Assembly: GCF_014202215.1 (NCBI RefSeq)
Contig: NZ_JACHGB010000001.1
Location: forward strand, 406,847 to 470,846
Direction: 5' to 3'
Source: Quisquiliibacterium transsilvanicum
GTDB taxonomy: Bacteria > Pseudomonadota > Gammaproteobacteria > Burkholderiales > Burkholderiaceae_E
DNA: 64,000 nucleotides
In this document: positions 1 through 64,000 of the stretch, piece after piece
Layout: each line of letters opens with the position of its first letter
How positions within the stretch are numbered: position 1 is the stretch's first letter
Position numbers and translations under genes: made by a program
The notes under the pieces: generated by a model
The model's input: only the letters and a program-made list of their open reading frames with translations
Told to the model about the DNA's origin: nothing
The model's database searches: none

Positions 1-1015
1 GCTGCACGCCGATCGCGAGAACGACTGAAAGGATGGCGGGCAGGCCCTCCGGCACCGCGGCGACCGCCAGCGAGACCCCGAGCAGCAGCACCTGGACCCA
101 CTCGGCGGGGGTCCGCAATTCGGTCATCAGGACGATGCTGCCGACGACCACCGCCGCGATCGCGATCACCGCGATGCCCAGCATCCTGCCGATCCGCTGG
201 ACCTCCTTCTGCAGGGGCGTGCGCTCCTCGACCGTGGCCTCCAGCATGCCGGCGATTGCGCCCATCTCGCTGTCCATGCCGGTGGCGGTGACCAGCGCGC
301 GCCCGCTGCCCTGGGCGATCGCAGTGCCTTTGAACACCATGTCGAGGCGGTCGCCGATCGAGGCGGGCGCGGGCAGGGTCTCGATGGACTTCAGCACCGC
401 TTCGCTCTCGCCGGTCAGCGAGGCTTCGTTGACGCGCAGCGCTGCCGCGTCGAACAGGCGGGCATCGGCGCCGACGGCGTCGCCCTCGGCGAGCACCAGC
501 AGGTCGCCGCGGACCAGTTCCTCGCTCGGCACGCGCAGCAGCTGGCCGTCCCGGACCACCGACGAGGTCACCGCGGTCATCCGCGCCAGCGCGGCCACCG
601 CGTCCTGCGCGCGGGCTTCCTGCAGGTAGCCGAGCAGGCCGTTGGCGAGCAGGATCGCGCCGATCACGACCGCGTCCAGCGGCCAGCCGTCCATGCCCTC
701 GAGCCACCAGGCGCCGAGCGAGATCAGCACGGCGACCAGCAGCAGGTAGACCAGAGGGTCCTGGAACTGCGCGAGCAGGCGGCGCCAGGCCGGGACGGGC
801 GGCGCGCGTCGGAGCGCATTGGGCCCGTCGACCGACAGGCGCTGGGCGGCCTGCGCCGCGCTCAGTCCGCGCTTCGGGTCCGCGCCGAGCGCCGAAGCCA
901 CCGCCTCGACGTCGAGGATGGAGGGGTCGGCAATCCGCGCGCTGACGGCTGGCGTGGCGGGAGGCGGCGAGGTGGGCGCGAGCGCGTGGGCGGGTGCGCG
1001 GACGGGCGGAGTCAT
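1..1015 (-). CDS. Cation-transporting P-type ATPase, N-terminal part (cut by window edge)
   Basis: About 338 residues of a P2-type ion pump are visible; the catalytic DKTG phosphorylation site lies beyond base 1. The visible part has the cation-ATPase N-terminal domain (about residues 35-90), a first pair of membrane helices separated by a short loop, the actuator-domain motif TGES, two further hydrophobic helices, and VPEGLPA in helix 4. PEGLP is typical of the Ca2+-ATPase-like branch, so Ca2+ (or another divalent cation) is the likely substrate, but this is family inference. The start is ATG at 1015-1013. It overlaps the stop of the upstream YhaN-like gene by 4 nt (ATGA), so the two are probably translationally coupled although functionally unrelated. 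Confidence 0.9.
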   Translation of the reverse strand, partial: MTPPVRAPAHALAPTSPPPATPAVSARIADPSILDVEAVASALGADPKRGLSAAQAAQRLSVDGPNALRRAPPVPAWRRLLAQFQDPLVYLLLVAVLISLGAWWLEGMDGWPLDAVVIGAILLANGLLGYLQEARAQDAVAALARMTAVTSSVVRDGQLLRVPSEELVRGDLLVLAEGDAVGADARLFDAAALRVNEASLTGESEAVLKSIETLPAPASIGDRLDMVFKGTAIAQGSGRALVTATGMDSEMGAIAGMLEATVEERTPLQKEVQRIGRMLGIAVIAIAAVVVGSIVLMTELRTPAEWVQVLLLGVSLAVAAVPEGLPAILSVVLAIGVQ

Positions 1016-4000
1016 TGCGTCACCGGGGTGGAGGCTGCGGGCACCTCGAGGACCGCGAGCCGATCTTCGGGCAGGGCCGAGCGGGCGAGCTCGACCAGAT
1101 GGCGATGATGGGTGAAGACGATGACCTGTCCCTCCCGCGCGAAGTCCGCAAGCGCCTGCAGGATCAGCGTTGCGCGCCGGTCGTCCGAGGTCATCAGCAC
1201 GTCGTCGAGCAGCAGCGGCAGATCCACCTGCGCGGCGCGGCGCAGCTCGAGCGCCGCCAGCCGCAACGCAAGGTAGAGCTGGTCGCGCGTGCCCTCGCTC
1301 ATGCCCTCGACGGGCAGCCTGCGGCCGTCGCGCCGCTCGGCCAGCAGCACCGGCGGTTCGGTGCTGTCGTCGCCGACCAGACGGGTGAACTCGCCGCCGG
1401 TCATGCGCGCGAAGTAGCCGGAGGCCGCCGCGAGCATCGGTCCCTGCGCGCGGTCGCGGAAGCGGCCGAGCGCCTCGGCAAGCAGCGCATGGGCGAGCCG
1501 CGACCGGACCCAGGCGGGTATCGAGGCGCGCACCCGCGCCTCGGCGCGCGCCATCGCCTCGCGCTCCGCCGCCGCGGTGTCGGCGCCGTCGATCGCCTGC
1601 AGCGCAAGCCGCGCGGCTTCCTCGGCGCGGCGCGCTTCGCGCAGCGATTCCTCGAGCTGGTGCTGGCGTTGCCCGCACGCTGCCTCTTCAGCGTCGATGG
1701 CCGCGCTGTCGAGGTCGGCGAGCAGCGCACGCAACTGCTCGGGTGCACGCCGGGAGGCCTGCGCCAACTGGACCGAGGCGGAGTCCAGCCGCACCTGCGC
1801 CTCGCGACGGCGGCGCGAACGCTCCTCGGCCTCGGGCAGCTCGGCGGGCGACTGCACGCTGGCAGCGCCGCACAGCGCGGCCAGCCGGTCACGCTGCGCC
1901 TCGGCCGCGCGCTCGTGCCGGGCCTGCGATTCCAGCGCCTTCTCCAGCGACTGTCGGGCCAGTGCGAGCGCAGCGGCTGTCGATTCCGCGCCGGACAGGC
2001 GCGCCGTAAGTCGCTCGGCGTAGATCCTCAGGTCCGCGGGCGCAGCGTCGCCGAGCTCCGCGGCGATCGCCGCCGCTGCCGCATCGAGCACGGCGAGCGC
2101 GTCGCTTGCGTGCTGCAGCCGCGCCTCGGCGGCGCGCATGCGCTGCTGGGCACGGGCCAGTTCGTCGAGTTCGTCGAGCCGCGCCCGTGCGACTTGGGTT
2201 CCGGCCTCGGGAGCCAGCCCCAGCGTTGCCAGCCCGGGCCGCAGACTCCGCTCCGCGGCCTCCAGCGCCTCGCCGAGCGCGGCCTCCTGGAGGGCCATCC
2301 GCTGCCGCTCGCGTTCGCGCTGGACGCGCGCGCCGGCTTCGGTGTCGAGCTGCTTCTCGCGGCGGCGGATTTCCTCGTCGGCCTGCGCGGCGATCGCCGC
2401 AAGGGTGCCGAGCTGGGTGTCCGCGGCCGGCGCAGCGAGCCCGGTGGCGATGATTGCGCCGTGCAGCGTGGCAGCCAGACGTCGCTCGAGCGCCAGCGCG
2501 TGCTCCAGCTCGTCGCGCAGCGCATTCCACTCCTCCGCGGCGGCGCGTGCCGCGGCCAGGCGCAGCTGCCATTCGCGCAGCTCGGCCGGGGGCATCGACG
2601 GCAGGCGCGCGGCCTCGAGCTCGGCCCGCCAGGCGGCATCGCGGGCGGCGTCCGCGGCTGCGATGTCGCTCAACTCGGCAAGCAGCGTGTCGCGGTCCAC
2701 CTGCAGGGACGCGATCGTCCTCAGCGCGGACTGCAGACGGCCGGCGCGCTCATGGTCGGCTGCGAGGGCGTCGGCGACGCGATCCGCCTCGGCGACCGCG
2801 CGTTCGTAGGCTTGCGGCAGCGAGGGCGAGGATACCTGCGCGGATGCGGATGCGGATGCGGCCACCGGCCGGGAATCGGCGCGGTCGATGTAGGCGGCGC
2901 GCACCTCCAGCCAGCTGGCGTCGCGCGCAGTGCGCGCCCGGCCCAGGTCGTCGAGGGTTGGCACCGCGCCCTGGTCGAGCAGCCGGTCGCGGTTGCCCGC
3001 TTCGTCCAGCAGCGCGGCTTCGATTCGTTCGATGCGCTGGCGCCGCTCCTCGCTGCGGGTGGCGTCGCGGCGCTGGCCGGCGAGCGCGGCGTCGATCCTC
3101 GCATCGAGCAGCGGGGTTGCGCGCAGCATCGCCGTCTCGTCGGCCAGGCCCGCGTCCTCGAGACAGGTCCGCAGCCTGCGCTCGGCGGCGCGCAGGCGCG
3201 GCGGCAGCTCGGCGAGTCGGCGCATCGCCGCGTCGTTGCGCGCGAGCTCGGCCTGGGCCGCGCGCAGCCCGGCGCAGGCCTGCTGCGCGGGCAGGGGAGG
3301 GGCGGCAGCCTCGGCGGTCTCGCTGGCGCGGCTTCGCACGGCCTCGCGATGCCGCTCGAAGGCCTGGCGTGCGAGCTCGGTCTCGCGCAGGTCCGCCTCG
3401 AGGGCGGCCCGCTGCGTCGGCGCCGGAACGCGGCCCAGCACGTCGGCGGGCGCGGCCTGGGGATCGATCCGAGTCGAAAGCGCCGAGACCAGCAGGCGTT
3501 CCTGCGCACACTGCGCGGCGGCCTCGGCCAGCTCCGCGCGGTGGCGGTCGGCTGCCTCGGAAGCGGCGACCAGGCGCTTGACCGCCCCGGCAACCGCGAG
3601 GATGGCGGCGTCCGGGACGATCGCCTCGATCCGCTGGCGCAGGCGCTGCGCTTCGGCGGCCTCGGCGGCCGCGCCCTCGCGGGCGGCGAGCAGCCCGGCT
3701 TCGGCAGCGGCGCGGCGCTCCGGCGCCTCCGGGTCGAGGAGGTGCGCCTCGCGCAGCTCCTCCAGCGCGCGCGCTGCCTGGTCTGCCCCCTGCAGCAGCG
3801 GGGACACCGCGCGCAGCTCGCCCAGCAGAAGCAGGCGCGCATGCAGCGCGTCGCGCTGCCGCTCGAGTTCGGCGAGGGCCGCGGCCGCCTCCTGGTGGCC
3901 GCGGAACAGCTCGGCCCAGCGGGCCGGCCGCAACAGCGCGCCCCGGAAGGCGGTCTGGTGCTCATCGAAGGCCTTCAGCGCCACGTTGATGCGACCGCTG

Positions 4001-4560
4001 CTGCCCCTCGCTCCAGGCATGAAGAAGGCCCGCGCGGAATCGTCCAGGCGCTTGAGCAGCTGCGGGATGCTGCGCACGCCAGCGCTGGCCTCGAACAGCG
4101 CCGCGCCGATCTCGCCCTCGCCGCGCAGCAGCGCGTCGCCGCCCTGGCGCAGGCGCTGGTGGTCCAGCGCGAAACTGCGGTCATGCTCGTCGCGGCCGAG
4201 GCCGCAGGAGAGCAGCGCCTGCAGCTCCGGGGGGGCGGGATCTCCGGCGGGTTCCGCGCGTGCGAAGTCGGCCAGCAGCAGGGTGGCGTTGCGGCCCTTG
4301 CGCCGCAGCAGCGAATGGCGGCGACCCTCCCGGTCCTCGAACTCGCCGCCGAGCAGCATCTGCGGATGCGGATGGACGAAGTTGTCCCGGCTCTGCTGCG
4401 GAATTCCGAAGCGCAGGTCCGACATTGCGCGCAGCGCCGAGGACTTGCCTGCCTCGTTCGGGCCATGTACCAGCACGAGGCGCTGGGCGGCCGCGCCGAA
4501 ATCGAGCACCTGCCCGGTGAAGGGGCTGAAGGCCAGCAGGTGCAGGCGCAGCAGCCTCAT
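1012..4560 (-). CDS. YhaN-type SMC/Rad50-like AAA ATPase
   Basis: A 1182-aa ATPase with the architecture of SMC-like repair proteins. The N-terminal half-domain has the P-loop GPNEAGKSS at residues 33-41. A long Ala/Arg/Glu-rich coiled-coil middle follows, and the C-terminal half-domain has a Walker B segment (LPLLLDDVL) followed by a D-loop-like stretch and FTHHRHL. It matches the YhaN family (COG4717), which pairs with the nuclease YhaO much as SbcC pairs with SbcD. The protein presumably clamps DNA and gates the nuclease encoded immediately upstream, with which it shares a 4-nt ATGA overlap. A short GGATGC tandem near 2840-2860 encodes a Ser-Ala run in the coiled coil. Function is inferred from family and context. 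Confidence 0.9.
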   Translation of the reverse strand: MRLLRLHLLAFSPFTGQVLDFGAAAQRLVLVHGPNEAGKSSALRAMSDLRFGIPQQSRDNFVHPHPQMLLGGEFEDREGRRHSLLRRKGRNATLLLADFARAEPAGDPAPPELQALLSCGLGRDEHDRSFALDHQRLRQGGDALLRGEGEIGAALFEASAGVRSIPQLLKRLDDSARAFFMPGARGSSGRINVALKAFDEHQTAFRGALLRPARWAELFRGHQEAAAALAELERQRDALHARLLLLGELRAVSPLLQGADQAARALEELREAHLLDPEAPERRAAAEAGLLAAREGAAAEAAEAQRLRQRIEAIVPDAAILAVAGAVKRLVAASEAADRHRAELAEAAAQCAQERLLVSALSTRIDPQAAPADVLGRVPAPTQRAALEADLRETELARQAFERHREAVRSRASETAEAAAPPLPAQQACAGLRAAQAELARNDAAMRRLAELPPRLRAAERRLRTCLEDAGLADETAMLRATPLLDARIDAALAGQRRDATRSEERRQRIERIEAALLDEAGNRDRLLDQGAVPTLDDLGRARTARDASWLEVRAAYIDRADSRPVAASASASAQVSSPSLPQAYERAVAEADRVADALAADHERAGRLQSALRTIASLQVDRDTLLAELSDIAAADAARDAAWRAELEAARLPSMPPAELREWQLRLAAARAAAEEWNALRDELEHALALERRLAATLHGAIIATGLAAPAADTQLGTLAAIAAQADEEIRRREKQLDTEAGARVQRERERQRMALQEAALGEALEAAERSLRPGLATLGLAPEAGTQVARARLDELDELARAQQRMRAAEARLQHASDALAVLDAAAAAIAAELGDAAPADLRIYAERLTARLSGAESTAAALALARQSLEKALESQARHERAAEAQRDRLAALCGAASVQSPAELPEAEERSRRRREAQVRLDSASVQLAQASRRAPEQLRALLADLDSAAIDAEEAACGQRQHQLEESLREARRAEEAARLALQAIDGADTAAAEREAMARAEARVRASIPAWVRSRLAHALLAEALGRFRDRAQGPMLAAASGYFARMTGGEFTRLVGDDSTEPPVLLAERRDGRRLPVEGMSEGTRDQLYLALRLAALELRRAAQVDLPLLLDDVLMTSDDRRATLILQALADFAREGQVIVFTHHRHLVELARSALPEDRLAVLEVPAASTPVTQ

Positions 4561-5822
4561 GCGCCGCCCCCGGGCTGGGTGTCCGACAGGCGGGCCAGCA
4601 CGGTGGCCTCGGCATCAGCGAGCAGGGCGCGGATCGCCGCCGCGTCGAGCTGGGCAGGGTCCGCGCCGGCCATTGCGCCGGGCAGCGTGCCGAGCTCCGA
4701 CAATCTTGCGCGGAACCAGGCGGCCAGCTGCGCCTCGTCGCTGGCGAGCGCGTCGACCAGCCGAACGACCTCGCCGACCGCGTCCGTGCGCGCCGCGACG
4801 GCCGCGCGATCCATCGGCGACCTGAGGTCCAGTCGCACTTCCTCGATCCAGACTTCGGCGTCGTCCAGGTCCAGCGCCGCGGCCTGGATGGCAGCGGCCA
4901 GCGTGCCTGGCTGGCCGGCCTCGATGCGGTGCAGCGGCGACTCGCCATGCAGCAGCACCCGCAGCGCATGCAGGCGGTCGCGGGTGCCCTCGGCAAGCGC
5001 CGCGGCCTGCGTCCTGAAGCAGCGCGCCAGCGCGTCCAGACCGTCGAGCGCGCTGGCGTCGAGGTGCAGCTGATGCCAACGCACGACGTCCAGCGCAAGG
5101 AATTCGGCCGAGACCAGCGTGGCGCCCTCGACCGTGACCAGCTCGCAGCCCTTGGGCCCGGTCTCGCGGGCATGGCGTCCCTGCAGGTTGCCGGGAAAGA
5201 CGATGCGCGGCGCCGACTCCTGCACCACTTCACGCGCATGCACGTGGCCCAGCGCGAAGTAGTCGTAGCCCTTGTCGGCCAGCGCGTCGACCGAGGTCGG
5301 CGCGTAGGGGTCGTGGCCCTCGCGTCCGGTCAGGCTGGTGTGCAGCAGGCCGATGTTGAAGCGCCCCGGTACCGGCGCCGGGTAGGAGGGCACCAGGTCC
5401 TCCGGAACCGCCCGGTTCGGAAAGCTGCGACCGTGGATCGCGACCCCCAGCTCCGGCAGGTCCACCGTCTCGCTGCGCGAGGAGCTGAATTCGTGGACGC
5501 CGTCGATCGGCGGCAGCTGGCGGGTGATCTGGCTGGCGGCGTCGTGGTTGCCCTTGACGACGAAGACCCGGGTTCCCGCGCGGGTGAGCCGCAGCATCTG
5601 CTCGCGGAAGAAGAGACCGGTGCGGAAGTCGACCCAATTGCCGTCGTAGACGTCGCCGGCCAGAAGGACCAGGTCGACCGTGCGCTCGAGCGCCAGGTCC
5701 ACCAGGGCCACCAGGGCCTGGCGCGTGGCGCCGCGCAGTCGTTCGACCGGCGCGCCCTCGTAGCCATCGAGCCCCTGGAGCGGGCTGTCGATGTGCAGGT
5801 CGGCGGCGTGGATGAATCGCAA
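4557..5822 (-). CDS. YhaO-type metallophosphoesterase (SbcD/Mre11-like nuclease)
   Basis: A 421-aa calcineurin-like phosphoesterase. The metal-binding motifs appear in order: DLHIDSP near the N-terminus (residues 8-14), GDVYDGNW, GNHDA and GHVHA. These are the signatures of the SbcD/Mre11 DNA-repair exonuclease superfamily, and pairing with a downstream YhaN-like ATPase identifies the YhaO branch. The start codon is an unusual TTG at 5822-5820, with GGAG about 9 nt upstream; it puts the conserved RFIHAADLH at the very N-terminus, and no better start exists in frame. It is the first gene of a yhaO-yhaN-ATPase operon with 4-nt overlaps. Confidence 0.92.
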   Translation of the reverse strand: MRFIHAADLHIDSPLQGLDGYEGAPVERLRGATRQALVALVDLALERTVDLVLLAGDVYDGNWVDFRTGLFFREQMLRLTRAGTRVFVVKGNHDAASQITRQLPPIDGVHEFSSSRSETVDLPELGVAIHGRSFPNRAVPEDLVPSYPAPVPGRFNIGLLHTSLTGREGHDPYAPTSVDALADKGYDYFALGHVHAREVVQESAPRIVFPGNLQGRHARETGPKGCELVTVEGATLVSAEFLALDVVRWHQLHLDASALDGLDALARCFRTQAAALAEGTRDRLHALRVLLHGESPLHRIEAGQPGTLAAAIQAAALDLDDAEVWIEEVRLDLRSPMDRAAVAARTDAVGEVVRLVDALASDEAQLAAWFRARLSELGTLPGAMAGADPAQLDAAAIRALLADAEATVLARLSDTQPGGGA

Positions 5823-6156
5823 TGGGGAAAGCTCCGGGGGGCGGCGCTTGCGCCGGACATCTCGAAGATACCGCGCTGCGGCGTACGGGACCCGGAAGAT
5901 ACCGCGCGCATGTGCCCAAGCGCCTCCCGCACGGGGCGGTTTTCCACGCGACCGGTGGGCAAGCCTGTGGAAAACCCCGGGGGAGGAGGGCGCAAGCCGC
6001 GCCGGTGCTGGCTTTGCGGACCGTGTTCAGTAATCGCGCAGGCGCGCGCATTCCGGCCTGTGTCCGGCGGCGCAGCGACGGAGTCGCCGGCAGCTGCCGG
6101 GGAGCTGCCGGGGAACCGGCCAGAAGCGGGCCGGAAGCCGGCCCGGCGGCTGCGGC
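5823..6156. other. Intergenic region, 334 nt, no gene seen
   Basis: It lies between the TTG start of the yhaO-like gene and the stop of the phosphatase gene, both on the minus strand, so it must carry the yhaO promoter. I see no credible ORF. Two structures stand out: a perfect 10-bp inverted repeat GGTTTTCCAC (5938-5947) and GTGGAAAACC (5967-5976) with a 19-nt spacer, and a dense run of GC-rich short repeats (CAGCTGCCGGGG-like and GGCCGGAAGCCGGCC) at about 6088-6155 that could fold into terminator-like hairpins after the phosphatase gene. Confidence 0.5.
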
Positions 6157-6906
6157 TCAGCCGGGCGCGTCGTCCAGGTAGAGCGCGGCGAGGCGCTCGC
6201 GCTCCCGCCTGCCCACGCCGATCTCCTCGAGGTAACGGTCGACGCTGCCATGCCGAAGCTCCACCTCCTGCAGCGCGGCCTCCAGGAATTCCTCCTGGAC
6301 ACGCCAGAGCACGTCGAGCACCTCCTGGGGCGTGTCGGTCTGCGGCGCGTGGGTGCGGCGGTAGAGCTCGTTGGTGAGCAGGTAGTCGTGCATCACCACA
6401 TCGCGGGGCACGTCGAGGGACTCCAGGATCAGCGCGGCCGCAAAGCCGGTGCGGTCCTTGCCGGCGGTGCAGTGGAAGACCAGCGGCGCGTCCTCCTCGA
6501 GCAGGTGCGCGAACAGCTCGGCGAAGCGTGGGGTGTTGTCGAGCACGAAGGCGCGATAGGTGTGCTGCATCAGCCCGACCGCGTCGCGGGCGGTCAGGGT
6601 GTGCCCGGCCTGCAGCATGGCGTTGATGTTCTGCACCACGGTCGGCTCGATCGGCAGCGAGTGGCGGGCGACGCCGGGCATTGCGTAGGCGGTGGCCTGG
6701 CTTTCCTGGATGCCGCGGAAATCGAGCGCCCGCGACAGCCCGATCGACGCGAGCACCGCCTGGTCGTCGGGGGTGAGACCGGCCAGGTGGTCGGAGCGGA
6801 ACAGGCGGCGCCAACGCAGCCGGCGGCCCTGCTGGTTGGCATAGCCGCCCAGGTCGCGGAAGTTGCTTGCGCCTGAGAGGTTCAGGGATCTGGAGGGGGT
6901 CTGCAT
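6157..6906 (-). CDS. Tyrosine/dual-specificity-like protein phosphatase (PtpB type)
   Basis: A 249-aa cytoplasmic protein of the bacterial PtpB-like phosphatase family. It begins with the typical NFRDLGG segment (residues 15-21). The P-loop is HCTAGKDRTG, with the nucleophilic Cys at about 146 and the phosphate-binding Arg at about 152; the Lys between them is characteristic of the lipid/tyrosine phosphatase branch that acts on phosphotyrosine, phosphoserine or phosphoinositides. A tight cluster of acidic residues precedes it. The gene stands alone on the minus strand, downstream of the acyl-CoA dehydrogenase block. The substrate cannot be deduced. Confidence 0.88.
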   Translation of the reverse strand: MQTPSRSLNLSGASNFRDLGGYANQQGRRLRWRRLFRSDHLAGLTPDDQAVLASIGLSRALDFRGIQESQATAYAMPGVARHSLPIEPTVVQNINAMLQAGHTLTARDAVGLMQHTYRAFVLDNTPRFAELFAHLLEEDAPLVFHCTAGKDRTGFAAALILESLDVPRDVVMHDYLLTNELYRRTHAPQTDTPQEVLDVLWRVQEEFLEAALQEVELRHGSVDRYLEEIGVGRRERERLAALYLDDAPG

Positions 6907-7089
6907 CTGGGATTCACCGCTGGAGTGGGTCGGGGTGCCCGGGGGAGGGCATTCCCGGACTGTACGGCCTGCATGTTGCAGGCGCTCGTACCTGTCCTCC
7001 AGATCGGGGCTCGGCCTTCCAAAATCAAGCCGCGGGACGGTCCGCCGGGTGCCGGCGCCGAAGTATGCCTTCGGGCCGGCTCTGGCCGC

Positions 7090-8319
7090 TCAGCCGGACG
7101 GAATGCGGTTGAAGGGCACGTCCTTGTCTACGCGGACGTCGCCCGGCAGCCCCAGCACCCGCTCGGCGATGATGTTGCGCAGGATCTCGTCGGTGCCGCC
7201 GGCGATGCGCCGGCCGGGCGCGTAGAGCATCGCCTCCTGGAACCAGGCGTCCATCGGCGCCAGCTCATGGTCCGTCACGGCGCCGGACAGGCCCAGCAGG
7301 TCGATGCCGAAGGAGGCGATGTCCTGCAGCTTGCTGGCGCCGACCAGCTTGCCGATGGTCGCCTCGGGCCCGGGCGCCTTGCCGCGCGACAGCGCGGTCA
7401 TCGTCCGGAAGCGCGTGTACTTCAGTCCCTGGGTCTGCACCAGCCAGTCGGCGAGCTTCTCGCGCACCGCGGCGCTGCGGATCGCGGGCTCGCCGTCGAT
7501 CTCGAGCTGGCTGGCCATCAGGAACAGATCCTCGCTGTCGGGGCCGAGCACCTCGCTGGTGGCCAGCCGCTCGTTCTGCAGCGTGGTCATGGCCACCTTC
7601 CATCCGCCGTTGATTTCGCCCAGGCGCTGCGCATCGGGGATGCGCACGTCCTTGAAGAAGACCTCGTTGAAATCCGAAGCGCCGCCAATCTGCCGGATGC
7701 GGCGCAGTTCGATGCCGGGGCTGCGCATGTCGACGAAGAAGAAGGTGAGCCCCGCGTGCTTGGGCGCGGACGGGTCGGTGCGGGTGACCAGCAGCCCGTA
7801 GTCGGAGAAGTGCGCGCGCGAGGTCCAGACCTTCTGGCCGTTGACGATCCAGTCGTCGCCGTCGCGTTCCGCCCGGGTCCGCAGCGCGGCCAGGTCGGAG
7901 CCCGCGGCGGGCTCGGAGAAGAGTTGGCACCAGATTTCCTCGCCGCGCATGCCGGGGCGCAGATGGCGGTCCAGCAGCGCCTGGCTGGCGTAGGCGATCA
8001 GCGTGGGCAGGTAGATGTCGACGCTGCGCTCGCAGAAGCCGCGCGGCACGTCGAACTGCGCCTCCTCCTGGTGGTAGATCACCTGCTGGATCTGGCTGCC
8101 GCCGCGTCCGCCGTACTTCGGGTCCCAGGTGATGCCGACGAAGCCCGCTTCGGCCTTCTTCGCCTGCCAGGCCTTGGCGGCGGCCAGCACCTCGGCGCCG
8201 TCGAGCTGATGCGGACGCTGCGAGAACTCGCCCGGGGGCCGGCGCTTCGCGTTGGCTTCGAGGAAGGCGCGCACCTCGGCGCGGAAGGCTGCTTCCTGAG
8301 GGGTGTCACTGAAGTCCAT
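7090..8319 (-). CDS. Acyl-CoA dehydrogenase family protein (subunit of a FadE pair)
   Basis: A 409-aa acyl-CoA dehydrogenase with the N-terminal helical domain, a mid-domain containing the FAD-contacting LFSEPAAGSDLA segment, and a C-terminal helical domain ending NIIAERVLGLPG. The chosen ATG (8319) begins MDFSDTPQEAAF, typical of the family; the reading frame is open much further upstream but not protein-like there. The C-terminal motif reads IAGGTDEI where many family members have YEGT, so the usual catalytic Glu seems absent. The gene starts 14 nt inside the end of another acyl-CoA dehydrogenase gene. The pair probably forms a heteromeric enzyme like the FadE pairs of steroid and branched-acid degraders (inference). 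Confidence 0.92.
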   Translation of the reverse strand: MDFSDTPQEAAFRAEVRAFLEANAKRRPPGEFSQRPHQLDGAEVLAAAKAWQAKKAEAGFVGITWDPKYGGRGGSQIQQVIYHQEEAQFDVPRGFCERSVDIYLPTLIAYASQALLDRHLRPGMRGEEIWCQLFSEPAAGSDLAALRTRAERDGDDWIVNGQKVWTSRAHFSDYGLLVTRTDPSAPKHAGLTFFFVDMRSPGIELRRIRQIGGASDFNEVFFKDVRIPDAQRLGEINGGWKVAMTTLQNERLATSEVLGPDSEDLFLMASQLEIDGEPAIRSAAVREKLADWLVQTQGLKYTRFRTMTALSRGKAPGPEATIGKLVGASKLQDIASFGIDLLGLSGAVTDHELAPMDAWFQEAMLYAPGRRIAGGTDEILRNIIAERVLGLPGDVRVDKDVPFNRIPSG

Positions 8320-9568
8320 GGCGCTGGCTCCGGTCGGTGTCGGCAGGCCGGCGGGCGCCGGGGATTTCGAGAGTCGGCTGCGCGTCGTCGAGCGCGCAGG
8401 CGCAGGGCTGCGCCTCGGCGGCGGCAGCGGCGTCGGACAGCGGGCGGGCAGGGCGCGGCGCGATCCTTGCCTCGAAGTCGCGCACCAGTCGCTCCTTCCA
8501 GTAAGCGGGACTGCCCAGCGCCGCGGACAGCACCTTGGCGCGCCGCAGGTACAGGTGGCAGTCCATCTCCCAGGTGAAGCCCATTCCGCCGTGCACCTGG
8601 ATGCTCTCCTTGGAGGCGAGATTGAAGGCCTGCGTGGCGGCGAGCCGGGCCGCGGCGGCCGCCGCGGTGAGCTCCGGCGCGTCGGTCTCCAGCGCCCAGG
8701 CGCCGTAGTAGGCGTTCGAGCGCGCAAGCTCGATCGCCACGAACACGTCGGCCAGCTTGTGCTTGATCGCCTGGAAGGAGCCGATCGGCCTGCCGAAGGC
8801 CAGCCGCTCCTTGGCATACGCGGTGGCGGCGTCCAGGCAGGCGGCCGCGCCGCCGATCTGCTCGAAGGCGGTGAGCACCGCTGCGCGGTCCAGCAGGCGC
8901 TCCACCTCGGTCCAGTCGAGCACCCGGTCGCCCAGCCGCTCGGCCCGGGCGCAGTCGAAGTCGATCCGCACCTGCGGGCGCGACGGGTCCAGCGTCTGCA
9001 GGGGCGTGCGGCGCACACCGTCCGCGCCGAGCTCCACCCGGACCAGGGCGAAGCCGCCGTCGGGTTCGCGCACCGCGATCACTGCGAAGTCGGCGGCTGC
9101 GCCGTCGGCCACCGGCCACTTGACGCCGTGCAGGCGGCCGTTTTCGAGCCGCATCTCGATGCCCGCGGCGCGCGGGTTGCCGGGGCCTTCCGCAAGCGCA
9201 AAGCTGCCGATCGCGTCGCCGCGTGCGATCGCCGGCAGCCATGCCTGCTGCTGCGCGGGGCTGCCGAAGCGCAGGATCGCCTCGGTGGCGAGGAAGATCG
9301 AAGAGCCGAAGGGCAGGGGGGCGTTGGCGCGGCCCAGCTCCTCGGCCAGCACGCACAGCGCCTCGTGGCCGAGGCCGATGCCGCCCAGCTCCTCGGGGAT
9401 GGAGCAGCCCAGCCAGCCGAGTCCGGCCACTTCGCTCCAGAGCGCCCGGTCGGTGGGGCGGTCGTCCTCGAACACCGCGCGCATCACCGCAGGGGAGCAG
9501 CGCTCGTTGAGGAACCGCCGGGCCTGTTCGCGCAGCAGGTTCAGGTCTTCGGAGAAATCGAAGTTCAT
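8306..9568 (-). CDS. Acyl-CoA dehydrogenase family protein (second subunit of a FadE pair)
   Basis: A 420-aa acyl-CoA dehydrogenase homologue. It starts at ATG 9568 (MNFDFSEDLNLL); an in-frame upstream start would add 19 non-conserved residues. The C-terminal region carries QVHGGMGFTWEMDCHLY, a common family signature, but no YEGT-type catalytic Glu. It is the shorter-motif partner of the gene that overlaps its 3' end by 14 nt, and an SDR gene lies 100 nt upstream on the same strand. Expected reaction: alpha,beta-dehydrogenation of an acyl-CoA thioester with FAD, with electrons passed to ETF. The natural acyl chain is unknown. Confidence 0.9.
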   Translation of the reverse strand: MNFDFSEDLNLLREQARRFLNERCSPAVMRAVFEDDRPTDRALWSEVAGLGWLGCSIPEELGGIGLGHEALCVLAEELGRANAPLPFGSSIFLATEAILRFGSPAQQQAWLPAIARGDAIGSFALAEGPGNPRAAGIEMRLENGRLHGVKWPVADGAAADFAVIAVREPDGGFALVRVELGADGVRRTPLQTLDPSRPQVRIDFDCARAERLGDRVLDWTEVERLLDRAAVLTAFEQIGGAAACLDAATAYAKERLAFGRPIGSFQAIKHKLADVFVAIELARSNAYYGAWALETDAPELTAAAAAARLAATQAFNLASKESIQVHGGMGFTWEMDCHLYLRRAKVLSAALGSPAYWKERLVRDFEARIAPRPARPLSDAAAAAEAQPCACALDDAQPTLEIPGARRPADTDRSQRHGLQ

Positions 9569-9668
9569 GTCGTCGGCCGGTTGTCCAATGCACCGACCGT
9601 ACGGCACGCATGTGTGCGCCGGCATTGAGTTACGTCAATGCCGGCGCGCCGGAGTTCCGGATGCGGCG

Positions 9669-10445
9669 TCAGCGCCCGCCCTGGGCGTCGTCGACCCGCA
9701 CGCAGGTGCCGGTGACGAACTCCGAAGCCGGCGACACCAGGAAGAGCAGGGTGCTGTCGAGCTGCGCCGGGTCGCCCAGGCGCGGGCGCGGGAAGTTCTT
9801 GGTGATGTCGCCGACGCGCTCCAACATCCCGTCCATCATCTCCGAAGAGAAAGCGCCCGGCGCGATCGCGTTGACGTTGATGCCGTTGCGGGCCCACTCC
9901 ACGGCCAGCGTCTCGGTCATGCGCACAACCGCCATCTTCGTGGTGGCATAGAGCGCTGCGCCGTTGCCGTTGTATGCATAGGCGGCGCGCGAGGCGAGGT
10001 TGACGATGCGTCCGGGTTTCTCCGCGGCCATCAGCCGGCGCGCGAACTCGCAGGAAAGGATCCATGGCGCGCGCACGTTGATGTCGAGCACACGGTCGAT
10101 CAGCTCGACCGGCATCTTGTGCGCGCGCTGTGCGTCCGGGATGCCGGCGTTGTTGACCAGGATGGTCGGCGTGCCGAGTTTCTCCTCGACCTTGCCCACT
10201 ACGGCCAGCAGCTGGTCGGCGTCGGTGACGTCGAGCTGGAACGGCTCGGCGACGCCGCCGGCGGCGCGGATCTCCGCGGCGAGCTCTTCCAGCTTGTCGA
10301 GGCGGCGCGCAGCGATCGCCACCTTGGCGCCGGCGGCGGCGAGCACCTTCGAGAAGCGGCGGCCCAGGCCGGCGGAGGCCCCGGTGACTAAGGCGACCTG
10401 GCCGGTGAGGTCCTGGGAGGCGTTGGGCAGCGGGAAGGCGGTCAT
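9669..10445 (-). CDS. SDR-family NAD(P)-dependent oxidoreductase
   Basis: A 258-aa classical short-chain dehydrogenase. It shows the nucleotide-binding motif TGASAGLG (residues 21-28), the NNAG motif in LVNNAGIP, and the catalytic Tyr and Lys in LYATTK, followed by the typical WARNGINVNAIAPGAF segment. It is the first gene of a three-gene minus-strand cluster with two acyl-CoA dehydrogenases, so a role in oxidising a beta-hydroxyacyl-CoA or a related alcohol is likely. The substrate is not identifiable from sequence. Confidence 0.92.
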   Translation of the reverse strand: MTAFPLPNASQDLTGQVALVTGASAGLGRRFSKVLAAAGAKVAIAARRLDKLEELAAEIRAAGGVAEPFQLDVTDADQLLAVVGKVEEKLGTPTILVNNAGIPDAQRAHKMPVELIDRVLDINVRAPWILSCEFARRLMAAEKPGRIVNLASRAAYAYNGNGAALYATTKMAVVRMTETLAVEWARNGINVNAIAPGAFSSEMMDGMLERVGDITKNFPRPRLGDPAQLDSTLLFLVSPASEFVTGTCVRVDDAQGGR

Positions 10446-10553
10446 CGGGCAGGCTCCGGTAAGTGTGTGTTCACGATCCGGCGAGTCTAGGCCAGCGCGC
10501 CGGCCGCCGCGGGCGGGCGCGTTCCGACAACCACGGTGCGAAGCGGTGCGGGC

Positions 10554-10736
10554 TCAGCGCCCCCCGGGCGGGTGCGGCGGCGTCTGTTTGTCGTGGCCGC
10601 TGCCGATGCCGGTGGTGTGGCCGTCCTTCTTGGTGCGGTGCTGTTCGCTGCCGTGGCTTTTCTGCTCGTCACGCGACGTGTCGTCGTCGCGGACGTCTTC
10701 CTTCTTGTCGGCGGGCTTCTTGTCGGGGCTGGTCAT
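10554..10736 (-). CDS. Small hydrophilic, probably disordered protein
   Basis: A predicted 60-aa protein, very rich in Lys, Asp, Ser, His and Gly and with no hydrophobic core, ending PPHPPGGR. I recognise no family. The start at ATG 10736 is supported by an excellent ribosome-binding site (AAGGAGG, about 7 nt upstream). A longer reading that begins further upstream lacks such a site. Its composition resembles small stress-related disordered proteins, but no function can be assigned. It lies between the SDR gene and a toxin gene, all on the minus strand. Confidence 0.6.
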   Translation of the reverse strand: MTSPDKKPADKKEDVRDDDTSRDEQKSHGSEQHRTKKDGHTTGIGSGHDKQTPPHPPGGR

Positions 10737-10782
10737 GGCTGCCTCCTTGGGCAAGTTGGCGTGTTCATCGCACGCATGCGGA

Positions 10783-11202
10783 TCACGATTCATGTTCCGA
10801 CGATTCGAGCGGCGGTACAAGCCAGGAAACCTGGAAAAGAAGTTGGCTCTCGTGCTTCAGGGCCAACAGCACGACTCGATCGTTGCCATGTGCGTAAAGC
10901 AGCACGTATGGCTTGACCACCAGTTCGCGCAACTCCGGCACGCCGTGCGCGGCGGCAAGCGCCCTGGCGCGCGCAGACATCGACTGACCCTGGGCCGATC
11001 GAGCCTCGAGGAAACGGGCTGGACGGCCGGATGCGGGGTTCCAGCGCAGCAGTTCTCGAGCCTCCCTTAGCCGGACCAGCAGCGCCGCATAGCGCGCGTC
11101 GGCGCGGGCCTCGTCCCGCTGCCGCAGGAAGTCCCGCGCAGACCGAACGTTCCGAACGAAGGACTCGGCTGCCTGGATGCTCGCATCGACGGGCAAAGGC
11201 AT
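10783..11202 (-). CDS. Type II toxin, RelE/ParE-like
   Basis: A 139-aa protein with a helical N-terminal extension and a C-terminal RelE/ParE-like fold. Key segments are RWNPASGRPARFLE, then LRELVVKPYVLLYAH and RVVLLALKHESQLL, matching the ParE/RelE pattern of a basic loop, a beta-strand pair and a terminal strand with a Lys/His pair. Members poison gyrase or cleave mRNA; which applies here is not visible. It is longer than the roughly 95-aa norm because of the N-terminal helices. It begins 6 nt after the antitoxin stop, the usual antitoxin-first order. Confidence 0.78.
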   Translation of the reverse strand: MPLPVDASIQAAESFVRNVRSARDFLRQRDEARADARYAALLVRLREARELLRWNPASGRPARFLEARSAQGQSMSARARALAAAHGVPELRELVVKPYVLLYAHGNDRVVLLALKHESQLLFQVSWLVPPLESSEHES

Positions 11203-11208
11203 GCCGAA

Positions 11209-11589
11209 TCAGCCCTCGTCGGGGGAGCCGGGTGCAGGCTTGGCGGGGGCGGGGGCGGGGGCGGGGGCGGGGGCGGGGGCGGGGGCGGGGGCGGGGGCGG
11301 GGGCGGGGGCGGGGGCGAGGGCGCGAACGAGTTCGTCTTCGTCGAGGACACGGCCGGCCGCGACATCCTCCAGCCCCTCGAGGGCAGCCTGGACCAGCAC
11401 CAGGCCCGCATGTTCTGCTTCGAGCGCGTGGTAGTAGTCGAGTTTGCGGGCATCGACCAGGGCCACATAGCTGGCGCCGTTCTTCGTCAGCAGCTTTTCG
11501 GTCCCTTGTCCGACGACGTCTTCGGCCAGTTCAGTCAGCCGGGCGCGGGCCTCGCTGATGGGCACCACGTCGCGGGCACGCACACCCAT
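11209..11589 (-). CDS. Antitoxin, Phd/YefM-like, with a Pro-Ala repeat tail
   Basis: A 126-aa protein. The N-terminal part (VVPISEARARLTELAEDV, then LLTKNGASYVALVDARKL) is the Phd/YefM DNA-binding dimer that represses its own operon. The C-terminal part, which in this family wraps the toxin, carries about a dozen consecutive Pro-Ala repeats before ending PAPGSPDEG. The start at ATG 11589 follows an AAGGAGCG site; the frame stays open upstream but those residues are not conserved. The upstream region (about 11600-11630) is AT-rich for this genome and is the likely autoregulated promoter. The repeat is encoded by 12 perfect hexamers and could change length by slippage. Confidence 0.8.
   Translation of the reverse strand: MGVRARDVVPISEARARLTELAEDVVGQGTEKLLTKNGASYVALVDARKLDYYHALEAEHAGLVLVQAALEGLEDVAAGRVLDEDELVRALAPAPAPAPAPAPAPAPAPAPAPAPAKPAPGSPDEG
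11245..11316. repeat. Hexanucleotide microsatellite (GGGGGC)x12 inside the antitoxin gene
   Basis: Twelve perfect tandem copies of GGGGGC (GCCCCC on the coding strand) run for 72 bp with no interruption. Each unit encodes Pro-Ala, so gain or loss of units keeps the antitoxin in frame but lengthens or shortens its tail. G-runs of this kind could also form quadruplex structures on the plus strand. Confidence 0.97.
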
Positions 11590-11755
11590 GACACGCTCCT
11601 TGAACAGATACATTAACGGATAGTGTAACGAAGGGATGGCGCCGCCGTGCGTTTCGTGCAGGCCTGGCGACGGCTGGCCAACACCGCAACCCATCGCGCA
11701 CGGTGACGACTTCCCACTGATCGGGGCGGTGCACGGATTCAGCCATGGATAGGAG

Positions 11756-11774
11756 TTGACATAATATACATTAT
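11756..11774. promoter_or_regulatory. AT-rich promoter/operator-like element
   Basis: TTGACA (11756-11761) runs into the imperfect palindrome ATAATATACATTAT (11761-11774), an AT-rich island in a GC-rich genome. Sites like TAATGTATATTA are common operators of toxin-antitoxin genes. The plus-strand ATG at 11773 opens a frame that starts plausibly (MRNQKFTAERRDL) but then runs antisense into the flavoprotein gene's 3' end. The island may therefore be the remnant promoter and start of a deleted toxin-antitoxin gene. Confidence 0.4.
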
Positions 11775-11812
11775 GCGCAATCAGAAGTTTACGGCTGAAC
11801 GTCGCGACCTGA

Positions 11813-12946
11813 TCAGCGGTACTTCCTCAGGTACTGCTTCTCGAACCCCCGCTTGGCCCAGTGGAACAGCCGCGACGACGGCAGCAGCACGTTCCGCTCG
11901 GGCGTGCGCCAGACCAGTGTGCCCTTGTCGATCGAATCGACGATGCACATCAGCTCCACCTTGAAGGTTTCGTTCGAGGCCACGCCGCGCAGGTCGCCCA
12001 ACAGGTTCGCGGCGGCGGCGGCGGCCTGCAGGTCGGCCATGTGGGCCTGCTTGGGCATCCAGTCCGGGCCGGGGAAGCTGCCGGAGTCGCCGCAGACGTA
12101 GACCCGCTCGAAGCCCGGCACCCGGCAGTTGGCGTCCGCCTGCAGCAGCCCGCCGGGCGAGCGCGGCAGCGTGGTGGCGTCGAACCAGGCGTTGCCGGTC
12201 ATGCCGGGCATGAAGACGATCATCTCGGCTGGAATTTCGCCGCCCTCGGTGAGCACGCGGCTGGCATCGAAGCTCTTCAGCTTGTGGCCGAGATGGGTGA
12301 GGATGTCGCGGCGCTTCATTTCGCCCAGCAGATGGATGACGGCCTTCGGGCCCAGGCGGTTGCCGGGCTGCTCGGCGGGGCTGAAGAAGGTGAGGCGGAA
12401 GGCGTCGCGGCGCCCTTCCCTGCGCAGCTGCTCGTCGATGCCGAACAGGAACTCGAACATCGGCCCGCCGCGCATCGCGCTGGGCTCGTTGGGGTTGCCG
12501 GCGAATCCGAAGGCTATATTGCCGCCCGTCATTTCGCGCAGCCGGTCGCGGATGCGCTCGGCGGCGGCGATTCCCTCGCAGGGGGTGATCGCATGCTCGA
12601 TTCCGGGCAGCTTCTTGAGGAAGCGGCCGCCGGTGGCGATCACCAGCGCGTCGTTGCTCAGTTCGCCGGCGCTGGTCTTCACCAGCCGGCCGCCCTGCTC
12701 CAGCCCGACGACCTCGGCGGGGTGAAAGCGCACGCCGGTGCGGCGAAAGAAGTTGTCGAGCGGAATGACGAGATCCTCGCGGGTGCGCAGGCCGCTGGGA
12801 ATCCAGATGATTCCCGGCAGGTAGTGCAGCTCCGCGCGCGGCGCGACGAGCGTGATCTCGCAGCCGCGGTCGCGCTTGCGCAACTCGCGAACGGCGGACA
12901 GGCCGGCGAAGCCGGCGCCCAGGATGGTGATCCGGGAATGCGTCAT
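11813..12946 (-). CDS. FAD-dependent oxidoreductase, sulfide:quinone reductase-like
   Basis: A 377-aa flavoprotein of the SQR/NDH-2 family. The FAD-binding ILGAGFAGLSAV is at residues 9-20, a second dinucleotide segment follows (LVIATGG), and the C-terminal FAD contact is VYVCGDSGSFPGPDW followed by KQAHMADLQAAAAA. The length and the PKQAHMAD segment suit the sulfide:quinone oxidoreductase-like branch, which sits on the inner face of the membrane and passes electrons to quinone. I did not find a clear pair of redox cysteines, so true sulfide oxidation is uncertain. Its start overlaps the upstream FUSC gene's stop by 4 nt (ATGA). Confidence 0.8.
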   Translation of the reverse strand: MTHSRITILGAGFAGLSAVRELRKRDRGCEITLVAPRAELHYLPGIIWIPSGLRTREDLVIPLDNFFRRTGVRFHPAEVVGLEQGGRLVKTSAGELSNDALVIATGGRFLKKLPGIEHAITPCEGIAAAERIRDRLREMTGGNIAFGFAGNPNEPSAMRGGPMFEFLFGIDEQLRREGRRDAFRLTFFSPAEQPGNRLGPKAVIHLLGEMKRRDILTHLGHKLKSFDASRVLTEGGEIPAEMIVFMPGMTGNAWFDATTLPRSPGGLLQADANCRVPGFERVYVCGDSGSFPGPDWMPKQAHMADLQAAAAAANLLGDLRGVASNETFKVELMCIVDSIDKGTLVWRTPERNVLLPSSRLFHWAKRGFEKQYLRKYR

Positions 12947-15102
12947 CTGGCGAAGTCCTTTGCCTGTGGGTTTGCAGCGGCGAGCCGGGCGAGCAGCCGA
13001 TGCGCCTCGCCGCGCACCTCATGCGCTTCGTCGATCGCAACGCCAAGCCGGCGTTGCAGCCAGGGCAGCAGGTCGCGTCCGGGAGGCTGGAGCGGCAGGT
13101 CTGCGAGTCCGTACTGCGGCAGAGGGGGCTGCGCGCCGCCTGCTTCGGTCAGCAGCCTGGCGAGTTCCGCCCGCGCCGCACGCAGCGCACCCGCCGCCTC
13201 CGGATTCTCAAGCACCGCGCTGCGCCTGGCCAGCATCAGCCGCACCGCGGACAGATGGGCCATCAGGCGCTGGCCGCCGTCGAGGAAGGCCGACAGCTCG
13301 TCCACCGGCGGGCGCACGCGTTCCGGCTCGGCCGCGCTGCGCTGGAGCGCTGCGCCGAGCGCGCCCAGGGCGTCGTAGGCCTTGCGCCGTGCGAGGCGCT
13401 GGGACACGTTGGCGCCGAGTTCGATCGACAGCGCCCACTCAGCGTATTCGCGCAGCGCCTGCATCGCGCGCCGCACCGCGGGCTCGAGGCTGCGGCGCTC
13501 CCAGGACGGCAGCACGAAGCTGAAGCCCCAGGCGAGCGCCGCGCCCAGCACGGTGTCGGCCAGACGCTCGGCGATCGCGAAGCCGGCGGCAGGGTCGGCG
13601 AGGTGCGCCTGCAGCAGCGCCATCAGGGTGGCGGCCACCGCGGTGATCAGGTAGCGGCGCAGCGCGAACGCGTGTGCGACTCCGGTGGCGACCAGGAAGA
13701 TCGCAGTCATCAGCGCGGGCGACTGCAGGTTGGCGAAGCCGAGGACGAGCAGGCAGCCGATCACGGTGCCGACCAGGCGCGGCCGGCGGCGCGCCAGGGT
13801 CTGGTCCAGGCTGCCGCGCAGCACCACTGCGACCCCGAGCACCAGCCACTGCGGGTGGGCCGCCCAGGGCAGCGCGAGCGCGAGCAGGTAGGCGCTGCCG
13901 AGCGCCAGCCCGGTGCGGATCGCGTGCCGCATCACCGGCGAGCGCGGGGCGAGGTGCTCGCGCAGCGTGGCTATCGGCCAGCCTTCCGGGGCGACGAAGG
14001 CGCGCAGCGCCTCGCGCGCGACCGGCAGCCGAGCCTCGGCGCCGCGCTGCAGGGCATCGATCGCGACGACGTCCTCGTGCAGGTGGCCCAGCCGCTCGAC
14101 CAGCGCTGGCACCAGCCGGCCGCGCGGATCCGCTGCGGGGATGCCGATGCCCGCGAAGTGCCGCTCCGGCGTCCATTCGCCCGGTGGCACCGCTTGCGGT
14201 CGCGGCGCGCCGCCAAGCAGGTGGGCGGTGGCGTCGAGCCTGTCCGCCATCGCGCCGAGGGCATCGGCCACCCGCGCCCTCAGGGCCAGCGCGACCGCAT
14301 CCGAGCCCAGCCGGTCGAGATCCAGGCGGCTGGCCAGCAGCACGTCGCGAAGGTCGATCGCATGCAGCAGCATCGCGGTCTCGCCCCGGTTTCGAGCGGT
14401 GTCCGGGGCCGGAAACAGCAGGTCGCGCGCCAGCTGCAGCCGCTCGGCGAGCACGGCCTCGTCGGCGACCAGCGCGCGCAGCGCGGACGCCCCGATCTCG
14501 TCGCTCCCCTCCCCGCGCAGCATGGCGGCGCGCGCGCGCAGCAGGTGTGCGGTCGCGCCCAGGGCTTCGGAGAGCGCGCGTCTGCGGTAGAGGGGCTGCA
14601 GCATCGTGGAGGCGATCGCCGACCACGCCAGGTAGAGCAGCGCGCCGCCCAGCGCGAAGCCCGCGGTGGCCGCCGCGGAACTGCGTGCTTCCGGCGGCAT
14701 GCCCATCGCGAACACCAGGGCGAGCACCGGGGCGAAGGAGATGGGGCCGGCGCGTGGGCCCCAGGCCATGGCCATGAGCCCGACGAAGGCGATGCCTGCG
14801 ATCCCGGCTGCCAGCGCAAAAGGATGCGGCTCCAGCAGCATCACCATCGCCGCGCAGATCGAGCCGAGCAGGCCCGCGGCGAGCACCCGGTTCCAGGTGC
14901 GGTCGACGGTGTTCGGCAGGTCGGCGAGGCTTGCGCAGACCGCGCCGACGATGGCCATCTGCGCGGCATGCCGTCCCGCGAACGCGCCGAACAGGCCGTG
15001 CGCGAGGCCCACGCCGATCGACACGACGATCCCGTTGACGATGTGCGCGGGCGCCCGGCGCAAGCCCGGCCATCCCCGCCCTGTCTGCGTTTGCTGGTTC
15101 AC
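12943..15102 (-). CDS. FUSC-family inner-membrane protein (YccS/AaeB-like)
   Basis: A 719-aa protein with two clusters of hydrophobic helices, at about residues 18-160 and 390-530. Each cluster is followed by a long soluble helical region, the duplicated layout of the fusaric-acid-resistance/aromatic-acid-exporter superfamily. The second cluster has the conserved-looking HPQWLVLGVAVVLRGS segment. The likely role is export of aromatic acids or another organic anion, but no periplasmic adaptor gene is adjacent. The start is GTG 15102 with only a weak ribosome-binding site; the TonB receptor gene diverges 61 nt away. Confidence 0.85.
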   Translation of the reverse strand: MNQQTQTGRGWPGLRRAPAHIVNGIVVSIGVGLAHGLFGAFAGRHAAQMAIVGAVCASLADLPNTVDRTWNRVLAAGLLGSICAAMVMLLEPHPFALAAGIAGIAFVGLMAMAWGPRAGPISFAPVLALVFAMGMPPEARSSAAATAGFALGGALLYLAWSAIASTMLQPLYRRRALSEALGATAHLLRARAAMLRGEGSDEIGASALRALVADEAVLAERLQLARDLLFPAPDTARNRGETAMLLHAIDLRDVLLASRLDLDRLGSDAVALALRARVADALGAMADRLDATAHLLGGAPRPQAVPPGEWTPERHFAGIGIPAADPRGRLVPALVERLGHLHEDVVAIDALQRGAEARLPVAREALRAFVAPEGWPIATLREHLAPRSPVMRHAIRTGLALGSAYLLALALPWAAHPQWLVLGVAVVLRGSLDQTLARRRPRLVGTVIGCLLVLGFANLQSPALMTAIFLVATGVAHAFALRRYLITAVAATLMALLQAHLADPAAGFAIAERLADTVLGAALAWGFSFVLPSWERRSLEPAVRRAMQALREYAEWALSIELGANVSQRLARRKAYDALGALGAALQRSAAEPERVRPPVDELSAFLDGGQRLMAHLSAVRLMLARRSAVLENPEAAGALRAARAELARLLTEAGGAQPPLPQYGLADLPLQPPGRDLLPWLQRRLGVAIDEAHEVRGEAHRLLARLAAANPQAKDFAR

Positions 15103-15163
15103 GTCCCGGCGAGTTCCTGTCGAAGGCGGGGAGCATAGCGCCGATCCGGGTTAGGGTTGCGCG

Positions 15164-17200
15164 ATGGATGCCGTGACGGTGACGTCGACCTACATCGAGA
15201 CCGCGCCCTTCGAGGTGCCGGCCTCGATCGAGGCGCTCGGCCCCGCGCAGTTCGCCGCGGGCCGCATGCGCCCGGGGGCCGCGCAGGCGCTCGGCGGCGC
15301 GGCCGGAGTGCTCGCGCGCGACCGGCAGAACCAGGCGCAGGACGTTCAGCTGTCGATCCGCGGCTTCGGCGCGCGCTCCGCGTTCGGCATCCGCGGGCTG
15401 CGCGTCTACGTCGACGGCATCCCGGCGACCATGCCGGACGGCCAGGGGCAGGTGTCGCATGCGGACCTGTCGTCGGCCGATCGCATCGAGGTGCTGCGGG
15501 GCCCCTTCTCCGCGCTGCACGGCAATTCGTCGGGCGGCGTGATCCAGATCTTCACTGCGCAGGGGGAAGGGCCGCCGCGCCTGTCCTTCGATCTCTCCGC
15601 CGGCAGCTATGGCGCGCTCGGCGCGGGCCTGCGCCTGGCGGGCGAAACCGCCGGGGTGCGCCACATGCTCGGGCTGGGCCGCGACCAGGGCGATGGCTAC
15701 CGCGCGCACAGCGACTGGTCGCGCAGCCAGTCGAACGCGCGCCTGGACTTCGGCGAGGACGCCGGCTCGCGGTGGACACTGGTGGCCAACGGGCTGCGGC
15801 TGCAGGCGCGCGATCCGCTGGGGCTGCCGCGCGAGCGCTTCGAATCGGAGCCGCGCAGCGCGGTGCCGGCGGCCTTCTCCTTCGACCCGCGCAAGTCGGT
15901 GGCTCAGGAACAGGCCGGCCTGGTGCACGAGCGGCGCCTGGACGATCGCCAGACGTTCAGGGTGATGGCCTACGGCGGGTGGCGCCATACGCAGCAGTAC
16001 CTGGCGCTGCCGGTGGCTGCCCAGCGCGCGCCGACCAGCGCGGGCGGAATGATCGACCTGGTGCGTGATTACGGCGGCCTCGATGCGCGCTGGAGCTGGC
16101 GCGCGATCGACGGACCGCGGCCGCTCACGGTGGTGGCGGGGCTGGGCTACGACGGCCTCGCGGAGCGCCGCCGCGGCCATGAGAACTTCGCCGGCGAGGC
16201 GCTGGGCGTGCGCGGCGCGCTGCGGCGGGACGAGACGAACCGGGTGACGGCGTTCGACCGCTACCTGCAGATGTCGTGGAGTTTCGCGGCGCGCTGGTCG
16301 CTGGACTTGGGGCTGCGGCGCAGCACCGTGCGGATGGGGTCCGACGACCGTTACCTCGTGCCGGGTAGCGGGGGCGACAGTGGCGACGACAGCGGCGCGC
16401 TCCGGCACGACACCACCCTGCCCTCCGCAGGCCTGGTCTATCGGGTCTCCGACGGACTGCGCCTCTACGCCGCAGCCGCACGCGGCTACGAGGTGCCGAC
16501 GGTCAACGAGATCTCCTACCGCCCGGACGGCGCGGCGGGGCTCAACCTCGAACTGCGCCCGGCGCGCAGCGCTAGCGTCGAGCTCGGCATCAAGGCGCGG
16601 GCGGGCGGGCTCGGTCGCATCGAGGCGGCGGTGTTCCGCACGCGCACCCGCGACGAGATCGTCACCGCAGCCAACGTCGGCGGGCGGGCGAGCTTTCGCA
16701 ACGCGGGCGCCACCGAGCGCAGCGGTTACGAGCTGGGCTGGAGCCGCGAATGGCCTGGCGGCCTGTCGGCCCGGGTGGCGCTGGGCCGGCTGGACGCACG
16801 TTTCGCAGGCGGCAGCCCCGCTTGCGCAGCGCCGCCCTGCGCTTCGCAGTCCGGCGCGACCCTGCCCGGGGTGCCGCGGGACACGATCTTCGCGGCGCTG
16901 GCCTGGATGCCGCCGCAGGGATGGCAGGCCGGGGTCGAGGCGCGCCGCATCGGCCGGGCGCAGGTGGACGACCGGAACTCGGACCACGCGCGGGCCTACG
17001 CTGCGCTCGACGCCTGGGCCGGTTACCTGGTGCGCACCGGCCCGTGGGAGTTGCGCGGCTTCGCGCGGGTGGACAACGCGCTGGACCGGCGCTACGCGGG
17101 CTCGGTGATCGTCAACGAGGCCAACGGGCGCTTCTTCGAACCCGCGCCGGGCCGCAACTGGAGCGCCGGGCTGTCGGTGTCCCGCGCGCTGCAGCGCTGA
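15164..17200 (+). CDS. TonB-dependent outer-membrane receptor
   Basis: A 678-aa receptor. The N-terminus reads DAVTVTSTYIET and goes directly into the plug domain (LSIRGFGARSAFGIRG, VYVDGIPATMPDG, IEVLRGPFSALHGNSSGG), followed by a beta-barrel with alternating aromatic strands. It takes up siderophores, cobalamin or other large ligands across the outer membrane using TonB energy; the ligand is not apparent. It is odd that no signal peptide precedes the plug: an in-frame TAG lies at 15152-15154, four codons before the ATG, and the 61-nt gap to the divergent FUSC gene has no room for one. The annotated protein therefore looks N-terminally incomplete. Confidence 0.88.
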   Translation: MDAVTVTSTYIETAPFEVPASIEALGPAQFAAGRMRPGAAQALGGAAGVLARDRQNQAQDVQLSIRGFGARSAFGIRGLRVYVDGIPATMPDGQGQVSHADLSSADRIEVLRGPFSALHGNSSGGVIQIFTAQGEGPPRLSFDLSAGSYGALGAGLRLAGETAGVRHMLGLGRDQGDGYRAHSDWSRSQSNARLDFGEDAGSRWTLVANGLRLQARDPLGLPRERFESEPRSAVPAAFSFDPRKSVAQEQAGLVHERRLDDRQTFRVMAYGGWRHTQQYLALPVAAQRAPTSAGGMIDLVRDYGGLDARWSWRAIDGPRPLTVVAGLGYDGLAERRRGHENFAGEALGVRGALRRDETNRVTAFDRYLQMSWSFAARWSLDLGLRRSTVRMGSDDRYLVPGSGGDSGDDSGALRHDTTLPSAGLVYRVSDGLRLYAAAARGYEVPTVNEISYRPDGAAGLNLELRPARSASVELGIKARAGGLGRIEAAVFRTRTRDEIVTAANVGGRASFRNAGATERSGYELGWSREWPGGLSARVALGRLDARFAGGSPACAAPPCASQSGATLPGVPRDTIFAALAWMPPQGWQAGVEARRIGRAQVDDRNSDHARAYAALDAWAGYLVRTGPWELRGFARVDNALDRRYAGSVIVNEANGRFFEPAPGRNWSAGLSVSRALQR

Positions 17201-17213
17201 CCGGCCGCACCCT

Positions 17214-18194
17214 TCAGCGCATCGCCTGCGCGAGCAGTTCGAAGGAACGCTTGCGCGCTTCGTGGTCGAAGATCGGGCCGCTCACCATCAGCTCGTCGAC
17301 GCCGGTGCGCGCGACAAAGGCCTCGAGCTCGCGGCGCACCGTCTGCGGGGAACCCACGAAGGAGCAGGCCAGCATCCGCATCGCCTGCATCTTCTCGGCC
17401 GGCGTCCAGTAGCTCTCAATGTCGTCGATCGGCGGCTGCATCTGCCCGCGGGTGTTGCGGATCATGTTGGTGAACTGCTGCTGCAGCGAGGTGAATAGCC
17501 GCTTCGCCTCGCCGTCGGTGTCGGCACAGACGACGTTGATGCCGGCCATCGAATTGGGCTTGTCCAGCTGGGCGGACGGCTTGAAGCGGTTGCGGTAGAT
17601 CTGGATCGCATGCTCGAGCGCCTCGGGCGCGAAATGCGAAGCGAACGCATACGGCAGCCCGAAGGCGGCCGCGAGCTGCGCGCCGAACAGACTCGAGCCC
17701 AGGATCCAGAGCGGCACCTCTAGCCCGGCGCCGGGCACTGCGCGGATCTTCTGGCCCGGCTGCACCGGTGCGAACAGCGCCTGCAGCTCCATCACGTCGT
17801 CGGGAAAGCGCTCGGCGCTGGCGTAGTCGCGGCGCAGTGCCTGCAGCGTGAGCTGATCGGTGCCGGGCGCGCGGCCAAGCCCGAGGTCGATGCGCCCCGG
17901 GTACAGCGACTCCAGCGTGCCGAACTGCTCGGCGATCACCAGCGGGGAATGATTGGGCAGCATGATGCCGCCGGCGCCCACGCGGATGGTCTTCGTGCCC
18001 CCGGCGACATAGCCGATGACGACCGAGGTGGCGGCGCTGGCGATGCCGGTCATGTTGTGATGCTCGGCCATCCAGTAGCGGCGATAGCCGTGGGCCTCGG
18101 CGTGGCGGGCCAGGTCCAGCGTGTTGCGCAGCGCATCGGCGGGCGTGTCGCCGCGTCGCACCGGGACGAGGTCGAGGACGGACAGTGGAATCAT
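17214..18194 (-). CDS. LLM-class flavin-dependent oxidoreductase
   Basis: A 326-aa bacterial-luciferase-like TIM-barrel protein. Characteristic segments are [15 protein letters not shown] at the start, [12 protein letters not shown], the phosphate-binding [15 protein letters not shown], and [14 protein letters not shown]. It matches the MsnO8/YhbW-type subgroup that uses FMNH2 or F420-like chemistry; FMN is the probable cofactor in this lineage. ATG 18194 is chosen because the residues upstream (Arg-rich) are not family-like. It converges on the TonB receptor gene with a 13-nt gap and has no evident partner. Confidence 0.9.
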
Positions 18195-18382
18195 CTCGGG
18201 GCGGTTCCTTGGAGCGCGGGGCCGGCGCGCGGCCGGCGGGGTCCGTTTGCAGCGCCGCCGGCGGCGGCTCAAGACCGCTTTATACCCGCTTCGCGGAAGT
18301 CGGACCGTGGCCGCCCCGGCGCAGCGGTCCGCGATCGATGCCAGTGATATCGTGATCCGATCCGGAGACCAGGGGGCATTCG

Positions 18383-19168
18383 ATGAAGCAGAAGATCGAG
18401 TCCGCGGACGTCCACGTCGCGCTCGACGGGCACGTCGCGGTGGTGGAGATGCGCAGGCCGCCGCACAACTTCCTCGACTTCGGAATGATCTCCGGGCTGG
18501 TCGATGCCTTCGAGCGGCTGGATGCCGACCCCCGTTGCCGCGCCATCGTGCTGGCTGCGCAGGGCAGGTCCTTCTGTGCGGGCGGAGACTTCGCCAGCGG
18601 CGGCCCCGGCGCGCCAGGCGCCGACAACAGTGTGGCCCCGCTCTACGCGCATGCGGTGCGCCTGTTCCGCACGGGCAAGCCGGTGGTGGCCGCGGTGCAG
18701 GGGCCGGCGATCGGCGGCGGGCTTGGGCTGGCGCTGGTGGCGGATTTCCGCATCACCTGCCCCGAGGCGCGCTTCAGCGCCAACTTCAACCGGCTGGGCC
18801 TCCACCCGGGCTTCGGCCTGAGCGTGACCCTGCCGCGGCTGGTCGGCGCCCAGAGGGCGGCGCTGCTGCTCTACACGGGGCGGCGCATCGACGGCGACGA
18901 GGCAGCGGCGATCGGCCTGGCCGAGGAGTCGGTGCGGCTGGGCGCGGTGCGCGAGCGCGCCATTGCGCTGGCCGAGGAGATCGCGATCTCCGCACCGATC
19001 GCGGTGGCATCCACCCGCAAGACCCTGCGCGGCAGGCTGGCCGACGAGGTGCAGGCCGCCACCGAGCACGAGGCTGCCGAGCAGCAGCTGCATTTCGCAA
19101 CCGACGATTTTCGCGAAGGCGTGGCCGCGATGGCCGAGCGCCGAGCACCCGATTTCAAGGGACGATGA
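18383..19168 (+). CDS. Enoyl-CoA hydratase/isomerase (crotonase) family protein
   Basis: A 261-aa crotonase-fold protein. The oxyanion-hole elements are visible: SFCAGGDF, then [18 protein letters not shown]. The two catalytic glutamates of classical hydratases look absent: the ARFG-x-PE segment reads [11 protein letters not shown], and the AxEM segment reads AALLLYTG. It probably catalyses another crotonase reaction such as isomerisation, thioester hydrolysis or decarboxylation. It is the first gene of an operon with a CoA transferase (4-nt gap), an SDR and an acyl-CoA dehydrogenase, so it acts on an acyl-CoA intermediate. Confidence 0.88.
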
Positions 19169-19172
19169 GACG

Positions 19173-20396
19173 ATGACGGACAGGACGACGAGCTCCGCTG
19201 CAGTGAAACCGACCGGGCCGCTGGCGGGCTTTCGCGTGGTGGACATGACTGCGGTGGTGCTGGGGCCGCTGGCCACCCAGGTGCTGGGCGACTTCGGCGC
19301 CGACGTGATCAAGGTGGAGGGCCCGGAAGGCGACATGGTGCGCTCCGGCGGCACCTCGCGCACTCGCGGGATGGGCTCGATCTTCATGGGCGCCAACCGG
19401 AACAAGCGCTCGCTGGCGATCGACTTGAAGACCGCCGAGGGCGTGGAGGCGCTGCGCCGGCTGGTCGCCAGCGCCGACGTGCTGGTGCACAACATGCGCG
19501 TGGCGGCGATCGAGCGCCTGGGCTTCGGCTACGAGGCGGTGCGGGCGATGAACCCGCGCATCGTCTACTGCGTGGCCACCGGCTTCGGCCAGGGCGGCCC
19601 GCACAAGGACAAGCCGGCCTTCGACGACATCATCCAGGCCGGCTGCGGGCTGGTCGGCGTCAGCTCCGGAGTCGACGGCACGCCGGACTACATGCCGACG
19701 CTGATCGCCGACAAGACCGTGGGCCTGGCGCTGGTCAACGCGGTGCTGGCCGCCCTGCTCCACCGCGAGCGCACCGGCGAGGGCCAGCAGGTCGAGGTGC
19801 CGATGCTCGAGACGATGACCGCGTTCACGCTGGTCGAGCACATGGGCGGAATGACCTTCCGGCCGCCGGAAGGCGCGGCCGGCTACCACCGCATCCTGCA
19901 CGGCGGCCGCAAGCCCGCGCGCACGAAGGACGGCTACATCACGCTGCTGCCCTACACGGCGCGCCACTGGGCGGATTTCTTCGACGGCGCCGGGCGCAGC
20001 GACCTGGGCGACCGCTATCGAAACCTGGACGCGCACGAGCGCAACGCGCAGATCCACGATCTCTACGCGCACCTGGCGGCGATCGCCCCGGAGCGCACCA
20101 CCGCGCAGTGGATGGAGCTGTGCGAGCGGCTCGACATCCCCGCCACCCCGATCTACGCGCTCGAGGACCTGCCCTCGCATCCGCACCTGAAGGCGGTGGA
20201 GTTCTTCGAGGAGGTGGAGCATCCGGTGGTCGGGCCGATCCTGCAGACCCGGCCCAGCACCCTGTTCTCGGCCACGCCCGCGAGCATCCATCGGCCGGTG
20301 CCCACCGTGGGCCAGCACAGCGAGGAGGTGCTGCGCGAGCTGGGCTACGGCGAGGCCGAGATCGCCCGGCTGACCGGCGCCGACCTGTCGCCGTGA
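19173..20396 (+). CDS. CaiB/BaiF (class III) CoA transferase
   Basis: A 407-aa family III CoA transferase. The N-terminus has GFRVVDMTAVVLGPLATQ followed by LGDFGADVIKVE, the family signature, and the expected catalytic Asp lies in TLIADKTVG. It moves CoA from a donor thioester to an incoming carboxylic acid without ATP. ATG 19173 lies 4 nt after the crotonase stop; the frame is open further upstream but is not protein-like there. In this operon it would activate the acid then handled by the acyl-CoA dehydrogenase and SDR. Acceptor unknown. Confidence 0.93.
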   Translation: MTDRTTSSAAVKPTGPLAGFRVVDMTAVVLGPLATQVLGDFGADVIKVEGPEGDMVRSGGTSRTRGMGSIFMGANRNKRSLAIDLKTAEGVEALRRLVASADVLVHNMRVAAIERLGFGYEAVRAMNPRIVYCVATGFGQGGPHKDKPAFDDIIQAGCGLVGVSSGVDGTPDYMPTLIADKTVGLALVNAVLAALLHRERTGEGQQVEVPMLETMTAFTLVEHMGGMTFRPPEGAAGYHRILHGGRKPARTKDGYITLLPYTARHWADFFDGAGRSDLGDRYRNLDAHERNAQIHDLYAHLAAIAPERTTAQWMELCERLDIPATPIYALEDLPSHPHLKAVEFFEEVEHPVVGPILQTRPSTLFSATPASIHRPVPTVGQHSEEVLRELGYGEAEIARLTGADLSP

Positions 20397-20402
20397 CCTG
20401 CG

Positions 20403-20439
20403 CCCTCATCTGCGCCGTGATTTGCGCCGTGATTTGCGC
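20403..20439. repeat. Short tandem repeat, 12-nt unit
   Basis: Between the CoA transferase stop and the next gene the sequence repeats GCGCCGTGATTT about two and a half times, with a degenerate further copy in front. It is noncoding and of no evident function; replication slippage is the simplest cause. Confidence 0.7.
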
Positions 20440-20469
20440 CCGATCGTTCCCGACCATGCCCGCCGGCTG

Positions 20470-21330
20470 ATGTTCGCCCCCGGACTGCTTGCTGGAAAGC
20501 GCATCCTGGTGACCGGCGGCGGCACCGGGCTCGGCGCTGCGATGGCCGGGCGCTTCGCCGGGCTGGGCGCGCGCGTGGTCGTCTGCGGCCGGCGCCTCGA
20601 GGTGCTCGAGGAGTCCGCCTCCCGCTGGCGCGCCGGGACGGGCGCGGACGTGGAGGTGCAGGCCTGCGACGTGCGCGACGGCGACGCGGTCGAGGCGCTG
20701 ATGGACCGCATCTGGGCGCGCGGCCCGCTCGACGTGCTGGTGAACAATGCGGCGGCGAGCTTCGTCGCCCGCACCGAACGGCTGTCCCTGCGCGCGGTCG
20801 ACGCGGTGCTGGCGCCCACGCTGCACGGCGCCCTGTACTGCACGCTCGCCGCCGGCCGGCGCTGGATCGACGCTGGCCACGGCGGCGTCGTGCTCAGCAT
20901 CCTGTCGACCTCGACGATCACCGGCCGCGCGTTCACGGTGCCCTCGTCGATCGCCAAGTCCGGCGTGCTCGCGATGACGAAGAGCCTGGCCGTCGAATGG
21001 GGGCCGAAGGGCGTGCGCCTGGTGGCGATCGCCCCGGGCGCCTTCCCCACTCCCGGCGCCACCGGCCAGCTGATGCCGGGCAGGCGCGCGCACGCCGATC
21101 CGGCCGAGCGGGTTCCGCTGGGCCGGGTGGGTCGCCACGACGAGATCGCCGACCTTGCCGCCTACCTGGTGTCGGACCGCGCCGCCTACGTCAATGGCGA
21201 GATGGTCGCCATCGACGGCGGCGCGCACCTGCGCACCTCGGGCGTCGAGGATCTCCTGCAATGGACCGACGAGGACTGGGCGGCGATTGCCCGGCCCCGG
21301 TCACCCCGACAATCCGACGAGGAACGCTGA
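20470..21330 (+). CDS. SDR, 2,4-dienoyl-CoA reductase-like
   Basis: A 286-aa short-chain dehydrogenase with the cofactor motif GGGTGLG. The active-site stretch reads VPSSIAKSGVLAMTKSLAVEWG: the usual Tyr of YxxxK is replaced by Ser while the Lys is kept. That substitution, together with the downstream APGAFPTPGATGQL segment, is characteristic of the 2,4-dienoyl-CoA reductase branch (mammalian DECR type), which reduces dienoyl-CoA with NADPH. This suggests the operon handles unsaturated acyl chains. ATG 20470 is the start that begins at conserved sequence. Its stop overlaps the next start by one base (TGATG). Confidence 0.9.
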   Translation: MFAPGLLAGKRILVTGGGTGLGAAMAGRFAGLGARVVVCGRRLEVLEESASRWRAGTGADVEVQACDVRDGDAVEALMDRIWARGPLDVLVNNAAASFVARTERLSLRAVDAVLAPTLHGALYCTLAAGRRWIDAGHGGVVLSILSTSTITGRAFTVPSSIAKSGVLAMTKSLAVEWGPKGVRLVAIAPGAFPTPGATGQLMPGRRAHADPAERVPLGRVGRHDEIADLAAYLVSDRAAYVNGEMVAIDGGAHLRTSGVEDLLQWTDEDWAAIARPRSPRQSDEER

Positions 21331-22496
21331 TGGACTTCGAACTGCCGCAGGAGCACCGGATGCTCCAGGATCTGGTCGCCCGCTTCGTGCGCGAGGAGCT
21401 GCTGCCGCTGGAGCCGGCGGTGCTGGCCCGCGAGGCTGCCGGCGAGGGCCTTGGCCTGACGCCGGACGAGGAGCGCAGGCTCGACGCTCGATCGCGCGAA
21501 CTCGGGCTCTGGGGGCTCGACGCGCCCGAGGAGATGGGCGGTTCGGACCTGCCGCTGACCGCGATGGTGGCGGTCAACGAGGAGATGGGCCGGACGATCA
21601 CCCCCTACGACCTGCCGCCGGATTCGCCGAACCTGCGGATGCTGATGCTCACCGCCACGCCCGATCAGCGCACCCGCTACCTGGAGCCCTACGCGCGCGG
21701 GGAGACCTCGTCGGCGATCGCGATCTCCGAGCCCGGCGCCGGCGCCGACCCCGCGGGAATGATCACCCGCGCCCGGCGCGACGGCGACCACTGGGTGCTG
21801 GACGGACGCAAGATCTGGTCGACCCGCGCTGGCGTTGCCGACTGGACCATCGTGATGGCGGTGACCGACAAGGCCAAGGGCGCCCGCGGCGGCATCTCGG
21901 CCTTCATCGTCGACCGCGACACCCCAGGCTTCGAGGTGGTGCGCAAGATCCCGATGCTGGGCGGCCACTCCACCTACGAGGTGGTGCTCGAGGACTGCCG
22001 CCTGCTGGCGGGACAGCTGCTCGGCGACGAGGGCAACGGTTTCGCCCCGATGCAGGCGCGGCTGTCGAGCCGCCGCGTGCAGATGGCCGCCTGGTGCACC
22101 GGCATCGCCCAGCGCGCGCTGGACATGATCTGCGAGTACGCGCCGCAGCGCTCGACCTTCGGCGCGCCGCTGTCGGAACGCCAGGCGATCCAGTGGTGGG
22201 TGGCGGACGCAGCCACGCGGATCCACGCCTGCCGACTGATGACCTACGAAGCGGCGGCACGCATCGACCGTGGCGACCAGGCCCGGGTCCAGATCTCGAT
22301 GATCAAGCTGTACGCCACCGAGATGGCCTGGGACATCGTCGACCAGGCGATGCAGACCTTCGGCGCGATGGGCATGACCAAGGAGCTGCCGCTGCAGCAG
22401 ATGGCCAACGACGTGCGGCTGATGCGCATCTACGAGGGGCCCAGCGAGGTGCATCGCTGGGTGATCGCGCGCGACCTGCTGGGGCTGCGCCGCTGA
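21330..22496 (+). CDS. Acyl-CoA dehydrogenase
   Basis: A 388-aa acyl-CoA dehydrogenase. The FAD and substrate segment reads AIAISEPGAGADPAG, and the C-terminus contains RIYEGPSEVHRW, where the Glu is the expected catalytic base. The enzyme therefore looks fully active, unlike the paired homologues at 7090-9568. It introduces an alpha,beta double bond into an acyl-CoA and reduces ETF. It is the last gene of the crotonase/CoA-transferase/dienoyl-reductase operon and is translationally coupled to the SDR by a one-base overlap. Confidence 0.95.
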   Translation: MDFELPQEHRMLQDLVARFVREELLPLEPAVLAREAAGEGLGLTPDEERRLDARSRELGLWGLDAPEEMGGSDLPLTAMVAVNEEMGRTITPYDLPPDSPNLRMLMLTATPDQRTRYLEPYARGETSSAIAISEPGAGADPAGMITRARRDGDHWVLDGRKIWSTRAGVADWTIVMAVTDKAKGARGGISAFIVDRDTPGFEVVRKIPMLGGHSTYEVVLEDCRLLAGQLLGDEGNGFAPMQARLSSRRVQMAAWCTGIAQRALDMICEYAPQRSTFGAPLSERQAIQWWVADAATRIHACRLMTYEAAARIDRGDQARVQISMIKLYATEMAWDIVDQAMQTFGAMGMTKELPLQQMANDVRLMRIYEGPSEVHRWVIARDLLGLRR

Positions 22497-22565
22497 GCCT
22501 TCCCGCTTCGCGGCGTCGCGCGACGCCCGCGTCCGCGCGGGGGCGCTGGTCGTGAGTCCGGCCCG

Positions 22566-23294
22566 TCAGCGCGCGCCGGCCGGGACCGGCGCCTCCTTCG
22601 TGCCATAGCGGCGCCGGAATTCCGCGGCGCGCTCGCGCATCCAGGCAGCATGGTCGGTGTCGCCGTTGCGCTCGAGGTAGCGCGCCGCGTCCATGCCGGC
22701 CTCGTTGACCAGCGTGGGATCGGCGCCCTGCTCCACCAGATAGCGCGCCACCGTGGGCTTCTGCTGGCGGGCCGCCATCATCGCCGGCGTGGTGCCGTTG
22801 GCGGAGGCCGCATCGATGTAGGCATGATGCTCGAGCAGCAGTTTCACCGCGTCGAGCTGGCCGGCGCCAGCCGCGTAGTGCAGCGGCGTCCAGCCGGGGT
22901 GGTTGACCTGCGCCCCGCGCGACAGCAGCAGCTTCATCGTCGCGATCTCCCCATGCAGGGCGGCGTACATCAGCGCGGTCTCGCCGGCCTGGTTGCGGGC
23001 GTCGACGTTGGTGGCGGGCGACAGCAGCAGCGCGGCCAGCGCATCGTGCGCGCGCTGGCTTGCGGCATGGACGAGCGCGGGACCGAGCCGGGGGTCGGCG
23101 GAGTTGGTGCCGATGCCGCGCAGGATCAGGGTTTCGACCTGGCGGGCGTCATTGCGGCCGATCGCATCGAAGAAGTCGCGGTAGGCGTCGGCGCGGGCCG
23201 CACGCGGCGCCCCAGGCAGCAGCGCCGCCAGCGCGAGGCTCGCGCAGAAGCTGCGGCGTGACTTGAAAACTGGCTTACAAGGGCTTGAATACAC
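22566..23294 (-). CDS. Exported ankyrin-repeat protein
   Basis: About 242 aa. A basic N-terminus and hydrophobic stretch (SFCASLALAALLPG) ending ARA form a signal peptide. Four to five ankyrin repeats follow (GETALMYAALHGEIATMKLL, GWTPLHYAAGAGQLDAVKLL, GTTPAMMAARQQKPTVARYL). The protein is probably periplasmic and mediates protein contacts; similar proteins sit near tatD and holB in Burkholderiales. I prefer a GTG start at 23294 with GGAGA about 10 nt upstream, which overlaps the tatD 3' end by 20 nt; an in-frame TTG at 23333 is the alternative. It ends the minus-strand housekeeping operon. Confidence 0.82.
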   Translation of the reverse strand: MYSSPCKPVFKSRRSFCASLALAALLPGAPRAARADAYRDFFDAIGRNDARQVETLILRGIGTNSADPRLGPALVHAASQRAHDALAALLLSPATNVDARNQAGETALMYAALHGEIATMKLLLSRGAQVNHPGWTPLHYAAGAGQLDAVKLLLEHHAYIDAASANGTTPAMMAARQQKPTVARYLVEQGADPTLVNEAGMDAARYLERNGDTDHAAWMRERAAEFRRRYGTKEAPVPAGAR

Positions 23295-24039
23295 GATGGA
23301 AATTCTCCGTCGTAAGCGCGCCGATCCGGGCAATGTCGGTGCCCCTCACCTCGGCCAGGCATTCGGCCACATGGCGCACGAAGGCGGGCTCGTTGGTCCG
23401 GCCGCGGAAAGGCACCGGCGCCAGGTAGGGGGAATCGGTCTCGATCAGCAGCCGGTCGTCGGGCACTTTCGCCGCCACCTCGCGCAGGTCCTTGGCGCTC
23501 TTGAAGGTGACGATTCCGGAGAACGAGATCGCGAAGCCCAGGTCGATCGCGGCGCGCGCGGTCTCCCAGTCCTCGGTGAAGCAGTGCATCACGCCACCGA
23601 CCGCCTCCGCGCCCTCCTCCCGCAGCAGCCTCAGGGTGTCGGCCGACGCCGCGCGGGTGTGCACCACCAGCGGCTTGCCGCAGGCTCGCGCCGCGCGGAT
23701 GTGGGTGCGGAAGCGCTCGCGCTGCCACTCCAGGTCGCCCTCGAGCCGGTAGTAGTCGAGGCCGGTCTCGCCGATCGCGAGGATCTTCGGGTGCGCGGCC
23801 AGGCGCACCAGACGGTCCACGTCGGGCTCGTCGATGTCCTGGTAGTCGGGATGCACGCCGACCGTGGCCCAGAGGCGCTCATGGGATTCGGCGAGCGCGA
23901 GCACCGCCGGGAAGGCTTCCATCGTGACCGAGATGCACATCGCGGCGTCGACCGCGTTCTCGGTCATCCGCAGCAGGATGTCGTCGATGCGTCCGGCGAG
24001 GTCGGGGAAGTCGAGGTGGCAGTGGGAGTCGATGAACAC
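23275..24039 (-). CDS. tatD: TatD-family metal-dependent DNase/hydrolase
   Basis: A 254-aa TIM-barrel hydrolase. The N-terminal metal motif is FIDSHCHLDF (His 6 and 8); ETGLDYYR, the VVHTRAA segment, the MHCF histidine and the late ETDSPYLAP Asp complete the metal site. Family members are magnesium-dependent 3'-5' exonucleases implicated in DNA repair. The start is GTG at 24039, which places the conserved FIDSH at the N-terminus. The gene follows pilZ in the holB-pilZ-tatD order common in Burkholderiales. Confidence 0.95.
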   Translation of the reverse strand: MFIDSHCHLDFPDLAGRIDDILLRMTENAVDAAMCISVTMEAFPAVLALAESHERLWATVGVHPDYQDIDEPDVDRLVRLAAHPKILAIGETGLDYYRLEGDLEWQRERFRTHIRAARACGKPLVVHTRAASADTLRLLREEGAEAVGGVMHCFTEDWETARAAIDLGFAISFSGIVTFKSAKDLREVAAKVPDDRLLIETDSPYLAPVPFRGRTNEPAFVRHVAECLAEVRGTDIARIGALTTENFHRVFKPL

Positions 24040-24091
24040 GGGTGGCTGGATACGGGCGGGAAGGCGCCCGATTCTAGCCCCGTTGGCCGAT

Positions 24092-24492
24092 TCAGATCGT
24101 GTGGGTGACGCGTTCGGCCTTCTGCGTGCCGCCGAGCAGGGTCTCGATGCGGACCCGCGCCTGCTCGCCAGCCTCGTTGCGCGCGAAGCGCACGCCGATG
24201 CCCTGCGGCCTTCCGGGCACCCCTGCCGGCGTGATCCAGCACACCGACCCGGGCACCGGCATGCGGCCGGGCTCGTCCATCAGCGAGAGCAGCGCGTAGA
24301 TCTCGTCGCCGAGGCGGGCCGGGCGCGCGGTGGGAATGAAGAGCCCGCCGCCGTCGACGAAGGCCATGTAGGCCGCGTGCAGCGAGGACTTGTCCCGGAT
24401 CGACAGCGACATCACGCTGGGCCGGGGCGCTGCTGCGCTGTCCATCGGCTCGGTCACCGGGATCGAATCGTTCGAGAGGGTCGTCTGTGCCA

Positions 24493-24493
<1 letters not shown>
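24092..24493 (-). CDS. PilZ-domain protein (type IV pilus assembly type)
   Basis: A 133-aa protein whose core (VMSLSIRDKSSLHAAYM, LFIPTARPARLGDEIYALL, and GIGVRFAR) matches the PilZ protein encoded next to holB in many beta- and gammaproteobacteria. That branch supports type IV pilus assembly and often lacks the c-di-GMP-binding RxxxR/DxSxxG residues; I do not see them here. ATG 24493 overlaps the holB stop by one base (TGATG). The frame continues open far upstream inside holB, but that part is a shadow. Confidence 0.9.
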
Positions 24494-25508
<1,015 letters not shown>

Positions 25509-25512
<4 letters not shown>

Positions 25513-26123
25513 TGGTTCCAGATACTTGCGATGTCTAGTTCGAGTGATGCGCGAATTGAATCGATGCCGCGGCGGGCGTCGATCGCGAGGATGCGCGCCG
25601 GGTCGCGCGCCTGCCGCGCGAGGTAGGCATCGCGTACCCGGCCGAAGAAGGCGAGATCCTCCGCCTCGAACCGGTCAGCGTCACGCGCCGCGGCCCGCCG
25701 CTGCGCGGCAAGCTCGGCGGGCAGGTCGAACAGGTAGGTGCGCCGCGGCTGCAGACCGCCGTGTACCCAGTCTTCGAGCCCTTCGATTCGCTCGAAGGGA
25801 ACGCCCCGTCCGCCGCCTTGGTAGGCGTAGGTGGAATCGGTGAAACGGTCGCAGACCACCCATGCGCCGCGGGCGAGCGCGGGCCGGATCAGTCCTTCCA
25901 GGTGCTCGTTGCGCGCCGCGAACATCAGCAGGGTTTCGGTGCCGAGCGACATCGGCTCGCCAAGCAGCAGATCGCGCAGTCGCTCGGCCAGTGGCGTGCC
26001 GCCCGGCTCGCGGGTCAGGACGACCTCGACTCCGCGATCCCGCAGGCGCTGCGCATACCAGGCGACATGGGTGCTCTTGCCCGCGCCATCGATCCCTTCG
26101 AAAGTCACCAGCTGCCCGCTCAC
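25509..26123 (-). CDS. tmk: Thymidylate kinase
   Basis: A 204-aa dTMP kinase. The P-loop is [11 protein letters not shown] (residues 8-18), the substrate motif [10 protein letters not shown] follows, and the DR-plus-lid segment is [17 protein letters not shown]. It phosphorylates dTMP to dTDP in DNA precursor synthesis. The start is GTG 26123, whose GTGA overlaps the mltG stop by 4 nt; the gene in turn overlaps holB by 4 nt, giving a tightly coupled mltG-tmk-holB-pilZ unit. Confidence 0.97.
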
Positions 26124-27124
26124 TGGCGCTCCCGTTGGAGCTGGAAGCGCGTCACCGCGCGGTTGTGGGCGGCGAGATCTTCGGAGAATTCACTGCTGCC
26201 GTCACCGCGCGCGACGAAGTAGAGCGCCCGCGTTTCGGCCGGCTTGAGCGTGGCGGCGATCGCATCGCGGCCCGGCAGCGCAATCGGCGTCGGCGGCAGG
26301 CCGCCACGGGTGTAGGTGTTGTAGGGCGTGGGCGCGCGCAGGTCGCTGCGCCTGAGATTGCCGTCGAAGCCCTCGCCCAGCCCGTAGATGGTGGTGGGGT
26401 CGCTCTGCAGCATCATCCCGACGCGCAGCCGGTTGGTGAACACGCCCGCGACCATCGCGCGGTCTTCGGGGCGCCCGGTCTCCTTCTCGACGATCGACGC
26501 GAGGATCAGCGCCTCGTAGGGCGTGGCCACCGGCACGCCGGGCGCGCGCGCGGCCCAGGCCTGCTCGAGCGCCTGCTTCATCATCCGGTAGGCCTGCGCG
26601 TAGATCTCGTAGTCGCTGCTGCCGGGCGAAAACCGGTAAGTGCTCGGGAAGAACAGACCTTCGGGATGCTTCTCCGCGGCGCCGATGCGCGCGAGGATCT
26701 CGGCATCCGCCGCCTTCGCGCTGTCCTGGCGCAGCTCCGGGTGACGCGCCAGCGCGGCGCGCATCTGGCGGAAGGTCCAGCCCTCGACGACAGTCAGGTC
26801 GAAGAGCAGGACGTCGCCCCGGACCAGCTTGTCGAGCAGGCCTGCGAGGCTGAGCGGAGCTGCCAGCTCGTAGACGCCGGCCTTTATCTCGTGGGCGTCG
26901 CCCCGCAGGCGGGCGGCGAGCGAGAGCCGCCAGGCGGGCAGGTCGACGCCCTGCTTGCGCAGGCTCGCGCCGACCGCGGCGAGGCTGGCGCCGCGCTCGA
27001 CGCGCAGCCGCATCGGAGCGTCCGGCAGAGCCAGCGGCGCGACCGCGTAGCCGTGCCAGGCCAGGCCCGCGCCGGCGGCCACGAGCAGGCCGAGCGCAAT
27101 GAGCACAACGAGGATGCGGTTCAT
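26120..27124 (-). CDS. mltG: Endolytic murein transglycosylase MltG
   Basis: A 334-aa YceG/MltG protein. A single N-terminal membrane anchor ([18 protein letters not shown]) is followed by a LysM-like subdomain and the catalytic domain with [18 protein letters not shown], containing the conserved catalytic Glu, then [14 protein letters not shown] and [18 protein letters not shown]. It cleaves nascent glycan strands at the inner membrane and sets peptidoglycan chain length. ATG 27124 is chosen because it begins just before the anchor. It is the first gene of the minus-strand operon. Confidence 0.96.
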
Positions 27125-27148
27125 GGGTTCCGTGCGGATCGGGCTCCA

Positions 27149-27154
27149 TATAAT
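27149..27154 (+). promoter_or_regulatory. ygfZ: Consensus -10 box (TATAAT) upstream of ygfZ
   Basis: A perfect TATAAT sits in the short gap between the divergent mltG and ygfZ genes, 32 nt before the ygfZ ATG. The matching -35 position holds only a weak TTCCGT-like sequence. An AT-rich site is conspicuous here given the GC-rich surroundings. Confidence 0.5.
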
Positions 27155-27185
27155 AAGCCGTCCCCCTTCTCCGGCTCCCCCACCG

Positions 27186-28313
27186 ATGAGCATGCCTTTA
27201 CCCGCCCCCGCTGCGTCCGACACTCCCGATGCCTGGCACGCGCTGGCCACGCCCCTGAGCCTGCGCCTCGCGGAGGACGACTACGGTGTTCAGGCAGGCG
27301 CCGCCCAGGTCGGCTCCGGGCGGATGGCTGACGGCTTCCTGGCTCCGCTGCCGGACCTGGGCCTGCTGAACGTCTCGGGGGCGGATGCCCTGCGCTTCCT
27401 GCACGGCCAGCTCACCAACGATGTCGAGGGTCTTGCGCAGGGCCAGGCCCGCTGGTTCGGTTACTGCACGGCCAAGGGACGGCTGCTGTCGGTGTTCCTC
27501 GGCTGGCGCGAGGACGAGGCGGTGGCGCTCAGCGTGGCGCGACCGATGGCGGCGGCGCTGGCCAGGCGGCTCTCGATGTACGTGCTGCGCGCCAAGGCCA
27601 GGGTGGCGGATGTCTCCGGCGAGCGGGTGCTGTTCGGCCTGGGCGGTCGGGGCGCACCGGCGGCGCTCGAGCGCCTGGGGCTCGCCGCGCCGGTGCCGAT
27701 GGAGGTCGTGCGGGCCGGCGCCGCAACGGTCATCGCACTGCCCCCCGTGCAGCTGGCGGGCGGCGACTGCCCGCGCTGGCTGCTCGCGCTGCCCGCGCAC
27801 GAGGCCGCCGCCGCGTGGCAGCGGCTGATGGCGGAAGACCTCGGCCTGGCAGCAGTGTCCTCCGAGGCGTGGCGCTGGACCGAGATCCTGGCCGGCGTGC
27901 CGCGCCTCGTCGCCGCCACCGCGGAGCAGTTCGTGCCCCAGATGCTCAACCTGGACCTCTCCGGCGGCGTGAGTTTCACCAAGGGCTGCTATCCGGGCCA
28001 GGAGATCGTCGCCCGCACCCATTACCTGGGCAAGCAGCGGCGCAGGATGCACCTGGGCCGGGTGCTGGGCGAGGCGCCAGCGCCCGGTTCGGACGTGCTC
28101 GACGCCGCTGGGCAGCCGGTGGGCCGGGTCGTTGTCGCAGCAGCCGCGCCGGACGGCGGGGCAGCCCTGCTCTATGAGGCGCAGCTGGCAGCGGTCGCCG
28201 GCGGCCCGCTGAGCGTGCTCGGTGCGTCCGGTGCGTCCGGTGCGACCGGTGCGACTGCTCCGACTGCTGCAACGATCGAGCCCGGCGAGCTTCCCTACGC
28301 CCTGCCGTCGTGA
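27186..28313 (+). CDS. ygfZ: YgfZ/GcvT-domain folate-binding protein
   Basis: A 375-aa protein with the GcvT-like fold and the diagnostic motif KGCYPGQE at about residues 266-273, whose Cys is functionally important. YgfZ uses tetrahydrofolate to help repair or assemble certain Fe-S enzymes such as MiaB. The N-terminal part includes FLHGQLTNDV, also conserved. Near the C-terminus a 9-nt tandem (GGTGCGTCC-like, four copies at 28221-28256) encodes Gly-Ala-Ser/Thr repeats not expected in the family. It is followed by a DUF4936 gene with a 4-nt overlap. Confidence 0.95.
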   Translation: MSMPLPAPAASDTPDAWHALATPLSLRLAEDDYGVQAGAAQVGSGRMADGFLAPLPDLGLLNVSGADALRFLHGQLTNDVEGLAQGQARWFGYCTAKGRLLSVFLGWREDEAVALSVARPMAAALARRLSMYVLRAKARVADVSGERVLFGLGGRGAPAALERLGLAAPVPMEVVRAGAATVIALPPVQLAGGDCPRWLLALPAHEAAAAWQRLMAEDLGLAAVSSEAWRWTEILAGVPRLVAATAEQFVPQMLNLDLSGGVSFTKGCYPGQEIVARTHYLGKQRRRMHLGRVLGEAPAPGSDVLDAAGQPVGRVVVAAAAPDGGAALLYEAQLAAVAGGPLSVLGASGASGATGATAPTAATIEPGELPYALPS

Positions 28314-28660
28314 GCGGCGTCGACTCGGGCGCCGACATCAGCGCCGTCCTCGAGATCTACGTGTACTTCCGCGCCGCCCCCGCTCGTGAGGACGCGGTGC
28401 GCGCGGCGCTGGCGAAGCAGCGCACCCTGGCGGGGCTGGCCTGCGGCGCCCAGTTGCGCGCCGGTCTGCGCATGGAGGCGCCGGACGCCGCCAGCGACTG
28501 GCTCACCTGGCTGGAGGTCTATCGCTTCGAGGGGCGCGTGGCCACGCAGGGCTGGCCGGCCGCGACGCTCGAGGCGATCGAACGCTGCGCCGCGGCCTCC
28601 GGGCTGGCGGACTGCGCACTCGCAGGCCGTCATCGCGAGGTGTTCAGGATGGCGGACTGA
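28310..28660 (+). CDS. DUF4936-family protein
   Basis: A 116-aa protein resembling the DUF4936 family, which is found next to ygfZ in many betaproteobacteria. The segments EIYVYFRAAPAREDAVR, LRAGLRMEAP and WLTWLEVYRF suggest a small ferredoxin-like alpha/beta fold. Function unknown. The start is GTG 28310, in a GTGA overlap with the ygfZ stop. Its last 17 nt overlap the convergent GNAT-hydrolase gene. Confidence 0.82.
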   Translation: MSGVDSGADISAVLEIYVYFRAAPAREDAVRAALAKQRTLAGLACGAQLRAGLRMEAPDAASDWLTWLEVYRFEGRVATQGWPAATLEAIERCAAASGLADCALAGRHREVFRMAD

Positions 28661-30026
28661 GCGCGTCTGAACGCAGCCCGCCCAGCCAGCGCTCCAGGTC
28701 GGTCAGCACCCGGCGGCGATCCGCCTCCTGCTCGTTGTAGATCTCGTGGTACAGCCCCTCGTACCAGTGCATCGTCAGCAGGGCTTCGGGTGCTGCGCGC
28801 GCGAAGGCCCGGCTGCCTTCGGGGTTCACCAGCCGGTCGGCCCCGGCCACCTGCAGCAACGTGGGCACCGCCAGCGATCCGGCGGCGCGCCGGGCGCCCT
28901 CCCCGGCCGACATGAGCCAGCGCAGCAGCCGCGCGCTGATCCGGTCGTGGACCAGCGGATCCTCGAGGTAGGCCCGCACCACGTGCGCGTCATGCGAGAG
29001 GGCCTGCGGGTCCAGGCCGTTGCCGATCGCCAGGTTGGGCGCGAGCCGGTACAGCAGCGCGGCGAGTGCGCGCTGCGCTGCGCCGATGCCGGTGTCCAGC
29101 GCGGGCGACGAAAGCACCAGCCCGCGCACCGGGACGCCCTCGCACACCACCAGCTGCGCCGCCAGCGCTCCGCCCATGCTGTGCCCGAGCAGCAGCGGAG
29201 GCTCGCCGAGCGTGTCCGCGAACCCTTCGATCAGCGTGCGCGCATGCTCGACCAGCTGGCGCTCGCTGCGCAGGGCACCCCGCCGCCCGCCGCTGCGGCC
29301 GTGGCCTGCGTGGTCGTGTCCGCGGACCCGCCAGCCGCGCGCGCAGAACCAGCGCGCCAGCGCGTCGTAGCGCCCCACGTGCTCGCCCAGCCCGTGCAGC
29401 AGGTAGACGCCGCGCCCCCTGCCTTCGCCCCAGTCGCACAGGTGAAGCCCGATGCCGTCGGCCATCGCCTCGATGCGGTCGCGCGGGGCGGACAGGCCGT
29501 TGGCCTGCGCCCGGACCCGGCCCGGATCGTCATCGTGCGCATCGTCAGCGTCGAGGCCAGCCCCGTCCTGCGCCGGCCCGAACGCCTGGCCCTCCGCGCC
29601 GGCGAAGAGCCGCCTGCGCATCCGATGGTGTTCGATGCCGACCTCGATGAAGGGCCTGCCTTCCGTGGCGAAGCCATGGCGGGCATAGAAGCCGACCGCG
29701 GACGCCTGCGCGGCGAGCGCGACCTCGGCGTCGCCGCGCGAGGCGGCGGCGTCGAGCAGGCCGCGCAGCACCAGGCTGCCGAAACCGCGTCCGCGGTGCG
29801 CCGCGAGCACCGCCATCCTGCCGATGTGTCCGTCGGCAAGCAGGCGCCCGGTGGCCACCGGTGCGTCGTCCACCCAGGCGACGCAGTGGACGCAGTCGGG
29901 ATCCTGCCCGTCGAGCTCCCGCTCGAGCGGAATGCCCTGCTCGCGCACGAAGACTTCGGCGCGAACCCGGGTGGCCGGCTCGCCCAGGGTCGCCCAGTCG
30001 CCGGTGCGCACCTGCACCCCCATCAT
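28644..30026 (-). CDS. Fusion of a GNAT acetyltransferase and a monoacylglycerol-lipase-like hydrolase
   Basis: A 460-aa two-domain protein. Residues 1-140 form a GNAT domain with the acetyl-CoA motif AAHRGRGFGSLVLRGLL and FYARHGF. An acidic linker follows (about 140-190). Residues 190-450 are an alpha/beta hydrolase of the monoglyceride-lipase/lysophospholipase type: YLLHGLGEHVGRY, then LLGHSMGGALAA with the nucleophile Ser, and a late YEGLYHEIYNE containing the His. The frame is continuous, with no sign of a missed stop. The GGAGGA site suits the second ATG (30023). The following thioesterase gene's stop overlaps this start (ATGA). Such a fusion suggests acyl transfer or deacylation coupled to N-acetylation (inference). 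Confidence 0.88.
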   Translation of the reverse strand: MMGVQVRTGDWATLGEPATRVRAEVFVREQGIPLERELDGQDPDCVHCVAWVDDAPVATGRLLADGHIGRMAVLAAHRGRGFGSLVLRGLLDAAASRGDAEVALAAQASAVGFYARHGFATEGRPFIEVGIEHHRMRRRLFAGAEGQAFGPAQDGAGLDADDAHDDDPGRVRAQANGLSAPRDRIEAMADGIGLHLCDWGEGRGRGVYLLHGLGEHVGRYDALARWFCARGWRVRGHDHAGHGRSGGRRGALRSERQLVEHARTLIEGFADTLGEPPLLLGHSMGGALAAQLVVCEGVPVRGLVLSSPALDTGIGAAQRALAALLYRLAPNLAIGNGLDPQALSHDAHVVRAYLEDPLVHDRISARLLRWLMSAGEGARRAAGSLAVPTLLQVAGADRLVNPEGSRAFARAAPEALLTMHWYEGLYHEIYNEQEADRRRVLTDLERWLGGLRSDALSPPS

Positions 30027-30451
30027 TCCTCCGGAGGCGTGGATTCGAAACCGCGGATCAGCTCGCGCAGCTCTCCGGGAATCGGCTGCGACTTGCCTTC
30101 CTCGGCGAACACGTAGACGTTCTCGCCGGTGACCAGCAGTTCGCCGTCGCGGTGGATCTCGAGCAGCACGCGCATGCTGGAGCCGCCCAGGCGCGCGGTG
30201 CGCACGCAGAGCTCGATCACCTCGTCGAAGCGCGCGGGGCTGCGGTATTCGAGCGTGCTCTTGACCACGTACATGCGCTCGAAGGCGTGCTGCAGCCGGG
30301 TGGAGTCGCCGCCGCAGAGCTCGCGCAGGTATTCGGTCACGCCGATGTCGAAGTAGGCCAGGTAGTGGCCGTTGAAGACCACGCCCTGCATGTCCGCCTC
30401 GGCCCAGCGCACGCGCAGGGAATGTGCGAAGCGGAACTCGGATCGGGCCAT
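30023..30451 (-). CDS. Acyl-CoA thioesterase (4HBT hotdog fold)
   Basis: A 142-aa single-hotdog thioesterase of the 4-hydroxybenzoyl-CoA thioesterase/YbgC type. The active-site segment VRWAEADMQGVVFNGHYLAYF contains the expected Asp and Gly-Val-Val pattern, and the C-terminal half has the ENVYVFA strand. It hydrolyses acyl-CoA thioesters in the cytoplasm. The start at ATG 30451 is chosen because the residues upstream are Pro/Arg-rich and not conserved; it lies one base after the neighbouring esterase stop. Confidence 0.92.
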   Translation of the reverse strand: MARSEFRFAHSLRVRWAEADMQGVVFNGHYLAYFDIGVTEYLRELCGGDSTRLQHAFERMYVVKSTLEYRSPARFDEVIELCVRTARLGGSSMRVLLEIHRDGELLVTGENVYVFAEEGKSQPIPGELRELIRGFESTPPEE

Positions 30452-30452
30452 G

Positions 30453-31415
30453 TCAGTCTCCTGTCGGGATGGCGGGCTCGGCGAAGGCCGCGCGCAGCGC
30501 CGCGCAGGCGTCGGCATGGGCCTGCCGCGCCCGGACCACGAAGCCTGCGTGCTGGAAGAAGGCGTGGATCATGCCTTCGTAGACGGTGCAGTCGACCGGC
30601 ACGCCCGCGGTGCGCAGGCGCTCCGCGTAGTCGAGGCCCTCGTCGACCAGCGGGTCGAACTCGGCGAGCGCGATCCATGCCGGCGCGAGCCGGGCGAGGC
30701 TGGGCGCGTTGAGCGGCGCAAAGCGCCAGTCGTCACGCTCGGCCGGGCTGCGCACGTAGTTGCCGAAGAACCAGCGGATGACCTCCGCATCGAGCAGGTA
30801 GCCGCGGGCCAGGCGCCGATGGGACTCGGTGCCCTGCCCGCCAGCCGTGCCGGGGTAGACCAGCAGCTGCAGGGCAAGCGGCAGGCCGAGGTCGCGGGCA
30901 TGGATTGCGGTGGCGGCCGCGAGCGTGCCGCCCGCGCTGTCGCCGCCGACCGCGATGCGCTCCAGGTCCACTCCGAGGGCGCCGGCCTCGGCCCGCAGCC
31001 AGAGCAGGCTGTCGAAGGCGTCGTCCACCGCAGCCGGAAAGGGGTGCTCCGGCGCGAGCCGGTAATCGACCGAGAACACCAGGCAGTCGGCGTCGGCGGC
31101 AAGCATCCGGCAGACGCGGTCGTGGGTGTCGACCGATCCGATCGTGAAGCCGCCGCCGTGGAAGTAGAGCAGCGCGGGCATCGGCTGCGCCCAGCCATGG
31201 GGCGTCGGCGAGTACTGGCGGATCCGGATGCGGCGGCCGGCAAGCGCCACCTGATGGTCCTGCACCTCGTGCATCGGCCGCGGCGCGATGTCGAGGGTCA
31301 GCACCGTCCGCTCGTAGAGCGCGCGCGCCGCCTCTGCGCCGATCTCGGCGAACGACGGAGTCGCCGCGCGCTGCGCCCAGTAGAGGATCTTCTCGACCTG
31401 CGGATCGAGTGGCAT
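30453..31415 (-). CDS. Alpha/beta hydrolase, hormone-sensitive-lipase family esterase
   Basis: A 320-aa esterase of the HSL (family IV) group. The oxyanion-hole motif is LYFHGGGFTIGS, the nucleophile elbow is VGGDSAGGTLAA, the acid is in EFDPLVDEG, and the base is in GMIHAFF. These enzymes hydrolyse short- to medium-chain esters. It abuts the next hydrolase gene with no spacer and precedes the thioesterase by one base, so three acyl-hydrolysing enzymes are co-transcribed. Confidence 0.93.
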   Translation of the reverse strand: MPLDPQVEKILYWAQRAATPSFAEIGAEAARALYERTVLTLDIAPRPMHEVQDHQVALAGRRIRIRQYSPTPHGWAQPMPALLYFHGGGFTIGSVDTHDRVCRMLAADADCLVFSVDYRLAPEHPFPAAVDDAFDSLLWLRAEAGALGVDLERIAVGGDSAGGTLAAATAIHARDLGLPLALQLLVYPGTAGGQGTESHRRLARGYLLDAEVIRWFFGNYVRSPAERDDWRFAPLNAPSLARLAPAWIALAEFDPLVDEGLDYAERLRTAGVPVDCTVYEGMIHAFFQHAGFVVRARQAHADACAALRAAFAEPAIPTGD

Positions 31416-32345
31416 TCAGTCTCCGAGGAAGTCGCGCATCCAGGCGACGATGCGCTCGGGCTCCTCGTGCACCAGCCAGTGCGTCGCCTGCGGCAGGCGC
31501 TCGATGCGCAGGTCGGGCACCATCCGCTCGAGCCCCTCGAGCAGCACCGGGCGCAGCGCCGCGTCGCGCTCGCCCCAGATCACCAGGGTGGGCACCCGCA
31601 CCATGAAGTCTTCCTCGCGCAGCTTCAGCTTCGCGGCGCCGGGCTGGTCGGCGGTGGGCGGATGCAGGGGCGAGGCGCGGTAGTAGTTGACCGCCGCGGT
31701 CAGCGCGCCGGGCTGGCTCCAGGCGGCGCGGTACTCGTCGCGCACCGCCGGGAACCATTTCGCTTCGCCCACCTTGTGGAAGAACTCCTCGATGCCCCGG
31801 AAGTCCTCGGCCATCAGTTCCTGCTCGCAGCCCGGGGTGCGCAGCCAGTTCATGTACTGGCTCGCCTCGCGCTGTTCAGGATCCTCGACCAGCGCGCGCG
31901 CGAAGGGCACCGGGTGGGTGGCATTCAGGATCACCAGCCGTTCGACCAGCTCCGGATGGGAGATGGCCAGCGCCCAGGCCAGAGCGCCGCCCCAGTCGTG
32001 GGCCACCACCACGGCCTTCCGGTAGCCGAGGCCGCGGATCAGGCCGGCCAGGTCGCCGAGCAGCACCTGCGGCTTGTAGGCGGCGAGTTCGGTGGGCTTG
32101 CTCGACAGGTTGTAGCCCCGCAGGTCGGGCGCCACCGTCAGATAGCGATCGGCGAAGGCCGGCATCAGCCCCTTCCAGGCGCCCCAGAATTCTGGGAAGC
32201 CGTGGATGAACAGCATCAGCGGCTGACCCTGCTCGCCGCAGCTGGCGTAATGGAGCCGCACGCCGGGCGACACCTCGAGGTACTGCCCGTCGACGATCGG
32301 CGGCGACGTGCCGTCCCGGGGGGCTGCGCTCATGCTGGCTTCCAT
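31416..32345 (-). CDS. Alpha/beta hydrolase, epoxide-hydrolase-like
   Basis: A 309-aa hydrolase with FIHGFPEFWGAW and VVVAHDWGGALAW. The nucleophile is an Asp (HDWGG) rather than Ser, which is the mark of soluble epoxide hydrolases and haloalkane dehalogenases; HGFPEFW favours the epoxide-hydrolase side. A Glu/Asp and a late ATHWLVHEEPE His complete the triad. It may open an epoxide formed during hydrocarbon or terpene oxidation. ATG 32345 is the first start; ATG 32333 (MSAAPRD) is a plausible alternative. Confidence 0.9.
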   Translation of the reverse strand: MEASMSAAPRDGTSPPIVDGQYLEVSPGVRLHYASCGEQGQPLMLFIHGFPEFWGAWKGLMPAFADRYLTVAPDLRGYNLSSKPTELAAYKPQVLLGDLAGLIRGLGYRKAVVVAHDWGGALAWALAISHPELVERLVILNATHPVPFARALVEDPEQREASQYMNWLRTPGCEQELMAEDFRGIEEFFHKVGEAKWFPAVRDEYRAAWSQPGALTAAVNYYRASPLHPPTADQPGAAKLKLREEDFMVRVPTLVIWGERDAALRPVLLEGLERMVPDLRIERLPQATHWLVHEEPERIVAWMRDFLGD

Positions 32346-32429
32346 TCCTCTGCCGACACCTGCTCGCGGACGGTGTGCGTGGGTGCGTTCATTGCTGTCT
32401 CCTCCTGTGCGCGGGCTGGGTGCGCCTGC

Positions 32430-33425
32430 TCAGGCGACCCGGACCAGCTGCTTGCCGAAGTTGCGCCCCTTCAGCAGGCCGATGAAGGCCTCGGGCGCGG
32501 CTTCGATGCCCTCGGCAATCGTCTCGCGATACTTCAGCCGGCCGCTGCCGACCAGCTCGGCCAGCTCGGCGAGCGCCGCCGGCCAGTGCTGCATGTGCTC
32601 GGAGACGATGAAACCTTCCACCTTCAGCCGGTTGACCAGCACCGAACGGAAGTTGTTGACCGGCATGGGCTCGCCGCTGTAACCGGAGATCAGTCCGCAG
32701 ACCGCGATCCGGCCGAAGGCGTTCATCTGCGAGAGGATGGTGTCGAGCACCACGCCGCCGACGTTCTCGAAGTTGCCGTCGAAGCCGTCAGGCGCGGCCG
32801 CCTTCAGGTCCGCGGACAGGTTGCCGGCCTTGTAGTCGACGCAGGCGTCGAAGCCGAATTCCTCGACCACCGCCCTGCACTTCTCGGGTCCGCCGGCCAC
32901 GCCGACCACCCGGCAGCCCTTGAGCTTGGCCAGCTGCCCGACCACCGAGCCGACCGCACCGCTCGCCGCAGACACCACCACCGTCTCCGCGGCCTTCGGC
33001 GCGATGATGGTGTTGAGCCCGACCCAGGCGGTGACCCCCGGCATGCCGACCGCGCCCAGCCAGGCCGACAGCGGCACGCGCGTGGTGTCGACCTTGCGCA
33101 GCAGCGCGCCCTTGCACTTGCCGTACTGCTGCCAGCCCAGCGAACCGACCACCTTGTCGCCGACGCTGAAGGCCGGGTCCTGACTGGCGAGCACCTCGCC
33201 CGCGCTGCCGCCCAGCATCACTTGGCCAAGCGGCTGCGGCGCGCTGTACGACTTCGCGTCGTCCATGCGTCCGCGCATGTAGGGATCCAGCGAGAAGTAA
33301 TGATTGCGCACCAGCACTTCGCCCGGGCCGATCTCCGGAACCGGCGCCTCGACGAGGCGGAAATTGGAGGGGGAAGGCTGGCCCTTGGGGCGATTGTCCA
33401 GCAGCCACTGCTTGTTGCTCGTCAT
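32430..33425 (-). CDS. Zinc-independent NADP-dependent MDR oxidoreductase (CurA/PTGR-like)
   Basis: A 331-aa medium-chain reductase without zinc ligands. It has the substrate segment YFSLDPYMRGRM, the nucleotide-binding VSAASGAVGSVVGQLAKLKG, and FENVGGVVLDTILSQM. These features match the curcumin reductase/prostaglandin reductase/leukotriene dehydrogenase family, which reduces alpha,beta-unsaturated ketones with NADPH. ATG 33425 (MTSNKQWLL) follows GGAGA at a good distance; ATG 33458, 11 codons upstream, also has a GGAG and cannot be excluded. Confidence 0.93.
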   Translation of the reverse strand: MTSNKQWLLDNRPKGQPSPSNFRLVEAPVPEIGPGEVLVRNHYFSLDPYMRGRMDDAKSYSAPQPLGQVMLGGSAGEVLASQDPAFSVGDKVVGSLGWQQYGKCKGALLRKVDTTRVPLSAWLGAVGMPGVTAWVGLNTIIAPKAAETVVVSAASGAVGSVVGQLAKLKGCRVVGVAGGPEKCRAVVEEFGFDACVDYKAGNLSADLKAAAPDGFDGNFENVGGVVLDTILSQMNAFGRIAVCGLISGYSGEPMPVNNFRSVLVNRLKVEGFIVSEHMQHWPAALAELAELVGSGRLKYRETIAEGIEAAPEAFIGLLKGRNFGKQLVRVA

Positions 33426-33488
33426 CTTGTCGTCTCCAGTTGTCGTTATCGCGTTCATGGGCCGCTCCGGAACGCCGGAGCGGCCGGT

Positions 33489-33950
33489 TCACTTCGCAGG
33501 TTTGGGCGCGGTCGCCGGCCGCGGCCGCAGCACCTTGAAGGTGCCGGAGCTGCGCGCCACCAGCACGCCGTTCTCGTCATGCAGCTCGGCCTCGGCAAAG
33601 CACATGCTGGTGGTCCGGTGCACCGCCGTGCCGCGGGCGAACAGCCGATCGCCGAGCCCCGGCTGGCAGAAGCTGCTCTTCATCTCGATGGTCACCACCC
33701 CATGGTCCGCGTCCCCCTGGTGCCGCGTCTGGCCGCGCACCGCGCGCGCCATCGCGATGTCCAGCAGGGTCATCACGACCCCGCCGTGGGCTGCGCCGTG
33801 GGTATTGCGGTGCTCGGGCCTGAGCTCGAGGATCAGCATCGACGAACCGTTGCCCTCCTCGATCATCAGTGCGCCGAGGTGGTCGACGAAGGGCACCCCG
33901 TAGGGATAACCGACCGGGATGCCCTGCGGGGCGATCTGCTGCTGTGTCAT
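33489..33950 (-). CDS. PaaI-family thioesterase
   Basis: A 153-aa hotdog thioesterase. HRNTHGAAHGGVVMTLLDIAMARAV is the PaaI-type active-site region, with the catalytic Asp in the long helix, and VTIEMKSSFCQPG follows. It hydrolyses aryl- or acyl-CoA thioesters, which in phenylacetate-type pathways frees CoA from dead-end intermediates. It lies between the acyl-CoA dehydrogenase gene (58 nt upstream) and the MDR reductase on the same strand. Confidence 0.92.
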   Translation of the reverse strand: MTQQQIAPQGIPVGYPYGVPFVDHLGALMIEEGNGSSMLILELRPEHRNTHGAAHGGVVMTLLDIAMARAVRGQTRHQGDADHGVVTIEMKSSFCQPGLGDRLFARGTAVHRTTSMCFAEAELHDENGVLVARSSGTFKVLRPRPATAPKPAK

Positions 33951-34008
33951 CTATGTCCTTCGGAGCTTTCGGTGATTCTTAGTAGCTTGCTGCTGGCAGC
34001 AGGACGGC

Positions 34009-35850
34009 TCAGAACCACGCGTCGCGCATGTCCAGCGTCGTGGTGTCGGCGGTGTCGAGCAGATCGATCATCGGCCCGGTCTTCGGAAGTTCCCAGCGCA
34101 GGAAGAATCGCGCAGCCTGCAGCTTGCCCGAGTAGAAGGCCTGCTCGTCGGCATGCAGCTGCGCGCCGCCGCGCTCGAGCGCCGCGCGCGCGCACAGCGC
34201 CTGCTCCAGCCAGATCCAGGCGACCGCGACGTGGCCGAAGGCCTCGAGGAAGACGCTGGCGTTGGCCAGCGTGCGGTCCAGGTCGCCCAGCCCGTGCAGC
34301 CTGGCGGCCACCGCATCGAGGCGCTCGCGCGCAGCGATGATCGCCTGTCCCGCCGCCGCCCACTCGCCGCCGGCCTGGCCGGCCCGCGCGGCGGTGGCGC
34401 CCACTGCGCCGGCGAACAGCGCGAGCGCCCGTCCGCCGTTCATTCGCACCTTGCGCCCGAGCAGGTCGAGGCCCTGGATTCCGTGGGTGCCCTCGTGGAT
34501 GGGGTTCAGCCGCTGGTCGCGGTAGAACTGCTCGACCATGTAGTCGCGGGTGTAGCCGTAGCCGCCATGCACCTGGATCGCCAGGCTGTTGGCCTCCTGG
34601 CACCACTGCGAGGGCCAGCTCTTGCACACCGGCGTAAGCAGTTCCAGCAGCAGGTTCGCGTCGTCGCGCGCCGCCTGCTCGGCCGCGGTCCGCTGCTCGT
34701 CGACCAGGCGGGCGCAGTAGAGGTTCAGCGCCAGGCCGCCCTCGGCGTAGGCCTTGGCGGCCAGCAGCATCCGGCGCACGTCGGCATGCTCGACGATGCT
34801 CACCTGGGGCGCCGATGGGTCCTTGTCCCTGGGCGGCCGGCCCTGCGGCCGGTTGCGGGCGTAGTCCAGCGCATGCAGGTAGGCGGTGTAGCCCAGCACC
34901 GCGGCGCCCATTCCGACCCCGATCCGCGCCTCGTTCATCATGTGGAACATGCAGGAAAGACCCTGCTGCTCCTTGCCCACCAGCCAGCCCACCGCGCCGG
35001 CGGCGCCGCCCGGCGTGTGCCGGCCCTCGCCGAAGTTCAGCAGCGTGTTGGTGATGCCGCGGTAACCCATCTTGTGGTTGAGCCCGGCCAGCGCGACGTC
35101 GTTGCGCTCGCCCAGCGAGCCGTCCGCGTTGACCAGCACCTTGGGCACGACGAACAGCGAGATTCCCTTGACCCCGGGCACCAGCCTGCCCTGCTCGTCC
35201 GGGATCTTGGCCAGCACCAGGTGGACGATGTTCTCGGTGATGTCCTGCTCGCCGCCGGAAATCCACATCTTGTTGCCGAAGATCCGGAAGCTGCCGTCGG
35301 GCTGGCGCTCGGCGCGGGTGCGGATGTCGGACAGCGACGAGCCCGCCTGAGGTTCCGACAGGCACATGGTGCCGAACCAGCGGCCCTCGAGCATCGGCCG
35401 CACGTAGGTGTCGACCTGCTCGGGGCTGCCGTGCGCAAGCAGCAGGTTGGCGTTGCCCATGGTCAGGAACGGGTAGGCGGCGCCGCCGATGCTGGCTGCG
35501 TTGAACCATGCGAAGCAGGCGCGCTCCACCGTGTAGGGCAGCTGCATGCCGCCGTACTCGAAGTCGAAGCCGGCCGCCATCAGGCCGGCGTCGGTGAACA
35601 CCTTCAGCGCCCGCTTGAGCGGCTCGGGCGAATGCACCCGCTCGCCGTCGAAACGCGGTTCCTCGGTGTCGAGCAGCCGGTTGATCGGCGCGAAGTGATC
35701 GCTGGCGATCTTCGCGCAGGTCTCGATCGCGGCATCGAGCGTCTCGCGGGTGTGCTCGGCGTAGTGGGGCCGCTGCGTCAGCGCGCCGACGTCCAGCCAC
35801 TCGTGGATGAGGAAGTCGATGTCGCGGCGCGACAGGATCCTGGATTGCAT
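34009..35850 (-). CDS. Large acyl-CoA dehydrogenase (long-chain, C-terminally extended)
   Basis: A 613-aa acyl-CoA dehydrogenase of the extended type that includes DmdC and AidB-like long-chain enzymes. It has CLSEPQAGSSLSDI for FAD contact, MWISGGEQDITENIVHLVLA, and HEGTHGIQGLDLLGRK, whose Glu is the likely catalytic base. An additional C-terminal helical domain follows (from about 460). It is likely the main chain-shortening dehydrogenase of the neighbouring beta-oxidation genes fadA and fadB, which lie upstream on the same strand. Confidence 0.95.
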   Translation of the reverse strand: MQSRILSRRDIDFLIHEWLDVGALTQRPHYAEHTRETLDAAIETCAKIASDHFAPINRLLDTEEPRFDGERVHSPEPLKRALKVFTDAGLMAAGFDFEYGGMQLPYTVERACFAWFNAASIGGAAYPFLTMGNANLLLAHGSPEQVDTYVRPMLEGRWFGTMCLSEPQAGSSLSDIRTRAERQPDGSFRIFGNKMWISGGEQDITENIVHLVLAKIPDEQGRLVPGVKGISLFVVPKVLVNADGSLGERNDVALAGLNHKMGYRGITNTLLNFGEGRHTPGGAAGAVGWLVGKEQQGLSCMFHMMNEARIGVGMGAAVLGYTAYLHALDYARNRPQGRPPRDKDPSAPQVSIVEHADVRRMLLAAKAYAEGGLALNLYCARLVDEQRTAAEQAARDDANLLLELLTPVCKSWPSQWCQEANSLAIQVHGGYGYTRDYMVEQFYRDQRLNPIHEGTHGIQGLDLLGRKVRMNGGRALALFAGAVGATAARAGQAGGEWAAAGQAIIAARERLDAVAARLHGLGDLDRTLANASVFLEAFGHVAVAWIWLEQALCARAALERGGAQLHADEQAFYSGKLQAARFFLRWELPKTGPMIDLLDTADTTTLDMRDAWF

Positions 35851-35938
35851 CTGGAACTCCGAAGCGGCGATGCCGGGACGCGCTGCAAAGCTTGCGCCCG
35901 GCTTCTCCGCATACGGCGAGGGGGATTTCCCCTGCCGG

Positions 35939-37117
35939 TCAGGCGATCTCGAACAGACCCGCCGCGCCCATGCCGCCGCCGACGCACATCGTCACCACGG
36001 CCCATTTGCCGCCGCGGCGCTTGCCCTCGATCAGCGCATGGCCGGTCAGGCGCTGGCCGCTGACGCCGAAGGGATGGCCGACGGCGATCGCGCCGCCGCT
36101 GACGTTGAGCCGGTCGTCCGGGATGCCCAGCTTGTCGCGACAGTAGAGCACCTGCACCGCGAAGGCCTCGTTGAGCTCCCAGATATCGATGTCCTGGACT
36201 TTCAGGCCGGCGCGGGCCAGCAGCTTGGGCACGGCGAACACCGGGCCGATGCCCATCTCGTCCGGCTCGCAGCCGGCGACCGCGAATCCGCGGAAGTACC
36301 CCAGGGGCTTCAGGCCGCGCTTCTCGGCGAGCTTTGCGTCCATCACCACCACGGCGCCGGCGCCGTCGGAGAACTGGCTGGCATTGCCCGCAGCCACCAG
36401 ACCGCCGGGCAGCGCCGGGCGGATGCCCGAAATGCCCTCGTAGGTGGTGCCCTCGCGGCGGCCCTCGTCGTCGGCCAGCGTCACCTCCTTGGTGACGATC
36501 ATGCCGGTGGCCTTGTCGGGGGCGGCCATCTTCACCGTGATCGGGACGATCTCGTCGCTGAACCTGCCCTCGGCGGCCGCGGCGCAGGCGCGCTGCTGGC
36601 TGCGCGCGCCGTACTGGTCCATCGCCTCGCGGCCGATGTTGTAGCGCTTGGCCACCATCTCGGCGGTCTGCAGCATCGACCAGTAGATCTCGGGCTTCTT
36701 CGCCGCCAGGTTCGGGTCCTGGATCATGTGGCGGTTGGCCTCGTTCTGAACGCAGGAGATCGACTCGATGCCGCCGGCGACGAAGATGTCGCCCTCGCCG
36801 GCGATCACGCGCTGCGCGGCCATCGCGATGGTCTGCAGGCCGGACGAGCAGAAGCGGTTGACCGTGACGCCGGAGACGGTGACCGGCAGGCCCGCCATCA
36901 GCCCGGCCTGACGGGCGATGTTCTGGCCGGTCGCGCCCTCGGGGGTGGCGCAGCCCATCACGACGTCCTCGACCTCGGCCGGGTCGATGCCGGCGCGCTC
37001 GACTGCCGCCCTGATCACGTGGCCGCCCATGGTGGCGCCGTGCGTCATGTTGAGGGCGCCCTTCCAGGACTTCGCCAGGCCGGTGCGGGCGGTGGAAACG
37101 ATGACTGCTTCACGCAT
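35939..37117 (-). CDS. fadA: Acetyl-CoA C-acyltransferase (thiolase)
   Basis: A 392-aa thiolase. The nucleophilic Cys is in [14 protein letters not shown], the catalytic His in [13 protein letters not shown], and the second Cys in [13 protein letters not shown]. It cleaves 3-ketoacyl-CoA with CoA to give acetyl-CoA and a shortened acyl-CoA. It sits 30 nt after the fadB-type gene and 88 nt before the long acyl-CoA dehydrogenase, giving a complete beta-oxidation set on one strand. Confidence 0.97.
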
Positions 37118-37147
37118 TTCGGAATCCTCTATTCGTTTGACGAACGC

Positions 37148-39253
37148 TCAGGCGTTGAAGGGCTTGCCCTCGGCGGCCAGCTGCAGCAGCAGCGGCGCGG
37201 GCTTCCAGCAGTCCGCATCGCCGTTGGGCGTTTTCGCGGCCCGGGCGGCGAAGTCCTCGATCCGGTTGACGACGTTGTAGAGCCCGTACATGTCCGCGTA
37301 CAGCATCGGGCCGCCGCGGTGCATCGGGAAGCCGTAGCCGGTCAGGTAGATCATGTCGATGTCGGAGGCGCGCAGCGCGATGCCTTCCTCGAGGATCTGC
37401 GCGCCCTCGTTGACCAGCGCGAACAGCAGCCGGTGGACGATCTCGTCGTCCGAGAGCTTGCGCGGCGTGATGCCGAGCTCGGCGCGGTGCCTGACGAGCA
37501 TCTCCTCGACCAGCGGATCGGGAATCGCATCGCGCTTGCCGGCCTCGTACTTGTAGTAGCCGGCGCCGGTCTTCTGGCCGAAGCGCCCGAGTTCGCAGAT
37601 CTTGTCCGCAAAACGCGGGAACTTGGCGTCCGGATGCTCGGCGTAGTGACGCTTGCGGATGTACCAGCCCACGTCGTTTCCGGCCAGGTCCCCCATGCGG
37701 AAGGGGCCCATCGCGAAGCCCCACTTCTCGATCGCGCGGTCCACCTGCTGCGGGGTGGCGCCCTCCTCGATCATGTAGCCGGCCTGGCGGCTGTACTGGT
37801 TGATCATCCGGTTGCCGATGAAGCCGTCGCACACGCCGGCCACCACGCCGAGCTTGCGGATCTTCCCGGCCAGCTTCATGGTGGTGGCCAGCACGTCCTT
37901 GCCGGTCTTGGCGCCGCGCACGATCTCCAGCAGGCGCATCACGTTGGCCGGGCTGAAGAAGTGCGTGCCGATCACGTCCTGCGGGCGCTTGGTCAAGGCG
38001 GCGATCTGGTCGACGTCCAGCGTCGAGGTGTTCGAAGCCAGGATCGCGCCCTGCTTCATCACTTCGTCGAGCTTGCGGAACACGGTCTCCTTGACCGCCA
38101 TGTCCTCGAAGACGGCCTCGACGACGATGTCGGCGTTGCCGATGTCGTCATAGGACAGCGTGGGCGTGATCAGGCCCATGCGCTTCTCGACGTCCTCGGG
38201 CTTGATGCGGCCCCGCTTCGCGCTGTTCTCGTAGTTCTTGCGGATGATGCCGATGCCCTTGTCCAGCGCCTCCTGCTTCATCTCGAGGACGGTGACCGGG
38301 ATGCCGGCGTTGGCGAAGTTCATCGCGATTCCGCCGCCCATGGTGCCGGCGCCGATCACCGCGGCCGATCTGATCTCGCGGGTGGGCGTGTCGGCCGGGA
38401 CGTCGGGAATCTTGGCCGCGGCGCGCTCGCCGAAGAAGATGTGACGCAGCGCGCGCGATTCGGGCGACTCCATCAGCTCGATGAAGAGCTGCCACTCGCG
38501 CTTGAGGCCCTGGTCGAAGGGCAGCTCGGTGGAGGCGGCGACCGCCTCCAGGCAGTTGAGCGGCGCAGGCAGGCGCGGCGAGGCGGCCTTGACTGCTGCG
38601 CGGGCCACCGCCAGGTAGCCTTCCGCATCGGGGTAGTCCACCTTCAGATTGCGCACCAGCGGCAGGCCGCGCTTCTCGGCCACCACCTTGCGGGCGAAGT
38701 CGACCGCGCCGGCCATTAGGTCGCCCTCGATGAAGGCGTCGAAGATCTTGTAGTCCTTGAGTTTGTCGGAGGGCACGGCAAAGCCCTGCACGACCATGTT
38801 CAGCGCGAGCTCGAAGGGCAGCACGCGGGGCAGCCGCTGCGTGCCGCCGCCGCCGGGCAGCAGGCCCAGCTTGACCTCGGGCAGCGCGATCTGCGCGCCG
38901 GGCGCGCACACGCGGAAGTGGCAGCCGAGCGCGAGCTCCAGGCCGCCGCCCATGGCCACCGAATGGATCGCCGCCACGACCGGCTTCGTGGAGTTCTCGA
39001 TCATCTCGAACACGGTGTTCAGGCCCGGCTGGGCGGACATCGCGGGGGTGTTGAACTCGCGGATGTCGGCGCCGCCGGAGAAGGCCTTGCCCTTGCCCGT
39101 CAGCACGATCGCCTTGACCGAGTCGTCGGCCAGCGCACGCCGCAGTCCCTCGACGATGCCCTTGCGCAGCCCGTGGCCGAGGCCGTTGACCGGCGGGTTG
39201 TCCATCGTGATGACGGCGACATCGCCTTGGGTTTCGTAGTGTGCTTGGGTCAC
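37148..39253 (-). CDS. fadB: Bifunctional enoyl-CoA hydratase/3-hydroxyacyl-CoA dehydrogenase
   Basis: A 701-aa multifunctional beta-oxidation enzyme. The N-terminal crotonase domain (about 1-190) has KAFSGGADIREF and AVAMGGGLELALGCHFR-like elements. The NAD-binding domain begins with AAVIGAGTMGGGIAMNFANAG (about residue 295). Two C-terminal 3HCDH domains follow, with GTHFFSPANVM and GFIGNRM. It hydrates the enoyl-CoA and oxidises the resulting 3-hydroxyacyl-CoA. The start is GTG 39253 with AGGA 8 nt upstream. It is the first gene of the fadB-fadA-acyl-CoA-dehydrogenase operon. Confidence 0.95.
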   Translation of the reverse strand: MTQAHYETQGDVAVITMDNPPVNGLGHGLRKGIVEGLRRALADDSVKAIVLTGKGKAFSGGADIREFNTPAMSAQPGLNTVFEMIENSTKPVVAAIHSVAMGGGLELALGCHFRVCAPGAQIALPEVKLGLLPGGGGTQRLPRVLPFELALNMVVQGFAVPSDKLKDYKIFDAFIEGDLMAGAVDFARKVVAEKRGLPLVRNLKVDYPDAEGYLAVARAAVKAASPRLPAPLNCLEAVAASTELPFDQGLKREWQLFIELMESPESRALRHIFFGERAAAKIPDVPADTPTREIRSAAVIGAGTMGGGIAMNFANAGIPVTVLEMKQEALDKGIGIIRKNYENSAKRGRIKPEDVEKRMGLITPTLSYDDIGNADIVVEAVFEDMAVKETVFRKLDEVMKQGAILASNTSTLDVDQIAALTKRPQDVIGTHFFSPANVMRLLEIVRGAKTGKDVLATTMKLAGKIRKLGVVAGVCDGFIGNRMINQYSRQAGYMIEEGATPQQVDRAIEKWGFAMGPFRMGDLAGNDVGWYIRKRHYAEHPDAKFPRFADKICELGRFGQKTGAGYYKYEAGKRDAIPDPLVEEMLVRHRAELGITPRKLSDDEIVHRLLFALVNEGAQILEEGIALRASDIDMIYLTGYGFPMHRGGPMLYADMYGLYNVVNRIEDFAARAAKTPNGDADCWKPAPLLLQLAAEGKPFNA

Positions 39254-39353
39254 CTTGGATTCCTGTGCAGAAGGGAGGCGCGCTGGCCCCGGGTTGCAGC
39301 TATGGGCGGCGGACGGTCGGTGGGTGGCGGAGGGCAGCTGGCGTACGGCCGCC

Positions 39354-39414
39354 GGGCCGCCGGGCAGGACCGAGCCCGCACGATTCTAACCCCTGTCCTG
39401 CCGCCCGGCGGTCC
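39354..39414. repeat. Large imperfect inverted repeat between divergent genes
   Basis: The left arm (39354-39370, CCGCCGGGCAGGAC core) pairs with the right arm (39395-39414, GTCCTGCC then GCCCGGCGG) around a 24-nt loop, in the 263-nt region separating fadB and the quinone-reductase gene. It could form a cruciform or mRNA hairpin in either leader, or bind a regulator. No T-tract follows, so it is not a typical terminator. Confidence 0.6.
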
Positions 39415-39516
39415 GTAAGCCGGGGGGTCCGCAGGCCTTGCCGGGGTCGGAGATAATCGGCGAATCCAACCGTCCGGGACGCCGTCCCGGTCTTCTGCGT
39501 CAAAGGAGTGCTGTCG

Positions 39517-40488
39517 ATGAAAGCCTGGGTCGTTCGCGAGTGGTGCACGCCGGATCAGATGTCCTTCGAGGAGGTGTCCCTGCCGGAGCCGGGGCCTGGG
39601 CAGGTCCGGGTGAAGGTGGGCGCGGCCGCGCTGAACTTCCTGGACACGCTGATGATCGAGGGCAAGTACCAGGTCAAGCCGCCCTTCCCCTTCACGCCCG
39701 GCGTCGAGATCGCAGGCGTCGTCGATGCGGTGGGCGCAGGCTGCAAGCTCGAGGTGGGCGCTTCGGTGGCCGCCAACATCGGCACCGGCGGCTATGCGGA
39801 GTACGCGATTGCCGAAGAGGCGAAGACCGCCCTGCTGCCCGACGGCGTCGATCATGCGGTGGCGGCGACCATGCCGATCGTCTATCCCACTGCCCACCTG
39901 TGCCTGAGGGATGCTGGCCGCATGAAGCCGGGCGAGACCGTGCTGATCCTGGCCGCGGCCGGCGGCGTGGGCCTGGCGGCGATCCAGCTGGCCAAGGCCT
40001 GGGGCGCGGGACGCGTGATCGCCGCGGCCGGCGGCGAGGAAAAGCTGAAGATGTGCGCCGAGTACGGCGCGGATTCGCTGGTCGACTACCGGCGCCGTGA
40101 CTGGGTCGACCAGGTCAAGGCGATCGCCCCCAAGGGCGTGGACATCGTCATCGACATGGTGGGCGGCGACGAGGCGGAACAGGGCGTGCGCACGCTGGCC
40201 TGGCGCGGCCGCTTCATCGTGGTCGGCTTCGCTGGTGGCACCATCCCGAAAATCCCCGCCAACCGGCTGCTGCTGAACGCGGCAAGCGCGATCGGCGTGT
40301 TCTGGGGCGGGCTCACGCAGCGCGAGCCCGCACTGGCTCGCGAGGTCTACGCGGACCTGTTCGGCATGCTGGGGCGTGGCGAGATCAGGCCGATCCTGAC
40401 GAAGCGCTACACCCTTGCCGACGCGCCGCAGGCAATGAAGGACCTGGCGGCGCGCAAGACCACCGGCAAGGTGGTGCTCGTTCCCTGA
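39517..40488 (+). CDS. NADPH:quinone oxidoreductase family protein (zinc-less MDR)
   Basis: A 323-aa MDR-superfamily reductase. The N-terminal domain has LNFLDTLMIEGKYQVKPP and FTPGVEIAGVV; the Rossmann part has LILAAAGGVGLAAIQLAK. No zinc-binding Cys cluster is present. It resembles Qor/crotonyl-CoA-reductase-like proteins that reduce quinones or enones with NADPH. ATG 39517 follows AAGGAG (39503-39508) at the right distance; a GTG at 39508 lies inside that site and is less likely. It is a single gene, followed by a strong hairpin. Confidence 0.93.
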   Translation: MKAWVVREWCTPDQMSFEEVSLPEPGPGQVRVKVGAAALNFLDTLMIEGKYQVKPPFPFTPGVEIAGVVDAVGAGCKLEVGASVAANIGTGGYAEYAIAEEAKTALLPDGVDHAVAATMPIVYPTAHLCLRDAGRMKPGETVLILAAAGGVGLAAIQLAKAWGAGRVIAAAGGEEKLKMCAEYGADSLVDYRRRDWVDQVKAIAPKGVDIVIDMVGGDEAEQGVRTLAWRGRFIVVGFAGGTIPKIPANRLLLNAASAIGVFWGGLTQREPALAREVYADLFGMLGRGEIRPILTKRYTLADAPQAMKDLAARKTTGKVVLVP

Positions 40489-40495
40489 ACGAAGG

Positions 40496-40521
40496 CGGGG
40501 CGGCGCAAGCGCGCCGCCCCG
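40496..40521 (+). terminator. GC hairpin after the quinone-reductase gene
   Basis: A perfect 11-bp stem, CGGGGCGGCGC (40496-40506) and GCGCCGCCCCG (40511-40521), closes a 4-nt AAGC loop, beginning 7 nt after the stop codon. There is no T-tract, so it may act with Rho or as a bidirectional block for the convergent DUF2892/RND operon. Confidence 0.6.
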
Positions 40522-40592
40522 TCAGGCCCGGGAACGCGTGAAGCGCGCGGCCAGGCGCTCGCCCGCGCCGCCGGGGGGCGGTTCCCCGCAGC

Positions 40593-40799
40593 TCAGGCGG
40601 CGCGCAGACCCAGCTTGCGCAGGATGATCTCAAGCGGGCACCAGTGGGTGATGCCGCTCTGCAGCAGGTTGGCGCCGACGAAGACGGTGAACCACAGCCA
40701 GTTCTGGCTGTGGAACAGCGGGCTGCCCTGCACGCCGAGCGCGAGCGAGAGCAGGATCATGAAGCCGGCGAACACACGGACCAGGGACCAGGACGTCAT
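40593..40799 (-). CDS. DUF2892 small inner-membrane protein
   Basis: A 68-aa protein with two hydrophobic helices (residues about 5-25 and 33-52) and the THWCPLEIILRKLG ending, matching the DUF2892/YgaP-like transmembrane family that is often linked to rhodaneses or to ArsR-regulated transporters. It begins 12 nt downstream of the RND pump gene on the same strand, so it is the last gene of that efflux operon. Its role is unknown; the single Cys in HWC is typical of the family. Confidence 0.9.
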   Translation of the reverse strand: MTSWSLVRVFAGFMILLSLALGVQGSPLFHSQNWLWFTVFVGANLLQSGITHWCPLEIILRKLGLRAA

Positions 40800-40811
40800 T
40801 TCAGGAGCTCC

Positions 40812-43800
40812 TCAGGAGGGGGTTTCGAACTTGCGCCGGTAGGCGACGTAGAACAGCACGGGAATCACGACCAGCGTGAGCAGGGTCGACACCGCGATCC
40901 CGAACAGCAGCGAGATCGCCAGGCCGTTGAAGATCGGGTCGTCGAGGATGAACACCGCGCCGAGCATCGCGGCCAGCGCGGTCAGCACGATGGGCTGCGC
41001 GCGCACCGCGGCCGACTCGATCACCGCCCGCGCGAAGGGCACGCCGTCGGCGATGCGCAGGTGGATGAAGTCCACCAGCAGGATCGAGTTGCGCACGATG
41101 ATTCCGGCCAGCGCGATCATCCCGATCATCGAGGTGGCGGTGAACTGCGCGCCCAGCAGCGCATGCCCGGGCAGGATGCCGATGATGGTCAGCGGGATCG
41201 GCGCCATGATCACCAGCGGCGCGAGGTAGGAGCCGAACTGCGCCACCACCAGCAGGTAGATCAGCACCAGCCCCACCGCGTAGGCGGCGCCCATGTCGCG
41301 GAAGGTCTCGTAGGTGATCTGCCATTCGCCGTCCCACTTCAGTGCGCCGGCCCGGTAGGGGTCGCCCGGCGTGGCGATGAAGTACTCGTCGATCGGCGCG
41401 CCGCCCGGTCCCACGATGTCCGCGATCGCGGGGCGCATGCCGAACATCGCGTACAGCGGCGAATCGATCCGGCCGGCCGCGTCGGCCATCACGTACTCCA
41501 CCGGCAGCAGGTCCTTGCGGTAGCGCGGCTTGTCGCGCTGCGCCGGCAGCACCTTGACGAATTCGCGCATCTGCACGGTGCGCCCGTCGGCGGCGCGCAG
41601 CGGCAGGCGCAGCACCGCGTCGAGGTCCGCGATGTCGGCGTCCGACAGCCGCAGCAGCGCCGGCGCCGGATACTTGCTGCCGTCGTGCAGGTAGGTGACC
41701 GGCTGGCCGGCCAGCGCCAGCGACAGCGTGGCGACGATGTCCTGCTGGCTGATGCCCGCCTGCGCCGCTTTGCGGCGGTCGATCACCAGGCGCGACTTCG
41801 GCGCCACGGCGATCAGCGTGGAATCGATGTCGACCACCCCGTCGGTGGCCTGGAACACCTTGCGCACTTCGGTGGCAAGCGCCTCGCGCGAGGCCGCATC
41901 CGGGCCGTAGACCTGGGCCACGATCGGGCTCATCACCGGCGGACCCGGCGGCACTTCGACCACCTTCACCGAGGCACCGTGGCGCTCGCCGATCGCGGCC
42001 AGCGCGGGCCGCACCCGCTGCGCGATTTCGTGGCTCTTCGCGTCGCGGTGCGCCTTGTCGACCAGGTTGACCTGCAGGTCGCCCATCTCCGGCCCCGAGC
42101 GCAGGTAGTACTGGCGCACCAGGCCGTTGAAGTTGATCGGCGCGGCGGTGCCGGCGTAGGCCTGCACGCTGGTCACCTCCGGCGCCTGCGCAAGCGATGC
42201 GGCCAGCTCGTCGAGGACCGCGCTGGTGCGCTCCACGGGGGTGCCCACCGGCATGTCGACCACCACCTGGAACTCGGACTTGTTGTCGAAGGGCAGCATC
42301 TTCAGCACCACCAGCTGTGCCACCGGCAGCGCCACCGAACCCACGATCAGCACCAGCACCGCGAGCCACAGCAGCATGCGGTTGCGCCCGCCGCGCTTCG
42401 GGTCGAGCAGCGGACCGAACACGCGCTCGGCCAGCGGCATCAGCCTGCCGCCGGGCCCGCCCTGCTGGCCGTGCGGAGCATGCTTGCCCAGCCAGCGCGC
42501 CGACATCCAGGGCGTGAGCACGAAGGCGATGGCCAGCGAGATCAGCATGCCCAGGCTGGCGTTGATCGGGATCGGCGCCATGTACGGGCCCATCAGTCCG
42601 CTGACGAAGGCCATCGGCAGCAACGCGGCGAGCACGGTCAGCGTGGCCAGGATCGTCGGCCCGCCGACCTCGTCGACGGCGCGCGGGATGATGTCCAGCA
42701 TATTGGCGTGGGGGTCGAGCGCGCGGTGCCGGTGGATGTTCTCCACCACCACGATCGCGTCGTCGACCAGGATGCCGATCGAGAAGATCAGCGCGAACAG
42801 CGAGACCCGGTTCAGCGTGAAGCCCCAGGCCCAGGAGGCGAACAGCGTGGCGGTGAGCGTGAGGATCACCGCGATGCCGACGATCGCCGCCTCGCGCCGG
42901 CCCAGCGCGACGAAGACCAGCGCCACCACCGAAGCGGTGGCGAACAGCAGTTTCTTGATCAGCGTCGACGCCTTCTCGCCGGCGGTCGCGCCGTAGTCGC
43001 GGGTGAGGTCGACCTGCACCTCGGCCGGGATCACCGTGTTGCGCAGCACCTCGAGCCGCTCGCCGATGCGCTCGGCCACCGCGACTGCGTTCTCGCCGGG
43101 TTTCTTGGTGAGCGACATGGTCACCGACGGGCGCTTGTCCATGCGCACGCTGCCGTCGTCGCCGCGCACCACGTCCCCGTGCCAGACATAACGGGCTGGC
43201 GACGGCTGGCCGTCCTCGACGCGGGCGAGGTCGCGCACGTAGACCGGCTTGCCGGCGCGCACAGCGACCAGCAGCTCGGCCACCTCGGGGGCGCTGGCCA
43301 GGAAATCGCCGGTCTCGATCGCCACGCTTGAATTGCCGCCGATCGACTCGCCGAGTGGCTGGCCGATGTTGGCCGCCCCGAGCGTGCCGCGCAGCTCGGC
43401 CAGCGTGACCGAGTAGGCGTTGAGCTTCTGGATGTCGGGCTCGACCCGCACCACCCTGCCCGGCCCGCCCACCGTCGCCACCTCGCGCACGCCCGAGACG
43501 CGCTTGAGCTCGGCCTCCATCGCGTGCGCGACCCGCTCGAGGTCCGCTGCGCCCTGCTGCCCGTCGCGCGAGTGCAGCGAGAGCGTGACGATGGGGACGT
43601 CGTCGATCCCCTTGGGCTTGACAACGGGCGGCATCACGCCCAGGCCCTGGGGCAGCCAGTCCTGGTTGGCCTGCAGCACGTCGTGCAGGCGAATCACCGC
43701 CTCGGAGCGCGGCACGCCGACCTCGAACTGGACGGTGAGCACCGCCATGCCGGGGCGCGACACCGAGTAAGTGTGCTCGATGCCGGCGATCTGCGACAGC

Positions 43801-44084
43801 ACCTGCTCGGCCGGCAGCGCGACCATCGACTCGACGTCGTCGACCGATGCGCCCGGGAACTGGATGAGCACGTTGGCCATGGTGACGTCGATCTGCGGCT
43901 CCTCCTCGCGCGGGGTGACGAACACCGCGAACAGACCCACCAGCAGCGCGACCAGCGCGAGCAGCGGCGTGATCTGCGCGTCCTGGAAGTAGCGCGCGAT
44001 GCGTCCGGAGACGCCGAGACGCTCTGGCGCAGCGGGCGCCGGCACGGCGGGCGTCTCCTCCCGATCCTGTGCCGTTTCGCTCAT
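40812..44084 (-). CDS. RND-superfamily efflux permease
   Basis: A 1090-aa inner-membrane pump of the AcrB superfamily. It has PREEEPQIDVTMANV after the first helix, two large periplasmic loops, and two sets of hydrophobic helices. Conserved motifs include IGILVDDAIVVVENIHRH, with the paired Asp of the proton relay, and GIIVRNSILLVDFI in the second half. ATG 44084 is in an ATGA overlap with the adaptor gene stop; the same frame is open far upstream but that part is antisense-like shadow. The ArsR neighbour suggests induction by a specific stress or metabolite. Confidence 0.95.
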   Translation of the reverse strand: MSETAQDREETPAVPAPAAPERLGVSGRIARYFQDAQITPLLALVALLVGLFAVFVTPREEEPQIDVTMANVLIQFPGASVDDVESMVALPAEQVLSQIAGIEHTYSVSRPGMAVLTVQFEVGVPRSEAVIRLHDVLQANQDWLPQGLGVMPPVVKPKGIDDVPIVTLSLHSRDGQQGAADLERVAHAMEAELKRVSGVREVATVGGPGRVVRVEPDIQKLNAYSVTLAELRGTLGAANIGQPLGESIGGNSSVAIETGDFLASAPEVAELLVAVRAGKPVYVRDLARVEDGQPSPARYVWHGDVVRGDDGSVRMDKRPSVTMSLTKKPGENAVAVAERIGERLEVLRNTVIPAEVQVDLTRDYGATAGEKASTLIKKLLFATASVVALVFVALGRREAAIVGIAVILTLTATLFASWAWGFTLNRVSLFALIFSIGILVDDAIVVVENIHRHRALDPHANMLDIIPRAVDEVGGPTILATLTVLAALLPMAFVSGLMGPYMAPIPINASLGMLISLAIAFVLTPWMSARWLGKHAPHGQQGGPGGRLMPLAERVFGPLLDPKRGGRNRMLLWLAVLVLIVGSVALPVAQLVVLKMLPFDNKSEFQVVVDMPVGTPVERTSAVLDELAASLAQAPEVTSVQAYAGTAAPINFNGLVRQYYLRSGPEMGDLQVNLVDKAHRDAKSHEIAQRVRPALAAIGERHGASVKVVEVPPGPPVMSPIVAQVYGPDAASREALATEVRKVFQATDGVVDIDSTLIAVAPKSRLVIDRRKAAQAGISQQDIVATLSLALAGQPVTYLHDGSKYPAPALLRLSDADIADLDAVLRLPLRAADGRTVQMREFVKVLPAQRDKPRYRKDLLPVEYVMADAAGRIDSPLYAMFGMRPAIADIVGPGGAPIDEYFIATPGDPYRAGALKWDGEWQITYETFRDMGAAYAVGLVLIYLLVVAQFGSYLAPLVIMAPIPLTIIGILPGHALLGAQFTATSMIGMIALAGIIVRNSILLVDFIHLRIADGVPFARAVIESAAVRAQPIVLTALAAMLGAVFILDDPIFNGLAISLLFGIAVSTLLTLVVIPVLFYVAYRRKFETPS

Positions 44085-45202
44085 TTCGATTCCCCGGTGG
44101 CGCTCACCAGACCGGCGACGCGTGCCGCGGCGATCGGGTCGAGCACCACGCGCTCGCCTTCGTCCAGCCCCGACAGCACTTCCACCTCGTCGCCATGGGT
44201 GCGCCCCAGCCGGACCTGGCGCAGCAGGTAGCGGCCGCCCTCGCCGGCCACGTAGACGCCCCGCAGGTCGCCCCGGCTCACCACCGCGGCCAGCGGCACC
44301 GCGACCCGTCCCGCGCCTGCGGCGGGCTCGCGCAGGGCTGCCAGCGGCAGGCGGACCCGGGCGAAGAGTCCGGGCGTGAGGCCCGCCGTGCCGCGCGGCA
44401 GGTCGAGCCGCACCAGCTGGGTGTGGCTCACCGGATCGGCGGCCGCCACCAGGGTCATCCTCGAAACCTGCGGCCGGCGCGCCCGCTCGGGCGCGTCGGG
44501 AATCTCGACCTCGGCGCCGGCCGAGGTGTCCAGCCGCGCTGCGACGCCGGCCGGCACGTTGACTGCCACGCGCAGCGCTGCCGGATCCTGCAGGTGCATC
44601 AGGGGCTTGCCGGGCATCGCGGTGTCGCCGAGCTCGGTGGTCACGCTGCTGACGATCGCGTCGAAAGGCGCGACCAGGGTGTGCCAGCCGGTCTGCGTTG
44701 CAGCTCCGGCGGTCTGCGCCCGCATCGCCTTCACCGTCTCCGCCGCAGCGCGGTGTTCGGCCTCGGCGCGATCCAGGGTGCTGGCGCTGAGGAACTTCTG
44801 CGCGACCAGTTGCCGGGTGCGGTCGAGGTTGCGCTCGGCCGCTGTGAGCTGGGCCCGCGCAGCAGCGAGTTGCGCCGCGCTGGCGGCCTGGTTCTGCTCG
44901 GCGGCGCGCGCGTCGATGCGCGCCAGCAACTGCCCCGCCTTCACCGCATCCCCCGCCTTGACGGTCAGCGCAACGACCTGGCCGGACACCTGGGAGGCGA
45001 TCACGGTCTGGCGCACCGACTCCACCTGGCCGTCGGCGAGATAGGTCGCTCCTGCCTGCAGGCTGCGCACCTGCGCGGTGGGCAGCTGCGGCCGGTCCTG
45101 GGCGACGGCGGCGCCGGAGAGCGCCGCACTGGCGACGGCGGCGCCGAGCGCCAGCGCCATTGCGCAGCGTGCGAACCCTTGGCGGAAGTGGGTGGAACTC
45201 AT
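44081..45202 (-). CDS. RND efflux periplasmic adaptor (HlyD/AcrA type)
   Basis: A 373-aa membrane-fusion protein. The N-terminal signal segment (ARCAMALALGAAVASAALSGAAVAQ) is followed by the first lipoyl half (VIASQVSGQVVALTVKAGDAVKAGQ), an alpha-helical hairpin, the second half (TLVAPFDAIVSSVTTELGD), and the beta-barrel domain. It links the RND pump to an outer-membrane channel, whose gene is not in this window. ATG 45202 follows GGAGG by 8 nt; the frame continues upstream across the operator region but is not coding there. Confidence 0.95.
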   Translation of the reverse strand: MSSTHFRQGFARCAMALALGAAVASAALSGAAVAQDRPQLPTAQVRSLQAGATYLADGQVESVRQTVIASQVSGQVVALTVKAGDAVKAGQLLARIDARAAEQNQAASAAQLAAARAQLTAAERNLDRTRQLVAQKFLSASTLDRAEAEHRAAAETVKAMRAQTAGAATQTGWHTLVAPFDAIVSSVTTELGDTAMPGKPLMHLQDPAALRVAVNVPAGVAARLDTSAGAEVEIPDAPERARRPQVSRMTLVAAADPVSHTQLVRLDLPRGTAGLTPGLFARVRLPLAALREPAAGAGRVAVPLAAVVSRGDLRGVYVAGEGGRYLLRQVRLGRTHGDEVEVLSGLDEGERVVLDPIAAARVAGLVSATGESK

Positions 45203-45255
45203 CGGCGAAGCCTCCCGCAACGAAACGGTTTGCCGCACGGCGCGGCATCCGTCCC

Positions 45256-45279
45256 AATATATCGCTATATCGTTATATT
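45256..45279. promoter_or_regulatory. Palindromic ArsR-type operator between arsR and the efflux operon
   Basis: A 24-bp near-palindrome with outer arms AATATA and TATATT and centre CGCTATATCG; 20 of 24 positions are symmetric. It is a striking AT-rich island in GC-rich DNA and lies between the divergent adaptor gene (starts 45202) and the ArsR gene (starts 45340). This is where an ArsR-family repressor would bind to control both directions; the regulator-site link is inference. Confidence 0.72.
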
Positions 45280-45339
45280 TGCAATCAGCGATTCTATGAG
45301 CGATACTGCGGCGGACGGGGAACAACAGGGAGCGGACTC

Positions 45340-45684
45340 GTGGAAGATCAGGTGGTCGATGCGCTGGCGCGCTACTTCCGCGCGCTGTCGGAACCGCTGC
45401 GGCTGAAGATCCTGGATGCGCTGCGCGTCGAGCCGATGAACGTGGGCCAGCTCACGCAGTTGCTCGGCTGCTCGCAAGCCAATGTGTCGAAGCACCTGTC
45501 GGTGCTGATGGAGGCAGGTCTCGTCGAGCGCGAGCCGCGCGGCACCACGGTCTGGTATCGCTTCGCGGACCCGGAGGTCTACCAACTGTGCGACCTGGTC
45601 TGCGGCCAGGTGGGGCGCCGGCTGGCGGAGAGCAGCCAGCTGCGGGGGCTGCTCTCGGCGATGGCGGGACGCCACCGCGGCTAG
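45340..45684 (+). CDS. ArsR-family transcriptional regulator
   Basis: A 114-aa winged-helix repressor. The core is YFRALSEPLRLKILDALR, then VGQLTQLLGCSQANVSKHLSVL (recognition helix) and the wing VEREPRGTTVWYRF. It lacks the ELCVCDL metal motif of classic ArsR/SmtB sensors; cysteines occur instead in LCDLVC near the C-terminal helix and could sense thiols or metals. I choose GTG 45340, preceded by GGGAG; the frame opens much earlier but through the operator. It is divergent from the adaptor-pump operon and likely represses it. Confidence 0.9.
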   Translation: MEDQVVDALARYFRALSEPLRLKILDALRVEPMNVGQLTQLLGCSQANVSKHLSVLMEAGLVEREPRGTTVWYRFADPEVYQLCDLVCGQVGRRLAESSQLRGLLSAMAGRHRG

Positions 45685-45714
45685 CGTCAGCCGCCACCGC
45701 GGCTAGCGTCAGCC
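45671..45714. repeat. Two perfect tandem copies of a 22-bp unit overlapping the arsR stop codon
   Basis: The 22-bp unit at 45671-45692 is repeated exactly at 45693-45714, followed by a partial third copy. The ArsR stop (TAG 45682-45684) lies in the first copy. It looks like a recent slippage duplication; the second copy carries an identical in-frame-looking TAG. Confidence 0.9.
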
Positions 45715-45757
45715 GCCGCGGCGCTGGCCAGTTGCCGCGGCGCGGCGCCCGCCTTCC

Positions 45758-47401
45758 TCAGGCCCCGGGCAGGCTGTAGTCCGCGAACTGCTCGCGCAGC
45801 CGCGTCTTCAGGATCTTGCCGGTGGCGCCCAGCGGCAGCGAGTCGACGAACTGCACGTCGTCCGGCGTCCACCACTTGGCGATCCTGCCTTCGTAGAAGG
45901 CCAGCATCTCCTCGCGCGTCAGCTCGGCGCCGGGCTTCTTCACCACCACCAGCAGCGGCCGCTCGTCCCACTTCGGATGCACGATGCCGATCACCGCAGC
46001 GTTGGCCACCGCGGGATGGGCCATCGCCAGGTTTTCCAGGTCGATCGAGCTGATCCATTCGCCGCCGGACTTGATCACGTCCTTGCTGCGGTCGGTGATC
46101 TGCATGTAGCCGTCGGCGTCGATCGTGGCCACGTCGCCGGTGGGGAACCAGCCGCGCCCGTCGGCGTCGTACATCAGCGGGTCGCCGCCTTCGCCTCGGA
46201 AGTACTCCTTCATCACCCAGGGGCCGCGGGCCAGCAGGTTGCCGTAGGTCTTGCCGTCCCAGGCCAGCTCCTTGCCCGAGTCGTCGACGATCTTCAGGTC
46301 GATGCCGAAGATCACGTGGCCCTGCTTCTCGAGCACCTTCTGCTGCTCGGCCTCGGACATGCCCATGTGCTTGTTCTGCAGCTTCGACAGCGTACCCAGC
46401 GGCGAGAGCTCGGTCATTCCCCAGGCGTGGATCACTTCGACGCCGTAGTCGTCGTTGAAGGTGCGGATCATCGCCGGCGGGCAGGCCGAGCCGCCGATCA
46501 CCGTGCGCTGGAAGGTGGAGAACTTGAGCTTGTTGGCCTGCACGTACTGCAGAAGGCCCAGCCAGACCGTGGGCACCCCCGCCGAGTAGGTGACGCCCTC
46601 GCCTTCGAACAGCTCGTAGAGCGACTTGCCGTCGAGGGCCGCGCCGGGCAGCACCATCTTCGCGCCGACCAGCGCGCAGGTGAACGGCAGGCCCCAGGCA
46701 TTGACGTGGAACATCGGCACCACGGGCAGGATGACGTCGCGCGCGGATGCGCCCATCGCGTCGGGCAGCGCTGCGCCGTAGGCGTGCAGCACGCTGGAGC
46801 GATGCGAGTAAAGCGCGCCCTTGGGGTTGCCGGTGGTGCCCGAGGTGTAGCACAGGCCCACGGCGGTGCGCTCGTCGAGCTCGGGCCAGCGGTAGTCGTC
46901 GGCGCCGGTGGCGAGGAAGTCCTCGTAGTTGACCAGGCTCGGCAGCTTGTCGGAGGCCGGCTGCCGGTCGGCGTCGCACAGCGCGATCCAGCTCTTGACG
47001 TTGGGGCACTTCGCGGCGATCGCCTCGACGATTGGCAGGAAGCTGAGGTCGAAGGCCAGGTGGACGTCGCCGGCGTGGTTGACGATCCAGGCAATCTGTT
47101 CCGGGTGCAGCCGCGGGTTGATGGTGTGGACCACCGCGCCCATGCCGCCCACGCCGTAGTAAAGCTCCACGTGCCGGTAGCCGTTCCAGGCAAGCGTCGC
47201 CACCCGGTCACCGACCGCCACGCCCGCCTTCGTGAAGGCCGAGGCCAGCTTCTTGGCCCGCCGATGGCAGTCCGCGTAGGTGTAGCGGTGGATGTCGCCC
47301 TCGACGCGACGCGAGACGATCTCGGTCGCGCCGTGGTGGCGCGCCGCGTGCTGCAGGATCGACGAGATCAGCAGCGGCATATCCATCATCAGGCCTTGCA
47401 T
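45758..47401 (-). CDS. Long-chain fatty acid/medium-chain acyl-CoA synthetase
   Basis: A 547-aa AMP-forming acyl-CoA ligase. The P-loop-like motif [18 protein letters not shown] is followed by the AMP site [12 protein letters not shown], the [12 protein letters not shown] hinge, the [17 protein letters not shown] loop, and the C-terminal catalytic Lys in GATGKILKT. It activates a free acid with ATP and CoA. It feeds the beta-oxidation enzymes elsewhere in the window but is a single gene, convergent with arsR. Chain-length preference is not visible. Confidence 0.95.
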
Positions 47402-47484
47402 GTTCCTGGCTCCCGGGAAATATGTGGTTTCGACGTGGCGGGATGGTCGGGCCTGCGGATGCGGCAGTCAAGCGCACCGGTCAC

Positions 47485-47520
47485 GGCGCACCCGTCAAGG
47501 CGCACCCGTCAAGGCGCACC
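47485..47520. repeat. 14-bp tandem repeat upstream of selO
   Basis: Two exact copies of GGCGCACCCGTCAA (47485-47498, 47499-47512) plus a partial third copy, with two degenerate copies just before. They lie in the 183-nt region between the divergent acyl-CoA synthetase and SelO genes and may have arisen by slippage or act as a regulator-binding array. Confidence 0.75.
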
Positions 47521-47584
47521 GTCTGCTCCTCCCGCGCCGGGCAGTGGCGGCGGCGCCCGAGCGCGGCGTCTAGAATGGCCGGCG

Positions 47585-49141
47585 ATGAATCACACTCCCG
47601 CGCCTTCGACGTCGCCGCTTCCAGGAGGCTCCCCGTTGCGCTCCCTGGATGAACTCCGGATGGTCAACCGACTGGCCCGGCTCGGCGCGCCCTTCGTCGT
47701 CGCCGCCCAGCCCGTGCCACTGGCCCATCCGCGGCTGGCGGCACTGTCGGCCGGCGCAGCCGGCCTGCTCGGGCTCGATCCCGACCTGCTCCGCAGCGAA
47801 GACGCGCTGGCGGCCCTCTCCGGAAACCGGCAGCTGCCGGGCGGCGCGCCGGTGGTCACGGTGCATGGCGGCCATCGTTTCGGGCTCTGGGCCGGACGCC
47901 TTGGCGACGCCGGCACGCTGCTGCTGGGCGAGGCCGTGGGCGCCGCCGGGCAGTGCCAGGAGATCAGGCTGGATCGCGCCGGCCGCGCGGCGGCGCTGGC
48001 GGTTCCGCCGCCGGGCGACCCGGCGGCGCTGCTGCGCGCCGCGATCCGCGCTTTCCTGTGCTCGGAGGCGCTGCACGCGCTGGGCATTCCGACCACCCGG
48101 GCGCTGGCGGTGCTCGCCTCCGACGCCGCTGCGTCCCGCGAATCCGCGCACCAGGGTGCGGTCCTCGTGCGCCTGGCCCCGGATTTCCTGAGCTTCGGTC
48201 ACTTCGAGCACTTCTACTTCAGCGGCAGGCACGATGCGCTGCGTGTCCTGGCCGACCACCTGATCGACCGCGCACTGCCGCATCTGCGCGCCGAGCCGCA
48301 GCCCTACTTCGCGCTGCTGCGCGAGACCACGCTGCGCACCGCGCGCCTGGTCGCCGCGTGGCAGGCCGCCGGTTTCTGTCACGGGCTGATGAACACCGAC
48401 AGCATGTCGATGCTCGGGCTGACGATGGACCACGGCCCCTTCGCATTCATCGAAGGCTTCGACGCCCACCACGTCGCCAACCCCTCGGACACGGGCGGCC
48501 TGTACGCCTGGTCGGCGCAGCCGGGCGTCGGCGAGCGCAACTGCGCGGCGCTGGCGCAGGCGATGCTGCCGCTGGTGGGTTCGGCCGAGGATGCGCGCGC
48601 GGCGGTCTCGCCCTATCGGCGCGAGTTCACCGCGGAGCTCGAGCGCCTGCTGCGCGCGCGGCTCGGGCTGGCCGCGCCGGGAGACGCTGACCGGGTGCTC
48701 TTCGACCGGCTGTTCGCGCTGCTGCACGAGAACCGGGCCGACTTCACGCTCTTCTTCAGGGGGCTTGCGCAGGTGCGCGCCGGCGACGCGGGCGGGGACG
48801 CCACTTGCCGCGCGCTATGCGCGGACGGGGAAGCCTTCGACGCCTGGGCGGAGCAGTACCGGCAGCGGCTGCGCCAGGAGGCGCGCGACGCCGCCGAGCG
48901 CGCGCACGGAATGCGCCTGGCGAATCCGGCAAGGGTGATGCGCGATCAGGCGGTCGAAGAAGCAGTCCGCCAGGCGGTCGGCATAGAGATCGACCAAGTG
49001 GCCGAAGCAGCGCTCGACCAGGCGGCCGAGGCGACCGCCGGCCGGGATGCGGACTTCAGCGCAATCGCACGGTTGCAACTGGAACTGTCGCGGCCCTTCG
49101 AGGACGCGGAGCCGGGCTTCCCAGCTTCAGCGGCCCGATGA
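47585..49141 (+). CDS. selO: SelO-family protein (pseudokinase fold) with altered active site
   Basis: A 518-aa SelO/YdiU-family protein of normal length. Family landmarks include HGGHRFGLWAGRLGD, FLCSEALHALGIPTTRAL, FGHFEHFY, HGLMNTDSMSMLGLTMDHGPF and the late NPARVMRD. Active SelO AMPylates Ser/Thr/Tyr of redox proteins. Here most catalytic positions differ from Pseudomonas syringae SelO (numbers from memory): K113 is Asp130, E136 is Ala156, R183 is Ser203, N247 is Ser273; R176 (Arg196) and D256 (Asp282) remain. It is probably inactive or of changed activity. ATG 47585 is chosen since MNHTPAP opens the conserved frame. Confidence 0.88.
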   Translation: MNHTPAPSTSPLPGGSPLRSLDELRMVNRLARLGAPFVVAAQPVPLAHPRLAALSAGAAGLLGLDPDLLRSEDALAALSGNRQLPGGAPVVTVHGGHRFGLWAGRLGDAGTLLLGEAVGAAGQCQEIRLDRAGRAAALAVPPPGDPAALLRAAIRAFLCSEALHALGIPTTRALAVLASDAAASRESAHQGAVLVRLAPDFLSFGHFEHFYFSGRHDALRVLADHLIDRALPHLRAEPQPYFALLRETTLRTARLVAAWQAAGFCHGLMNTDSMSMLGLTMDHGPFAFIEGFDAHHVANPSDTGGLYAWSAQPGVGERNCAALAQAMLPLVGSAEDARAAVSPYRREFTAELERLLRARLGLAAPGDADRVLFDRLFALLHENRADFTLFFRGLAQVRAGDAGGDATCRALCADGEAFDAWAEQYRQRLRQEARDAAERAHGMRLANPARVMRDQAVEEAVRQAVGIEIDQVAEAALDQAAEATAGRDADFSAIARLQLELSRPFEDAEPGFPASAAR

Positions 49142-49218
49142 GCTCCGGGTCTTCCGGGGGCTGGGCCTTGCAGACTCGGACCTTCCGAGCCTTGCCGGCC
49201 TTCCCCGGCTCTCTGGCC

Positions 49219-49347
49219 TCAGGCCTTCTTGACCTTCTCAAGCATGCGGAACACGAAGCTCGGCGAGCCCTTGAACATGCGCTTGAGCGACTTGGGCAGG
49301 CAGCGGCGTTCGATGGTGTTGCGGCGGGTGCGGTTACGTTCGGCCAT
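49219..49347 (-). CDS. 42-aa small basic protein
   Basis: A short ORF reading MAERNRTRRNTIERR and ending MLEKVKKA, about a third Arg or Lys, with a hydrophobic patch in the middle (MFKGSPSFVFRM). The start at ATG 49347 has AGGAAG 6 nt upstream, a good ribosome-binding site, and the codon choice matches the genome. I do not recognise a family; its composition resembles small ribosome-associated or RNA-binding proteins. It runs opposite to yciB and selO in a gap that otherwise has no gene. Confidence 0.6.
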   Translation of the reverse strand: MAERNRTRRNTIERRCLPKSLKRMFKGSPSFVFRMLEKVKKA

Positions 49348-49433
49348 GGTTGTCTTCCTGAAGGGTCTGGCAAAGCCTTGAATTGTAACCAGTTTGGCAC
49401 GCGCCCGGCGAACCGGCGAGGTAAGATCGCGCC

Positions 49434-49967
49434 ATGAAGATGCTATTCGACCTCCTGCCGGTGATCCTGTTCTTCGTTGCCTACAAGCTGGGCGACATTT
49501 ACCTGGCCACCGGCGTCGCCATCGTCGCCAGCGTTGTCCAGATCGGCTGGCTGAAATTGCGCCGCCAGCCGGTCGACAACATGCAATGGGTGAGCCTGGG
49601 CATCATCGTGGTGTTCGGTGGACTCACCCTGCTGCTGAAGGACGAGACCTTCATCAAGTGGAAGCCGACCGTGCTCTACGGGCTGTTCGCGGTGGCGCTG
49701 CTTGTTTCGCGCTACGCCTTCGGCCGCAACCTGATCGAGGCCGCGATGGGCAAGCAGGTGCGCCTGCCCGCCCCCGTCTGGGACCGGCTCAACCTTTCCT
49801 GGACGGCCTTCTTCGCGGTCCTGGGCGTGCTGAACATCCTGATCGCCTACCGTTTCTCCACTGACGTCTGGGTCAACTTCAAGCTCTTCGGCTCGCTCGG
49901 GCTCACCGTGCTGTTCGTGATCGGGCAGGCGATGTACTTCAGCCGCCACGTGCAGGAGGACGCCTGA
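49434..49967 (+). CDS. yciB: Septation protein A (YciB/IspZ family)
   Basis: A 177-aa inner-membrane protein with five to six hydrophobic helices. It starts [26 protein letters not shown]; the conserved [20 protein letters not shown] and [20 protein letters not shown] segments identify the YciB family, which affects cell envelope integrity and division. It is followed by bolA with a one-base overlap, an order shared across beta- and gammaproteobacteria. Confidence 0.96.
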
Positions 49968-50242
49968 TGCGCCCCGGACTGGACGAGATTCGCGCCCGCC
50001 TGGCCGCCGCGCTGCCGGACGCCAGCATCGAGATCGACGACGAGAGCCACCTGCACGCCGGACATGCCGGCGCCCGCGGCGGCGCAGGCCATTACCGGGT
50101 GCGCCTGGTGTCGCCGCGCTTTGCCGGGATGGGCACCGTGGCGCGTCATCGGCTCGTGTATGATTCCTTGAGGGACTGGATGCCGCATCGCATCCATGCG
50201 CTGTCCATCGATGCGCGCACGCCCGACGAGACCCCTGCCTGA
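49967..50242 (+). CDS. bolA: BolA-family protein
   Basis: A 91-aa BolA homologue. The helix-turn-beta core has DASIEIDDESHLHAGHAGA and HYRVRLVSPRFAGM, then ARHRLVYDSLRDWM. The His in the HLHAGH segment is a typical cluster ligand when BolA pairs with monothiol glutaredoxin for Fe-S handling. It overlaps the yciB stop by one base (TGATG) and precedes a PpiC gene, an arrangement common in betaproteobacteria. Confidence 0.95.
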   Translation: MRPGLDEIRARLAAALPDASIEIDDESHLHAGHAGARGGAGHYRVRLVSPRFAGMGTVARHRLVYDSLRDWMPHRIHALSIDARTPDETPA

Positions 50243-50313
50243 CTCGAGCCCTCCGGGGCCGCTGCGGTCGCGGCGGACGAGATCCCCTCCCCATCGTCTA
50301 TAGGATTTTTCCC

Positions 50314-51099
50314 ATGAGCATCTCCCGTGTCCGCGCCCGCGCGATGGTCGCCGGCGTCCTCTTCGGCGTGGCCTCGGTCGCCTGGGCGCAGAACGCCGCG
50401 GTCGTCAACAACAAGCCGATCTCCACGCAGAAGGTCGACGAGTTCGTCAAGGCCCTCACCGCCCAGGGGCGTCCCGACACGCCCGAGCTTCGTTCGGCAG
50501 TGCGCGAGGAACTGATCGCGCGCGAACTCTTCGTCCAGGAAGCCGAGCGCAAGGGACTGGCGCGCAACGTCGAAGTGCAGCGGCAGCTCGATGCCGCCCG
50601 CCAGGAGATCATGATCCGCGCGCTGATCCGCGATCACCTGAAGACGCATCCGGCCAGCGACGCCGAAGTCCAGGCCGAGTACGACAAGGTCAAGAAACAG
50701 GGTGGCGAGAAGGAGTACAAGGCGCGCCACATCCTGGTCGAGAAGGAAGACGAGGCGAAGAAGGTCATCGAGGACCTGAAGAAGGGGGCCAAGTTCGAGG
50801 ACCTCGCCAAGCAGTCCAAGGACACCGGCTCCGCCGCCAGCGGCGGTGACCTCGACTGGAACGTTCCCGGCACCTTCGTGAAGCCCTTCGCCGACGCGCT
50901 GGCCTCGCTCCAGAAGGGCAAGATGACCGAGGCTCCGGTGCAGACGCAGTTCGGCTGGCACGTGATCCGCCTGGACGACGTGCGCGACGTCAAGGCGCCG
51001 CCGCTCGATCAGGTCAAGCCGCAGATCCAGCAGGAGCTCGAGCGCCGCAAGGTGCAGGCGCTGCAGCAGGAACTGCGCGCCAAGGCCAAGATCCAGTAA
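50314..51099 (+). CDS. PpiC-type periplasmic peptidyl-prolyl isomerase
   Basis: A 261-aa exported foldase. The signal peptide ends about residue 25 (VAWAQ). A helical SurA/PrsA-like chaperone region is followed by the parvulin domain (about 130-225), with the core KARHILVEKEDEAKKVI, SGGDLDWN and FGWHVIRLDDVR. It helps fold outer-membrane and periplasmic proteins. The ATG at 50314 has only a weak upstream AGGA. A terminator hairpin lies about 20 nt after its stop. Confidence 0.94.
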   Translation: MSISRVRARAMVAGVLFGVASVAWAQNAAVVNNKPISTQKVDEFVKALTAQGRPDTPELRSAVREELIARELFVQEAERKGLARNVEVQRQLDAARQEIMIRALIRDHLKTHPASDAEVQAEYDKVKKQGGEKEYKARHILVEKEDEAKKVIEDLKKGAKFEDLAKQSKDTGSAASGGDLDWNVPGTFVKPFADALASLQKGKMTEAPVQTQFGWHVIRLDDVRDVKAPPLDQVKPQIQQELERRKVQALQQELRAKAKIQ

Positions 51100-51119
51100 G
51101 GGGTTCGCGCCTCACTCGC

Positions 51120-51141
51120 ACGGGCGGCTTCTGCCGCCCGT
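51120..51141 (+). terminator. Rho-independent-type hairpin after the PpiC gene
   Basis: Arms ACGGGCGGC (51120-51128) and GCCGCCCGT (51133-51141) form a 9-bp stem with a TTCT loop, followed by TTTGC. It ends the yciB-bolA-ppiC unit before the convergent tadA gene. Confidence 0.75.
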
Positions 51142-51219
51142 TTGCATTGGCGCGCCTGAAGCAGGACGCGCCCACTCGGCAGGCGGTTCCAGGCGGACGG
51201 CGAGCGCGGCCGCGGGCTC

Positions 51220-51822
<603 letters not shown>

Positions 51823-52587
51823 TTAGCGCATCCGCCGGCCCGTCTTGCCGCGTCCCTCGACGAAGCGGCGCATTGCCGCGCGCGGCCCCGGCATGGCGGA
51901 AAGCTGGTCGGCCAGCGACATCTCGTAGACGTAACCATCCAGGACGCCCATCTTCTCGACCCGGGCCAGGCTGCGCCGCGCGAGCAGGATCGCCTCGGGC
52001 TCCTTGGCGGCGATCTCCAGCGCGATCGAGCGCGCGAAGGGCATCAGCTCCTGCGCCGGCAGGCAGGCTTCGACCACGCCGCGCCGATGCAGCTCGGCGG
52101 CGTCGAGCTGGTGGCCGGTGAGCAGCATCCGGTTGACCGTGGAATGTCCCAGCAGGCGCAGCGCGTGCCGCGCGCCGCCCAGCATTCCCACATCGATCTC
52201 GGGCAGGCCGAAGCGCGCCTCCTGCGCCGCCACCAGAATGCAGCAGGACGCGGACATGCCCACGCCGGCGCCCAGTGCAGGCCCGTTGATCGCCGCCACC
52301 GTCGGCTTGCGCCCGTTGAGCAGCGCGTCGTACATCGCGGGGCCGAGCCTGGCCGGACCGGGCCGCCCTGCGTCGAGGGCGGCGAGCTGCTCCTTGAGGT
52401 CCAGCCCGGCGCTGAAGCAGCGCCCCGCCCCGGTGAGGATCACCGCGCGGACGTCGTCGCGCCGGTCCGCCTCGCGCAGCGCCTCGATCAGCCCGCGCAT
52501 CATCGCGGCCGACAGCGCGTTGACCGGCGGACGGTCCAGCGTGATCGTCGCGACCGCTTCGGCGACCTCGAATCCGATTCCGTTCAT
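51823..52587 (-). CDS. Enoyl-CoA hydratase/isomerase family protein
   Basis: A 254-aa crotonase. GRCFSAGLDL and GPALGAGVGMSASCCI form the oxyanion hole, and the first catalytic Glu is kept in ARFGLPEIDVGML. The second Glu position reads TVNRMLLTG (Arg instead of Glu), as in one-Glu family members such as isomerases. ATG 52587 follows GGAGG; an earlier start would add 14 unconserved residues. It stands alone between tadA and a divergent flavoprotein gene, so its pathway is not evident. Confidence 0.9.
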   Translation of the reverse strand: MNGIGFEVAEAVATITLDRPPVNALSAAMMRGLIEALREADRRDDVRAVILTGAGRCFSAGLDLKEQLAALDAGRPGPARLGPAMYDALLNGRKPTVAAINGPALGAGVGMSASCCILVAAQEARFGLPEIDVGMLGGARHALRLLGHSTVNRMLLTGHQLDAAELHRRGVVEACLPAQELMPFARSIALEIAAKEPEAILLARRSLARVEKMGVLDGYVYEMSLADQLSAMPGPRAAMRRFVEGRGKTGRRMR

Positions 52588-52797
52588 TTCCCTGCCTCCC
52601 TGTGCCGTCTCCGATTCTCGCCGCCGCATGGCCCGGCAGATTGCACCTGACCCCGGCAGCGTTCCACCGTGCCGGCTTCAGGACGCCGCCAGTCTGTGGC
52701 CTAATCTCGCTTTTCCCGGAAACCGCTGGTCCGCAGCCAGGAGGGACGCTCACCTCCTTCGCGCTGCGGGCCGCCCCACCCTGCCGATCGCCCGCCC

Positions 52798-54474
52798 ATG
52801 CTGAGGATCACAGAACTGCGCCTGCCGCTGGACCACCCGCAGGACGCGCTGCGCCCGGCGATCCTCGCGCGCCTGGGCATCGCCGATGCCGCGCTCCGCG
52901 GTTACACCGTGTTCCGGCGCAGCTACGACGCGCGCCGCAAGAGCGCGATCGTGCTGATCTATACGATCGATTGCGAAATGGCCGAGGAGGCCGAGGAGGC
53001 CGAACTGCTGGCCCGCTTCGCCGACGACCGCCATGTGCGGCCGGCGCCCGACACCCGCTATCGGCCGGTCGCGCAGGCGCCCGCCGATTTCGCCGCATCC
53101 GGCCGGCCTCGTCCGGTGGTGATCGGCTTCGGCCCCTGCGGCATCTTCGCCGCGCTCGTGCTCGCGCAGATGGGCCTGCGGCCGATCGTGCTGGAGCGCG
53201 GCAAGGCGGTGCGCGAGCGCACGAAGGACACCTGGGTGCTGTGGCGCCGCGGCGTGCTCGAGCCCGAGTCCAACGTCCAGTTCGGCGAGGGCGGCGCGGG
53301 AACCTTCTCGGACGGCAAGCTGTGGAGCCAGATCAGCGACCCGCGGCACCTCACCCGCAAGGTGCTCGACGAGTTCGTGAAGGCCGGCGCGCCCGAGGAG
53401 ATCCTCTACGTCGCCAAGCCGCACATCGGCACCTTCAGGCTGGTGACGATGGTCGAGAAGATGCGTGCCGACATCGTGGCGCTGGGCGGCGAGGTCCGTT
53501 TCGGACAGCGGGTCGCCGACCTCCGGATCGAGGACGGCCAGGTGCGCGGGCTGACCCTGGCCGATGGCGAGCAGCTTCGCACCGAGCACGTGGTGCTCGC
53601 CGTTGGCCACAGCGCGCGCGACACCTTCGCCATGCTGCACGAGCGCGGCGTGCGGATGGACGCCAAGCCCTTCTCGGTGGGCTTCCGGATCGAGCATCCG
53701 CAGAGCCTGATCGACCGGGCCCGCTTCGGCCCGAACGCCGGCAATCCGATCCTCGGCGCGGCCGACTACAAGCTGGTTCATCACGCCGGCAACGGCCGCT
53801 CCGTCTACAGCTTCTGCATGTGCCCAGGCGGCACCGTGGTGGCGGCCACCTCCGAGCCAGGCCGCGTGGTCACCAACGGCATGAGCCAGTATTCGCGCAA
53901 CGAGCGCAACGCCAATGCGGGCATCGTGGTGGGCATCTCGCCGGAGGACTACCGGCAGGACCGTAGCGGCGGCGGCCCGGTGTCGCCGCTCGACGGCATC
54001 GCTTTCCAGCGCGTCTGGGAATCGCGCGCCTACGAGCTGGGCGGCGGCGGCTACCTCGCGCCCGGCCAGCTGGTGGGCGACTTCGTCGCCGGCCGGCATG
54101 GCGACGCGCTGGCGCGCGACTTCGGCAGCGTGCTGCCTTCGTACAAGCCCGGCGTCACGCTGACCGACCTGGCCGAGCCGGGCAACGGCAGCCTGCCGGA
54201 CTACGCACTAGCGGCCATCCGCGAGGCGCTGCCCGCCTTCGAGCGGCAAATCAAGGGCTTTTCGATGGCCGACGCGGTGCTCACCGGCGTGGAGACCCGC
54301 ACCTCTTCGCCGCTGCGCATCCCGCGCGGCCGCGACTTCCAGAGCCTGAACGTCGCCGGCCTGTACCCGGCAGGCGAAGGCGCCGGATACGCGGGTGGAA
54401 TCATGTCGGCCGGCGTCGATGGCATCGAGGTTGCCGAGGCAGTGGGGCTGAGCCTCCTGAAGCCGGGCGGCTGA
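52798..54474 (+). CDS. FAD-dependent dehydrogenase, COG2509 type
   Basis: A 558-aa protein. A small N-terminal ferredoxin-like domain (about 1-95) is followed by the FAD-binding VVIGFGPCGIFAALVLAQMG and VLERGKAVRERTKDT, then a long flavoprotein domain with SGGGPVSPLDG-like turns and EGAGYAGGIMSAG near the C-terminus. This is the uncharacterised COG2509 family (YtfP/HI0933-related) common in bacteria. Redox activity is likely, substrate unknown. The ATG at 52798 is the first in frame. It converges on the radical SAM gene. Confidence 0.92.
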   Translation: MLRITELRLPLDHPQDALRPAILARLGIADAALRGYTVFRRSYDARRKSAIVLIYTIDCEMAEEAEEAELLARFADDRHVRPAPDTRYRPVAQAPADFAASGRPRPVVIGFGPCGIFAALVLAQMGLRPIVLERGKAVRERTKDTWVLWRRGVLEPESNVQFGEGGAGTFSDGKLWSQISDPRHLTRKVLDEFVKAGAPEEILYVAKPHIGTFRLVTMVEKMRADIVALGGEVRFGQRVADLRIEDGQVRGLTLADGEQLRTEHVVLAVGHSARDTFAMLHERGVRMDAKPFSVGFRIEHPQSLIDRARFGPNAGNPILGAADYKLVHHAGNGRSVYSFCMCPGGTVVAATSEPGRVVTNGMSQYSRNERNANAGIVVGISPEDYRQDRSGGGPVSPLDGIAFQRVWESRAYELGGGGYLAPGQLVGDFVAGRHGDALARDFGSVLPSYKPGVTLTDLAEPGNGSLPDYALAAIREALPAFERQIKGFSMADAVLTGVETRTSSPLRIPRGRDFQSLNVAGLYPAGEGAGYAGGIMSAGVDGIEVAEAVGLSLLKPGG

Positions 54475-54539
54475 GCCCGCTGGGCGCATCCCCGCCGAGG
54501 CGCCCGCGGCGTCGTGCCCTTACGTGCGCAGGTCCTCGC

Positions 54540-55640
54540 TCAGGCGCCGCGCGCCGCGATGCGCACCGGCATGCGCCGAGGCCCGAACCCGCCCGCCCCT
54601 GTGCCGAAACGACCGGCGAGCGCCGTGCCGCAGTGCACGCAGGCGCCCTGCTCGTCCAGGTCGTAGCGCAGTACCTTGTGCCAATCGCGCTCGATCAGCG
54701 CCGCGTGGCAAGCGGCGCAGAAGGTGGTGCCTCCTTCGCGGTCATGCACGTTTCCGGTGTAGACGTGCAGCAGCCCGTTCTCCTGCGCGATGCGGCGCGC
54801 CCGTGTCAGCGTCGTCGACGGCGTGGGCGGCACTCCGGTCATCTTGTAGTCCGGATGGAAGGCGGTGAAATGCAGCGGCACGTCGGTGCCGAGGTGGTCG
54901 GCGATCCAGCGCGTCATTGCGTCCAGTTCCGCGCTGTCGTCGTTCTGTCCGGGAATCAGCAGCGTCGTGAGCTCCAGCCAGCAGGTGGTCTCGTGCTTCA
55001 CATGCTGCAGGGTGTCGAGCACCGGCGCGAGGTGCGCGCCGGTCTGCCGGAAATAGAAGTCCTCGGTGAACGCCTTCAGGTCGATGTTGGCGGCGTCCAT
55101 CTTCGCGAAGAACGCGCGGCGCGGCTCGGCATGAATGTAGCCGGCCGTCACCGCCACCGTCATCACCCCGGCCTCGCGGCAGGCATCGGCGGTGTCCATC
55201 GCGTACTCGGCGAAGATCACCGGGTCGTTGTAGGTGAAGGCCACGCTGCGGCTGCCGGTCTCGCGCGCCGCCTCGGCGATGCGCGCCGGGCTCGCCCGGT
55301 CCATCAGCCGGTCCATCTCGCGGCTCTTGGAGATGTCCCAGTTCTGGCAGAACTTGCAGGCCAGGTTGCAGCCGGCGGTGCCGAAGGACAGCACCGCCGA
55401 GCCCGGGTGGAAGTGGTTCAGCGGCTTCTTCTCGATCGGATCGACGCAGAAGCCGGAGCTGCGGCCGTAGGTGGTCAGCACAATTGCGTCGCCCTGCCTG
55501 GCGCGCACGAAGCACAGTCCGCGCTGACCGTCGTGCAGCCGGCAGTCGCGCGGGCAGAGGTCGCACTGCAGGCGCCCGTCCTCCAGCGCGTGCCACCACT
55601 GCGCGGGGTGCGTGTCGAAGGCTTCGTCGCGCGCAGTCAT
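54540..55640 (-). CDS. amrS: AmmeMemoRadiSam-system radical SAM enzyme
   Basis: A 366-aa radical SAM protein. The cluster motif CNLACKFC is at residues 91-98 (Cys 91, 95, 98). An N-terminal cysteine set (Cys 26, 29, 33 and 43 in CDLCPRDC and GLC) and a C-terminal zinc-finger-like CAACH and CVHC likely bind further metal. It is the third component of the AmmeMemoRadiSam system, whose substrate is unknown. ATG 55640 is in an ATGA overlap with the upstream gene, placing the enzyme directly after the MEMO-AMMECR1 fusion. Confidence 0.94.
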   Translation of the reverse strand: MTARDEAFDTHPAQWWHALEDGRLQCDLCPRDCRLHDGQRGLCFVRARQGDAIVLTTYGRSSGFCVDPIEKKPLNHFHPGSAVLSFGTAGCNLACKFCQNWDISKSREMDRLMDRASPARIAEAARETGSRSVAFTYNDPVIFAEYAMDTADACREAGVMTVAVTAGYIHAEPRRAFFAKMDAANIDLKAFTEDFYFRQTGAHLAPVLDTLQHVKHETTCWLELTTLLIPGQNDDSAELDAMTRWIADHLGTDVPLHFTAFHPDYKMTGVPPTPSTTLTRARRIAQENGLLHVYTGNVHDREGGTTFCAACHAALIERDWHKVLRYDLDEQGACVHCGTALAGRFGTGAGGFGPRRMPVRIAARGA

Positions 55641-57193
55641 GCCGGCACCTCCGGCGCAGCGAACTTGCGCACCTCGTAGCGCTGGATCCTCACCTCTTCG
55701 TGCCAGAAGTCGCCGGGCACGCCTGCCTTGCGCCTGAGCGCGGCCAGGAACTCGCCCGGGTCCGGCAGCTGCTCCCACACCTGGGGCAGGAAGGTGGACC
55801 GGTGTCCCCGCCATTCGAAAATCACGCCGTCCCGGCACCGACGCAGCATCCGCATGGCCTCGGGTTCCGAACTCGCCCGCAGAGGCTCGAGCGGCCCGAG
55901 CAGCGAGACCTCGACCTCGATCTCCGGCCACTCGTGTACTTGCAGCGGCGGGAAGCGCGGGTCCTCGAAGGCCGCCCGGTGCGCGTTGCGGCGCACGTCC
56001 TGGTCCAGCGTATGGCCGGCGGCCTCCAGGCGCCCGATGCAGCCCCGCAGCTCGCCTCTGCGCAGCAGCGTGACGAAGGTGGCGCCCGGGCGCGCGAGCG
56101 CGGGGTGCGCTGGCTCGTCGATCGCGGGCATGCCGAGCAGTGACGCGATCGAATTGCGGGCGCGCGACAGCAGCGCCGCACCGAGCCGGTCATCGGCCGT
56201 CTCTCCCGGGATCTGGAACGAGCGCTGCGCGCCCACTGCGAGATCCGCCCTGGCGTCCTTCCGGACGTCCTCCCGTGCGTGCACGACCGTGACTTCGTCC
56301 GTCTCGCGGGTCGAGGCTGCGGACGAATTCGGCGCGGCATCGAACGCGATCGCGCAGTAGCCGACGACCCGGGAACGGTCGCCCGCCGTGTCGCCCGAGT
56401 TGCGCAGGTCGAGCAGCCGCGGCTGCAGCCCGTGCGCCTTCGCGACCCGCAGCGCGCCGTTCAGCGGCGTGGCGCCGCAGGCACCGTCGTGATCGATCGT
56501 CCGGTCGAAGGCCAGGATCCTTGCAACGGTGGCGGAATCCTGCGCGCGCGCATCGGCATAAGGCAGGTAGTGCGACAGGTCGGTGCTGATGATCACCAGG
56601 GTCTCGTCGCCACCCCAGAGGCGCTCGAGCACCTCGGCGACCTCGGCGGGCGAGGCCTGCCCAACCGCCAGCGGAACGAGCGCGAAGCGCCCCAGCACCG
56701 CCTGCAGGAAGGGCAGCTGCACCTCCAGCGAATGCTCCTGCGCGTGCGCGAGGTCGTTCGCGCGCACCTGCGGCAGGTCCGCGAGCGAATCGATGGCAGC
56801 GCGGTCCAGGGGAACAGCGCCCAGCGGTGTGTCGAAGGCTGCGACGGTGGGCGCCGCCAGCCCCCGCACCGCCACCCGATGGGTCGGGCCCAGCAGCACG
56901 ACCCGCTCGATCCGCCCGCGCAGGGCGCCGAGCAGCGCGTAGCCGCGTGCGGCCACCGGCCCCGAGTACATGTAGCCGGCATGCGGCACCACCAGCATCT
57001 TCGGACGAGCCTCGCCTGCGCCTGCGCCTGCGCCTGCGCCTGCGCCTGCGTGCGCCGCCGACGCGCCTGCGCTCGCGGCCTTGGCGCGTGCGCCTGCGGC
57101 CGACAGATAGCCCTCGAGCTCGCAGCGCAAGGCCTCCGGGTCGCCCGGGTAGAACATGCCCGCCACTGCGGCGGGGCGGTGATTCGATGGCAT
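55637..57193 (-). CDS. Fused MEMO1-like and AMMECR1-domain protein (AmmeMemoRadiSam A/B)
   Basis: A 518-aa fusion. The N-terminal MEMO domain (about 1-290) has VVPHAGYMYSGPVAARGYAL, HSLEVQLPFLQ and STDLSHYLP, the metal-ligand positions of MEMO/LigB-like proteins. An Ala-Gly repeat (six GCCTGC hexamers) interrupts its early part. The C-terminal AMMECR1 domain (about 340-518) includes FVTLLRRGELRGCIGRLE. These proteins usually occur as separate genes beside the radical SAM enzyme; fusion strengthens the functional link. ATG 57193 has GGAGGG upstream. An IS element lies 73 nt upstream. Confidence 0.93.
   Translation of the reverse strand: MPSNHRPAAVAGMFYPGDPEALRCELEGYLSAAGARAKAASAGASAAHAGAGAGAGAGAGEARPKMLVVPHAGYMYSGPVAARGYALLGALRGRIERVVLLGPTHRVAVRGLAAPTVAAFDTPLGAVPLDRAAIDSLADLPQVRANDLAHAQEHSLEVQLPFLQAVLGRFALVPLAVGQASPAEVAEVLERLWGGDETLVIISTDLSHYLPYADARAQDSATVARILAFDRTIDHDGACGATPLNGALRVAKAHGLQPRLLDLRNSGDTAGDRSRVVGYCAIAFDAAPNSSAASTRETDEVTVVHAREDVRKDARADLAVGAQRSFQIPGETADDRLGAALLSRARNSIASLLGMPAIDEPAHPALARPGATFVTLLRRGELRGCIGRLEAAGHTLDQDVRRNAHRAAFEDPRFPPLQVHEWPEIEVEVSLLGPLEPLRASSEPEAMRMLRRCRDGVIFEWRGHRSTFLPQVWEQLPDPGEFLAALRRKAGVPGDFWHEEVRIQRYEVRKFAAPEVPA
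57014..57049. repeat. (GCCTGC)x6 microsatellite inside the MEMO gene
   Basis: Six perfect tandem hexamers encode an Ala-Gly run in the fused MEMO-AMMECR1 protein. Like the GGGGGC array in the antitoxin gene, its length can vary without changing the frame. Confidence 0.95.
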
Positions 57194-57260
57194 GCGGCGC
57201 CCTCCCTGTAACTGATATGGGGGAGTTGGCGGAGGAAGCAAGCCTGGCAAAGGGCGGTCG

Positions 57261-57266
57261 GCTAGC
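57261..57266. repeat. Left target-site duplication GCTAGC of the IS element
   Basis: The 6-bp palindrome GCTAGC is found here and again at 58323-58328, directly flanking the element. It fits NCTAGN, the target consensus and 6-bp duplication I recall for Bordetella IS481. Confidence 0.9.
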
Positions 57267-58322
57267 TGTGAAGCTTCAATAGGTTGTTTCGGCAGTGAGG
57301 GTGGTCCATTCGGACCGGACTTGAGAAACTGGAAATCGCCAAACCCCCAGTTGCCTCAAGGAGCCCCAGCCGAATGAACCACCACAAGAATGCCCGACTG
57401 ACCTTTGTTCGTCGATTGGAGATGGTGCGCAACATGACCGAGAACGGGCTCGCGCCAGTCGATGCGGCCGCATCGGCTGGCGTGAGCGCGCCGACTGCAC
57501 GCAAGTGGCTGGGACGCTACCTGGCTGGCGGGGAAGCTGCGCTGGCCGATGCCAGCTCGCGCCCCGCGTGCAGCCCAAGACGCATCAGCGAATCGAAGGC
57601 GCTGGCCATTGTCGAGCTGCGCCGTCGCCGCCTAACCCAGGCGCGCATCGCCGCCAGCCTGGGCGTGTCCGAGGCCACGGTCAGCCGCGTGCTGCGCCGC
57701 GCAGGCCTGTCCCAACTGTCGCAGCTGCAACCGGCCGAGCCCGTGCAGCGCTACGAGCACGCCGCACCCGGGGATCTGCTGCACATCGACACCAAGAAGC
57801 TCGGACGCATCGAGCGCATGAGCCATCGCATCACGGGCAACCGTCGAGACTCCGTGGACGGCGCCGGCTGGGAATTCCTGTTCGTGGCCATCGACGACCA
57901 CGCGCGCATCGGCTTCACTCAGATGCGGCCCGACGAGCGCCAAGGCAACGCCGTGGCCTTCCTGCGCGATGCGGTGGCCTACTACGCCAGCTTGGGCGTG
58001 GCCATCAAGCGCCTGCTGACCGACAACGGTAGCGCTTTCCGCTCCAAGGCGTTCCGCCGGGCCTGTGTCGAGTTGGGCATCGGGCACCGCTTCACCCGCG
58101 CCTATCGGCCCCAGACCAACGGCAAGGCCGAGCGCTTCATCCAGAGCGCGTTGCGCGAGTGGGCCTACGGCATCGCCTACAACCACTCCAATGAGCGAAT
58201 CGCCATGCTGGCCAAGTGGCAGCACCACTACAACTGGCACCGCCCCCATGCCGGCATCGGCGGTAGACCACCCATGTCCAGACTCAACTCCGCGTCAGGA
58301 AAGAACGTCTTGACGCTTCACA
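57267..58322 (+). mobile_element. IS481-family insertion sequence, apparently intact
   Basis: A 1056-bp element bounded by imperfect inverted repeats: the left end begins TGTGAAGCTTCAA (57267-57279) and the right end reads TTGACGCTTCACA (58310-58322). It is flanked by the 6-bp duplication GCTAGC and holds one full-length transposase gene. Size, ends and target match IS481 as I recall it. It lies between the MEMO gene and the cupin gene and touches the cupin stop codon. The undamaged duplication and uninterrupted transposase suggest a recent insertion. Confidence 0.95.
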
Positions 58323-58327
58323 GCTAG
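57374..58327 (+). CDS. IS481-family transposase
   Basis: A 317-aa DDE transposase, complete. An N-terminal helix-turn-helix region (about 20-110: AAASAGVSAPTARKWLGRYL, then ARIAASLGVSEATVSRVL) precedes the integrase core, with catalytic Asp 139 (LLHIDTKKL), Asp 217 (LLTDNGSAF) and Glu 253 (NGKAERF). It closely resembles IS481 transposase, including the ending LLTVHS/VLTLHS. The last codon AGC straddles the element's right end, and the TAG stop (58325-58327) lies in the target duplication, so the element relies on CTAG targets for its stop. Confidence 0.96.
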   Translation: MNHHKNARLTFVRRLEMVRNMTENGLAPVDAAASAGVSAPTARKWLGRYLAGGEAALADASSRPACSPRRISESKALAIVELRRRRLTQARIAASLGVSEATVSRVLRRAGLSQLSQLQPAEPVQRYEHAAPGDLLHIDTKKLGRIERMSHRITGNRRDSVDGAGWEFLFVAIDDHARIGFTQMRPDERQGNAVAFLRDAVAYYASLGVAIKRLLTDNGSAFRSKAFRRACVELGIGHRFTRAYRPQTNGKAERFIQSALREWAYGIAYNHSNERIAMLAKWQHHYNWHRPHAGIGGRPPMSRLNSASGKNVLTLHS

Positions 58328-58328
58328 C
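58323..58328. repeat. Right target-site duplication GCTAGC of the IS element
   Basis: The second copy of the 6-bp duplication (first copy 57261-57266). On the plus strand it provides the transposase TAG; on the minus strand it provides the cupin gene's TAG. Confidence 0.9.
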
Positions 58329-58785
58329 CCAGCTGCGCGGGCTTCTCGCAGGGCACGGTGCCCATCTCGCCGGGCAGCGTCACCTCGAGCAGCTCGAACT
58401 CCTCCGAGGTTGCGATCTCGTTGTGCTTCATTCCGCCCGGGATCAGCAGCGACTCCCCTGCCTGCAGCCGGACCCTGCGGCCGTCCTCGAACTCCAGGTC
58501 GACCCAGCCCTTCAGTCCGTAGACGAACTGCGCTTCGCAGACGTGGTAGTGCCAGCCGGTGGGCTGCGACATGCCGCGGCTGGCCGACATCACCTGCGCG
58601 CGCAGCCGCCCGCCGGTGGCCTGGGCGACCAGCAGGTCGCGATACCGGAAGAACTCGCGCCGGCCCGCAACCTCCGGCGCCGTCTGCGGGGTGGCGTGGG
58701 CCAGGACGCAGTCGGCGCCTGCCGGTCTGGAGGAATCCGTCGTGCGGGGTGAGTCCCCCCTGCTGCGGGTTTCGTTGCTGTCCAT
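58324..58785 (-). CDS. Cupin-domain protein
   Basis: A 153-aa protein. The C-terminal two thirds are a small cupin barrel with GWHYHVCEAQFVYGL (metal-ligand His) and GESLLIPGGMKHNEI (second motif). The N-terminal about 35 residues are polar and probably disordered. Cupins of this size bind a metal and a small ligand or act as dioxygenase/isomerase modules; no substrate is evident. ATG 58785 follows AGGAGG. The stop codon TAG (58324-58326) lies in the IS target duplication, so the insertion kept the gene intact. Confidence 0.85.
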   Translation of the reverse strand: MDSNETRSRGDSPRTTDSSRPAGADCVLAHATPQTAPEVAGRREFFRYRDLLVAQATGGRLRAQVMSASRGMSQPTGWHYHVCEAQFVYGLKGWVDLEFEDGRRVRLQAGESLLIPGGMKHNEIATSEEFELLEVTLPGEMGTVPCEKPAQLG

Positions 58786-58889
58786 GGGAAACCTCCTGCC
58801 GGATCGAGTCTCGCGGATGGTGCGCTCCACTCTACTCCCGCTCGCCGGGGCTTGTCCGGCGGCTGCGCCCGGCGGTACCCTGCTCCGAC

Positions 58890-59219
58890 ATGATCAAGTT
58901 CAAATGCCTCGTCAACGGGACAATCGCCGCGTCGATGCGCGAGCAGGTGGCCCTCGGCCTCGCCCGAATCTGCCGCGAGCGTTTCGGGCTGGCGCCCGGC
59001 GACCTGCAGGTGGAGTTCACCGAGGTTGAGGCGGGCATGTGGTTCACGGCCGGCAAGCCTTCGGACGCCTCGATGGTGCTGGGCAGCGTGCCCGCGGGAA
59101 CGCCGCAGCCCGTGCGCGTCGCGTTCATGGACGCGGTGGCCCGGATGTTCAGCGAAGTCACCGGCGCACGCTACGAGCACGTGATGGTGGTTGCCGCCGA
59201 CGCCCGCCCGTCCGCCTGA
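58890..59219 (+). CDS. Tautomerase-like protein (no N-terminal Pro)
   Basis: A 109-aa protein of MIF/CHMI-like size, starting MIKFKCLVNGTIAASMREQ. The segments LGLARICRERFGLAPGDLQV and GMWFTAGKPSDASMVLGSVP suggest a beta-alpha-beta fold with tautomerase-like topology. The catalytic Pro-1 of the superfamily is absent (Ile at that position), so it may be a noncatalytic partner or have other chemistry. The neighbouring cis-CaaD-like gene starts 35 nt downstream on the same strand; the two may form a hetero-oligomer (inference). Family assignment is tentative. Confidence 0.55.
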   Translation: MIKFKCLVNGTIAASMREQVALGLARICRERFGLAPGDLQVEFTEVEAGMWFTAGKPSDASMVLGSVPAGTPQPVRVAFMDAVARMFSEVTGARYEHVMVVAADARPSA

Positions 59220-59254
59220 AGCGTCGGGTTCCACCGTCTTCCAGGAGAATCGCG

Positions 59255-59644
59255 ATGCCGCTCTATCGCTGCACCTACCCCGAGGGCGCGCTGGACCCGT
59301 CACAGCGTGCGGCACTGGCGGTGGCCTTCACCGACATACACTGCGAGCTGACCGGCGCACCGCGCACCTTCGTCCACGTCCAGTTCCATCCGCGGCCGGT
59401 GCCCGCGGACGGCCCGCCCTACCAGCTGCACGCCGGGATCCGGGCCGGGCGCGACCGGACGCTGGCCGACGAACTGGTCTCGCGCTGCATCGCTGCGGTG
59501 TCCGCCACCACCGGCGCAGCCCCGTCCGCGGTCACGATGCGCACCTCCAGCACGCCCGCCTCGTGGATCCTCGAAGGCGGGCGCGTGCTCCCCGAACCCG
59601 GCGAAGAGGACGACTGGGTGGCCGGAGCAGGTGACCCGACCTGA
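59255..59644 (+). CDS. cis-3-chloroacrylic acid dehalogenase-like tautomerase
   Basis: A 129-aa tautomerase-superfamily protein. After Met removal the N-terminus is Pro-1 (PLYRCTYPEG). Aligned by eye to cis-CaaD, it keeps Pro-1, His-28 (TDIHCELTG), the Arg pair (IRAGR, matching Arg-70 and Arg-73), and a late Glu in PASWILEGGR matching Glu-114; the Tyr-103 position is Arg. These residues support hydration or dehalogenation chemistry in cis-CaaD, so related 3-halo- or enoic-acid activity is possible, with Tyr-103 lost. ATG 59255 is preceded by CAGGAG. Residue equivalences are from memory. Confidence 0.78.
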   Translation: MPLYRCTYPEGALDPSQRAALAVAFTDIHCELTGAPRTFVHVQFHPRPVPADGPPYQLHAGIRAGRDRTLADELVSRCIAAVSATTGAAPSAVTMRTSSTPASWILEGGRVLPEPGEEDDWVAGAGDPT

Positions 59645-59725
59645 GCCTTGAGCCTTGGGCCTTGGGCCGTCAGCCCTGGCGCCTCGGCCCTGAGTCGTCG
59701 GCCCTGGGCCGCGGCTCGCAGAATG
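59642..59725. repeat. Degenerate GGCCCTGG-type repeat block upstream of the YbjQ gene
   Basis: Imperfect copies of GCCTTGGGCC/GCCCTGGGCC-like units fill the region between the tautomerase stop and the YbjQ gene. It appears noncoding; no function seen. Confidence 0.5.
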
Positions 59726-59770
59726 ACCAGCCGCAGGCGAGCCTTCCTGCGGCGCAACCGGAGAGCACGA

Positions 59771-60124
59771 ATGGGCTGGTTTTCCAGATCGGGCGACGAC
59801 TTCTTCCTTGCGACGATCGTGCCGGCCGGCGAAGGCGCGCGCGTCGAGCGCTACCTGGGCCTCGTCAACGGCGAGGCGATCATCGGCGCGAACATCTTCC
59901 GCGACATGTTCTCCTCGATCCGCGACGTGGTCGGCGGTCGGGCCGGCGGCTACGAGCGCGCGCTGTCCGGCGCGCGGGACGCCGCGATCGACGACATGAA
60001 GGTGGCCGCGAAGGCGCTGGGCGCCGATGGCATCGTCGGCATCGATTTCGACTACGAGGTGCTCGGCGAGAACAACGGGATGATGATGGTCACGGTGAGC
60101 GGGACGGCAGTGAAGATGGCCTGA
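59771..60124 (+). CDS. YbjQ/UPF0145-family protein
   Basis: A 117-aa protein. VERYLGLVNGEAIIGANIFRD and a Gly-rich turn (GGRAGGYERALSGARDAA) lead into DDMKVAAKALGADGIVGIDFDYE, all typical of the YbjQ (heavy-metal-binding-like) family, whose members form pentameric rings of uncertain role. ATG 59771 begins MGWFSRSGDD; the earlier open frame is repeat-derived. A strong hairpin follows its stop by about 60 nt. Confidence 0.9.
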   Translation: MGWFSRSGDDFFLATIVPAGEGARVERYLGLVNGEAIIGANIFRDMFSSIRDVVGGRAGGYERALSGARDAAIDDMKVAAKALGADGIVGIDFDYEVLGENNGMMMVTVSGTAVKMA

Positions 60125-60182
60125 TCCGCGTTCGGGCCCGGTTCAGTCAGACCGGAGCTGCGCCTGGAGGAGGCCGAAAGAA

Positions 60183-60218
60183 GGCCGATCTCCCCGGATG
60201 GTTCCGGGGAGATCGGCC
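60183..60218. terminator. Perfect 15-bp hairpin between convergent genes
   Basis: GGCCGATCTCCCCGG (60183-60197) and its exact complement (60204-60218) form a 15-bp stem with a 6-nt loop ATGGTT, positioned between the YbjQ gene (plus) and the selenoprotein gene (minus). It is followed by few T residues on either strand but is a likely bidirectional terminator. Confidence 0.75.
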
Positions 60219-60234
60219 CGTGCAGCATGGGTCT

Positions 60235-60756
60235 TCAGGCCTTCTTCACCAGGAGCGCGAGGATCGCCTCCAGGTGGTCGTCGGCCATTTTCCTCATCTC
60301 GTCGTCGGTGCGGTCCTGCACCGGATGCGGTACGAAGACGTAGGCCGGGTCGGTGCCGAGCGCCTTCGACTGCACGGCGGCAGCGTCGACGAACTCTGTG
60401 GTGGCGACGCCCACCGAAGGAATGCCATTCGACTCGAGATCCGCGAGGTCATGCGTACAGCACGACGTGCAGGAACCTCAGTCCGCCAGCCCTTCGATGA
60501 CCACGTCGACTTCGCCCACGATCTGCTGCCGCAGGGGCAGCGGCGCGGGTTTGGCGACGGTCGGCTTCATGTAGCGCTTCACCACGATTCCGCGGTCGCT
60601 CAGCAGCGATTCCAGGCGGTCGAGGAATACGTCCCCGCGGGGCTTGGAGATGTCCAGCAGCCCCACGGTGAGCCCCTCGAGCCGGTCCGGCCGCGCCAAT
60701 CGCTCGCGCGATGCCGCGCTGCTCTCGGCGGTTGGATCCATTACGACGGTGGTCAC
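60235..60756 (-). CDS. UGSC-family selenoprotein (in-frame UGA = selenocysteine 93)
   Basis: A 173-aa selenoprotein. From GTG 60756 (an ideal AAGGAGGTGA sits 4 nt upstream; GTGA overlaps the preceding stop) the frame runs to a UGA at 60478-60480, then continues with no stop for 80 further codons to TGA at 60235. The UGA is followed by Gly-Ser-Cys-Thr-Ser-Cys-Cys, so residue 93 is the Sec of the UGSC motif (Cys 96, 99 and 100 nearby). Flanks match the family: LTVGLLDISKPRGDVFLDRL before, and PSVGVATTEF and VFVPHP after. Sec incorporation is inferred; the alternative is a truncated 92-aa product. Confidence 0.9.
60445..60480 (-). promoter_or_regulatory. Candidate SECIS-like hairpin at the UGA codon
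   Basis: Starting at the UGA, GAGGT (60479-60475) can pair with ACCTC (60449-60445) at the base of a hairpin. Inside it, either a UGC/GCA inner helix or a GCAC/GTGC mini-hairpin with a GTC loop can form. Bacterial SECIS elements lie immediately 3' of the UGA with a small G-containing loop, and this fits that layout, though the loop is somewhat closer to the UGA than the usual range. No structure was computed. Confidence 0.5.
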
Positions 60757-62204
60757 GATTTCACCTCCTTGGTGACGGGAATGGAGCCGGCGAAGCCGCC
60801 GCCGGTCCACCCGCCGATGATGCCGGAGAACATCCCGGCGCCGCCGCCCGCGCGGACGATGAGCAGTCCGCCCGGACGGAACTTGTTGCGTGTCTTGCCG
60901 AGCACCGATTCGGGCAGGCCCTCGTCGATGCCCTTCGCGCCCCTGACCAGGTCCTCGCCAGGCACTTCGCACAGCCGGTGCAGCTCCTCGAGCAGGCGCG
61001 CCTTGCTCCAGCCCGCCTCGCGGAAGGTGCGCTCATGCTCGGGGCAGACCACCAGCATCGCATCGCAGGCCGGCGCCAGCTTGACGCTGTGCAGGGCCTT
61101 CAGCGATTCGGCGAAGTTGCGCGCCAGGCTCTCGGGCGTGCGCGACTTCTGGTCGACGACGCCCTGCAGCCCGTAGCCGGCGAACACGGTGACCGCCGAG
61201 ACGCCGCGCGACACGCCGAAGTCGGTGGACAGCGGCTCCCAGGACGAGCCCTCCTCGTCCTCCGCGAAGCAGTAGGTGTACTTGCCTGGATTGCCGAGCG
61301 TCGCGCGATCCACTTCCTGCGGACGGCCGCCGCCGACGTTGCGCACGATCAGCTGCAGCGCGCGGCCGATGGTGGCATTGGCCCGATTGCCCTGGCCGAG
61401 CGCGTTGCCGCGCGAATTCATCGAGAGCTGCCGGCGGATCGGGCCATTGACCACCAGCACCGGCCCGACGAACATCGTGGTGGCGAGCACGCCGTGCAGC
61501 GAGAAGGCGGGGTCGAGCGCCGCCTCGACGGCCGCCAGCACCACGGGCAGGTACTCGGGCTTGCAGCCGGCCATCACCGCATTGATGGCGACCTTCTCGA
61601 CGGTGAGCTCGACGAGGTTGGGCGGGCACAGGCCCAGCACCTCCGCCGGATCCCGGCTGGTGCCCGACAGCATGCGCATCACGCGCCTCTCGGTGGGAAT
61701 GACCACCGGCAGTCCATCGGTCCAGCCGCGCTCGTAGATCGCCTCGATTTCGTCCTCGTCGTCGCCGAAGGCGATCCGGCGCGCATTGAGCCCGGTCTCG
61801 CCGAAGCGGATCCGCAGGTCCTCGAGCGTGCCCGGCTCCAGGTTCAGCGCGCCGCAGCCGGGCCGCATCGCCGGCAGATCCGCGCCGATGCCGGTCACGC
61901 CGCTGACCCGCTCCCACTCGGCCCGGTCCCAGCCGTAGGTGCGCTCCACCTCCTCCCCGCCGGCGCGGCGGATCAGGGTGGGCACGATCTCGATGCCGAG
62001 ACGGTGCGAGACGCTCAGGGCGGTGTCGTCGATGCGCATCCGGACCGCCTCGGGAAACGCAGGGTCGTCCTGAGTGTAGACCGTGAGGCCGCCGCGCGCC
62101 TCGAGCGCGGCCAGCGCCGGCGCGGCCAGCACGCAGGTGGGGCAGTCGCGCTTGACCACCGCGATCAGGCCGTCGGCCGGCAAGCTCACTTCTGGTGCGG
62201 ACAT
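60753..62204 (-). CDS. Thioredoxin-like domain fused to a novel domain; partner of the UGSC selenoprotein
   Basis: A 483-aa cytoplasmic protein. Residues 1-85 form a thioredoxin-like domain with the redox motif CPTC (21-24) and the cis-Pro in EIVPTLIRR (about 75). The remaining about 390 residues form a domain I do not recognise, with LTVEKVAINAVMAGC, FVGPVLVVNGPIRRQL and a Gly-rich stretch (GMFSGIIGGWTGGGFAG) near the end. It contains additional Cys (GLCPPN, VVCPEH). It is translationally coupled to the selenoprotein gene, so it probably delivers electrons to, or is a subunit with, the Sec centre. ATG 62204 has GGGGAG upstream. Confidence 0.85.
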   Translation of the reverse strand: MSAPEVSLPADGLIAVVKRDCPTCVLAAPALAALEARGGLTVYTQDDPAFPEAVRMRIDDTALSVSHRLGIEIVPTLIRRAGGEEVERTYGWDRAEWERVSGVTGIGADLPAMRPGCGALNLEPGTLEDLRIRFGETGLNARRIAFGDDEDEIEAIYERGWTDGLPVVIPTERRVMRMLSGTSRDPAEVLGLCPPNLVELTVEKVAINAVMAGCKPEYLPVVLAAVEAALDPAFSLHGVLATTMFVGPVLVVNGPIRRQLSMNSRGNALGQGNRANATIGRALQLIVRNVGGGRPQEVDRATLGNPGKYTYCFAEDEEGSSWEPLSTDFGVSRGVSAVTVFAGYGLQGVVDQKSRTPESLARNFAESLKALHSVKLAPACDAMLVVCPEHERTFREAGWSKARLLEELHRLCEVPGEDLVRGAKGIDEGLPESVLGKTRNKFRPGGLLIVRAGGGAGMFSGIIGGWTGGGFAGSIPVTKEVKS

Positions 62205-62459
62205 CTGGTCTCCCCTTGGATGCTTCAGTGCGGTCGCGGCCCGCCGGTGGGCCGCAGCGTTCGAGGCAGTCTACGTGGGCGCGCTGGCCAGGTCCATGCA
62301 AGGAAGTCACGAGTCGGAACACCGCAGGGCCGGCGGGCGCCGCGGCGCTTCCACTTCCTGTTCTGGCGCTTCGAGCCGGAATTGCAGCTGGCTTAGACTC
62401 ATGCTGGTCCGCGCCCGCCGTACCGGCGCGGACGCCTCCCAAACCTTAGGGCAGATCCC

Positions 62460-63410
62460 ATGAGCGCTGGCACCCGCCTTCCCGGCACCCCGACTCCGAT
62501 GCACAGCTGGCCCGGCGCCGGCGGAGTCCGCATCGCAGGCGATTCCTGGGGAGATCCCGGCGGCCCGCTCGTGCTGCTGCAGCATGGCGGTGGCCAGACC
62601 CGCCACGCCTGGAAAGGGGCCGGCGAGGCGCTGGGCGCCGTCGGCTATCACGCGGTGGCCTTCGATGCCCGTGGCCATGGCGATTCCGACTGGGCGCCGG
62701 ACGGCCGCTACGGCCAGGACGTGATGGTGGAGGACCTGGAGTGCGTGGTGGCGGCGCTGGGCGGGCGCCGCCCGGTGCTGGTCGGCGCCTCGATGGGCGG
62801 CGGCACCAGCCTGGTGGCCGTCGGCGAGGAGCGCGTCGATGCCGCTGCGCTCGTGCTGGTCGACATCGGCCCGCACATCGAGACCGAAGGCGTCGAGAAG
62901 ATCCACGCGTTCATGGACCGCAATCCGGACGGCTTTGCCTCGCTCGACGAAGTGGCCGACGCGATCGCCAGCTACCAGCCGCACCGCAAGCGTCCCAGTT
63001 CGCTCGACGGGCTGGGCAAGAACGTCCGCATGGGCCCGGACGGCCGCTACCGCTGGCACTGGGATCCGCGCTTTCGCGCGGGCAGCCAGGTGCTGGAGCA
63101 GCGCCAGGAGCGGCTGGTTGCCTGCTCGCGCAGGCTGCGTCTGCCCACCCTGCTGGTGCGCGGCGGCCTGTCCGACCTGCTCAGCGAGGAAGGTGCGCGC
63201 GCCTTCCTGGAACTCTGCCCGCACAGCGAGTACGTCAACGTGACCGGGGCCGGCCACATGGTCGCCGGCGACCGCAACGACGTCTTCGCAGGCGCGGTGA
63301 TCGATTTCCTGCAGCGCACGGTGCCGGTCGGCGGCGCGCCGGTGTACCCGTCCCCTCCGCTGCACCCCCACCACGAAGGCCCTCCGGGCGACGTCACTGA
63401 CGTGCCCTGA
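62460..63410 (+). CDS. Alpha/beta hydrolase
   Basis: A 316-aa hydrolase with LLQHGGGQTRHAW (oxyanion side), the Ser nucleophile in LVGASMGGGTSL, Asp in RGGLSDLLS, and His in GAGHMVAGDRND. The C-terminal tail is Pro-rich. It resembles peroxidase/esterase-like alpha/beta hydrolases; the substrate is unknown. It is divergent from the selenoprotein operon (256-nt gap) and followed by a GST gene on the same strand, suggesting a detoxification context. Confidence 0.92.
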   Translation: MSAGTRLPGTPTPMHSWPGAGGVRIAGDSWGDPGGPLVLLQHGGGQTRHAWKGAGEALGAVGYHAVAFDARGHGDSDWAPDGRYGQDVMVEDLECVVAALGGRRPVLVGASMGGGTSLVAVGEERVDAAALVLVDIGPHIETEGVEKIHAFMDRNPDGFASLDEVADAIASYQPHRKRPSSLDGLGKNVRMGPDGRYRWHWDPRFRAGSQVLEQRQERLVACSRRLRLPTLLVRGGLSDLLSEEGARAFLELCPHSEYVNVTGAGHMVAGDRNDVFAGAVIDFLQRTVPVGGAPVYPSPPLHPHHEGPPGDVTDVP

Positions 63411-63446
63411 GCGCCCTCCCCTGCACCGCTTTCCGGAGCATCCGAG

Positions 63447-64000
63447 ATGACTGAAGACACCGGCTACACGCCTCCCAAGATCTGGACCTGGAACAAGGCG
63501 AGCGGCGGCCGCTTCGCCAACATCAACCGCCCGATCGCCGGGCCCACGCACGACAAGGAACTGCCGGTCGGCAAGCATCCGTTCCAGCTCTATTCGCTGG
63601 GCACGCCCAACGGCGTGAAGGTGACGGTGCTGTTCGAGGAGCTGCTCGCGGCCGGCCACGCCGGCGCCGAGTACGACGCCTGGCTGATCCGGATCGGCGA
63701 GGGAGACCAGTTCGGCAGCGGTTTCGTGGCGATCAATCCCAACTCGAAGATCCCCGCGCTGCTGGACCGCAGCGGCCCCACCCCGATCCGCGTGTTCGAG
63801 TCCGGCGCCATCCTGCTGCACCTCGCCGAGAAGTTCGGCGCCTTCCTGCCCACTGAGCCTGCGGCCCGCGCTGCATGTCTGTCCTGGCTCTTCTGGCAGA
63901 TGGGCAGCGCGCCCTACCTGGGCGGCGGTTTCGGGCACTTCTACGCCTACGCTCCGGTGAAGATCGAATACGCGATCGACCGCTTCGCGATGGAGACCAA
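63447..64000 (+). CDS. yghU: YghU-type glutathione S-transferase, N-terminal part (cut by window edge)
   Basis: At least 184 residues. The N-terminal extension TGYTPPKIWTWNKASGGRFANINRPIAG and HDKELPVGKHPFQLYSLGTPNGVKV, then FVAINPNSKIPAL and FESGAILLHLAEKFG, match the YghU/YfcG disulfide-bond oxidoreductase GSTs, which bind two glutathiones and reduce small disulfides and hydroperoxides. Its proximity to the thioredoxin-like/selenoprotein operon is consistent with a thiol-redox neighbourhood. The 3' end lies outside the window. Confidence 0.95.
   Translation, partial: MTEDTGYTPPKIWTWNKASGGRFANINRPIAGPTHDKELPVGKHPFQLYSLGTPNGVKVTVLFEELLAAGHAGAEYDAWLIRIGEGDQFGSGFVAINPNSKIPALLDRSGPTPIRVFESGAILLHLAEKFGAFLPTEPAARAACLSWLFWQMGSAPYLGGGFGHFYAYAPVKIEYAIDRFAMET

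Follow-up and report, generated by a model that had tools for sequence, protein, structure and literature searches.

A UGA codon within a UGSC-family gene of Quisquiliibacterium transsilvanicum (60480–60478 of the 64,000-nucleotide stretch analysed here, the window) is almost certainly read as selenocysteine (Sec), through Sec machinery whose genes lie in other parts of the genome. The gene occupies 60235..60756 of the minus strand and, judged by family matches and alignments, specifies 173 residues with Sec at position 93. Its frame opens at GTG 60756–60754, runs for 92 codons to the TGA (60478..60480, minus strand; assigned to Sec from the alignment of family copies) and continues for 80 sense codons to a second TGA ending at 60235. 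The codons 3′ of the UGA, GGT TCC TGC, encode Gly-Ser-Cys, giving the motif Sec93-Gly-Ser-Cys96-Thr-Ser-Cys99. The original prediction had placed the UGA, the 92-codon run and the Gly-Ser-Cys at exactly these coordinates, and its family assignment holds: the window protein matches NF041046 with 152 bits over residues 28–169 (curated cut-off 125 bits). The gene is a further member of an already known family (UGSC-containing protein, NF041046, PF24696).

The 80-codon open length had been offered as a reason to believe in coding past the UGA, an argument that carries no weight. The window is G+C-rich, and 74 of its 168 TGA-ended open reading frames of at least 90 codons are likewise followed by at least 80 sense codons, so open length alone is not evidence for readthrough. 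Such common open runs, and the standing of UGA as a standard stop, would suit a true stop, with a 92-residue product or a decaying pseudogene; the sequence on both sides of the codon makes that very improbable. PF24696 matches the window protein with 148.4 bits (gathering score 25), and each half exceeds that score separately, the 92 residues before the UGA at E 5.3e-15 and the 80 after it at E 1.4e-19, as expected from the earlier claim of family-like sequence to either side. Downstream differences from seven near relatives, each of which also has TGA there, are mostly synonymous (22–35 synonymous, 5–11 non-synonymous). Coding past the UGA is thus supported by the downstream half's own family match and by the synonymous differences. 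G+C by codon position is similar on the two sides, 0.66/0.44/0.85 after the UGA and 0.74/0.43/0.88 before it.

Homologues keep the reading frame open and carry UGA or Cys at residue 93, and the genome has the Sec machinery (below), so neither of the two outcomes that would have refuted the original prediction is seen. Of 61 genomes drawn from the genus, family and order, this one among them, 13 carry UGSC, in 38 copies, 37 with one TGA and one without; the scan of genome contigs kept the best 80 of 439 relatives. An alignment of 115 rows (loci, relatives and the window, some loci twice, with one fragment not reaching the column) has TGA at residue 93 in 113 of 114 copies and Cys in the other, a conservation that also argues against a true stop. 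Eight plasmid records hold a UGSC relative; the six opened have TGA in one (Acidovorax) and Cys in five (two Natrinema, Embleya, Arthrobacter and Variovorax). Cys forms occur in haloarchaea and actinomycetes; haloarchaea are not known to use Sec, which fits the Cys-type UGSC there. Across 31 diverse rows, the window included, P8, Sec/Cys93, G94 and C96 are invariant and C99 varies. The expectation that gene callers would miss or truncate such a gene is borne out in part. The family having been described already, its genes are hidden mainly from simple gene callers; yet RefSeq ends the Acidovorax plasmid homologue at the TGA as a 96-residue 'hypothetical protein'. That homologue (L187) lies on plasmid p2-T1 of Acidovorax sp. 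T1, an IncP plasmid typed as conjugative, with two transposase genes upstream of its Sec-type UGSC.

The Sec machinery that the original prediction called for is complete in the 4.26-Mb genome (99.3% complete), again contrary to a true stop: selA (570 bits), selB (357), selD (436) and tRNA-Sec (83.6) all score above curated cut-offs. The tRNA lies about 270 bases from selA, with selB and selD elsewhere in the genome. A second match to the tRNA-Sec model is marginal (49.2 bits), and each of the 14 control genomes contains something that the model matches, five of them above its cut-off; we therefore relied on the 83.6-bit tRNA alone, which ARAGORN also calls tRNA-Sec. Over-cut-off selA is found in 13/13 UGSC genomes against 12/48 others (Fisher P = 8e-7, kinship ignored). 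A point against is that the sole Cys-type genome of the order (G038) has selA as well. That a variant code or a near-cognate tRNA inserts Trp, Cys or some other residue at the UGA is more improbable still. Nothing specific speaks for it, and against it stand the tRNA-Sec, selA and selB, the constant company of selA and UGSC, and the presence of Cys, the residue that Sec replaces, in one relative from the order and five from plasmids. The partner gene described below, UGSC, selA, selB and tRNA-Sec are consecutive in Marinobacter, Halopseudomonas and others, so the Sec system may travel with the enzyme there. Outside the window, the same genome has a second gene with an in-frame UGA (L166, G000:C6:318333-318746), which is PrdB-like (TIGR04483, 78.9 bits, below the cut-off of 300; motif U-P-V-C-H) and shows no clear hairpin in the folded stretch.

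A candidate bacterial SECIS hairpin follows the UGA (60448..60466, minus strand), proposed from folds and covarying third-codon positions. It has a 7-bp stem and the five-base loop UGUAC, with 18 nt between UGA and loop; counting the UGA as positions 1–3, positions 15–21 pair with 27–33. Among 79 distinct 48-base stretches, pair 21–27 is canonical in all 79 (CG 67, GC 9, UA 3) and pair 15–33 in 71 (GC 55, AU 15, GU 1), both sites of each pair being third codon positions. On the partner-protein tree (109 rows), sites 15 and 33 undergo 8 and 7 changes and agree in 96 of 97 rows; the independent pairs on supported branches number four (three agreeing, none opposing, one unchanged), too few to test covariation. 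Stability is modest (z −1.2 to −2.0) and a Cys-type haloarchaeal homologue (L188) folds a similar hairpin, so coding sequence accounts for part of it; Rfam returned no match. On these sequence data the hairpin would lend support to Sec decoding, short of being decisive. Just 3′ of the second stop lies a 17-bp hairpin (60182..60219, minus strand; −37.7 kcal/mol, z −6.75), which a terminator pattern scan did not list and which is possibly the transcript end of the whole readthrough gene.

Most UGSC copies adjoin, or are fused to, a conserved partner; at least one copy (L128) has none within 4 kb of upstream sequence. Here the partner gene (60753..62204, minus strand, up to 483 residues) has a stop that overlaps the UGSC start, and its product comprises an N-terminal thioredoxin-like domain and a core of about 340 residues. 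The N-terminus shows a thioredoxin fold and a CxxC motif (CPTC here), with weak sequence matches to thioredoxin families. The core gave only chance-level Pfam and NCBIfam matches and no named family, and in the plasmid records examined the partner is called hypothetical or left unlisted. On the Acidovorax plasmid, the partner core follows UGSC in the same frame and is absent from the (incomplete) gene table. Because of the fusions and the gene order, UGSC and its upstream partner probably form a two-protein unit in which the partner's thioredoxin domain would supply electrons.

Electron supply was also traced by tblastn of the fetched stretches with one Arthrobacter TrxB and TrxA as queries (E 1e-6). 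A thioredoxin-reductase-like gene lies near 0/83 loci whose partner bears the domain and 7/33 whose partner lacks it (P = 9e-5, kinship ignored); the 33 include three loci (L067, L085 and L155) whose partner is truncated at the edge of a contig and could have carried the domain, none of them among the seven positives. The other 26 domain-less loci have no TrxB-like gene in the stretch, and TrxA was found in Arthrobacter only. All seven TrxB-like genes encode a CAxC motif, and two scanned with NCBIfam match thioredoxin reductase best (251 and 198 bits, below the cut-off of 343). The Arthrobacter gene order is trxB, trxA, partner, UGSC; in Variovorax, two genes stand between an upstream trxB and the partner.

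By profile comparison, the UGSC Sec domain is related to that of the D-proline and glycine reductases PrdB and GrdB. Comparing a profile of nine PrdB/GrdB-like sequences with one of 31 diverse UGSC rows in hhalign gave 95.1% probability (E 2.9e-8, 88 columns), with Sec93 and Cys96 falling on the PrdB Sec/Cys and the following Cys; an earlier run with four sequences was weaker (42%, E 2.6e-4). In scans of 44 UGSC members, those with a match at E up to 1 numbered 41 for GrdB, 40 for GrdF, 29 for TIGR01918, 20 for GrdH and 3 for PrdB, best E 1.3e-6. The window protein itself stays below every cut-off (TIGR01917 18.6 of 602.2 bits, GrdF 17.8 of 800, TIGR01918 15 of 65.45, GrdH 10.9 of 775) and did not match TIGR04483 in the scan of GrdB/PrdB models. 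The predicted UGSC fold alternates strand and helix five times (pLDDT 91.5), and Sec93 falls after the third strand, ahead of the third helix.

These observations suggest a thioredoxin-driven, PrdB/GrdB-like selenoenzyme, a reading of the whole chain from Sec decoding onwards, the substrate left aside, that we somewhat favour. The partner's thioredoxin domain would hand electrons to UGSC. Sec93, located before the helix that follows the third strand of the alpha/beta domain, would be the attacking nucleophile; Cys96 would resolve the intermediate as a Se–S bond, which thioredoxin would then reduce. We give these roles about even odds. More tentatively, and at somewhat less than even odds, the partner core would hold the substrate in place (the likeliest candidates are a small carboxylic acid or a derivative of one) for a net reductive cleavage of a bond adjoining the carboxylate or carbonyl.

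UGSC might instead be a peroxidase or general thiol-disulphide oxidoreductase, with the partner's thioredoxin domain recycling Sec and the core accessory; we judge this unlikely, at perhaps one chance in a handful or a little better. Many antioxidant selenoproteins have a UxxC motif and are coupled to thioredoxin, and the thioredoxin domain and trxB neighbours point the same way. The accessible part of the 2008 description of the family considers UGSC likely to have a Trx-like fold and a redox function (PMC2398784). The strand and helix order of thioredoxin appears to differ from the five-fold strand-helix repeat predicted here, however, and the profile relation points to PrdB/GrdB. Against a general oxidoreductase, too, 19 UGSC copies in one genome and enriched uptake receptors suit substrate-specific enzymes better.

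These receptors emerged from the neighbourhoods of two order relatives rich in UGSC copies (G041 with 19, G047 with six). Among 120 neighbouring proteins, out of 170 meeting our filters, 28 are TctC uptake receptors, five methyltransferases and four enoyl-CoA hydratases, with MmgE/PrpD, dehydrogenase and GST families at three each. TctC genes are very common in both genomes (at least 149 each), so we compared control stretches of G041: 24 TctC genes lie in its 19 UGSC stretches against nine in 20 others (P = 0.004), the latter taken at round-number positions and the TctC profile having been built partly from UGSC neighbours. The plasmid relatives lie close to homologues of isocitrate lyase/PEP mutase, CoA transferase and phosphosulfolactate synthase. 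As far as gene neighbourhoods can indicate, the contexts fit a substrate-specific enzyme for the catabolism of small organic acids but do not prove it. In loci L187–L189, possible hints at the substrate come from the homologues of isocitrate lyase/PEP mutase close to UGSC in Acidovorax and Natrinema, and from those of phosphosulfolactate synthase in Natrinema and Arthrobacter.

Loci with isocitrate lyase/PEP mutase, CoA transferase, enoyl-CoA hydratase or phosphosulfolactate synthase homologues would also accommodate a thioredoxin-linked lyase, isomerase or dehalogenase. Sec would then attack without net carbon reduction, as in elimination or exchange, and thioredoxin would only repair oxidised Sec. 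GrdB-like selenoproteins of anaerobes have been proposed, in the available portion of PMC10838667, to attack the C–F bond of fluoroacetate, which would favour such chemistry. A dedicated thioredoxin domain or trxB-like neighbour nevertheless suggests stoichiometric electron use, and we rate this alternative slightly less probable than a peroxidase or oxidoreductase.

Elsewhere in the window, some 2 kb separate the UGSC gene from an IS481-family transposase gene (57374–58327, plus strand, 314 bits). Between the two (58324–60124) lie genes of cupin, tautomerase-like and YbjQ type, which show no sign of belonging to the UGSC unit. A radical SAM gene adjoins a Memo–AMMECR1 fusion (54540–57166, minus strand). 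An alpha/beta hydrolase gene (62460–63410, plus strand) is divergent from the partner gene; three further UGSC loci, two of them apparently one and the same contig, have a similar gene nearby.

Several known systems stand close to this one. The window protein shares its family score, the Sec of the UGSC motif and the existence of Cys homologues with the family described from the GOS marine selenoproteome, where fusion of UGSC with an 'Unknown_1' domain was also reported (PMC2398784, in its accessible sections). It differs from that account, which assigns the family no function, in that the likely Trx-like fold proposed there becomes a strand-helix repeat in our model, and in that a partner is described here, on which the thioredoxin domain sits (relative to the same sections of PMC2398784). 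PrdB and GrdB/F/H share with UGSC a related Sec domain and a Sec/Cys followed by Cys three residues on, and GrdB is described, in the accessible text of PMC13188914, with the UxxCxxC motif that the window protein also has. Unlike them, UGSC consists of one short domain, scores below their family cut-offs and has a Cys form in haloarchaea; moreover, NCBIfam and Pfam family scans, which a distant relation could escape, recognised no GrdE/PrdA-type pyruvoyl partner in the partner or its core. The fluoroacetate reductase FarB/FarE likewise pairs a GrdB-like selenoprotein with a proposed C–X attack on a small carboxylate, but is of the GrdB/GrdE type from anaerobes, and is likened to UGSC by description, not sequence (PMC10838667, as far as its available text goes). 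The partner's N-terminal domain has the fold and CxxC of thioredoxin, from which it differs in being fused to an unnamed core and in reading CPTC where the usual motif is CGPC.

A 2026 review lists UGSC, in its accessible part, among families with largely uncharacterised functions (PMC13188914). As far as our limited literature access shows, the thioredoxin-domain partner, its complementarity with thioredoxin reductase, the PrdB/GrdB profile link and the TctC association are new. Taken together, and more speculatively than any of its redox steps, UGSC and its partner may constitute a separate branch of glycine-reductase-like chemistry, thioredoxin-driven and substrate-diversified, that would break bonds reductively in TctC-imported small organic acids. 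It would extend across bacteria, as Sec and as Cys forms, and into haloarchaea, as Cys forms, reach up to 19 copies per genome and, in some lineages, come packaged with selA, selB and tRNA-Sec. The near-constant partner, the PrdB/GrdB link and paralogue-rich genomes with telling neighbours point to a concrete, testable reaction type for UGSC, and bring to light beside it an unnamed partner protein family.
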